Below are positions 1 to 38,521 of a stretch of DNA of 38,521 nucleotides, one piece after another. The DNA lies in assembly GCA_024761205.1 (NCBI GenBank), contig JAMASS010000044.1:1-38521 (forward strand), read 5' to 3'. Each line of letters begins with the position of its first letter. The stretch's first letter is position 1. The translations under genes and the position numbers were made by a program. The notes beneath the pieces were generated by a model. That model did no database searches, had not been told where the DNA came from, and saw only the letters and a list, made by a program, of their open reading frames with translations. Source of the stretch: Limisphaerales bacterium (GTDB lineage Bacteria > Verrucomicrobiota > Verrucomicrobiia > Limisphaerales > AAA164-E04).

Positions 1-1912
1 TCGTAAAACTCCACGGTGCCTGTCGCATGATTTCCGGCAAACTCAACTCGTTGGGAAGCCCAATGGACCACCTGATCAAACCAACGCCGCTCAAGGACAA
101 CCTTTTCTCGTTTGTCAGTGCCTCGCGCAGGATCGACGTCAGCACTTGTCGGTCCCGCTTTTCCTTGGTATCCGACGCGCTGAACAGGCCAGCCTCTTCC
201 CACTGTTTGAGCAATCGGTTTCTGAGATCGTCGATGGACAGACCTTCCGTATCGACCTTTTCCGCTTTGATCGCCCGCAACATGAGGTTGCGGTCACGCA
301 GTTTTTCGTAAGAATCCTCGGCATACCAAGCAAAGAACGCAGCCTCTTGGCGACTGTCGGCGAATGCCAGCACCTTGCGCTTGTCTTCTGGTAGCAGTTC
401 ATGCAGGGCGGTGGCGATGACCGCGTTGGGGCCGTCCGAACCGTGCACGATCTCCTGTACCGGGTCGCCGATGCCGCCGCGCCGATAACTGCAAATCTCA
501 CATTGCTTAAGTTGATCGTGATGATCTTGGTGGGTCTCGCATCTCTTCACGGGAATCGCCGCTCCACAATCGCATTTCGGATTGGACTTCGACAATGTGC
601 CACAACGCCTGCAAAGTAACTCATCCCCGTCCTTCACGGGACAGTAGTAGTCCACGCCGAATTTAGGTTGGCTCGGGTCGCGGACAGCCTCCCCGAGCTT
701 ACCGCCCCGTTCTTGGCCAACGTAGTAGTGCTGGCCGCACTCGCGGCACAGGGCAATTTCCAGCGGTTCAGCAGTCGATCCATTTTCGCTTTCGCCCCTG
801 CGGTTAAGCACGACAGCGTCCTCGCCGTTTCTGTGAACGAGAAACGCCCCTTCAAGCGCGCGCAGAAAAGCGTGGTAGCGGCGTGGAGCTTCGCCGTCAG
901 CCGTCGGTTGTGATTCGCCAAATACAATATCGGATGCTGAAAAAGGCTCTCCGAAGAGTTCCTGTGCAAACTCGGCAACCGCTTGTTTGTCTTTCTTGCC
1001 TTCGCCGGAGGAAACGGTCGCGCTGGTGGCGATGCAGCGAAACTGGCCCTGTCGTCCGCCATCGCGTAGCCGCTGCTTGAGCCGACGGACCAGCATACCC
1101 ATCTCCATGCCCTTAGCACCGCGATATTGATGCGCCTCGTCGAGCACGATGAACTGCCAATGCTTGCCTCGTCCGCCGTCGAACAACGGGCTGTCGTCCG
1201 GGCGAATGAGCAGGTACTCCAGCATGGAGTAGTTCGTCAGCAGGATGTGGGGCGGCGACTGTCGCATCTCATCACGAAATACAAGCTCTCCCGGCAGCCG
1301 GCCCTCGGCGCGCGCCGCAGCGTTACGCCATCTGTCCCTGGCATCCTCCGGTGTCTGTCCGATGTATTGCCCGAACGTCGGTTCGAATCCAGACTTCGCC
1401 TCGCCCAATTTCCGGCAGATCGCACCCAGCCGCTCACGCTGATCGTTCGCCAGCGCATTCATGGGGTAGAGGATCAAGGCCCGCACTCCTGGTTCTTTCA
1501 GCTCCTCATTGAGGTGCTGGCGATAGAGCTCGAACAGGATTGGGTAGAGAAAACTTTCGGTCTTGCCACTGGCGGTGCCGGTGGCGACGACGATGTTCCG
1601 GTTGTTCATGTGCGTGGCGCGGATGGCGCGTTCTTGATGCACATATAACGACTTGTCGATCAGCGCGTGAAGAAGATCATCGCTCTTGTCCGAGAAACAC
1701 TCCCTCGCCAATTCTTGTGCGCGCAATCCGGTTTTGAAGCCCCGATCTGATTCGGAAAACGGGCCTTGCAGTAGTCTCCTTTCTTCCTGCAAGGCAGCCT
1801 CGAACGAGGCTCGCAGTTTCGGCTCCTTGAAGAAAAAGGAAGTCTTCAAATAGTTCTCGTAACGTTGGCGAATCTTCTCAGGCCACAATTCTATGTTGCT
1901 TGCGTCAGGCAT
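1..1912 (-). CDS. DEAH-box helicase of the DUF1998-helicase type, 3' end beyond the window
   Basis: The frame is open from an ATG at 1912 to the left edge, giving 637 residues with no stop, so the gene is partial. Visible motifs are a Q-motif-like VHQERAIRA (about 91-99), Walker A ATGTASGKTES (110-120), a TNYSMLEYLL block (226-235), the DEAH box (258-261), SAT motif III (297-299), and the start of the second RecA lobe (KVLAFADSRQEAAFF). Between the lobes lies a cysteine-rich insert beginning CRECGQHYYVG, with several CxxC pairs, probably a zinc-binding module. This arrangement is known from MrfA/YprA-like and DUF1998-associated helicases, including those in Druantia, DISARM and Dpd defence loci. 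The DUF1998 part itself would lie outside the window and was not seen. The ATG overlaps the stop of the upstream gene by 8 nt, so translation is probably coupled. The substrate and a defence role are inferred. Confidence 0.9.
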   Translation of the reverse strand, partial: MPDASNIELWPEKIRQRYENYLKTSFFFKEPKLRASFEAALQEERRLLQGPFSESDRGFKTGLRAQELARECFSDKSDDLLHALIDKSLYVHQERAIRATHMNNRNIVVATGTASGKTESFLYPILFELYRQHLNEELKEPGVRALILYPMNALANDQRERLGAICRKLGEAKSGFEPTFGQYIGQTPEDARDRWRNAAARAEGRLPGELVFRDEMRQSPPHILLTNYSMLEYLLIRPDDSPLFDGGRGKHWQFIVLDEAHQYRGAKGMEMGMLVRRLKQRLRDGGRQGQFRCIATSATVSSGEGKKDKQAVAEFAQELFGEPFSASDIVFGESQPTADGEAPRRYHAFLRALEGAFLVHRNGEDAVVLNRRGESENGSTAEPLEIALCRECGQHYYVGQERGGKLGEAVRDPSQPKFGVDYYCPVKDGDELLCRRCGTLSKSNPKCDCGAAIPVKRCETHQDHHDQLKQCEICSYRRGGIGDPVQEIVHGSDGPNAVIATALHELLPEDKRKVLAFADSRQEAAFFAWYAEDSYEKLRDRNLMLRAIKAEKVDTEGLSIDDLRNRLLKQWEEAGLFSASDTKEKRDRQVLTSILREALTNEKRLSLSGVGLIRWSIGLPNELSLPEIMRQAPWSFT

Positions 1913-4196
1913 TGAGCAGGCTCCGGATCGTTTCTATATTGTTTGGGTGTTTGCTCTTTCGGCGTTTGTCAATAGGTATAGACTGACGCTTTGCATCAGC
2001 CGTCGTAAAGCCTGCGGCCCGGATCTCTCTATAGCTGAAACCCTTGCCGCGTCTCCATCCTCCACCTACCCCCTTCACGTGAGCAATAGGTTTCTCGACG
2101 GGCTGTGGCGGTCGGTCAACGACTACGGTAACAATTTGGGTCACGTCGTCTAAGCCGGAAGCCGTCAATCTCAGCGTGTAGATCGTAGTCTCCGAGGGCG
2201 CGACCACGACGCTTCCGTTTGCCTCAACCGTACCAATTTCGGGATCAATTGTAATAGCATCGACCTCTGTGCCGGAGGTCTTCCAGCACAATGTCACCTG
2301 TCCTCCTGCGTTGACCAACGCCGGTTCGTGCGTGAAAGAAACAATTTTCGGCACGGGATCGGCGGAGATCAAAATAAGTGACACCTTGGCATCGCCGCAT
2401 TCAACATTGAGCGAGGCATTCTCCTTTAGTCGTTGGTCGATCTGCGTATAGTCGACAAAGTCGGTCAACCGAAGATGCAGCGAAGCCCAGCTGTTGTTTT
2501 CTCCCTTTTCAGATTGATATGTTCGTTCCAACTCATCATCGAACCCGACCCGAACTGACTTGAGCCGTCGCGGCAAACGTAGCTTTATAGTCGCGTTTTT
2601 ATCGGCGTGCTCACGAAATTCCTGTCGCGTCATGGTGAGCGGCGTATCGCGCCACTCACCGGGTTCATCTGCATCCCCCTCTATTCGCCACCAGATCCGT
2701 GGCAAATGCAATACAATGTCAACGCACCCCGTTTCGGATTTCAGTGCAAGCGACACGTCATCTCCGTCCGGATGTGTATCGACAGTGAGGTTGCCTGCTT
2801 CTAACTCTGCGCGCGTTACCTCGGACGGCAAGCTCGGGTGAATGGTTGCGCCATCAACACCGATGAAACGCACCGTTGTCGGAGGATGGCTAGTCGAGGA
2901 CGGCGCGAGGATCGTGTCTTGAGTATACTGATCATCATTCACGAGAATCTCCTTGAGATCGCACAGGTATCGGAACTGGTCACTATCCAGCATCCCCGCT
3001 TCTTCGTAGACGCGGACGAAAAACCGCCCCTGACGGCCATCCAATACCTGTGCAAGAGTTTGCTCGGCCGGCTTAAAGTTCTCGCCTTTCCATCTGTCTT
3101 GCCCTTCCGACCCGACTCGTGCCCAGACGATGTTTTGTGGAACTTTCAATTCTGGAACTGAGCCAACAAACAATTTACCGTCTTCGGAATCGTCGAAAAC
3201 GGACTCACCTTTCAGTTCGAAGCCGGAAGTCGTCAACGGCACTTCATGCCCCTCGAAGCCACCAATATCCTCTGTTGGGTTGCTACTATCCCGAAAGAAA
3301 TAGTGCGCTCTAAAACCTGCATCCGTGCAACCTGCCGACTCCACAGGTATATCACCTTTTCGCGTCCATTCCTTTGGTGCGATGACGATGAAGTAGCCTT
3401 TCGTAATACCCTTGACCTTACGGCCATCCCCTTTCCAATTGTTTCTCAGCTTGAAGATTAGGGGTTTGTCGTCAAATAGCGAGAGTTTACACTTTGTGCC
3501 GTCTTCGAGCGTAATGGACAGCTGGCCACGGAACGATGAGAGACGGCATTCGTCATTCACCACTTTCAAAGGCTCATCATTGCGCTGCACTTCCTTAATT
3601 GGGGTTTTGTCATTCGCGGATAGGACAATATCCCAGAGCAATGAACCGGCAAGCCAGCGGCAGATCAACTCTGGACGAAAAGTTGGCGGTTGTCGTGGCC
3701 CTGAATTTGGTCTTGGATGCCCGCGATTCCTTATCCCTGGTATGTCGCGCGGCTCTTCTGGTTCTGGTTTCTTTGTCTCCGTGTTGCCTCCCGCAGAGTC
3801 GGAACTTCCATCAAGAATGTTTTCTCCGGGTGATTTGTCCTCCTGCGACGGCTCGGGAGGCGTTTCCTCAGCCTCATCCGGACTCGGTGGAGGGGGTTCG
3901 GGTTTAGCAGGGCTTGGGTCATGTTGGCTGTTGTCTATAACGTCATCGGCTCCGTTGTCGGTATTGAATGGCGGGTCAATAGGCGGCACGTTATCTTGAT
4001 TATCCGGCGTCCCGATACTGTCATTCTTAGCCTTGGTGCTCGGGCAGTCTGGTACAGAAGCACTAGGACACTCTTTCGGTATCTCAACTGAGGAATTCGT
4101 ATCCTTGGAATTCTTGCCTCTGCCGGAGACAGCCGCACCCATCCATTCTCGTATCTTTTGGATTATCTCTTTTATCTTTTGCCACATACACATCAC
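1905..4196 (-). CDS. large hypothetical protein with Ig-like and C-terminal ribosomal-L13e-like domains
   Basis: A 763-residue protein starts at GTG 4196 or, equally well, ATG 4193. A strong AGGAGG lies 5 to 8 nt upstream. N-terminal residues 1-20 are basic/amphipathic. Residues about 25-175 are low-complexity, acidic and proline-rich, like a disordered linker. Residues about 175-610 are globular and unrecognised, rich in beta-like segments. Residues about 616-707 look like an Ig-like beta-sandwich (PKIVSFTHEPALVNAGGQV, then a TIYTLRLTASG strand). Residues about 708-763 resemble ribosomal protein L13e: GKGFSYREIRAAGF matches the family pattern GRGFSLEELRAAGI, followed by a D-x-RRKSK basic segment, an Asn and a final RSLL. 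No signal peptide or catalytic motif was seen. The overlap with the helicase implies a shared complex or pathway. Function is unknown. Confidence 0.85.
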   Translation of the reverse strand: MMCMWQKIKEIIQKIREWMGAAVSGRGKNSKDTNSSVEIPKECPSASVPDCPSTKAKNDSIGTPDNQDNVPPIDPPFNTDNGADDVIDNSQHDPSPAKPEPPPPSPDEAEETPPEPSQEDKSPGENILDGSSDSAGGNTETKKPEPEEPRDIPGIRNRGHPRPNSGPRQPPTFRPELICRWLAGSLLWDIVLSANDKTPIKEVQRNDEPLKVVNDECRLSSFRGQLSITLEDGTKCKLSLFDDKPLIFKLRNNWKGDGRKVKGITKGYFIVIAPKEWTRKGDIPVESAGCTDAGFRAHYFFRDSSNPTEDIGGFEGHEVPLTTSGFELKGESVFDDSEDGKLFVGSVPELKVPQNIVWARVGSEGQDRWKGENFKPAEQTLAQVLDGRQGRFFVRVYEEAGMLDSDQFRYLCDLKEILVNDDQYTQDTILAPSSTSHPPTTVRFIGVDGATIHPSLPSEVTRAELEAGNLTVDTHPDGDDVSLALKSETGCVDIVLHLPRIWWRIEGDADEPGEWRDTPLTMTRQEFREHADKNATIKLRLPRRLKSVRVGFDDELERTYQSEKGENNSWASLHLRLTDFVDYTQIDQRLKENASLNVECGDAKVSLILISADPVPKIVSFTHEPALVNAGGQVTLCWKTSGTEVDAITIDPEIGTVEANGSVVVAPSETTIYTLRLTASGLDDVTQIVTVVVDRPPQPVEKPIAHVKGVGGGWRRGKGFSYREIRAAGFTTADAKRQSIPIDKRRKSKHPNNIETIRSLLNA

Positions 4197-4320
4197 TCAT
4201 GCCTCCTCGCGTGTAATGCACCTTCGGTCGGCCAGACTCCTGCTTTCGTCACCCTTGAAGCACGCTTGGACCCGCCGCTATATCAGGGGGCAATTCCTGT
4301 TTCAGTGCCTGCCACTTTCT

Positions 4321-4464
4321 CTATTCTTCGGCTTCGTAATTGTGCCGGATGAGGTCTCGGATATACTCGCTCGCCGAACTGAAAGAGCCTAGTTTTGGAT
4401 CGCTCTTTAATTTAACGAACTCCTGAAGCCTGCCCGGCAATCGAACATTAATTCCTCCTGGCAT
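4321..4464 (-). CDS. ribbon-helix-helix (ParD/CopG-like) regulator, truncated at an in-frame TAG
   Basis: The short frame begins ATG 4464 and encodes 47 residues ending at TAG (4321-4323). INVRLPGRLQEFV is a typical RHH beta-strand plus helix 1, and SFSSASEYIRDLI is the helix 2 signature of ParD-type antitoxins. Directly after the TAG the same frame continues for 23 codons to TGA (4249-4251). Those residues (RKWQALKQEL, then IAAGPS) look like the normal ParD C-terminal tail that binds the toxin. The gene therefore probably arose by a nonsense mutation that leaves the DNA-binding fold complete. No ParE toxin follows. Instead the 763-residue gene begins 52 nt after the TGA on the same strand. 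A perfect inverted repeat lies 11 nt upstream, suggesting autoregulation. It may now act as the operon's repressor. Too short for most gene finders. Confidence 0.7.
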   Translation of the reverse strand: MPGGINVRLPGRLQEFVKLKSDPKLGSFSSASEYIRDLIRHNYEAEE

Positions 4465-4475
4465 AGATCAAACCT

Positions 4476-4515
4476 ATCAATTTCCCACAATTTATCAAGA
4501 TTGTGGGAAATTGAT
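4476..4515 (-). promoter_or_regulatory. perfect 16-bp inverted repeat, candidate operator of the RHH operon
   Basis: Arms ATCAATTTCCCACAAT (4476-4491) and ATTGTGGGAAATTGAT (4500-4515) are exact reverse complements around an 8-nt spacer. The element ends 11 nt before the RHH start codon. RHH antitoxins typically repress their own promoter by binding palindromes in this position, so an operator is the best explanation. An mRNA hairpin in the leader is the alternative. No T-run follows, so it is not an intrinsic terminator. Confidence 0.6.
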
Positions 4516-4832
4516 CCTGGTCTGGGTTGAAGTGAGCTGAAGTCAAGCTCAGAGGGAATTCCCTCATGGTGCATGGGAAAGCGGCGAATAATCGCAGCAT
4601 TCCACAACCTGACGGCTTCTCATGGCCTCCTGAGGGTGTGATAGCATTCTGGAGCGCGGTGATCTTTCACCGCTTTTCCCAGATCAAAACTTCCAATAAT
4701 TTCTCAGCGGCACTTCATTTGCCCTCAAAATCAGACACGGACAAAGAGAAACCAAGCAACTGAAATTTTGCTTTATTGAATCGCGCTGCAACACACATTG
4801 GATTGCAACTCGGTTGATGGTAATATCCCCGC
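4516..4832. other. intergenic region, no gene supported
   Basis: This stretch lies between the divergent RHH operon and the VOC gene and should contain both promoters. Short ORFs here show no family resemblance. No repeat or RNA gene was recognised. Confidence 0.5.
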
Positions 4833-5183
4833 GTGCAGGTCGAAAAACTGAAGTACATCATCTGGGCGCAGGATCTCAATCGCGCGATCAATTTTTATGC
4901 CACTGTGTTCGATGCTGAGATTGAGCGACAGTCCGAGGTGATGGCTGAGCTCTCCGTGGCAGGGACGTTAATCGGAATTCACGGCGGAGGCGAAGGAAAG
5001 CGAACTTGGACGGGAATGAGTTTCCAGATCAAAGACCTCTTTGAAGGGTGCCGCGTGTTGAAGGATTCCGGAGGGATCGTTATCCGACCACCGGAAGACA
5101 CTCCGGAAGAGCCGGCTCACCGGGCCATGTGCGTCGATTCAGAAGGCAATGAGATCATGTTGACCAAAAAGCGCGACACTTGA
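4833..5183 (+). CDS. VOC (glyoxalase/bleomycin-resistance fold) protein
   Basis: A 116-residue protein from GTG 4833 to TGA 5183, the normal length for a single-module VOC protein. The N-terminal KLKYIIWAQDLNRAINFYA with the following FDAEIE is the characteristic first beta-alpha-beta unit. The C-terminal AHRAMCVDSEGNEIML is the usual last strand, in which the Glu is a metal-ligand candidate. VOC proteins bind metals and act as lyases, dioxygenases or resistance proteins, and substrate cannot be inferred from this sequence. The protein has no signal peptide and is probably cytosolic. It stands alone, with about 300 bp before and 390 bp after it. No in-frame ATG precedes the GTG in a sensible position, so GTG is taken as the start. 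Confidence 0.85.
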   Translation: MQVEKLKYIIWAQDLNRAINFYATVFDAEIERQSEVMAELSVAGTLIGIHGGGEGKRTWTGMSFQIKDLFEGCRVLKDSGGIVIRPPEDTPEEPAHRAMCVDSEGNEIMLTKKRDT

Positions 5184-5576
5184 AAACCGATGTTGCATCT
5201 CTACTCTCAAAGCTATTGGGATGTGGATATGCAGTTAAAGAAGGACCGAAGATCAGGAACTAACCGCAGTGAACGCCGCAGAAACGAAAGCGACGATCAA
5301 GGAAGCTCACACCATGATTCAATGCCGACCTCTCCCGTAAGAGCTTTGTCGATGGCAGCGGTTTAGACGTCTTAATCGGATTAACACAAAGCCATGAGCG
5401 CAAAGAACGGCTCGATCCGAATCGTGAATCCCACCGAAAACGTCCACCCGGTCCTGGAACTCACCCCTCTCCCCTTGGAAACACCAAACATTGAACTTGG
5501 CACCTAGCACTTGAAACTCCCACCCTTCAACCGAAGAAAACACGATTGACGCCCAAGCAATAGTCTGAAGAAAACT
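5184..5576. other. intergenic region, no gene supported
   Basis: Between the VOC gene and the aminopeptidase. Short ORFs on both strands lack coding character or recognisable motifs. It presumably holds the aminopeptidase promoter, but no convincing boxes were seen. Confidence 0.5.
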
Positions 5577-6698
5577 ATGACCGATCCTCGATACGAGAAA
5601 CTGGCCAAGCTACTCATCAACTACTCCGTCGCCCTAAAGAAAGGCGACCACCTACTGATCGACGTCAGCGATAATCCGGAGACCTTCACCATCGAGCTGA
5701 TCCGAGCCGCCCGCCACGCCGGGGCGACCCCCATCGTCGAAACCAGCAACACGCGCATTAACCGGGAAATCCTCCGGTCAATGACCGAAAAACAGGCCAA
5801 GCTCATCCGAGACCTGGACATGCATCGCATGAAAAAGATGCAGGCGTATATCACCATTCGAGGTGCCCGGAACGCCAATGAAAACGCCGACGTGCCCAGC
5901 GACCGACTGGCTATGTACTCCAGAATTTTCCGGCCCGTACAAAACTACCGAGTGAACAAGACCCGTTGGTGCGTTCTCCGCTGGCCCACCGCTGGCATGG
6001 CTCAAGCCGCTGGTATGAGCACCGAAGCCTTTGAAGATCTCTTCTTTGAAGTTTGCACCCTCGACTACAAGAAAATGGGCAAAGCCATGGCACCACTCGA
6101 ACGCCGTATGAAAAAGGCTGATCACGTCCATCTCAAAGCGCCGGGAACCGACCTGACCTTCAGCATCAAAGACATCGGCGCTCAGTCATGCAAGGGAGAT
6201 CGCAACATCCCCGATGGCGAAGTGTTCTCTTGTCCGGTGAAGAATTCGGTGAATGGCGTGATCCAGTTCAACACACCCACCCTTTACGCCGGTACAAAAT
6301 TTGAAAACGTGCGCCTCAAATTCAAAGACGGCAAAATCGTCGATACTACCGCCAACAACACCAAGCGCCTCAACGAGATTCTCGACACCGATCCTGGCGC
6401 TCGCTACGTGGGTGAGTTCTCACTTGGTTTCAACCCCAAGATACTGAATCCCATGTGTGATATCTTGTTCGACGAAAAAATTGCCGGGTCGCTGCACTTC
6501 ACCCCCGGTCAGGCTTACCAAGAATGCGACAACGGCAACCGCTCAGCCGTACACTGGGATATGGTCCTGATACAACGCCCCGAATGGGGCGGTGGCGAAG
6601 TCTGGTTTGACAAAACCCTTATCCGCAAAAACGGACTCTTTCAGCCCAAAGACCTCCAAGGTCTCAATCCCAAAAACATCATCGGGAAGAAGAAGTAA
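5577..6698 (+). CDS. M29-family (AmpS/aminopeptidase T-like) metallo-aminopeptidase
   Basis: A 373-residue protein from ATG 5577 to TAA 6698, close to the family's usual 370-410. The family removes N-terminal residues from peptides with a two-metal centre. The expected ligand set is visible in order: Glu215 in IPDGEVF, Glu280 in YVGEFSLGFNP, His307 in SLHFTPGQAY with Tyr314, then His326 and Asp328 in SAVHWDMVL. The N-terminus (YEKLAKLLINYSVALKKGD) also matches the family, where the first residues pack before the G-D-x-x-L strand. There is no signal peptide, so a cytosolic role in peptide turnover is likely. Upstream GAAGAA is a weak ribosome-binding site. The gene is intact and stands alone between non-coding regions. 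Confidence 0.93.
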   Translation: MTDPRYEKLAKLLINYSVALKKGDHLLIDVSDNPETFTIELIRAARHAGATPIVETSNTRINREILRSMTEKQAKLIRDLDMHRMKKMQAYITIRGARNANENADVPSDRLAMYSRIFRPVQNYRVNKTRWCVLRWPTAGMAQAAGMSTEAFEDLFFEVCTLDYKKMGKAMAPLERRMKKADHVHLKAPGTDLTFSIKDIGAQSCKGDRNIPDGEVFSCPVKNSVNGVIQFNTPTLYAGTKFENVRLKFKDGKIVDTTANNTKRLNEILDTDPGARYVGEFSLGFNPKILNPMCDILFDEKIAGSLHFTPGQAYQECDNGNRSAVHWDMVLIQRPEWGGGEVWFDKTLIRKNGLFQPKDLQGLNPKNIIGKKK

Positions 6699-7999
6699 CA
6701 CAGTCTAGATTAACCGTAGCAACCGCGGCCACGCGGCTCATTTCCAGGCCGCGAATCGCACGGCATAGACCGTAGCGCGTCTGCTACCAAATGAGGCCAA
6801 AAATTCATTGCCGGCTACGGAGAACCATATAAGCCAGTTTTTGACACCGACAATAGTGGGAAAGCGATGAATTATCACCGCCTCCAGAACCTGGCGGGAA
6901 TCCGATGATTCTTCGCCACTTTGGATTCTCCTCGACGGACAATTTCCCTCTAAGTCCTGCTCGCTTCAGAAACACGCCCACGGCTATCCTACACAACGAA
7001 GTATTGCATCCAACATCCGCGCTTGCTAAGGGAGTTCGGCAAAGGATATGGCCTACGATCCGCCCCCGTGTCGGTGAGCTTGGCTAGTCTCGATCCCTTT
7101 TTACGAGTCCGGTCCGGGGGAGCGTCGGTATCCGGACAAAATGCCGTCCGGCGACAGGGCGTCACTGCAAGGCGATCCTTGAAAAAGGACCAGACCATAC
7201 GATAGTCAGCCACCGAGTGAAGGCCGCCGAAATCCTGGAGGGTCGCCAAGCCCGCGGGGAGAGATCGTCGAGGTGGCCTCACACTTCGACCGGGGCCATC
7301 CCGGAGTCGGCGACGCCCTGGCTCTGGGGCTTGCCGCCGGACCCGACGGATGAACAGTAGGAGCGGCTGGCGCTGAAGGCTGAGGAGGAAACCTTGCGTT
7401 CGGTGATTGAGGCCTTGAAGATCGGAGGCGAGGAATCTGGTGCAGAACTACATCGAACTGGGCAGTGGGATGTATTACTGGAGCAACTGGAGCCAAACGT
7501 GGCGGGAGAGCCGGGCACTGCTCAAGGGCGTCGGCACGTCGAGGCGGGGAGGGCATAAGAAGCTTTTCGTTCCCGACCTGACGGAACGGGTGGTCGGTCG
7601 ACATTTCGATGCTCGGGGGCAAGCGCCTCAAGGCGGCGGTCTTGGGCCGGTCGTGGTTTGAGGCGGCGACGGGGGCGGTTGTCGTCACGGTCAAGCGTTC
7701 CGTGGTTTGAAGCAGCTGAGGAGAGTCGGGTGGTCTGCCCCCCGTGTCTTCGAGGGGATTGATGCTGATGACGTCTACACCGACACCCTGGCTGGCGTGG
7801 GGCAGGAGGGGGTGCCGCTGCCGGTCCGATAGCGCTCCCTGGTGCTTTCTACATCCGATTTGCAACACAAAATTTGCGTTGTGTCTCACTGAATTGATTG
7901 CACTAACCGACAATCATCGTCTTAGGAAGGCAGCATAAACCCGGCCTGCTTGGACTACCGGGTGCAAAAGGAGAACCACAAGCGCAGGAAGAGAAGCTA
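6699..7999. other. gene-poor stretch, no gene supported
   Basis: About 1.3 kb follows the aminopeptidase. ORFs up to 235 codons exist on the minus strand (7206-7913), but their composition (Pro/Arg/Ser-rich) is what a high-GC antisense frame produces. Plus-strand fragments near 7370-7440 (a leucine/glutamate-rich helix) may be debris of an older gene. No terminal inverted repeats or transposase motifs were recognised. Confidence 0.4.
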
Positions 8000-8000
8000 T

Positions 8001-8231
8001 ATGAGAGTAGAGAGAGCAACATTGGCAAGTTCACCCTGGGTCTGCTGGTGCCGTTTCTTTAATGCGGTGGTGATTCCGAGAACGGAAAGCGAGTGCGATG
8101 CCTTCTATGCTCAACTGTGGCGGAAGTTCATTGAGTTTGAAAGAGTGCAGGCTGAATTGCCGACTCTGGTAGAAGCGGGCATGAGGCAGCAGTGTCAAAC
8201 AGAGTTTGCTGGCACAGTAGCGGATGTATAA
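8001..8231 (+). CDS. doubtful small hypothetical protein
   Basis: 76 codons from ATG 8001 to TAA, with GGAAGAG about 8 nt upstream. The C-terminal half (ECDAFYAQLWRKFIEFERVQ) reads like a real amphipathic helix, but the N-terminal half is unremarkable. No family was recognised. It lies at the start of a cluster of broken frames and may itself be a fragment. Confidence 0.25.
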   Translation: MRVERATLASSPWVCWCRFFNAVVIPRTESECDAFYAQLWRKFIEFERVQAELPTLVEAGMRQQCQTEFAGTVADV

Positions 8232-8393
8232 TGACAGAGAAACTATATGCTATTGATGATGCTGTTGTTGTACTATAACAAGGGCATTTTTGAGCGATAG
8301 ATGTCCGCCGGAAGTGTTTGGATAATGTCAGCAACTCAAACCCACAATCCAATTCAAACCATGAAGAACAAATAGCGCAGAAAGGGGATCACA

Positions 8394-9019
8394 ATGAAAT
8401 TCTTTGTCGTTGTCGGCATCAGTGTTTTGGCATCGGCAGTGCTGCTGGGAGAGGAAGATGAAAACTCGTCTTTCTTCAAACGGCTTTGGAATCAGCGAAC
8501 AGCAGAAGAGGAGGATTTGGCAAGGCCGGTCAATGCGAGCATTGAGGCGAGCGACGATCATTTAGCTCATCTCTAGCTGCAGTTTTTGGATCAAGACCCT
8601 GATGGGTTTCAAGCATTGGTTGCGGAGGAGGCGATTATGAAGTTTGCTCGGCAGTCTGAGCGGAGAGAAAGACGAGACCCGACTTGCTGCTATGGCTCAC
8701 GGGGAAGTGATGGCGATTAGCGTGTGGATTTTCAAAAACAAGGAAGGCTTTCTGAATGAGGCGGAATTGGAGGTCGCCAAAGAGCAGGAGCGTAGCATCA
8801 TCACTCAATATTGGACGACCACAGAAAGAATTGGTATGCCCTGCAGGGCGAGATTCTGAGGGGCTCAAGGTGTCCTTGGCGGAGGTAGGTGTCTGGGTTG
8901 ATCTTACTTGCGAAGTTCTGCGCACGCATCCGGACGGTTCCTTCAAATCCGAGGAGGAATGGAAGTTTGATTTTGAGTATGCAGCGCGTCCTTCGCCCGA
9001 TCGGAATGGAAGTCTTTAG
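8394..9019 (+). pseudogene. broken secreted hypothetical protein, stop and frameshifts
   Basis: An ATG at 8394 opens a protein with a short signal-peptide-like start (MKFFVVVGISVLASAVLLG). It reads 60 codons to TAG (8574-8576). The same frame continues with plausible protein (LQFLDQDPDGFQALVAEEA). After about 8644 coding character moves to another frame (SGEKDETRLAAMAHGEVMAI, then LNEAELEVAKEQERSI). After about 8850 it moves again (KVSLAEVGVWVDLTCEVLRT, then an EEEWKFDFEYA segment) and ends at TAG 9019. The simplest reading is one exported protein of roughly 200 residues that has acquired a nonsense codon and two frameshifts. The family was not recognised. Confidence 0.45.
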
Positions 9020-11636
9020 GAGCTTGAGTATATTCAACTGCCGGTTTCTGAAGGGCCAGCTATTCAGAATCCCCCGAGTAATCGTCGTTTTCCGTTTCTT
9101 TGCCCGCCTTAGCCTCACAGGGTGGGTTTTTTATTTTTGGGAACTGTAAGAATCTGGCTTGGTGGGTGAAGCTCGTCCGTGTTTTGTGGGTCCCATTCAG
9201 GTAACAAGGGCCCCGGCTCAATCACCACGATTGGAGTTGGACGGCCGGGCGGGGTTCGGGTAATCCCGCGCGCCGCTGGATGTGGCCGGCGCGAGGGTTC
9301 TCGCTGCGGTTTTGGCCGGAGAAGCATCCGTCCGGTGGAACGCGCCGGCGGCGGCCCGGGGAACCTATGCTGGAGGGATTCGGACGGTGTTCGAAGGCCT
9401 GGAAGAGATCGACGGGCTCAAGTGTTTGGTCCTCTTGATCTCCGGCGGCGCGGGGAAACCTTCGACCTTTACTCGCGGGGGACTTCGGCCTCGGCGGCTA
9501 CTGAAAGGTGCACCGTGGCAGCGTGCTGCCGAGCGTGCGCCTCGCCATCCCGATCGAGGATTTGATGCCTTCGGAATTCTTCGTGGGCTATCCCGGGCAG
9601 CGCCCTCGGCGGCGATGGGCTGAGCAACCGTGAGTTCCACGCCACCAGCAATCTCCGCTCGGCGGACGGCGCCTCGGGTTATGCCGAAGTTCGTGGGGGG
9701 CCATCCGTTGCGGTCCGGCCTCGGCCCGCTAGGTGGAGATTTCGGGATCGAGGATGCGGGTCTTGGCCTTGGCCAGCACCGGCGGCTCATGCGACCGACG
9801 GCGAATGGAAGCTGTTCGGCAATCACTGGAAAAGCCTGGCCGAAGCCGGTCGCTGGCTGTAGATCGATCTGGGAGGACGCTGTCCCCTCAAACTCCTGAA
9901 CCATCACGCCGCCGTTGAGCCCGACACCTGGTTCTTTCCAGGACCAACGGGGACATTTCCGTAATGAAGTTCTACATCACCGAGAGCGCCTCGACGAATC
10001 CTAGAGGAATAGAGTTTGCGTTGAGCCCGCGGGCGCGGTTTTTCGATGGGTCAGCTCCAGCGCTCTCCATCCGCATCGGGACGTTCGCTTCGGAGGCTAC
10101 TTAATCCTGTGTGACAAAGAATCGAGCGACGCCGACTTCTCGACCTGCGAACCAAGGTTGAGCGCTCGCGGTGCCGGTGGAATTCGAGATCGACCATCTG
10201 CACCGGGCAGTCGCTTCGCTAGTGCCAGCGGCCAGCAGTGGCGCCAGACGATCAAGCGCCGGTTCACCGTAACGGTCAAACTGTCGCCGATGATCTGACG
10301 CTCGCCGAGGCTGGACTGTTCCGGTCCCGGAATAGCCGACGGGATCGGCAGCGCCCTGTCATGGCTGCCCGCTCCGCGGTGGTGGAAAACGGCGAACTTC
10401 AGCCTTTCCTTCACGCCTTATCAGGTCCAAGTGAACCTCTACTCCGCAGTGGAGCCGTCCTTCGGGAAACTCGCCCTGCCCCGCCAGCGGCGAGGCGAGG
10501 GAACTCTCAGTCGGCGCGCCCGTCGTCCTCCCCGGCCACGGAGAGCGCGTCCATCCGCCGGCAGGTGTTCGGCGGAACCGTTCTCTCGCTGGCGCCCTGT
10601 TCGCCTTCTCCCACCCGCTTCCCCCCCCGGGCCTGTCCCTTTTGCACAGTCCAAGCCATCCTGGAGCGCCTGAAATTCACCCGGCCCGACAACGGCCGAC
10701 TGTTGGACACCCGATCCAACACCCGAAATACACGGTCAATGCGGACAACTGCCAAAAGTGATTTTCCCAAAAGAAAGGCTGGAAACAGCGATTTTGTTGG
10801 GAATATAGGGCATTCCGTTCTGCCCTTTCGGAACTTACTTTTGGCAATCCGCATAGACGCTCGCCAAGACGCCGGGTCTGCTTTCGGGCTGCTCCCCTTT
10901 GAGCTTCTCCATGCCCCCCCGGTGGGGCGTTGCCGGGGTGACCGTCACCGGCTTCGGTTCGAGAGCTGTTTTGAACGCCACTTTTCCGTCGCCTTCTTTC
11001 GCCCGGGCCTCCAGTTTGGCTTTCAACCCTCTCTCCAGCACTTGGAGGGATTGAGACTGGTAAGGCTCGAAAACCTGCTCAATTCTCCGCCGGGGCCTTG
11101 CCCGCACCCTTGTGATCTCGAAGGATACCAAAAGCGCCCATCGCCGGGCTCGGGAGCATTGGGACGCCTTCCGGCAGGATCGGGAGGAAACAAACCAACT
11201 CCTTGCCCGCTGGTTGACCTCCCGACACGAGGCGGCCCAGACGCACCTAGCGACCATCCCCCAAGCCTTCGTCACGGTCCGCTTTCGCGGCCAAGCCCCA
11301 GAGGGGGATGCCGCCTTGTTGCCGTGATGTCCGACGCCCTGATCCGGGCCTCCAAAGTGACAGGCAGGGCACCGCTCACTCCCCTGCGTGTCGGCTCAGC
11401 TCAATCACTCACCCGCCTGCGGAACCTCCCCAATCAGCTGGCAGCAGACAAGACGCTGGCAAAGCCCTTTGATGCCTGCCCGAACAAAACAAGGGGTTCG
11501 CCTGCTATCTGTCGGGGTGAGCGGCGAGCAGCATCGAAAATCTTCTTACTCCCACATACGGATATGTAGTGCAGACGGCCTCTTCCTAAGCTGCCGCCCC
11601 TTCGCGACGCCGGAAAAGGTGTATCTTCGTCTCCGT
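9020..11636. other. GC-rich decayed region without supportable genes
   Basis: About 2.6 kb with long open frames on several strands at once, including a 443-codon plus-strand frame at 10238-11569. Such simultaneous openness reflects high GC rather than coding. A few fragments look like former protein: GSVLPSVRLAIPIEDLMPSE near 9510-9570 (plus), MKFYITESASTN near 9964 (plus), and QVFEPYQSQSLQVLERGLKA near 11000-11100 (minus). None could be assigned to a family or joined into a gene. A thymine-rich stretch at 9125-9137 follows the preceding pseudogene. Confidence 0.4.
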
Positions 11637-12098
11637 TTAGTCTTGCTGCTCCTCAGCCAAAACTTCGTCATCAGCCTTGGCTTCGATTTCCCGAACCCAA
11701 GCCTCACCGTATTTTTCGACCATTCTTCGCCGCCGATCCTTGATTCTTTGCAAGGCTCCAAAGGCTCCCGGCGACAGTTGCCGGGCTTTGGCTTTCTTGC
11801 GCTCGGTGAAAACACGGGCGACTTTGATCAAGTTTTCGTTGGTTTTGATGGCCAATGGTTGCCGGTCGTTTTCAACACGGGTTTCATCCACCGAGCCGAC
11901 GGCGCCGTTCCGGTGCGATTCAATGCCTAATGCGATCAGTTCACCCACAAGTTTCTTCCGCCTCTTCCGCTACGGTTCCCACCGCGCCAACGGTGCCAGA
12001 GTTTCGCCAAGGAACAAATCGCCTTGCGCCCAAGCCAGAACGGAAGCACACAAAATGACAAAAGCGATCCCGGCGATAAATGTGGTTTTTGTTTTCAT
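11637..12098 (-). pseudogene. secreted hypothetical protein interrupted by an in-frame TAG
   Basis: ATG 12098 opens a clear signal peptide (MKTKTTFIAGIAFVILCASV with a following LAWAQ cleavage region). The frame reaches TAG at 11970-11972 after 42 codons. It then continues in the same frame for 110 codons to a stop at 11637. The continuation is basic and helical (ENLIKVARVFTERKKAKARQ, then an RRRRMVEKYGEAWVREIE segment) and looks like genuine protein. One nonsense change in an exported protein of about 152 residues is the simplest explanation. Alternatively the downstream part starts at GTG 11948 as a separate gene. No family was recognised. Confidence 0.4.
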
Positions 12099-12252
12099 TT
12101 GAATTTTGTCTCTTCTGATCTTTTTTAAAGTTGTAAAACTACTTTAGTAAATTGTGTTTGAGTCTCAATTTTCTATAGGTTACAGTGAATAGCGAGTAAC
12201 GCTTATTTGTCTTTGATCTTTGCTTATAGTGCTCCAACCCTAGGTTTAATAC

Positions 12253-12495
12253 TCAAGACGACAGATTACCAATTTTCGGGTACATTACCGCAAAGAGACC
12301 AAAGGAAAAGAAAGCCATAATCACCCAAATAACTTCATTAGTGAAGTATTCTTCGATAAACTTTATGTACATATATGGGGTAATCACAAGCGGCATAATC
12401 ATTCCTCCAAAAGCAACTTTCATGGCACTTGCATACGGGCTGCAATTGCTCCAGAAATGAAGATGTTCCAAAAGAAAGATATTCGGATTTTTCAT
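12253..12495 (-). CDS. small membrane protein, probably two transmembrane helices
   Basis: 80 residues from ATG 12495. Two hydrophobic stretches are visible: VAFGGMIMPLVITPYMYI (about 27-44) and VIWVIMAFFSFGLFAVMY (about 55-72), separated by an acidic loop (KFIEEYFTNE). The gene sits in a pocket (about 12100-12560) that is clearly more AT-rich than its surroundings, suggesting separate origin. No family was recognised and no strong ribosome-binding site was seen. The membrane-protein pattern is the main support. Confidence 0.45.
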   Translation of the reverse strand: MKNPNIFLLEHLHFWSNCSPYASAMKVAFGGMIMPLVITPYMYIKFIEEYFTNEVIWVIMAFFSFGLFAVMYPKIGNLSS

Positions 12496-13229
12496 TATTC
12501 CGCATATAAACGCTGATATGAGTTCTTATACCTTCAGTGCATCTTGAAGGCATTTGCGCCGGGCTTCATATTGGATGCGCCGAAGTTTTCTGAACGAGGA
12601 ATGGGGAGCACAAAAAGCATTCGATGATAAGTTCGTTATTGCGGTTTTACTAAGAAGTCCCATGTTCGATTTTCTTTCCATTGCTCCAGCTGCGGCAATC
12701 TTCCACTGGGGAGGAAGAGCGCGTTCTGTGATTCCAAGCTGTTACGAGAAAGCTTAAGCCGAGGAGCCGATCCTCGGGAAAGCAGAGCCCCTCCTTCATT
12801 CATTCGACAAGGAGGTGAAGTTCATTGTTTGGTTTGGCCAATGCCCGATCTGGCATCCGTTCGGCGCCGGGCTCCTTCTACTCCTTGAGGCCATCACCAA
12901 TCAAAAGGGAAAGACGGGATGGCCGGGCCTGGCGACAGCGGTTCACCGCGGAGCGCGGACATCCCAGGCGGAAGGAATACTTGGTGGCTTCTCATCGCGC
13001 CCATGCGGGCTTCGGCGAACACGGGTGGGTTAGGCGGCATCCGTGGTGAGCCCGTCCGAAAATCAATGAAACCGGCGAGCGGCCTTTGGATGGCTCAAAC
13101 CGGATGCAGCCCCTTGCGCTTATTCCCTGGGCGTTGAAACGAACCCCGCGCCGCCAAAAAGAAAGCCGACACCTTTAACCAGAAAATCCCTTATTTTTTA
13201 CAACGAAGGGAAGTAGGCTGGCGCTGGTG
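12496..13229. other. no gene supported
   Basis: Short ORFs at 12554-12757 and in three overlapping frames at 12815-13137 show no recognisable motifs. The overlapping frames between 12815 and 13137 are typical of decayed or non-coding GC-rich sequence. Confidence 0.4.
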
Positions 13230-14624
13230 CTATTGATTGACATTCTGCTGAAATTGTTTGCGGTAGGGTTGGTAGGCGGGATCGTCCTTCCAAAAACGGC
13301 GTCCGGGTGTGTTGGATGAGACGATTCCCTCGGGGTAGTCTTTGCCGGCAACGCTGGCGTTCAGTGATGTCTTCCAGTTGAGATAGAGTTTCTTGAGTCG
13401 GCGGCTCGTCGAATCTTCGTCTCGATAAAGGTTGTGAGTCTCTTTTTCGTCGTTAGCAAGGTTATAGAGTTCGTAGCCACCGTCTTGAGCAATTAATTTG
13501 TAGTCTTGATCGATGATGACACCGCGACCTCGGTGGTGGAAGAACAATGGCTTTGGCCTCTTCGGGATGTCGCGTTCAAATAGTGGTCGAAGGCTCAGGC
13601 CGTCCTGTGGTTGCAGCATCGAGGATGCGGGGAGGTTGGCGACATCGGCAATGGTTGGGAAAATGTCAACCGTGCACGCGCTGTAGGCAGTGATACGTGG
13701 TTTCTTGATGACCGCAGGCCATTCGATGATTCCTGGTACGCGGAGACCTCCTTCATACATGAGATTCTTGTTGCCACGCAGATATCCCACGGTTTCCTTG
13801 CCAAAGCCTGGGAGTCCGCCGTTGTCGCTGTTGAACCATAGGAGAGAGTTCTCGGCGATTCCCAGTCGGCGAAGGCCTGAACGAAGTGTCCCAATACTTC
13901 GGTCCATGGCTACTAACTCGCCCAAGTGATGCTGGTGTCTTTCGGGAAGATCGCTGAAGGCGGATCTGTCCTTCTTGTTTGCGATCATGGGACTGTGGGG
14001 CGATCCATGCCAAATCACTACAAAGAGGGGAGCACCGGTCGGCAGCTTTTTTTCGATGAATTTCAGGGCTTCGTCGACGATGATTTCAGAGGAATCTCCC
14101 CGATGGGGTTCGATCTCGCCTTGCCGACTCATTAGGGGATCGTAGTCGAAAAAATTGGTGACGCTAAACCAGGTGTCGAAGCCGAAGGCCCCTGGATTGT
14201 GCGTATCCTCTTTGAAGATGGGAACGCCCGGGCCGCGGAGTCCGTTCAAGTGCCATTTGCCGAAGTGTCCCGTTTGATAACCGCTGTCTCGGAGTGCCTG
14301 CGTGACGGTTTTTTCTTGGAGCCGAAGTGGATAGCCGTGATCAAAGACACCGGTGCGGTCATTGCTTCGGCCGGTCAGCACTGTTGCGCGGGTCGGTGAA
14401 CAATTGGGTGCGCCGGCGTAGAAGCGGTCAAATCGAAGGCTGTTGGCCGCCATTGCGTCTAGGTTGGGTGTTTTTAGATTTGGGTGCCGGTGGTAGCTGG
14501 TCTGACCCCATCCCTGGTCGTCGGTCATCACCAGAATGATGTGGGGACGCTGTGCTGCGTGTGTCGAACAGGCAGTCACCAGCGAGAACGTGATTACGGC
14601 GAGTATCGCAGAGAGTGTTTTCAT
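13230..14624 (-). CDS. formylglycine-dependent sulfatase, lipoprotein
   Basis: A 464-residue protein from ATG 14624 to TAG 13230. The N-terminus is a signal peptide with a lipobox-like VTAC (Cys19), so it is probably an exported lipoprotein. The sulfatase signature CSPTRATVLTGR is complete. Cys75 would be converted to formylglycine, which needs an anaerobic or aerobic maturase encoded elsewhere. Metal and substrate ligands expected for the family are present: Asp35-Asp36 (MTDDQGWG), Arg79, Lys123 and His125 (GKWH), His210 (GSPHSPM), Asp267-Asn268 (SDNGG) and Lys287. Family members desulfate sulfated polysaccharides, and such enzymes are abundant in marine Verrucomicrobiota and Planctomycetota. 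Substrate cannot be set from sequence. The gene is intact although its upstream neighbours on the same strand are remnants. Confidence 0.94.
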   Translation of the reverse strand: MKTLSAILAVITFSLVTACSTHAAQRPHIILVMTDDQGWGQTSYHRHPNLKTPNLDAMAANSLRFDRFYAGAPNCSPTRATVLTGRSNDRTGVFDHGYPLRLQEKTVTQALRDSGYQTGHFGKWHLNGLRGPGVPIFKEDTHNPGAFGFDTWFSVTNFFDYDPLMSRQGEIEPHRGDSSEIIVDEALKFIEKKLPTGAPLFVVIWHGSPHSPMIANKKDRSAFSDLPERHQHHLGELVAMDRSIGTLRSGLRRLGIAENSLLWFNSDNGGLPGFGKETVGYLRGNKNLMYEGGLRVPGIIEWPAVIKKPRITAYSACTVDIFPTIADVANLPASSMLQPQDGLSLRPLFERDIPKRPKPLFFHHRGRGVIIDQDYKLIAQDGGYELYNLANDEKETHNLYRDEDSTSRRLKKLYLNWKTSLNASVAGKDYPEGIVSSNTPGRRFWKDDPAYQPYRKQFQQNVNQ

Positions 14625-14660
14625 TATGTTGTTGTGACTTAGGAGTATTGCTGCCGCCCG

Positions 14661-15054
14661 TCAAAGACTTGAGGACTCAAACCAAGAGGCAATTATCTTG
14701 AGCCCTTCAAGTGGATCATCGATCGGCCAATATTCCAATCCTACGTAACTGGAATATTCGGTAGCTTGGATCGTTTTGAAAATTGATGGTAGAGGATTTC
14801 ACCGCGCGTAAGTTCGTGTCTTCCGGGGTTGCCGTCTGCGTGGAAGTGAGTGATTTGATGAATGTTCTGGGTAACGTTGTGGATGAGATGTCCTTCGCTT
14901 ATCTGTTGATGGCAAATATCGAAAACGACTTTCACTTGCTCGTTTGCCAGCCGTCTAGACGATTTCAAAGGCTTCCTGACTCCGAATGATAGTAGCCATG
15001 ATGGTCGACGAGTTTGTTGAGAGGTTCAATGACTAGAGTGAAGCCATGATTCGA
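14661..15054 (-). pseudogene. remnant of a hydroxypyruvate-isomerase-like TIM-barrel protein
   Basis: Only the C-terminal half of a sugar-phosphate isomerase/epimerase-like protein is visible, spread over two or more frames. In order: HGFTLVIEPLNKLVDHHGYY (family metal Glu in the IEPLN motif), a SQEAFEIV fragment in another frame, VKVVFDICHQQISEGHLI (the FD-x-YHQQ block), HADGNPGRHEL (the GNPGRHE block), and YVGLEYWPIDDPLEGL before the TGA at 14661-14663. At least two frameshifts separate these blocks and the N-terminal half is missing. It lies between the sulfatase and a zeta-toxin remnant. Confidence 0.7.
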
Positions 15055-15553
15055 AAGAGACTTATTCTTGGCGATAGTCGCGAGGCATCGAAAAGTATCC
15101 AGTGATGCGCCAGTTGCTGGTAGAGTTTGAAAGAGTCGCGGATTCCCCCCCCTGGGATAACGGCGTCTTTTGGAACGTCGACTCCGCCTTCGCTTACTCG
15201 CTGGGCGACTCGTTGTATTGTGACCTCGACATTTGGAAGCCACAGAAAAACAGATAGATGCGATAGCCTCGGAGTTGCATTTGTTTCAAGATGCGGGCTT
15301 GTCCCGATCCGGAGAGTGTCGTCTCGAAAGCGAATGTCCGTTTTTGACGTGATGAGCTTTCGATCATCTCTAGTAGGTTCGGCCAGTTCTCACTTTCTGG
15401 GTTGTCGGCGCGAGGGGGGCTAACCCAGCGGCAATAAGGTCTACATTAAGAAATTCTTTGCAGTCTGCGAAATGCGGCAAGAATTCTGTCGTGAATGTCG
15501 TTTTTCCGGAGATGTTTGGGCCAGCAATGACATCAGATATCGGAGGGTCTCTT
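15055..15553 (-). pseudogene. remnant of a zeta-toxin-like P-loop kinase
   Basis: Fragments in successive frames align with zeta-toxin-family ATPases. An intact P-loop (IAGPNISGKTTFTTEF) comes first, then an NVDLIAAGLAPL block with the Asp typical of the family. Next, in another frame, are FAFETTLSGSGQARILKQM and YRIYLFF, and in a further frame WLPNVEVTIQRVAQRVSEGG and FKLYQQLAHHWILFDAS. The order is that of an intact protein of about 190 residues, but at least two frameshifts and a stop interrupt it. Chromosomal zeta-like proteins phosphorylate UDP-sugars or are simply annotated as AAA ATPases. No epsilon antitoxin was seen nearby. Confidence 0.72.
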
Positions 15554-15625
15554 AGACACGTCTGACAGGCGTATCTGAAAGTAGGTTGTTTTCCTTTGTT
15601 GCTTTCCAGACCGGGCCGCAGGGAA

Positions 15626-17077
15626 TCAATTCTTTGGTTTCATTTGGGGAAAGAGGATGACGTCGCGGATGTTCTCTTGGCCCAGGAGCATCATGCAAAG
15701 TCGATCGATGCCCATACCCATGCCGCCAGCGGGCGGCATTCCGTGCTCCAGTGCCACCAGAAAGTCCTCGTCGAGTTTCTGCTGCTCGCCGCCAGCTTGC
15801 TGCTCCAAACGTTCGCGCTGCTGAATGGGATCGTTCTGTTCCGTGTAGGCCGGGGCGATTTCCTGGCCGTTGATGCAGCACTCAAAGACTTCTACGGTCG
15901 TCGGATCGTCAGGGGAAAGCTTGGCCAACGGAACCAATTCCTTCGGCAGATGGGTGACGAAGGTGGGCTGGATCAAATTGGGTTCGATGAATTTTTCGAA
16001 GATGGCGTTCGTGGCTTCGAAAGCTTCATCGTCGCTGTAAATCTCGGCGCCGAGGTCGAGTGCTTTGATTCGCCTTTGCTTCGGTGTGAGTCCGAACCAA
16101 TCGTCACCGGCCTTCTCGCGAATGAGGTTTTTGTAGGGGACGCGACGCCAGTCCGGTGTGAGGTCAATGGTTTTGGTGACGTTGCCGTTTTCATCCTTGT
16201 GTTCGATGATGAGGCTGCCCGTTACTTTCTCGGCGACGTGACAGATCATCGATTGAACTAGTTCCATCATGGTCTCGTAGTCGCCGTATGCCTGATACGC
16301 CTCTAGCATGGTAAATTCGGGATTGTGTCGTCGGGAGAGACCTTCGTTCCGAAAGTTGCGGCCGATTTCGAAGACGCGGTCGATGCCACCGACGAGCAGT
16401 CGTTTCAGGTAGAGCTCGATGGCGATTCGCATATAGAACTGGCAGCCCAGAGCATTGTGATGGGTCATGAAGGGCTGAGCGGCCGCACCTCCAGGGATCG
16501 CTTGCATCATTGGGGTTTCGGCTTCGACGTAGCCGCGGCTGTGGAAAAAAGTCCGGATCTCTTTGATGATTTCGCTGCGTTTAAGAAAGACGTTTTTGAC
16601 GTCGTCATTGGCCATGAGATCGAGGTAACGCTGGCGGTAGCGAATTTCGGTATCTTCCAGGCCATGCCACTTTTCAGGCGGGGGGCGGAGGGCTTTGCTT
16701 AGGATCACGAATGATGACAGTTTAATCGATTTTTCACCCATCTTGGTGGTGAACAGCGTTCCTTTCACGCCGATGATGTCGCCAAGGTCCAGATGCTTCA
16801 GGGTGGCAAAGGCGTCATCGCCCAATACCTGCTTCTGTCCGTAGGTCTGAATCTTGCCGCTTTGATCTTTGATGTGGAGGAACTGGCTCTTGCCCATCAC
16901 TCGGTGAGAAGTGATGCGTCCGGCGACCGTCGTTTCGCGATCTTCGGCATAGTTGTCGAGTGCTTGTTGGCAAGTCTCCGTCGGGTTGAATTTGTTGGTG
17001 AAAGGGTCCGTTCCTTGTGCACGAAGATCGGCAAGTTTACTGCGGCGTTGGGCAATTAACGAATTCGTTTCGTCCAT
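15626..17077 (-). CDS. lysS: lysyl-tRNA synthetase, class II
   Basis: A 483-residue protein from ATG 17077 to TGA 15626, normal for bacterial LysRS. It charges tRNA-Lys with lysine. The N-terminal OB-fold anticodon-binding domain covers about residues 50-135 (VAGRITSHRVMGKSQFLHIK). The catalytic domain follows, with RYRQRYLDLM near its start, class II motif 2 (FRNEGLSRRHNPEFTMLE) and motif 3 (GMGMGIDRLCMMLLGQ). A Shine-Dalgarno GGAG lies 5 nt upstream of the ATG. All signature motifs are intact, in contrast to the decayed sequence on both sides. It seems to be a single-gene transcript. Confidence 0.97.
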   Translation of the reverse strand: MDETNSLIAQRRSKLADLRAQGTDPFTNKFNPTETCQQALDNYAEDRETTVAGRITSHRVMGKSQFLHIKDQSGKIQTYGQKQVLGDDAFATLKHLDLGDIIGVKGTLFTTKMGEKSIKLSSFVILSKALRPPPEKWHGLEDTEIRYRQRYLDLMANDDVKNVFLKRSEIIKEIRTFFHSRGYVEAETPMMQAIPGGAAAQPFMTHHNALGCQFYMRIAIELYLKRLLVGGIDRVFEIGRNFRNEGLSRRHNPEFTMLEAYQAYGDYETMMELVQSMICHVAEKVTGSLIIEHKDENGNVTKTIDLTPDWRRVPYKNLIREKAGDDWFGLTPKQRRIKALDLGAEIYSDDEAFEATNAIFEKFIEPNLIQPTFVTHLPKELVPLAKLSPDDPTTVEVFECCINGQEIAPAYTEQNDPIQQRERLEQQAGGEQQKLDEDFLVALEHGMPPAGGMGMGIDRLCMMLLGQENIRDVILFPQMKPKN

Positions 17078-17193
17078 AGCTGCTCCAAAGGAGGGTGATC
17101 AAACAGCGAAATGCTAAGATTGTCCAAGGTTTTTGCACTGCTGTGCTAATGCCGGTTGTGATTCAATGCGGTGAGTCTCGAGAGCGAAGTGTT

Positions 17194-17270
17194 GGAGAGT
17201 CTCTCGAGCCGTGCTCCTTCGCTGAGCGGCGGAGGATGGCGATAACGGCTGCATCGAGTCTCACCCCGCC
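17194..17270 (+). repeat. dispersed palindromic repeat, copy A
   Basis: Contains GAGAGTCTCTCGAGCCGTG, CTCCTTCGCTGAGC and GGAGGATGGCGATAACGGCT in the same order as the copy at 22198-22250. A CGAGTCTCACCCCGCC end segment follows. The CTCC/GGAG inner arms can pair as a short hairpin. See the copies at 22190, 32828 and 34088. Confidence 0.65.
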
Positions 17271-17592
17271 GCCTCACCACTTTGCTGAAGCCAAAGAACG
17301 CACGGCAACGAGGGTCATGGAATCTGCGCTAGTCGGCCGGCAATCTAACGGGGACGGGTCGGAAGAATTTGGATGGTTGACCTGTGGCAATCAGGTGGAT
17401 TTGTGCCTCAGACTAGACTGGTGGGAACCGTTGCGAGCACGGGCATCCGCGGGGCCCTTGGATCCAATCCGGCTGAGGATTGGAGTTCCCATAGTTGGCG
17501 GGAGGCTTCCCAACGGATCACAAGCTGTCTGCTGCATCAGTCAATCACGAGTGGCGGCGGGTGATCGAGCGGAGCGGTATTCGCTTTACGAC
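17271..17592. other. no gene supported
   Basis: Between the repeat copy and the multidomain remnant. Short overlapping plus-strand ORFs lack family motifs. Confidence 0.4.
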
Positions 17593-19874
17593 CTATGGGC
17601 CGACTGTCGACGGGGGTACCTTTGACTGGGATGCGGGACGGATAAGGAGGTTCGAGAATTTGGTGCCGGGATTAGCGAACGCAAAAAGTCTGATAGCGCC
17701 GGTTTTTAGGGCATCATCGTGGACGGTTTCGGGAAAGACGGGACCTCCATTGAGACGGACATCGATTGCCGTGCCTTGCACATCGATGGCGATTTCGAAT
17801 TTTTCTCTTAGTGAGTAGCTTCCGTGGATGCCCGCCAGTAGGGTCGATTTTCCGTTAAGTACCCGAATGAGGCGTCGATATTTCTGAGGGTGATCCAGAT
17901 TCAACTGATAGTAATTTTGCTCGTCTTGGCAACGAAATGGGATGCCGATTCCGTGGTCGGCATGAAGTAGTCGAATGATGAGAGAGTAGTCCTCTGAGGT
18001 TTAGGCGCTGGGGTGGGCTCAAATTGCTGTGGTGTCTTCGCGTTTGATGGTCAACCTTAGAGAGAGTAGATGTTTGACGTTTGGGTCATACGGGCGTTTT
18101 GAAGGTTTCAGTTGGAAGGGATGGTGAGGACGCCTTGGGCGATAATTTGTCAATCGGTTAGGCGCCCGTTGGCAAACGGGTCATCGAGGTGAGGACCGGG
18201 CGGTTCTGGGGCGGGGATCGGAGATGGAGGAGTGGTTGTTCGACTGGAGTCAGCACTGATCTCATTCACGCTAGTGATTTCGTAGACATAGGTTGCGCCC
18301 GGAATTGCGTTTTGATCAAGAATGACAGATCGATCGTCTCGTCGATCACTGGGTTATCCCGATAGATGAGATAGTGAATCGACCTCACTGGAGGGCGCGT
18401 TCCAAGTCGGTTGGACTGCTGTTGGCTCAAAATGAGGGTAATTTTGATAGTGGGGTGGTTGGCGACGATTGGTATTTCCGAGTTCGTCCTTCGAAAGTAA
18501 GGGAGGCGGCGAGAGTGTCAGATCCCTGATGGTATAATTGGTCTTCGAGGTTCGAGGTGGTAGTGAGTGAGAAATCCAGCGAGTGTTGGGGGGGGTGTGG
18601 CATCCACTGCAATCGGCGTGCATTTACTCTGTGACGCGCCTGGTGTCAAGTTTGGGATGTGTTGAGGATGAGACCGTTGCGTTCGAGTGTTTGAAAGGTG
18701 AAGGGGATCGGTAGGTATTTTGGCGAGAAAACTGGTGTGGTCGTCCACCAGGCCGGCCGATAAAACGCAAATGCCAGCATCGTATACGGGGCAGTTCGTG
18801 GGCCGATTGAGATCGTTCGCCGGACCGGGAGACCAGACGAGCAAAACGTCGTTGTTGGGGCCGCTTGCTGGATGGGTGACTTTGCCTGATCAGTCGCCGT
18901 TTTTTGGTTGCGGGATGCGGCGTTGTCTTCGCCGTGGGCGAATTTGGTGAGGCTATGGAGATCCTGAGGGGAAAAGGGATAGCTTTTGTAGCGGGGTTGT
19001 TTGTGGCTGGGGTGTTGTTGTTAAGCCATCAGATGCCACGTTGGGTTGAAGGATTGCTCTCGTGGCTCGGGTTAGGGTCACCGAAGAGTGGCGTGTCGGG
19101 TTGGGCTTCTGAGGAGAGGGTGAGCAAGTTTCCGAGGCTGTTGTTGTTTTGATTACGACCAAAGTTTCCATGGAGGTCGAGCGAATCTCTTGTGCTTCGT
19201 TAACTGGAGAACATGATGCCATCCGTCTGTGAGAATGGCCGGGTGCAACGCGCTGCCGAGATTGAGGTGGCCAATCTGGTCAATGTTTTTCCGTTTTCAT
19301 CCATGACAAAGAGTTGGAAATTCGGTGCCGTGAAATCTTGATTCAGAAGAAATCCGTTGCGGCTTGAACTGGACATGAGCCGGCCGTTGGGCAAGGGCAG
19401 GAACCAAGATTGAGCAGGTCGTGACCAAGGCAGGGCACCGGAACCATCGCTGCGCAAGTGATCAGTCGGCTAGTTCAGAAGGCTCGTGTTTGAGGGTCAC
19501 TTTTGAAAGGTGGTCAATAGGATAATCTACCGTGTTGCCAGATGAATTTTGAAAATGCCGCCGCCCGTCGCTGCAAGAGGGTTCCTGATCGCTGTCAATC
19601 GAGCGTTTCGGTGCGTTGATCGTGGAACTTTGAGTAATAGATCCACTCGGTATCGAAGGATGGGTAAGGGGCGACAATGGCCCCATCGCCTCCAGAAACG
19701 AGGACTTCTTCGGTTCCATAAACGCAGTAGTATCAAACCGGTTCCGATAGGTGCGTGAATTGGGTGAAGTAATTCCGGGAATTCGACGCGATAATCATTC
19801 CCTTGGCGGGGGCACGAGCGTACGATGTGATAGGTGATGTTCGAGGCGTGGGCGACTTCGAACAGACTGGTCAT
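17593..19874 (-). pseudogene. decayed multidomain HzsA-related, cytochrome-containing exported protein
   Basis: A series of minus-strand fragments in changing frames reads like one large protein from 19874 downward. First come beta-propeller-like pieces: SNITYHIVRSCPRQGNDYR, DTEWIYYSKFHDQRTETL, ATGGGIFKIHLATR, then NFQLFVMDENGKTLTRLAT. Next is VWSPGPANDLNRPTN with a following VYDAGICVL, a block typical of HzsA-related proteins of Planctomycetota and Verrucomicrobiota. Then a CSGCH heme-c motif with PPQHSLDFSLT (about 18560-18615), a fibronectin-III-like strand pair (SIHYLIYRDNPVI and IPGATYVYEITSVNEISADS, about 18240-18400), and a concanavalin-like end (QNYYQLNLDHPQKYRRLIRV, FEIAIDVQGTAIDVRLNG). 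At least six frame changes or stops were counted. Treating it as a single ancestral gene is inference; the 17593-18000 part could be separate. Confidence 0.55.
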
Positions 19875-20443
19875 CCGATTCCTCCTGCAAGTAAGTCTGA
19901 ATGTAGTCGAAAGTCTGAAGCGTGCTTTAAGGAATGCGGATTCTCCGAGTGAATCCGACGTGATGCGTCCATGCGAGTGAGTTCTTTTATGACGGTGAAT
20001 CGAGGCAAGAGAGGAATTGTTGGACTGTGTAATCGGTGTTTTCCGGCCTGCTCAACAAAGGGGTGAGAGCGAGGTATTATTTTGCCAGACAGTCAGGCAA
20101 CTTGGAATCGCAACTTTCGGTGAAGAACGTCCGAGAAACGTCATTGAAGATCTGTTTTCGTACTTCCGGCAGCAGCTATTGGTCCTTTGCGTTTGGTGGG
20201 AAGATGTGGGAGCCTAGGTTGAGGTAGGATGAACAGGATAAAGAAATCATGTGGGTGCTGTTCATCCTGTCTCAAATTTTTGTTCGATGAAAGCCGGGAT
20301 TGTCAGCCGCATGTTGTCTGCGCTAAGGCGGCAAGAATGTAGCAAAGCGCGTGGTGTGGTTGGGGTTTGTTGTCCTGGGGCGGCAGCTGATTTCGGTCGG
20401 TTTTTTTCTCCGTCGAAGTTGCCTAAGTGGGGGAGTTGGCATT
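19875..20443. other. intergenic or decayed, no gene supported
   Basis: No coding frame with family resemblance was seen. A hairpin lies at 20226-20268 and is listed separately. Confidence 0.4.
20226..20268. repeat. 11-bp inverted repeat (hairpin)
   Basis: AGGATGAACAG (20226-20236) and CTGTTCATCCT (20258-20268) are exact reverse complements with a 21-nt loop. A T-rich TTTTTG follows about 8 nt later on the plus strand, too far for a standard intrinsic terminator. It lies in gene-free DNA. Confidence 0.5.
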
Positions 20444-20785
20444 ATGCCTACGGCCAAGCGGTTGCTGGGGCGGAGGAATGTCAACGGACGGTTGTTTCTG
20501 CTCTTTATTGGGGACGAGTGGGCACGCAAGACAGGCGTCCTTGCGAAAGTTGATTCGTCACGGGAATTTAAGCCGGCGGTTTTCAATATCTTTGAATGGA
20601 AGACTCATGATGTAATTTTGTTGAAATACCGGGTGCGTCAGGTGCCTAGGGTCGTGATCCTCAACCCGTCAGAGCAACCGCTGAGGACCCTCTGGTTTAG
20701 TGGCCAAACTGTGAAGGAATGGGTCGCGGTAGCGTGGCAAATCACTCTTGGCACCAGCCAGGCAGCGAGAGTTTATAGGGGCTGA
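20444..20785 (+). CDS. thioredoxin-fold protein lacking the CxxC motif, possibly a fragment
   Basis: 113 codons from ATG 20444 to TGA. LLFIGDEWARK resembles the beta-strand plus helix where thioredoxins carry CxxC, but no cysteines are present. The central segment (VPRVVILNPSEQPLRTLWFS) matches the cis-proline strand and following hairpin of the fold (V-P-R/T). It resembles the thioredoxin-like domains of exported Planctomycetota and Verrucomicrobiota proteins. Without the redox cysteines a disulfide role is unlikely. The absence of a signal peptide and the surrounding decay suggest a truncated gene. Confidence 0.45.
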   Translation: MPTAKRLLGRRNVNGRLFLLFIGDEWARKTGVLAKVDSSREFKPAVFNIFEWKTHDVILLKYRVRQVPRVVILNPSEQPLRTLWFSGQTVKEWVAVAWQITLGTSQAARVYRG

Positions 20786-21107
20786 CCTTGCTACAAGCTT
20801 GAGGGCGCCCGGCCAAGAGATATGAAGCGGAGGAAGAGCACCTCGGACGGGACACCGACAGTCGACCTTAAGCCAGGCCGACGAAAAGACAGCATTAAAT
20901 TGCGGTCCGTTTGCGACAATTGCGGTTGGTTGCTGGAGGCCGAGAGCCGAGCTAGGAAGCCTCGTTCAAATTGATCGCTTGATAGTCCGGCTCAGGGTTT
21001 GCCTCACCTTCTTTTTGAATCGGACTCATCATTTGTGATCGTACCCGTGCCGCTAGATTGCGAAATCATTCATTGTCTATCGTTTTGGGGCTCAGTAGCA
21101 TTTCGGT

Positions 21108-22007
21108 ATGGCGGTGGAGGTTCAATTGGATCTGAGATACGGGGTTCGGCGTGGCTGCTTGGCGTTGGCACTAGGAATGTTTTTGTTGTGCGGTGGTGTG
21201 GAACTTTTCGGGCAAAATGTCGCGTCCGAAAATCTCTACAAGCGAATGATCTCGGCGTATAACGCCGGGAAGATTGATGAAGCACTGAAGCTGGCTGACG
21301 AAGCAATCTCGAAAAACGAGGAAGATCCCAAGCTGTTCCTCGCGCGAGGCTATATTCATCAATACGAACGACGGCATCAGAAGGCGATCGCTGATTTTTC
21401 AAAAGCGATCGAGTTGAAGCCAAATTCGGTAGCGGCATTGCAGCGGCGGGGAGAGGAATATTTAAAAATCGCCAAGTTCAGGGAATCGGTGGCGGATTTT
21501 GAACGGGTCATTGAGTTGCAACCGCAACGGACGCCTCATCATTGGCAATTGGGAATCTCGTACTACTATACCGGACAGCACAAGGAGGGGAAGAAGCTCT
21601 TTGAAAGTCATCAGACAGTGAATAGCAGCGATGTGGAGAATGCGGTGTGGCATTATCTTTGTGCGGCGAAGTTTCACGGATTGGAGAAAGCAAAACAGGG
21701 GCTGCTGCCGATACCTAATGATTCCCGAGTACCGATGATGGAGGTGTATGCTTTGTTTAGCGGGAAGGGTACGGAAGGGCAAGTGCTTGAGCGAGCCCAT
21801 CAAGGTCGGGTTATTGGCGGGGTCCAAGCGCGGCAGATTTTTTATGCGTATTTCTATCTCGGGTTGTATCACGAGGCACAGGGGAATGACGAGAAGGCTT
21901 ACGATTACATCAAAAAGGCAGCGCAGCAGTACAAGGAAAATGGTTATATGGGGCACGTAGCGCGGTCGCACCGAATTTGGTTGGACCGGAAGCGGAAGGA
22001 AAACTAG
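21108..22007 (+). CDS. exported TPR (tetratricopeptide) protein
   Basis: A 299-residue protein from ATG 21108 to TAG 22007. Residues about 15-35 form a hydrophobic signal sequence or anchor (CLALALGMFLLCGGVELFG), so the rest is periplasmic or envelope-associated. At least three consecutive 34-residue TPR units follow: NLYKRMISAYNAGKIDEALK, then LARGYIHQYERRHQKAIADF, then RRGEEYLKIAKFRESVADFE. A further TPR-like unit lies near the C-terminus (YFYLGLYHEAQGNDEKAYDY). The layout is reminiscent of NlpI-like adaptors, but no lipobox was seen. TPR proteins act as protein-binding scaffolds. Neighbours give no hint of the partner. Confidence 0.85.
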   Translation: MAVEVQLDLRYGVRRGCLALALGMFLLCGGVELFGQNVASENLYKRMISAYNAGKIDEALKLADEAISKNEEDPKLFLARGYIHQYERRHQKAIADFSKAIELKPNSVAALQRRGEEYLKIAKFRESVADFERVIELQPQRTPHHWQLGISYYYTGQHKEGKKLFESHQTVNSSDVENAVWHYLCAAKFHGLEKAKQGLLPIPNDSRVPMMEVYALFSGKGTEGQVLERAHQGRVIGGVQARQIFYAYFYLGLYHEAQGNDEKAYDYIKKAAQQYKENGYMGHVARSHRIWLDRKRKEN

Positions 22008-22189
22008 GGAACCTTTGATCAAGTCGAGGGTATTTTTTTCAGGTTATTCCGTGATCGAGGCAAGGTTTCGACTGGTGGCGCGTCGAGCAGGCCCCAACGC
22101 TGAGCACGGAATCGCAAGCCTCAGGCCGCGCTGAAACACTGACTTGTTCAGAGGTTCACTGGACGGTGGCGGGTGTGGTTAAGGGTGGA

Positions 22190-22326
22190 GGTGGGGCGAG
22201 AGTTTCTCGAGCCGTCCTCCTTCGCTGGGCTACGGAGGATGGAAACGGCTGATAGGGTTCCTCGCGCTAAACCCGGAATCCTGCCTCACGGTGCGAGACG
22301 GCGGCTCGACGGAATCTCGCTCCACC
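22190..22326. repeat. palindromic dispersed repeat, copy B (most complete)
   Basis: The left arm begins GGTGGGGCGAGAG at 22190. The right arm ends CGGAATCTCGCTCCACC at 22326 and is an imperfect reverse complement of the left over about 27 bp (matching GGTGG-GCGAGA and TCGAGCCG blocks). An inner CCGTCCTCC/GGAGGATGG pair forms a second hairpin. The left half recurs at 17195-17250 and (inverted) 34088-34113, and the right-arm sequence recurs at 32828-32851. There is no ORF, so it resembles a MITE or REP-type element. Confidence 0.65.
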
Positions 22327-22447
22327 TTTTTCGGATTGGACGGATCTTTTTTGGTCAACACGTCTGGTGGGCATAGGATGATTCCTGCTTGCCGAGCCAC
22401 GGGGCGGTTTGCGAAGGTTCGGCGACTCAAGTGAGAAAGCGGACAGC

Positions 22448-23971
22448 ATGAGGACATTAGTCATTGGCGTAGACAGCGGGACGCAGTCTACGAAGGCATT
22501 GGTGGTGAACGCAACAACGGGGCAGGTTTGCGGGGCGGGATCGAAGGCCTATGGATTGATTGATGGGCTGCCGCCGGGTGCGAAGGAACAAGATCCCGCG
22601 ACCTGGATCGACGCAACCTCTGTGGCGATTCGGAAGGCGTTGAAGCAAGCCAAAGCGAAACCGGCGGAAGTGCGCGTGCTCGGCGTGAGTGGGCAACAGC
22701 ATGGCTTTGTGCCGCTCAACAAGAACGGCCGGGTCATCCGAGCGGCGAAACTTTGGTGCGACACGTCGACTGAAGCAGAGTGCGAGGAAATTACGGGACG
22801 TGTCGGCGGGTTTAAGCAGGTGATAAAGGCGGTTGGCAATGCGATTTTGCCCGGCTTTACCGCGCCAAAGATTCTTTGGCTGAAAAATCACGAGCCGAAG
22901 AATTATCGTCAATTGGCGACTGTTCTTTTGCCACATGACTATCTGAATTATTGGCTGACTGGCCGGGTGGTGATGGAGTGTGGTGATGCCAGTGGTACCG
23001 CCCTGCTTGATGTGCGAAAGAAGGTTTGGAGCTCAAAAATAATCTCAGCGATCGATGACTCATTGGCCAAAAAATTGCCCTCACTGATTCCGAGTGACGA
23101 GCCGTCAGGGCGGGTGCAGGCGTCGGTTGCCAGATCATTGAGGCTGACTAGTGAAACTTTGGTGAGCGCCGGCGGCGGCGACAATATGATGGGGGCGATC
23201 GGCACGGGCAACACCGAACCGGGTGTCATTACGGCGAGCTTCGGAACCAGTGGGACGATTTACGCCTGCGCCAGAAAGCCGGTGATTGATCCAGCCGGAG
23301 AAATCGCCGCCTTTTGTGATTCGACCAATCATTGGCTGCCGTTGCTTTGCACGATGAATGTGACCGTGGCAACCGAGCTGGTGCGGAACCATTATGGATG
23401 GTCGCACGCTCAATTCGAAAGAGCGGCTGCGTGCGTGGCTGCGGGGAGCGACGGGTTGGTTTTGATTCCTTACTTGGAAGGTGAGCGGACGCCGAGTGTG
23501 CCGGACGGGACGGGCGTTTGGCTGGGCGTCAATCAGCGCACCTCTCAGCCGGGGCATTTCGCCCGCGCGGCAATGGAGGGGGTGACCATGGGAATGAATT
23601 ACGGATTGTCGCGTCTTGAGAAACTCGGCGTTCATCCGACTCAAATTCGAGTGACGGGCGGCGGCGCCAACTCAAAGCTTTGGCGCCAAATGATGGCAGA
23701 TATTTTCAATGCGGAGGTGGTGACGTTGCGGGTGGGCGAGGGCGCGGCTTACGGCGCGGCGCTCCAAGCGCTTTGGTGTTGGCGACGCCAGCAGGGAGAT
23801 AACGCCTCGATTGCTGCATTGACGGACCAGTTTGTGAAGCTGAATGCACGCCAGCGAACCACGCCGAACGCTGAAGCTGTTGAGCGCTATCGTCAATGCC
23901 AAGAACTGCAGGACTCAGCTTCAAGTGCATTGCGGCGGGTGTTCCGCCAACATCGATCACTGATCGTTTAG
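22448..23971 (+). CDS. xylB: xylulokinase (FGGY carbohydrate kinase)
   Basis: 507 residues from ATG 22448. An in-frame TTG at 22409 would add 13 residues, but the conserved strand starts at MRTLVIGVDSGTQSTKALVV, so ATG is chosen. It phosphorylates D-xylulose with ATP to xylulose-5-phosphate for the pentose phosphate pathway. The FGGY features are complete: the first phosphate-binding loop (DSGTQSTK), the substrate loop GVSGQQHGFV, GGGDNMMGAIGTG with the candidate catalytic Asp, ASFGTSGTIY, and the signature RVTGGGANSKLWRQMMADIF with EGAAYGAAL. The stop overlaps that of the convergent gene by 4 nt. No xylose isomerase lies nearby. Confidence 0.94.
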   Translation: MRTLVIGVDSGTQSTKALVVNATTGQVCGAGSKAYGLIDGLPPGAKEQDPATWIDATSVAIRKALKQAKAKPAEVRVLGVSGQQHGFVPLNKNGRVIRAAKLWCDTSTEAECEEITGRVGGFKQVIKAVGNAILPGFTAPKILWLKNHEPKNYRQLATVLLPHDYLNYWLTGRVVMECGDASGTALLDVRKKVWSSKIISAIDDSLAKKLPSLIPSDEPSGRVQASVARSLRLTSETLVSAGGGDNMMGAIGTGNTEPGVITASFGTSGTIYACARKPVIDPAGEIAAFCDSTNHWLPLLCTMNVTVATELVRNHYGWSHAQFERAAACVAAGSDGLVLIPYLEGERTPSVPDGTGVWLGVNQRTSQPGHFARAAMEGVTMGMNYGLSRLEKLGVHPTQIRVTGGGANSKLWRQMMADIFNAEVVTLRVGEGAAYGAALQALWCWRRQQGDNASIAALTDQFVKLNARQRTTPNAEAVERYRQCQELQDSASSALRRVFRQHRSLIV

Positions 23972-25028
23972 GGAGCTGCGCTTTCCCGTTGGCGGATGGC
24001 TCGGCCTTCTTGCGCCAAGGCTCGGTTGTAAGCTAGATACTCCTCAAACCAATCCGGGGCATTTGGGTCCAGGGAGAAATGGAGCGTGGCGGCGGTGTCT
24101 TCCACCCATTGCAGATGATCCGCCCACCAATGCGGGTCTTCGGGGTTGCCTTGCTCCAACTGACGTTGCGCCTCCGCCTGCCGTTCGCGCAAGTAATCCG
24201 CTATCAAGCGCACGCTGTCCCGGTCGCCTCGCAGCTGGGGATTCGTCAAGGCTTGGTAGAGAGTGCTTTCCTCGGCGGTCAGGCCCGGCGGCTTGTAGCC
24301 GAAGCGATGGATGGGCGTTGCCTTTTCTTGGGGGGGAGATTCGGGTTTTGCAGGCCTCCTTGAATCGTTTGTGGTTTTCTAGATTGTGGGTCATTCCCAA
24401 TTCACGCAACTCGTGCTGGAGCCGAGCGCGCTCCATGAACTCCAGATTCGGGTTGCCGTCGATGGTCTGTCGAAGTCGCTCCTGACGGTCGGCAGCATGT
24501 TGGGCCACGGCGTCGGCAATCTCACGGCGCGCGTTTTGATAATGATCCCGTTTCTCCATCCATTGGCGCATCGCTGGCGAGGCCGCCTCCCGTTCCGCCG
24601 CCTTTTCTCGCTCGTAAGCCTCCAGTTGTCCGCCAAGTTGTTGATGCCGGGCGAAGCTCTCGGTATCCATGATGGCGTTTCGGAGTTCCTCAAGCTCCTC
24701 ATCGTCTCCCAATAGGGCGAGCAGTTCTTGTCGTGATTCCTCCATTGACCAGTCATCGCGAGGAAAGGCACCAGAGGGCAGCCGCCGTGGTTGTTCCTCC
24801 GGTTCGATGGCTGCGGCTTCGGGCGGTCGGGTTGTCTTGGCCACCCGTTCGAGGAAGGCGGGAGGATTCGGCTCGGGAACGGCTTCAGCCGACTTCAAGG
24901 GCAAGGGAGCGGTTGCGAGTGACTCCTCCGACGAATCCCGGTTGCATCCTTCGCCCTAGCCACAGAATAGCCAACAACGCCAGCAATCCGCCGCCGATAA
25001 TGATGAATGGTTGTTTGTGGCTTTTCAT
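23968..25028 (-). pseudogene. membrane-anchored coiled-coil protein split by frameshifts
   Basis: ATG 25028 opens a protein with one membrane segment (FIIIGGGLLALLAILWL). That frame ends at TGA soon after 24900. The main coding frame resumes in +1 near 24955 (SEESLATAPLPLKSAEAVPE) and runs as a charged, glutamine/arginine/glutamate-rich coiled coil (QLEAYEREKAAEREA, ELRELGMTHNLENHKRF) to a run of seven C (24330-24336 on the plus strand as G). If that run had six C the frame would join exactly into ATPIHRFGYKPPGLTAEEST and continue to TAA 23968 (WWADHLQWVEDTAATLHFSL). A protein of about 350 residues is therefore interrupted twice. The family was not recognised. The gene follows the DUF805 gene by 24 nt and is probably cotranscribed. 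Confidence 0.6.
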
Positions 25029-25052
25029 GGCTGCGGCGATGGAAAAGGAGGT

Positions 25053-25469
25053 TCAGGGGCGGTGGCCCTTGGGGTTGGGACCGTATTGGTTTTCGCCGGG
25101 CTGGCTGTTTTTGAAGAGCAATATCAGAAAACAAATAAGCAAGGCGGTGTCAAATGGTAGGCTCAAAACCTCCGACAGTTCCGCCGCCGCCTCCCCAATC
25201 ACTCTCAAAAACAGGAGGAGAAGGAGCCACCATCCGCTCCAGCCGAGGTCGTGCAAACGCCGCGCGGTAACTGCGAACGAGGGAACAAGGTGTCCAAAAA
25301 CAGCCAAAGCGGATACGATAACAGCTGCTCCTTCGCCAACCAGAAGCGCCAGCACAAAGGCCAAAATCATCAAAATCATGGAGCACAGCATGAAGAAGCC
25401 GAACTCCCGGCGGCGGGCCCGGCCTTCGAAGTCGGCGTATTGACTCATGCACTTCAGATACCAATTCAT
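25053..25469 (-). CDS. DUF805 inner-membrane protein
   Basis: 138 residues from ATG 25469, preceded by AAGGA at a good distance. A longer frame to 25574 lacks a ribosome-binding site and adds non-family sequence. MNWYLKCMSQYADFEGRARR is the classical DUF805 start: an amphipathic helix, then F-x-GRARR before the first membrane segment (FGFMLC-type). Further hydrophobic segments at about 28-50, 55-75, 80-105 and 108-125 suggest three to four helices. PSFAVTARRLHDLGWSGWW is the family's signature block between membrane segments. Function of the family is unknown. It is often found near phage or stress genes. It precedes the interrupted coiled-coil gene by 24 nt. Confidence 0.88.
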   Translation of the reverse strand: MNWYLKCMSQYADFEGRARRREFGFFMLCSMILMILAFVLALLVGEGAAVIVSALAVFGHLVPSFAVTARRLHDLGWSGWWLLLLLFLRVIGEAAAELSEVLSLPFDTALLICFLILLFKNSQPGENQYGPNPKGHRP

Positions 25470-25641
25470 AGCATTTCCTTTAACTTTTTGGCGGTGAAGG
25501 GTGCGGAGTCTGGCAACGAATTGCGGGGGAATCAAGGGGAAAACGAGGGCTTGGGGGGCGGTCAAAAGCGCCATTCGCCGGTGTTGTATCGGTGTTGTTG
25601 GCTTGTTGTTCGGTTGGTGTATCGGCGGGCCGGGCCTTTTT

Positions 25642-26748
25642 TTACCAGACTTCGACGGGGCCTTGGGGGACGGGGATGCTGTCTCGGCGGAAGACTTCGG
25701 GTTCGTCGGCGAAGTCGGGCTGCATGGCCTCGGGACGATAGCGGGGTTGGAGTTGGCCGTCGGTCTCGAGGAATTGTTGGCGCCAAGTCAGAAAATCTGC
25801 GAGTAGGCGGTCGAAATCATCCTTAGTGTTAATGTGGACGATCTTTCGATTGAAGGGTTTGGCTGGGCCGAATCGTTTGGAATACCAGGGGGCGATCTTG
25901 CGAAACATGAGGCAGGCTTTGGCTTCTCCGAAGATTTCGATCATGAGATCGAGGTGACGGCGCATGACGCGCAGGCGTTCCTTGAAGGTGGGTTCGGGTT
26001 CGAGCATGCCGGTGCTGAGGTAACGTGCGGTGTACTGGAAAATCCAGGGATTGTAGAAGGCACCACGTCCGATGCTCACTCCCGCGCAACCGGTCTCGTC
26101 GAGCATGAGTTTTGCGGCCTCGGAGGTCGTCACGTCACCGTTGCCGATGACCGGAATGTGGTCGACTGCCTCAACCACTGATCGAATTCCCGACAGGCTG
26201 ACTTTGCCTTTGAAGCCCTGTTGGCGGGTTCGACCATGGATAAAGATGGCCGCGATGCCGACGTCTTCCAAAGCGCGGGCTAGGTCAGGTGCGGTGAGGT
26301 TGTGATGATCCCAACCCAGTCTCATTTTAGCGGTGACGGGGATGCGGAGGGCAGCCACCATTTGTTGGACTAGGTTTGCGGTCTGATCAAGCTCGTTCAT
26401 CATGGCTGAGCCGCCCCCCACACGGCAGACTTTCTTGACAGGGCAGCCCATGTTGATGTCGATGGAAGCGACGCCTAGTTCTTGGAGGTAAAGCGCTGCG
26501 TCCCGCATTTCCTCGGGTATGCTGCCGAAGAGTTGAACGGCGAGGGGCTGATCTTGGGCATTGGTTTCGATCAGTTTAAGGGCCTTGGGATTCTTCTCTA
26601 GCAGGGAGTGGGCGTTGACGAGATCCGTCGTTGCCAGGTCTAGTCCGCCTAGTTCTCGGATGGTCAGGCGAAAAGGGAGGTTGGTGTATCCGGCAAGCGG
26701 GGACAGGAAAAGATTTGATTGTAGCGGCAGCGATCCGAATTTCAGCAT
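25642..26748 (-). CDS. dusB: tRNA-dihydrouridine synthase (DusB/NifR3 type)
   Basis: 368 residues from ATG 26748 to TAA 25642. The flavoenzyme reduces uridines in the tRNA D-loop to dihydrouridine with NAD(P)H. The FMN-binding TIM barrel motifs are in place: LSPLAGYTNLPFRLTIRELG near the N-terminus, QLFGSIPEEM, IDINMGCPVKKVCRVGGGSA with the expected catalytic Cys102 in GCP, VTAKMRLGWD, IHGRTRQQGFKG, PVIGNGDVTT and GVSIGRGAFYNPWIF. The C-terminal helical domain follows (about residues 245-330). A proline/acid-rich tail from about 335 is extra. It appears to be a single-gene unit on the minus strand. Confidence 0.95.
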   Translation of the reverse strand: MLKFGSLPLQSNLFLSPLAGYTNLPFRLTIRELGGLDLATTDLVNAHSLLEKNPKALKLIETNAQDQPLAVQLFGSIPEEMRDAALYLQELGVASIDINMGCPVKKVCRVGGGSAMMNELDQTANLVQQMVAALRIPVTAKMRLGWDHHNLTAPDLARALEDVGIAAIFIHGRTRQQGFKGKVSLSGIRSVVEAVDHIPVIGNGDVTTSEAAKLMLDETGCAGVSIGRGAFYNPWIFQYTARYLSTGMLEPEPTFKERLRVMRRHLDLMIEIFGEAKACLMFRKIAPWYSKRFGPAKPFNRKIVHINTKDDFDRLLADFLTWRQQFLETDGQLQPRYRPEAMQPDFADEPEVFRRDSIPVPQGPVEVW

Positions 26749-26952
26749 AGCGGCCCGTGGTCCAATAGGGACAAGGTAGTGACCCGATCTCTACGGTGCA
26801 ACTGACAACTAGGGTTTGGGTTCAGGGTGGGAGGGGATTTGGGGGAACACGGCTGAAGTGTGAATTTCAATAAGTGGGGTTTACAGGCCAAGATCGGTGT
26901 TCTCCGACTGTTGGGCTTGCCTCTCGGTCGCTTTTGGAAGATCTTTCGGCTT

Positions 26953-27747
26953 ATGAGATCACTCGTGAAGGCTGGTTGGATCCTCGGTATTGTTGGTTTT
27001 CTTAGTGCCGGGATGAGCGTTTTGGGCGAGAGTCTGTTCGACGGCGAAACGTTTGACGGATGGAGTGGAAATTATCGTTACTTCCGGATCGAAGAGGGCG
27101 CGCTGGTTGGCGGCATGTTGTATGCCGGGATCCCGCAAAACGAGTTTCTTTCCACGGAAAAGGAGTATGATGACTTTGAGCTACGCCTCAAATTCAAACT
27201 TGTGGGAGACAATACGAATGCCGGGATCCAGATTCGCAGCAAGCGGATTCCCGATCATCATGAGATGATAGGCTATCAGGCGGATTTGGGGCAGCAATTC
27301 TGGGGCAGTCTCTACGACGAGTCGAGACGGCGGAAGATATTGGCCCAAGCTAATATGAGGGAACTGGATCGCGTGTTGGACCGCAAGGGCTGGAACGATT
27401 ATGTCATTCGCTGCGTCGGCAGACGGATCACTCTCTGGATCAATGGTTATCAGACCGTCAACTACTACGAGCCTGACGAAACGATCCCTCAGCAAGGATT
27501 GATCGCCCTGCAGATTCATTCCGGACCTCCCGGGGAAGCGTGGTACAAGGAAATCGAAATTACGGAACTCCCCGGAGCTGAGGCGAGTTTGAAGCCCAAG
27601 GCTCGGGGAGTGGCAACGCGGGTTCGGGCCACAGTGACCGTTGGGGGTGATTCGGGTAAATTTGGGCAGGCCTTTGCGACGCCGATCGGCTGTTTCCAAA
27701 ATCGCCTACGTCTTTTATTTCCGGCAGGACTGCAAGAGCTTTTTTGA
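26953..27747 (+). CDS. exported DUF1080 (3-keto-disaccharide hydrolase-like) protein
   Basis: Start ATG 26953 is chosen because it opens a signal peptide (VKAGWILGIVGFLSAGMSVL). A GTG at 26860 would add 31 residues with no benefit. 264 residues in total. The single concanavalin-like domain begins ESLFDGETFDGWSG and includes DFELRLKFKLVGDNTNAGIQ, YQADLGQQFWGSLYDESRRR, WNDYVIRCVGRRITLWINGY and QIHSGPPGEAWYKEIEITEL. These are the hallmark DUF1080 blocks. Family members hydrolyse keto-disaccharides or bind glycans outside the cytoplasm. After the domain (about residue 213) comes a 50-residue Arg/Gly-rich tail unlike the family, possibly read-through after loss of the native stop. Confidence 0.9.
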   Translation: MRSLVKAGWILGIVGFLSAGMSVLGESLFDGETFDGWSGNYRYFRIEEGALVGGMLYAGIPQNEFLSTEKEYDDFELRLKFKLVGDNTNAGIQIRSKRIPDHHEMIGYQADLGQQFWGSLYDESRRRKILAQANMRELDRVLDRKGWNDYVIRCVGRRITLWINGYQTVNYYEPDETIPQQGLIALQIHSGPPGEAWYKEIEITELPGAEASLKPKARGVATRVRATVTVGGDSGKFGQAFATPIGCFQNRLRLLFPAGLQELF

Positions 27748-27774
27748 AAAAATTCGAGCGGCGAAAACGCGGCG

Positions 27775-27969
27775 TTAAACGCGCTCCCGGTTAATCGGGA
27801 ACTTCCCATTCCGCCGTTGTCGCGTCTGCTGAAACTCCGACGACAACGCGCTCTTCGAATTTGTCCGCGTCAAATACATCCCGACCAACCGCGAGCGATT
27901 CAAATCTTCATGAGGGCTCGCAAACATCCGACGCCACGTATTCACCAACTTCCTGATCACACCTTTCAT
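27775..27969 (-). CDS. small basic hypothetical protein
   Basis: 64 residues from ATG 27969, ending just after the convergent DUF1080 gene. It is rich in Arg/Lys/Asn (MKGVIRKLVNTWRRMF, then a SRLVGMYLTRTNS stretch). No family was recognised and no clear ribosome-binding site was seen. Composition is plausible for a real small protein but the support is slight. Confidence 0.3.
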   Translation of the reverse strand: MKGVIRKLVNTWRRMFASPHEDLNRSRLVGMYLTRTNSKSALSSEFQQTRQRRNGKFPINRERV

Positions 27970-28141
27970 ACAGATTAGCTCACCACAATAACACAGGCCA
28001 CACAGGAATCAAACGAACAAATGGTTAATGACGAAGACCCAAGCGCCCAAAACCGAACTGTCTGAAAGCCACAACCGCCCCATTCGATATCCAGGGATTC
28101 GTCTCGTCATTCCTCTGGCACTTGAGTCTTTGGGCATTTCC

Positions 28142-28606
28142 TCATTCCGTCGCGCTTGCGGCGCGAATCTCCGGATGCGCAATCTGCCCTCCCAGATTCG
28201 CCGACCGAGCCATCAGCAAAATTGACACCAAACAAAACACCGTCGCCGCAATCGTCACCCAAGCCGGCTGCATCTGTGTCTTCCTCGACCGATACAGTCC
28301 GACCGCCGCCACCGCCGCCAATAAGAACATCCCCGTCACCGCTTGGTCCGCACTATCCTCATGCGCCTGAATCAACGACTGCATCTCCGGCGTCGGCTCA
28401 GGAAACAACGAAGCCGCCGCCTGCTCTCCGGAAAACTTAACCACCATCGCCACCACAAAGAGGACCACACTCGACTGCAACGACAATCGCTTCAACTCCT
28501 CGCTCCCCCGACAAATCCCCAGCACCAACAACACGAAGACAAACAAGACTCCCACCACCGGCAAATGATTCAACGCCAAATGAAGATGCACCCAATCTAT
28601 GACCAT
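28142..28606 (-). CDS. integral membrane protein, four predicted helices
   Basis: 154 residues from ATG 28606 to TGA 28142. Four hydrophobic stretches are visible: HLPVVGVLFVFVLLVLGI, SSVVLFVVAMVVKF, TGMFLLAAVAAVGLY and AWVTIAATVFCLVSILLM. The start (WVHLHLALNHLPVVG) and the AHEDSADQA segment between helices 2 and 3 resemble DUF2231-like and related small membrane proteins of Verrucomicrobiota and Acidobacteriota, where histidines might bind heme or metal. That link is from memory of the pattern. The C-terminus ends GGQIAHPEIRA with a possible periplasmic His. It is divergent from GAPDH across about 430 bp of non-coding DNA. Confidence 0.75.
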   Translation of the reverse strand: MVIDWVHLHLALNHLPVVGVLFVFVLLVLGICRGSEELKRLSLQSSVVLFVVAMVVKFSGEQAAASLFPEPTPEMQSLIQAHEDSADQAVTGMFLLAAVAAVGLYRSRKTQMQPAWVTIAATVFCLVSILLMARSANLGGQIAHPEIRAASATE

Positions 28607-30095
<1,489 letters not shown>

Positions 30096-30115
30096 GCTCC
30101 TTCAGTCTCCGAACT

Positions 30116-30149
30116 AAAAAAGCCCGCTAGAACCCTACCGGGCTTTTTT
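30116..30149 (+). terminator. intrinsic terminator after GAPDH
   Basis: AAAAAAGCCCG (30116-30126) pairs perfectly with CGGGCTTTTTT (30139-30149) around a 12-nt loop. The A/T flanks allow function from both strands. It lies 20 nt after the GAPDH stop. Confidence 0.9.
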
Positions 30150-30393
30150 ATTCGCAAGTTTCCTGGCTCTAGCAACGGTCTTCAGCGGCAGTCACGCCCA
30201 TGAATCGAGGCCACACTCCATACGCGAAGCAACACCGTCTGTTTCTGTAATGGTCTCGCTCAGTTCGACCGCTTCACTAGCGCTTGAAGCCGCCTCGCCT
30301 TCGATCGATTGATTGAACATTCATGCTGCTAGAAACATTTGGGGACACCCGGGATTACGGCAAGTGACCCGAGGCCAATGTTTAAAAAATTAT

Positions 30394-30422
30394 CGCCGTC
30401 GTCTGAATTTCAGACGACGGCG
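30394..30422 (-). terminator. intrinsic terminator of the small heat-shock gene
   Basis: CGCCGTCGTCTGAA (30394-30407) and its exact complement (30409-30422) form a long hairpin with almost no loop. On the minus strand it is followed by ATAATTTTTTAAA. It begins 25 nt after the TAA of the Hsp20 gene, which lies on that strand. Confidence 0.85.
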
Positions 30423-30446
30423 ACATCGCTATCATTCAACCGCTGA

Positions 30447-30905
30447 TTACGCCACGTTGATTTCGACAGTCTTGGGCTTAGCCGCTGCGACCTTTGGTAA
30501 GACCACGCGCAGGACACCTCCCTTGTAGTTGGCCGTTGCCTTCGCCCCATCGGCATTCTCCGGGACCCGGAAGGTGCGAGTGAATTTCCCATATGCCCGT
30601 TCGACTCGGTGAATCTTCTCTTCGTCCTTCACGACTTCGGCCTTGCGTTCGCCGGAGAGAGAAAGCACGCCATCCTCTACTCGAACCGCGATGTCCTCTC
30701 TAGCCACTTCCGGCAGTTCCGCCTTCACCAAGTACTCATTGTCGCTTTCGGTGATGTCCACTAGCGGCGACCAATCCCTCAGTTCGATACTGTTCGATGC
30801 TCCCGGGCCAGTAAACACTCGGTCACCGAAGAACAAGTTACTGAGTGCATCCATCTCACGAAACGGACTCCATCGACGATTGTTAAACATGGTCAATGTA
30901 TTCAT
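30447..30905 (-). CDS. small heat-shock protein (Hsp20/alpha-crystallin)
   Basis: 152 residues from ATG 30905 to TAA 30447, a normal Hsp20 length. The N-terminal arm carries WSPFREMDALSNLFF, typical of the family. The alpha-crystallin domain spans about residues 45-140 (SPLVDITESDNEYLVKAELP, then VEDGVLSLSGERK, then YGKFTRTFRVPENAD). KGGVLRVVLPK is the conserved A-x-x-x-N-G-V-L-x-I-like strand with Lys-Gly in place of Asn-Gly. It is an ATP-independent holdase that binds unfolding proteins. Regulation: no CIRCE element or sigma-32-like promoter was recognised, but TGAGTCA-type repeats lie about 180-245 bp upstream. Confidence 0.95.
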   Translation of the reverse strand: MNTLTMFNNRRWSPFREMDALSNLFFGDRVFTGPGASNSIELRDWSPLVDITESDNEYLVKAELPEVAREDIAVRVEDGVLSLSGERKAEVVKDEEKIHRVERAYGKFTRTFRVPENADGAKATANYKGGVLRVVLPKVAAAKPKTVEINVA

Positions 30906-31533
30906 TTAGCTACCTTTTCCTTTCTTTGCGTTGATCTTTCTGTTTTCTGCCTTCTCAACTCGAATTGCTGAGTTCTGTTACACAACCCATTTAACACAAA
31001 AGATGCCAACTCGATGAAAATAACATAACTCACTTGATGCCAATAAGTTACAAAATATAACTCTCAAAAACTTGCCATCAAGATTGAGTCAATATGGCAC
31101 ACAATAAGGATACATAAACCCCTAATGAGCCATTGAGTCAATTTGACTCAACCAGCTGTTTGAGCAATGCAGCCGACGGACAAACATTGGCGACCAAAAG
31201 GACTTTAGTTATACGCCGTCTCAGCACGAAGAATTTGGCAGACGAATCGGCTGAGACAGCTGATTCTACCGAATCTCATTAGCCAGGATCTAATGACGTC
31301 GCTCGGCGAGAAACTCAACGAGATCAACCAAATCATTAAAGCTCATCAGAAAACACCGCCAACCCGAACCGCTCAACCACCAGAATCTTCATTGTAGCGT
31401 CGCCGGGTCTCCCTCACGAACTTCGCGATCAGTTCCCGAAATTCAGAAACATCTTGCGAACGCAGTTTCCGCCAAACGAGCCAACGCCTCATATTGAATT
31501 CGCCCTCGCCGGGCCATGGCTACATCGAGACTA
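30906..31533. other. AT-rich upstream region of hsp20, then non-coding
   Basis: The first 240 bp are notably AT-rich and hold the palindromes described separately. From about 31160 no coding frame with family resemblance was seen. Confidence 0.45.
31133..31151. promoter_or_regulatory. TTGAGTCA/TGACTCAA palindrome
   Basis: TTGAGTCA (31133-31140) and TGACTCAA (31144-31151) are exact reverse complements around ATT. A further half-site ATTGAGTCAAT lies at about 31083-31093. They are upstream of hsp20 and could be a repressor or activator site. The binding protein is unknown. Confidence 0.4.
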
Positions 31534-32770
31534 TCACCCTTTGCTAGAGCCAAAAGCTGCTTCGTCTCGATGCCAGACCCAACCTGAAAAATCAAAAGCC
31601 CGCAGTAGCCGATTGATCTCATCGTTTTCTAATCCGGACATTTCCAGCATTGTCCGCAGATGCCACGGGGTTGACACGGACCGTGAACGCCACAATATCT
31701 GTCGACCGGCAGGTTTCTGATAAACTCCCGGAACCGGATACAGCCAAACGGCAAGACAAGCATCCCAACCGACCCGCCGCCACATCAGTGACCAGTCGCC
31801 ACAGCGAGATCGCACACTCTCGCCACACTGCGGCTGAACGATCCTCGATCAACGCCTCAATCACCGGGTTCAGCGAATGCCCTAAAGCGCGCTCGACCTT
31901 AACCCCACCAATCGAATGCTTGTATCTTCATCCTCAAGCGCCCCCCAAACGCGCGCACTGTAAGTCGGACTCTGCAGCACCTTGGCTGCGCCCGCCACCG
32001 TGCTGAAATCGAATGACGGAACCGAACCCCGATGCCCTTTCGACGCAATTCTAAAAATTCGTCCGCGCTCCAAATCCGCCTGTCGATTCCAGCCGATCAC
32101 TAGATCATACCAATCACTCAGGAACAACGATCCATCCGGAGCCACCGCCACATCCACCGGTCGAAACCACTTATCCACATCAGTCTCGACGAGATTGACC
32201 GTTCGCCCCCGGAATCCCGCGCCATGCGCTCGTGATCTGGCCGTCCAAAGGACGCCGAGCCCCGCGCCACAGTGCGAAACCTACCCGTGAAAAATCCTTG
32301 GGAGTAATTCTCCCTCGTAAACTGTGATTCCCGTAGGCGATCCCGCGCCCGTCTGAATAAAGTTTGACACCACCCCCAGATCATTTTTATGCCAATGACG
32401 AGAGAAAACATTCTTATGGGCGTTGACCCACGGCACCCGCCAACTCTCCCCTGTCACCTCGTCCAAGTAACCATAGTTTCCATACTCCATGATGTTATTC
32501 AATCGCACCCCGTAACTCCCATCACCATCGTTATCCGACTGCCAAGAGTTGCCGTAGAAATCAACGGTTATCTCCATAGCTACTTCGAAAGTCGTGACCC
32601 AACACTTCGAAATCACTTCCATCCAAATCACAACGAAAGACCATCTCACCCCAAAAACAGCTCTCCAAGCCCCACGAAAGCATCCATTCATCAGCTGGCC
32701 CGACGGTCAAAAACCAAGTCCCCAAACTGATCCATCCACCAGCCGGGCATTACCAGCCAGCCAAACCGCC
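31534..32770 (-). pseudogene. remnant of a PVC-type membrane-bound dehydrogenase with HEAT-like repeats
   Basis: Fragments in changing frames follow the order of the intact family. In order: FRCDLDGSDFEVLGHDFRSS near 32600-32660, then NSWQSDNDGDGSYGVRLNNI, then MEYGNYGYLDEVTGESWR with VVSNFIQTGAGSPTGITVYE before a TGA. In another frame come HGAGFRGRTVNLVE and WFRPVDVAVAPDGSLFLSDW with a GRIFRIASKGH block. Last, HEAT-like pieces: ALEDEDTSIRLVGLRSSAL and IEALIEDRSAAVWRECAISL. These blocks are characteristic of large predicted beta-propeller dehydrogenases, often carrying a cytochrome c domain, of Planctomycetota and Verrucomicrobiota. At least three frameshifts or stops occur. Both ends are missing. 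Confidence 0.8.
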
Positions 32771-32827
32771 GTCTAACGGCCTACCAAAGACAAAATGAAG
32801 GCTTCATATTCCAAAAAAACATCCCAA

Positions 32828-32851
32828 GGCGGAGCGAGACTCCGTCGAACC
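32828..32851 (-). repeat. dispersed repeat fragment, copy D
   Basis: GGCGGAGCGAGACTCCGTCG followed by AACC matches, with few changes, the reverse complement of the right arm of the element at 22300-22326. Confidence 0.5.
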
Positions 32852-33119
32852 TAGCCTGGCTACACCAAGCGTTTCCATACAGTGCGCTAACTAAACCAAC
32901 AGACTCATCGGTATCATCGCGCTCCTCTTCCGCATCAGTCCCCCCCTCTGCGCCGCTGCCAACCGCCCAACACCGTCTTCATCATGTCCGAGGGCCACGC
33001 CCGAGAGGCCATAGACGCTTACGGCTCCTAGCTTAAAAATTGCGCCAAGACACCAGCCATCAACCAACTCACCGCCGAGGGGCATACGATTCCCAGCTTC
33101 GCCTGCAACAATTCGATCT

Positions 33120-33992
33120 GCTCTAAACGACTCATGAGCTCACCACACAGATCGCAATAGTGGGCAACAGATCGAAATGCGCCGTAATTTGAGGGATCGT
33201 TGTTCCCGGCTCAATCTGTGACCAGGCCATCGCACGCACAAACAAGAGCACCCGCACGCCGCCTTCATGAACCGATCCTCTGCGCCCAGCATATTGCCAT
33301 TCTATCAATCGCTATTGGGCCATTGTCGGTCAGAAAAAAACCACCGTACCCTCCTCCAGAACGAGCACTTCCAACTTGATCAGGAATTGACCGACATTAA
33401 CATCAATACTCTCAACCATGACATAAGCACAGCGCCCCTTCGCATCCAGTCCCCATCTCCCACACCGATCTCAAAACCGATCCGGCACCTCCCATGGTGA
33501 ATGCGGCGCATTGTATGCACATAACAAAACCAAGGCTTCTCCTAATGCCGCTCTATGAAATCTAACGCCGTAGCGGGTCAACACATCGGTGATGTAACCC
33601 TCATCCCCGCCCGTTTCCCATTGCGTTCCCAATGCATATCGAAATATTGCTGCCAGTGGCCGCCGCAGAAACCAAAGAACTCGTCAAACCCCTAGCCATT
33701 GAGATAGTGGCAAACAATGCCGCCCGTTGTGCCATAGCCTGCCCCCTTCAATATCTCCGCGATCATCACTTCCTCCGACCGCATCGTCTTGTATCTCGCG
33801 TTACACCGCTGACGCCCGGGCGCAAATGACATCTCCCGGTCAGCAAACTCGCACGCGTAAACGCGCATACCAGACTGACATAGAGCAATCAAATCCAAGT
33901 GCGGCGCGTTGATTTTAGAATTCCCGCGTGCCTCAATATCACCCCATGACCATCCGGCATGATCAACAAGATATTGGAACGCGCCTTAAAGT
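33120..33992 (-). pseudogene. arylsulfatase remnant
   Basis: The reading moves between frames but follows sulfatase order. N-terminal NILLIMPDGHG and WGDIEARGNSKINAPHLDLI correspond to the metal-binding strand. CAFTRASLLTGR replaces the C-x-P-x-R signature, with Pro changed to Phe. Next are [38 protein letters not shown], then ALDFIERH after stops. The C-terminal VHEGGVRVLLFVRAMAWSQI and IEPGTTIPQITAHFDLLPTI are followed by TGA. There are at least four interruptions. It lies downstream of the intact Gfo/Idh/MocA gene on the same strand and before the dehydrogenase remnant. Confidence 0.8.
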
Positions 33993-34087
33993 CTGCCACC
34001 TTGCCGAAGGCGGACAGAATCCCCATTGGCATCGCCGCCGCTAGGCGAAACAGTCCTCTTTGTTAAATTCACAAGCACCAAGTGACA

Positions 34088-34113
34088 ACGGCTCGAGAGA
34101 CTCCCGCCTCACC
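34088..34113 (-). repeat. dispersed repeat fragment, copy C
   Basis: Read on the minus strand it gives GGCGGGAGTCTCTCGAGCCG followed by T, the left-arm sequence of the elements at 17195 and 22198. It lies just after the Gfo/Idh/MocA stop. Confidence 0.55.
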
Positions 34114-34146
34114 TCTTTTGGCCGCACATCCAAAAAAAGACTCCGC

Positions 34147-35226
34147 TCAGTCCAGCGCCACCATCTTCCCCGTCCGGAAGGACTTATCCGCAGCCGCAAC
34201 AATCCGCATCGAGTTGATGGCATCCTCCATGTGCTCAGTCAAATCAAGATCCTCCTGAATCACCTTCAACAGATGGACTTGCTCACGAAAGCAAAGCGCA
34301 TCATGATCGGGCTCATCCTCCAGATCGATCCACTCATCCGCCTTGACAAACTTCTGAGCCGCATCGAGCTCACTATGGTGAACACGCAACGATTCCGTTT
34401 TCGTATGCGAGCCCACGTCTGCCGATGCCCCAGCACCACCGGCTGTTTTGGCTTCAATGGTGACACACCCCTTCGGTCCCACGACATCCTTCACGAAGAA
34501 CGCAGTCTCACTCATCATCGGTCCCCAGCCCGCCTCATACCAGCCAACGGAACCATCTTCGAAAGTGGCTTGCAAATGGCCATAGTTAATCTTGCCTTCG
34601 GGCAGATCATCCGTCAGCCGTGCACCCAACCCGGAAACCCGTATCGGCCTTGACCGCGTCATCTGACACATCACATCCACATAATGCACGCCGCAATCCA
34701 CAATCGGCGAGATCGATGACATCAAAGCTTTGTGCGTATCCCACATATCGCCGGACGATTGCTGGTTTAAGTTCATCCGCATGACCAACGGTTTACCAAG
34801 TGTCCTGGCAACCTCAATGAACTTCGCCCAACTCGGGTGATGACGCAAGATGTAGCCAATCACCAACTTTCGATTCAGCTCTTTAGCTTTGGCGACGATC
34901 GTCTCCGCCTCTGTCACCGTCTCTGCCAACGGCTTTTCAATGAACACATGCGCCCCAGCATCAAAGGCAGCAAGCGCATAAGATGCATGCGTATCAGGAT
35001 AGGTATTGATGCTGGCCACATCTGGCTTCGTCTCCGCTAACGCCGCCGAATAATCGTCAAACTCCACATACCCTCCGCCCAGTTCTTGATTAAGTTTGCC
35101 CCGCGACTCTGGCGACCGGGTAACGATGCCAACAATGTCAAACTCGGGAATCTGATGATACGCTAACGCATGGGACCGCCCCATGTGCCCCGCTCCCACA
35201 CAAAGTACTCTTAATGAATCACTCAT
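34147..35226 (-). CDS. Gfo/Idh/MocA-family NAD(P)-dependent oxidoreductase
   Basis: 359 residues from ATG 35226; a frame opening at 35241 adds five residues before the Rossmann strand and is less likely. The dinucleotide-binding loop VLCVGAGHMGRSHAL is at residues about 7-21. The family's EKPL motif occurs in AGAHVFIEKPLAET (about 91-104). The C-terminal substrate domain carries ISPIVDCGVHYVDVMCQM with the expected catalytic His. These enzymes oxidise or reduce sugars, inositols and related polyols. Substrate cannot be told from sequence. The enzyme is cytosolic, with no Tat signal. It diverges from the PhoD-like gene and lies upstream of sulfatase remnants, consistent with a former sugar-degradation cluster. 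Confidence 0.93.
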   Translation of the reverse strand: MSDSLRVLCVGAGHMGRSHALAYHQIPEFDIVGIVTRSPESRGKLNQELGGGYVEFDDYSAALAETKPDVASINTYPDTHASYALAAFDAGAHVFIEKPLAETVTEAETIVAKAKELNRKLVIGYILRHHPSWAKFIEVARTLGKPLVMRMNLNQQSSGDMWDTHKALMSSISPIVDCGVHYVDVMCQMTRSRPIRVSGLGARLTDDLPEGKINYGHLQATFEDGSVGWYEAGWGPMMSETAFFVKDVVGPKGCVTIEAKTAGGAGASADVGSHTKTESLRVHHSELDAAQKFVKADEWIDLEDEPDHDALCFREQVHLLKVIQEDLDLTEHMEDAINSMRIVAAADKSFRTGKMVALD

Positions 35227-35393
35227 AACAATGACGGCCAATCTAAAAGCCCGCTTGCTTCAGTGCGAACCAATAGAAAAGATTGAGACAGAATTTATAG
35301 AATCTACATGATGAAAAAAGAAATCCTGTTCATTCTCCCTCAATGCACACCTTCTTAACTTGGATCTCAATGAGACTCTGCTAGTCTCCTCCC

Positions 35394-36758
35394 ATGAGAT
35401 TCCCCAATTTGCTCCTCCTGATAACTGCCTCCCTGCTCCTCCTATCACCCAAGGCGGTTGCCAAGCCAAAACTCCTGCAGGCTGGTCCGATGATCGGCCA
35501 CGTCGGCCCTCACCAAGCGCGGATCTGGATCCGGCTCAAACACCACGCCGTCGTCTCGAGCTTTCTCTGGCAAGCTGATCGCGCCTTTCAGCCGGCAAAG
35601 ATCGAGGATCTCGGTAGCGGCTTTCACGTGCTCCATTTTCAATCACTCACTCCGGCCACCGCAACGACCGTCCAGTTGGAAGTGACGCGTGGCAACGCTC
35701 CAATGGAGACAGCAACCACGTCTTTCCGCACCGCACCGCTACCCTCACAAACCGGCAACGTCCGCGTTGCCTTTGGCTCTTGTAGCAAACTATCCCAATA
35801 CAAATCCGGCCCCATCTACCGCGCGATCGCTGAAGAACAACCCGACATGGTGATTTTCGTCGGCGACAATTCCTACTTCATCATCGCCGATGGCAGCAAA
35901 AAACACTTTGAAACGACAGGCCCCATCGGCGACTGGAATACACTGGAAGGCATGCTGCACCGCCACCTCATGACCCGGGTCAATCCCGACCTACAGAATA
36001 TGTTCCGATCCGTCCCCTGCTACGCCGTCTGGGACGACCACGACTACGGCCCCAACAACGCCGACCGAACCTTTGGATTGAAAGAAGAAGCCACTCTCGC
36101 CTTCCGTCAAATGTGGGCCAACCCCGCCTACGGCACAGCCGAAACGCCGGGAATCTTCAGTTCCTTTCGCCACGGACCCGCCGAGATCTTCCTCATGGAC
36201 GATCGCTACCACAAATACTCCCCTCAAGAACATGACGATGTCACCCCACAGAACGGCAGCATCTGGGGCGAAGCCCAGCTCAACTGGCTACTCGCCGGAC
36301 TCAAAGCCTCTACCGCACCCGTCAAACTCATCGCCAACGGCACCCAAGTGCTCAGCAAATCAAAAAGTGGTGAAGGCCACTATCAAGAAGCCGTTGGAGA
36401 AATCGAACGACTTCTTGAATTCATCCAAGACCACCAGATTGGCGGCATCGTTTTCCTCACCGGCGACCGCCACTTCAGTGAAGCCATGCAACAACACATC
36501 CCCAACGGTCCGCTTCTCATCGAGTGCACCAGTTCCCCACTACAACAAAATCAAAACGTCGGTCCACTTGACGGCCAAGAACATGAAAACCGCCTCTGGG
36601 CCATGCGTGGCAACAACTTTGGCCTCGTCACCATCGACATTCCCGAAACGGGACAGGGAAACATCACCTTCGAAACTCGCGACGAGAAAAATCAGAACTG
36701 CGTCGTGGAAGGAATAACTTGCAAAACCAACTGGCCTCTTCCTGCGTTAACCTTCTAG
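35394..36758 (+). CDS. PhoD-like exported metallophosphoesterase/alkaline phosphatase
   Basis: 454 residues from ATG 35394 to TAG 36758. A Sec signal peptide is evident (LLLLITASLLLLSPKAVA). An N-terminal beta-sandwich (about 25-115; GPMIGHVGPHQARIWIRL) precedes the catalytic domain. Metal-binding motifs follow the PhoD family: VAFGSCSKLSQY (about 125-136), VGDNSYF (156-162), CYAVWDDHDYGPNN (about 209-222) and FLTGDRHFSE (about 355-365). The family releases phosphate from phosphodiesters and monoesters in the periplasm or outside, using Ca and Fe. The usual GDxxY Tyr is kept. No Tat twin-arginine motif was seen, which differs from classical PhoD. Gene intact, monocistronic. Confidence 0.93.
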   Translation: MRFPNLLLLITASLLLLSPKAVAKPKLLQAGPMIGHVGPHQARIWIRLKHHAVVSSFLWQADRAFQPAKIEDLGSGFHVLHFQSLTPATATTVQLEVTRGNAPMETATTSFRTAPLPSQTGNVRVAFGSCSKLSQYKSGPIYRAIAEEQPDMVIFVGDNSYFIIADGSKKHFETTGPIGDWNTLEGMLHRHLMTRVNPDLQNMFRSVPCYAVWDDHDYGPNNADRTFGLKEEATLAFRQMWANPAYGTAETPGIFSSFRHGPAEIFLMDDRYHKYSPQEHDDVTPQNGSIWGEAQLNWLLAGLKASTAPVKLIANGTQVLSKSKSGEGHYQEAVGEIERLLEFIQDHQIGGIVFLTGDRHFSEAMQQHIPNGPLLIECTSSPLQQNQNVGPLDGQEHENRLWAMRGNNFGLVTIDIPETGQGNITFETRDEKNQNCVVEGITCKTNWPLPALTF

Positions 36759-37009
36759 CAATTCGACACAAGAAAAGCAGGCCAACATCCTTGGGAAGCC
36801 AATCCCGTCACGGACGCCACAGGCGAAAGAAGCCTTGCTCAAAGCTGATGCCCCGCCACTCGCCGCCGGGCGTCGTCGAAAACTGCTATTGTCGGCCATC
36901 CCTCTGCCGTCCACCCGATGGAGAGAGGCTCCTCCCTTGCCGAAGCATCCCATCGTGGCGGGGGGAGCATCAAACCGTCCAGCTTCACTCATTTCGATCT
37001 ATCTAGTTA

Positions 37010-37543
37010 CTAGAAATCGCTGATCTTCCATTTGCCATCAACCTTATCAAGCCAAACCGTCCAATCCTTCACAATTGGAGAGCCGCCTTTGGTGGACGAC
37101 TCGATTCTGACCCTGACCCTTGCGTTGCCGTCGATATCATCAACAGAAACATCCTGAATCTCCCAATCTCGGACGGCAAAAAGCCATCCCCTATCTATGC
37201 CATCCTTCCATAAGTGCTCACCACTACGGCCTTTCTTTTGTTCCGTGAGCCATTCTTTGACGACACGCTTCGCCTGCCGCTCGGGGCTGAATACAAAAAG
37301 ATGCAAAAGAATCACTAGCACCAACCCAACAAGCACGATCCATTGAGGGAGTCGGTTCGGTTCGTGCTGTTGCTTAGCTTGCGTCGGGAAAGCCAGCCGT
37401 TTAATTTCCCGCAATAATTTTTCTGCCCGTTCTGCTTCTCGGTTGGTCGCCTTATGAACGGCTTGGTTGCCGCTCCGCTCTGCTTTGATTTGCTCATTCC
37501 ATGCGGCCGCCAACACTGTGCAATTCCGCCAGCCCTGATTCAT
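37010..37543 (-). CDS. hypothetical protein with one membrane helix and a C-terminal globular domain
   Basis: 177 residues if started at ATG 37543. The frame remains open to 37618, so the start is uncertain. An N-terminal basic coiled-coil part (EAERAEKLLREIKRLAF) precedes a single membrane segment (WIVLVGLVLVILLHLFVF). The outer domain (RQAKRVVKEWLTEQKK, then a VSVDDIDGNARVRVRIESS stretch and WTVWLDKVDGKWKISDF) resembles small NTF2-like or DUF4878-like domains in pattern only. It overlaps the upstream ORF 37494-37649 in another frame by 50 nt, which suggests either coupling or a frameshift. Confidence 0.6.
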   Translation of the reverse strand: MNQGWRNCTVLAAAWNEQIKAERSGNQAVHKATNREAERAEKLLREIKRLAFPTQAKQQHEPNRLPQWIVLVGLVLVILLHLFVFSPERQAKRVVKEWLTEQKKGRSGEHLWKDGIDRGWLFAVRDWEIQDVSVDDIDGNARVRVRIESSTKGGSPIVKDWTVWLDKVDGKWKISDF

Positions 37544-37649
37544 ACCCTTTGCCGCCTTCGGTGATTGCAACAACCCGTTCTGCTTCCGCCAATGCCGCCT
37601 GAATATGGCCCAGCGCAACGTTGATTCTTTCTACGATTTCGTGGTTCAT
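37494..37649 (-). CDS. short coiled-coil hypothetical protein
   Basis: 51 residues from ATG 37649, with AAGGC and AAAAGGA upstream. The sequence MNHEIVERINVALGHIQAAL with AEAERVV is a strong amphipathic helix. It ends GGRME-stop within the next gene in a different frame. It could be the N-terminal part of the following membrane protein, separated by a frameshift. Too short for a family assignment. Confidence 0.45.
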   Translation of the reverse strand: MNHEIVERINVALGHIQAALAEAERVVAITEGGKGYESGLAELHSVGGRME

Positions 37650-37916
37650 TCCTTTTGCCTTTCCGTTTACTTGTTGCTGCGTCTGCAATAAGTTTTTTAG
37701 GTAATCTCTCCCCAAATCTTAAACCAACCCCGTTTTGGGTCTTGGTGTGAAAGACAGGGCAAGCCCAATCAAATAAAGGCTTTCATCATTTGGACGAATG
37801 CCCGAGAAGATTGGCCAAGGGGGCGCACGTGTCAATTTTTTTGGCGGGAGAGTCGCCACCTGACCATTGCCCTGCTGCTCAACGCCAAGAAAAGCTAGTC
37901 AAACTAAGTGCTCCGC

Positions 37917-38075
37917 ATGGTGAAAGGGCGGCCGGAACAGGAAATCGTGGCCGATTTGTATCTCAACAAAGACAAGGTGAGGAATTCCCTGAGTGAGGAG
38001 GAGCTGGAGGAACTGACTCAGGATGCCAAACAAAGCATGGAAGACGCCCTGGCAATGCTGCGGGAAGAGCGGTGA
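37917..38075 (+). CDS. very small acidic hypothetical protein
   Basis: 52 residues from ATG 37917; an in-frame TAA lies five codons upstream, so the start is confined (a GTG four codons earlier in frame is possible). It reads VKGRPEQEIVADLYLNKDKV, then an SLSEEELEELTQDAKQS acidic helix. It is followed after 25 nt by a second acidic ORF. Unrecognised, but composition is strongly protein-like. Confidence 0.5.
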   Translation: MVKGRPEQEIVADLYLNKDKVRNSLSEEELEELTQDAKQSMEDALAMLREER

Positions 38076-38100
38076 GGCCACGAGCCTCATAGAGGGCCTG

Positions 38101-38334
38101 TTGAGGACGAACAAATTTGGGAGACAGTCCTTCCAAAAGATGTTCGAAATGTTGGTTGCCCAGGAATACAAATACCTTGGCAGAATCGAAGATGAGGAAG
38201 AGCGGGCCAGGGAGGAGCTGGAAATGATTGAAGAGCATATCAGAGACAATCCGGAAACTTTGGAATTCTATCTGGAAGACTATACGGAATACCATCAGGA
38301 GATTCTGGAACTCTTTAATTCTGGCGACAGGTAA
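38101..38334 (+). CDS. small acidic coiled-coil hypothetical protein
   Basis: 77 residues if started at TTG 38101. A frame opening at ATG 38023 overlaps the preceding ORF and its first 26 residues look non-coding. The body is a glutamate-rich helix (YKYLGRIEDEEERAREELEM, then IEEHIRDNPETLEFYLEDY). It is followed by a terminator at 38369, so it is probably the last gene of a two-gene unit with 37917-38075. No family was recognised. Confidence 0.55.
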   Translation: MRTNKFGRQSFQKMFEMLVAQEYKYLGRIEDEEERAREELEMIEEHIRDNPETLEFYLEDYTEYHQEILELFNSGDR

Positions 38335-38368
38335 CTGAAGCCGCAGCGGAATCTGTTTCCGCCTTCAC

Positions 38369-38400
38369 ACCCGTCTCGGTTTTTCGGGGCGGGTATTTTT
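38369..38400 (+). terminator. intrinsic terminator after the small acidic genes
   Basis: ACCCGTCTCG (38369-38378) pairs with CGGGGCGGGT (38385-38394) through two G-T wobbles, loop GTTTTT, followed by ATTTTTGTTT. It lies 35 nt after the stop at 38334. Confidence 0.7.
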
Positions 38401-38521
38401 GTTTCGTCCGGCAGCGGCAGGCGTGGTAATCATTCGGCAGGCGTTTGCAGCGGAGGCCGCCGGGGAGGTTCGCCGGTTTTCCAAAAAACAAAAGCCCGGC
38501 CCTTGCGCCGTGAAATCGCCG

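Follow-up and report, generated by a model that had tools for sequence, protein, structure and literature searches.

What is the role of a perfect inverted repeat that lies just upstream of a small RHH gene? The repeat is located in a 38,521-nt stretch of DNA from a Limisphaerales bacterium, which was analyzed as a whole and is referred to as the window. Its arms, ATCAATTTCCCACAAT (4476–4491) and ATTGTGGGAAATTGAT (4500–4515), are complementary at 16 of 16 bp (100%) and flank an 8-nt gap, and an 11-nt spacer (4465–4475) separates the repeat from the start codon (ATG, 4464) of an ORF on the minus strand. The arm length, gap, and distance to the start codon given in the original prediction are all borne out, as is its statement that the length and perfection of the repeat lie far beyond chance: chance would yield ~3e-4 inverted repeats of 16 bp, without mismatch and with 0–30 nt between the arms, in the window and 0.04 in the 4.94-Mb genome. 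Among the matches listed (arms at most 200 nt apart), this repeat is the sole perfect inverted repeat of at least 16 bp. The coordinates of the features are given in Table 1.

Table 1. Features of the repeat and the adjoining gene, numbered by position in the window
Feature	Position	Strand	Basis
Perfect inverted repeat, 16-bp arms and 8-nt gap; predicted operator of ParD-type gene	4476–4515	-	Core conserved in relatives
Conserved dyad core, TCCCACA-N12-TGTGGGA	4483–4508	-	27/32 close relatives at ≥11/14 letters
-35-like TTGATA in the gap, in the register of the relatives' TTGACA	4493–4498	-	Column counts
Weak -10-like TAGGTT, 3/6, spacer 16	4471–4476	-	Best -10 of window
47-aa RHH ORF, read as N-terminal DNA-binding half of ParD-type antitoxin; TAG at codon 48	4321–4464	-	Homologue and profile matches
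Continuation of ParD frame past TAG: 23 codons, start of toxin-binding tail, then second stop	4252–4320	-	Translation

The 47-aa product of the ORF begins MPGGINVRLPGRLQEF and ends in NYEAEE, which is followed by TAG. Homologues were detected in 10 of the 97 genomes in the relatives search, its own genome counted, and the best other homologue, from an order-level relative (G040), is 72% identical, lacks the stop, and remains open to 91 aa. All nine aligned proteins, among them the 47 aa of the window, match the ParD family antitoxin model TIGR02606 at E ≤ 0.1 (best, 1.1e-11), with alignment member 1 falling under the curated cut-off (35 versus 46.2 bits), and eight of the nine match PF03693 (best, 3.4e-6). 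By itself, the window's 47-aa sequence matches no Pfam family at E ≤ 1. Among solved structures, the alignment profile matches the ParD chains 7b22 and 3kxe at E ~6e-4. The ORF is read, from these homologue and profile matches, as a ParD-type antitoxin reduced to its DNA-binding half, without the toxin-binding tail. The C-terminal ParE-neutralizing tail was not found in the window ORF, in which the TAG at codon 48 is joined by a second stop of the ParD frame at codon 72. The original prediction overlooked that this RHH gene reads as a truncated parD, beside which no toxin gene was detected, and that relatives carry a -35 element within the gap of the repeat.

In the first two relatives, the upstream sequence TCCCACA-N12-(T/C)GTGGGA has the core and spacing visualized in the window. 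The full scan comprised 58 loci: 32 close relatives, 25 distant relatives, and one excluded locus (L086), in which ParD is interrupted by an insert and whose contig bears the dyad with one mismatch to the pattern (this contig belongs to G063 of the class-wide scan). The dyad is present at 11 or more of the 14 core letters, within 130 bp upstream, in 27 of the 32 close ParD relatives, and 16 of these match at 14/14; dinucleotide shuffles reach 11/14 in 0.6% of cases (41/6,400). None of the 25 distant ParD relatives reaches 11 of the 14 core letters; for two of them, L110 and L111, the alignment begins at residue 25–26 and the start is extrapolated. Over the 27 distinct sites, the consensus is gTCCCACA-N3-TTGACA-N3-TGTGGGAc, with the CCAC of the left half-site and the GGAC of the right half-site invariant and the flanking letters kept at 26/27 (G) and 27/27 (C). 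The gap contains a -35 hexamer in one register (TT in 27/27, G in 25, A in 24, C in 23, and A in 19), followed 17 nt later by a loose TAT..T block, and the core ends 18–43 nt ahead of the ATG. The half-site, GT-CCC-AC, forms a small pseudo-palindrome. Record titles assign the relatives to Verrucomicrobia, Planctomycetota, and a few others, with five relatives under Planctomycetota-type titles scoring 12–14, and titles of MAGs can be wrong.

Five of the 32 close relatives score under 11/14; one of these, L067, starts with MAEGVNVRF, as do family members that carry the dyad. The Rickettsiales-titled locus L081 was scored as a miss and retains the GT-N3-AC half-sites, the spacing, and TTGACA, amounting to 12/12 architecture letters; its triplets between GT and AC differ from those of the relatives. 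A different dyad, TTGGCAA-N3-TTGCCAA, is found 5–15 nt before the aligned start in the distant relatives L088–L091, L094, L101, L102, L109, and L112, whose proteins begin with MNVSLP or MNISLP, and is a predicted second operator type. On the contig of the excluded locus (L033; G063:C145), the ParD gene is split at ~1326–1501 by a MITE-like insert of ~160–175 bp with inverted ends AAAAAGAGCAGTTGAG and CTCAACTGCTTTTTTT, and the upstream operator and downstream ParE are still present.

The converse search, in which 384 genomes of the class were scanned with the dyad pattern at up to two mismatches, returned 14 sites in 13 genomes, compared with one for a reversed-pattern control. All nine sites with at most one mismatch precede a ParD gene, that of G063 being the one interrupted by the insert. 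Five sites have two mismatches; these include the site in the window, three sites inside stop-to-stop frames of 507–599 aa, and one (L136) that lies only in short overlapping frames. Where it is strong, the motif is thus specific to ParD within this class. ParD matches occur in 14 genomes of the class, of which ten have a site within two mismatches and four are without one. Several of the loci in the relatives scan come from genomes of this class-wide ParD search, so independence of the two samples cannot be assumed. A phylum-wide search returned only genomes already in the class search, and no held-out set was gained.

Within its own genome, the exact 14-mer half-site occurs only at the two arms of the repeat, and the exact dyad core occurs at one site, that of the window. 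The only dyad with a single mismatch is within a 741-aa open frame, which we take, from its sequence, to be gyrA. Dyad sites with two to three mismatches are about as frequent as those of the reversed-pattern control (totals per strand, 141 versus 128). With two mismatches allowed, the half-site has 50 matches versus 11 for a control whose word composition differs, and no conclusion is drawn from this excess. The original prediction had proposed that the site might reveal further targets of the repressor; a regulon in the genome is not supported because there is no second exact site and the single-mismatch site is inside an ORF. The repeat is present as a single copy and not as one of many identical intergenic repeats, the pattern that had been named as speaking against an operator.

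The repeat is very probably the autoregulatory operator of the ParD-type (RHH) antitoxin gene, in a module that is decaying in the window. An operator of the adjoining RHH gene was what the original prediction proposed, and the conservation of the dyad, of its spacing, and of its regular position before ParD relatives argues for this assignment. The arrangement found here, a conserved dyad overlapping the promoter of an antitoxin gene, corresponds to an operator architecture as far as sequence can indicate. In relatives with a working module, the antitoxin would bind to two half-sites, GTCCCACA and TGTGGGAC, that flank the -35 element at fixed spacing, with the second half-site placed within the promoter spacer. 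Because the repeat overlaps the promoter, with the -35 element in its gap, bound antitoxin would shut RNA polymerase out of the parDE promoter, resulting in classic autorepression. The pseudo-palindromic nature of GT-CCC-AC fits one RHH dimer per half-site; alternatively, several ParD dimers could be aligned on the 40 bp. A multi-dimer RHH site is plausible, with half-sites 19 bp apart from center to center and each containing GT-N3-AC in most relatives. Any activity remaining in the window would be self-repression by the 47-aa RHH protein.

The operator of the window has peculiarities of its own. The flanking G and C of the relatives are replaced by T and A, a symmetric double change, and the affinity may be altered because letters kept in 26 and 27 of the 27 relatives are absent here. 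The 16-bp arms consist of the 7-bp core, 7 bp outward, and 2 bp inward. When the arms of the relatives are counted as the core plus contiguous symmetry, ignoring core mismatches, they measure 8–11 bp in 23 of 27 sites, 12–14 bp in three, and 17 bp in L078. The dyad of L078, with perfect 17-bp arms around a 12-nt gap, is the longest of the 27, and the next, that of L059, measures 14. Templated copying between the arms (quasi-palindrome correction) was considered as a cause of the long arms of the window; flank identities with the three relatives L055, L056, and L057 (left, 3, 6, and 2 of 12; right, 7, 3, and 1 of 12) show no consistent direction. The promoter of the window is weak, and no sigma-70 site reached the threshold of the scan. 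Decay of this promoter was considered as a claim and dropped, since no more than 10 of the 27 relatives have an in-register promoter by the same criterion.

A tblastn search of the window with the ORFs that follow ParD in relatives detected nothing resembling ParE at the locus, the best match window-wide having an E value of only 0.056; these queries were the longest ORFs after ParD (>70 aa), several of which are not ParE. A parDE module has a ParE gene beside parD, and no ParE match was detected beside the ParD-type gene of the window. When two ParE queries were compared with 24 loci, some of which share genomes, 14 matched over most of ParE, L032 and L055 (one contig) matched over only 35–36 residues at the ParE start, and eight had no match: the window, L047, L053, L054, L061, L062, L068, and L069. 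In L061 and L069 ParD is open, and L062 and L068 reach the contig end soon after ParD. With no toxin gene detected and a truncated antitoxin, the module in the window is probably what is left of a system of a common type.

Rather than being dead remains, the 47-aa RHH protein could be kept, together with its operator, as a stand-alone repressor, perhaps one that also controls the downstream 763-aa gene (1905–4196, minus strand). This reading is unlikely. The operator is perfect and unusually long, and comparison with L055 gives 23 synonymous and 8 nonsynonymous differences in codons 1–47 versus 6 and 9 in codons 49–65 of the tail. These counts are no proof of ongoing selection on the RHH half, however, because full-length homologues, too, vary more in the tail (pairwise identity averages 53%, versus 70% for the RHH half, among eight full-length relatives); with no dS value obtained for the RHH half, the counts also leave the truncation undated. 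A second candidate is G158 (L047), which has a separate TAG at codon 45, just past the RHH half, an operator with one mismatch, and the -35 sequence TTGACC, and in which ParE was not found. Against a kept repressor, the flanking G and C have been lost from the window operator, and the frame after the stop is readable for 23 codons, as fits a recent break. The 763-aa protein has partial matches in five other genomes, but on contigs without a ParD match, and no link between this gene and ParD was seen in relatives when contig matches were compared. A broader proposal holds that decay of parDE modules repeatedly leaves mini-repressors that consist of the RHH half alone, lack a toxin, and keep their operator (the window and G158), and that these survive as autoregulated DNA-binding proteins in their own right, the operator of the window having been symmetrically rewritten and its arms lengthened to 16 bp for the shortened protein; this is more doubtful still.

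The 763-aa ORF contains a proline-rich stretch, and its residues ~556–699 are common to proteins of five relatives (31–43%). Over 40 aa, its C terminus resembles ribosomal protein L13e (PF01294, E 2.6e-6), which makes for an odd combination. A Pfam scan of seven other ORFs in the window returned nothing, and positions 4200–4600 have no match in a plasmid collection.

The repeat could also act as an RNA hairpin (a terminator, attenuator, or small RNA) and not as a protein-binding site. With a stem of 16 bp and a loop of 8 nt it would fold, and there is a weak resemblance to Rfam ES036 (E 0.013; 25.2 bits versus a gathering score of 37.6), but nothing in 4200–4850 matches Rfam at gathering level and no terminator-like site, with a GC-rich stem and T run, is found within 4380–4650. 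In the relatives, the loop corresponds to the -35 element and the right arm to the promoter spacer, so the repeat would lie upstream of the inferred transcript start, and a hairpin role is highly improbable. Least probable of all is a mobile or repetitive element (MITE, REP, or IS end): the surrounding DNA seems to be variable because the sequence upstream of the neighboring M29-peptidase gene is not common to three same-genus genomes (one compared over only ~0.6 kb), but the repeat is single-copy and the dyad of the relatives keeps its regular relation to ParD.

The predicted autoregulatory operator of the ParD-type antitoxin can be compared with those of other RHH antitoxins, including that of FitAB, whose toxin family differs from that of parDE. 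CopA-SO of Shewanella oneidensis, the RHH antitoxin of a ParE system (CopA-SO/ParE-SO), represses its own operon via two GTANTAC repeats (PMC8706911). These promoter palindromes are reminiscent of the GT-N3-AC units of the relatives; however, they are 3 nt apart (PMC8706911), whereas the units here are 14 nt apart with the -35 element between them and contain a CCC triplet. In RK2, ParD needs no partner for repression and likely acts on a pair of adjacent palindromes (PMC8251345). The best solved relative by profile, Vibrio cholerae ParD2 (7b22), binds its own upstream DNA, and its dimers line up, suggesting extended operators (PMC8251345). Operators of parDE modules are little described; according to that 2021 report, neither the mechanism of parDE transcription regulation nor the V. 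cholerae ParD2 target was known (PMC8251345). A later preprint on control of the V. cholerae ParD2 operon appears by title in the reference list of another report (PMC9731233). PrpA of Pseudoalteromonas rubra (7ycs/7ycu) is an RHH antitoxin of the same structural kind that binds its own promoter via the RHH half alone, but its motif, (G/A)TTTG(T/A)AAT(A/G), is unlike the present consensus (PMC9731233). In FitAB, two RHH units occupy operator sites ~15 bp apart, compared with 19 bp from center to center for the half-sites of the present dyad (PMC10899793).

The reading as an autoregulatory antitoxin operator is well supported and of an ordinary kind, and its consensus was not found in print. 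A literature search on the operator consensus, including TGTCCCACA together with antitoxin, gave no match in the listed titles or the opening parts of abstracts, and a full-text search for an orphan antitoxin found nothing. The consensus, with its fixed promoter geometry, is testable for the ParD clade of Verrucomicrobia, Planctomycetota, and a few other MAGs, and allows intact or decayed parDE loci to be spotted with nothing but the DNA sequence. Other strong inverted repeats in the window are located at 20219–20275, 30115–30150, and 30393–30423; the repeat at 30115–30150, with arms TAAAAAAGCCCG and CGGGCTTTTTTA, looks like a bidirectional terminator.
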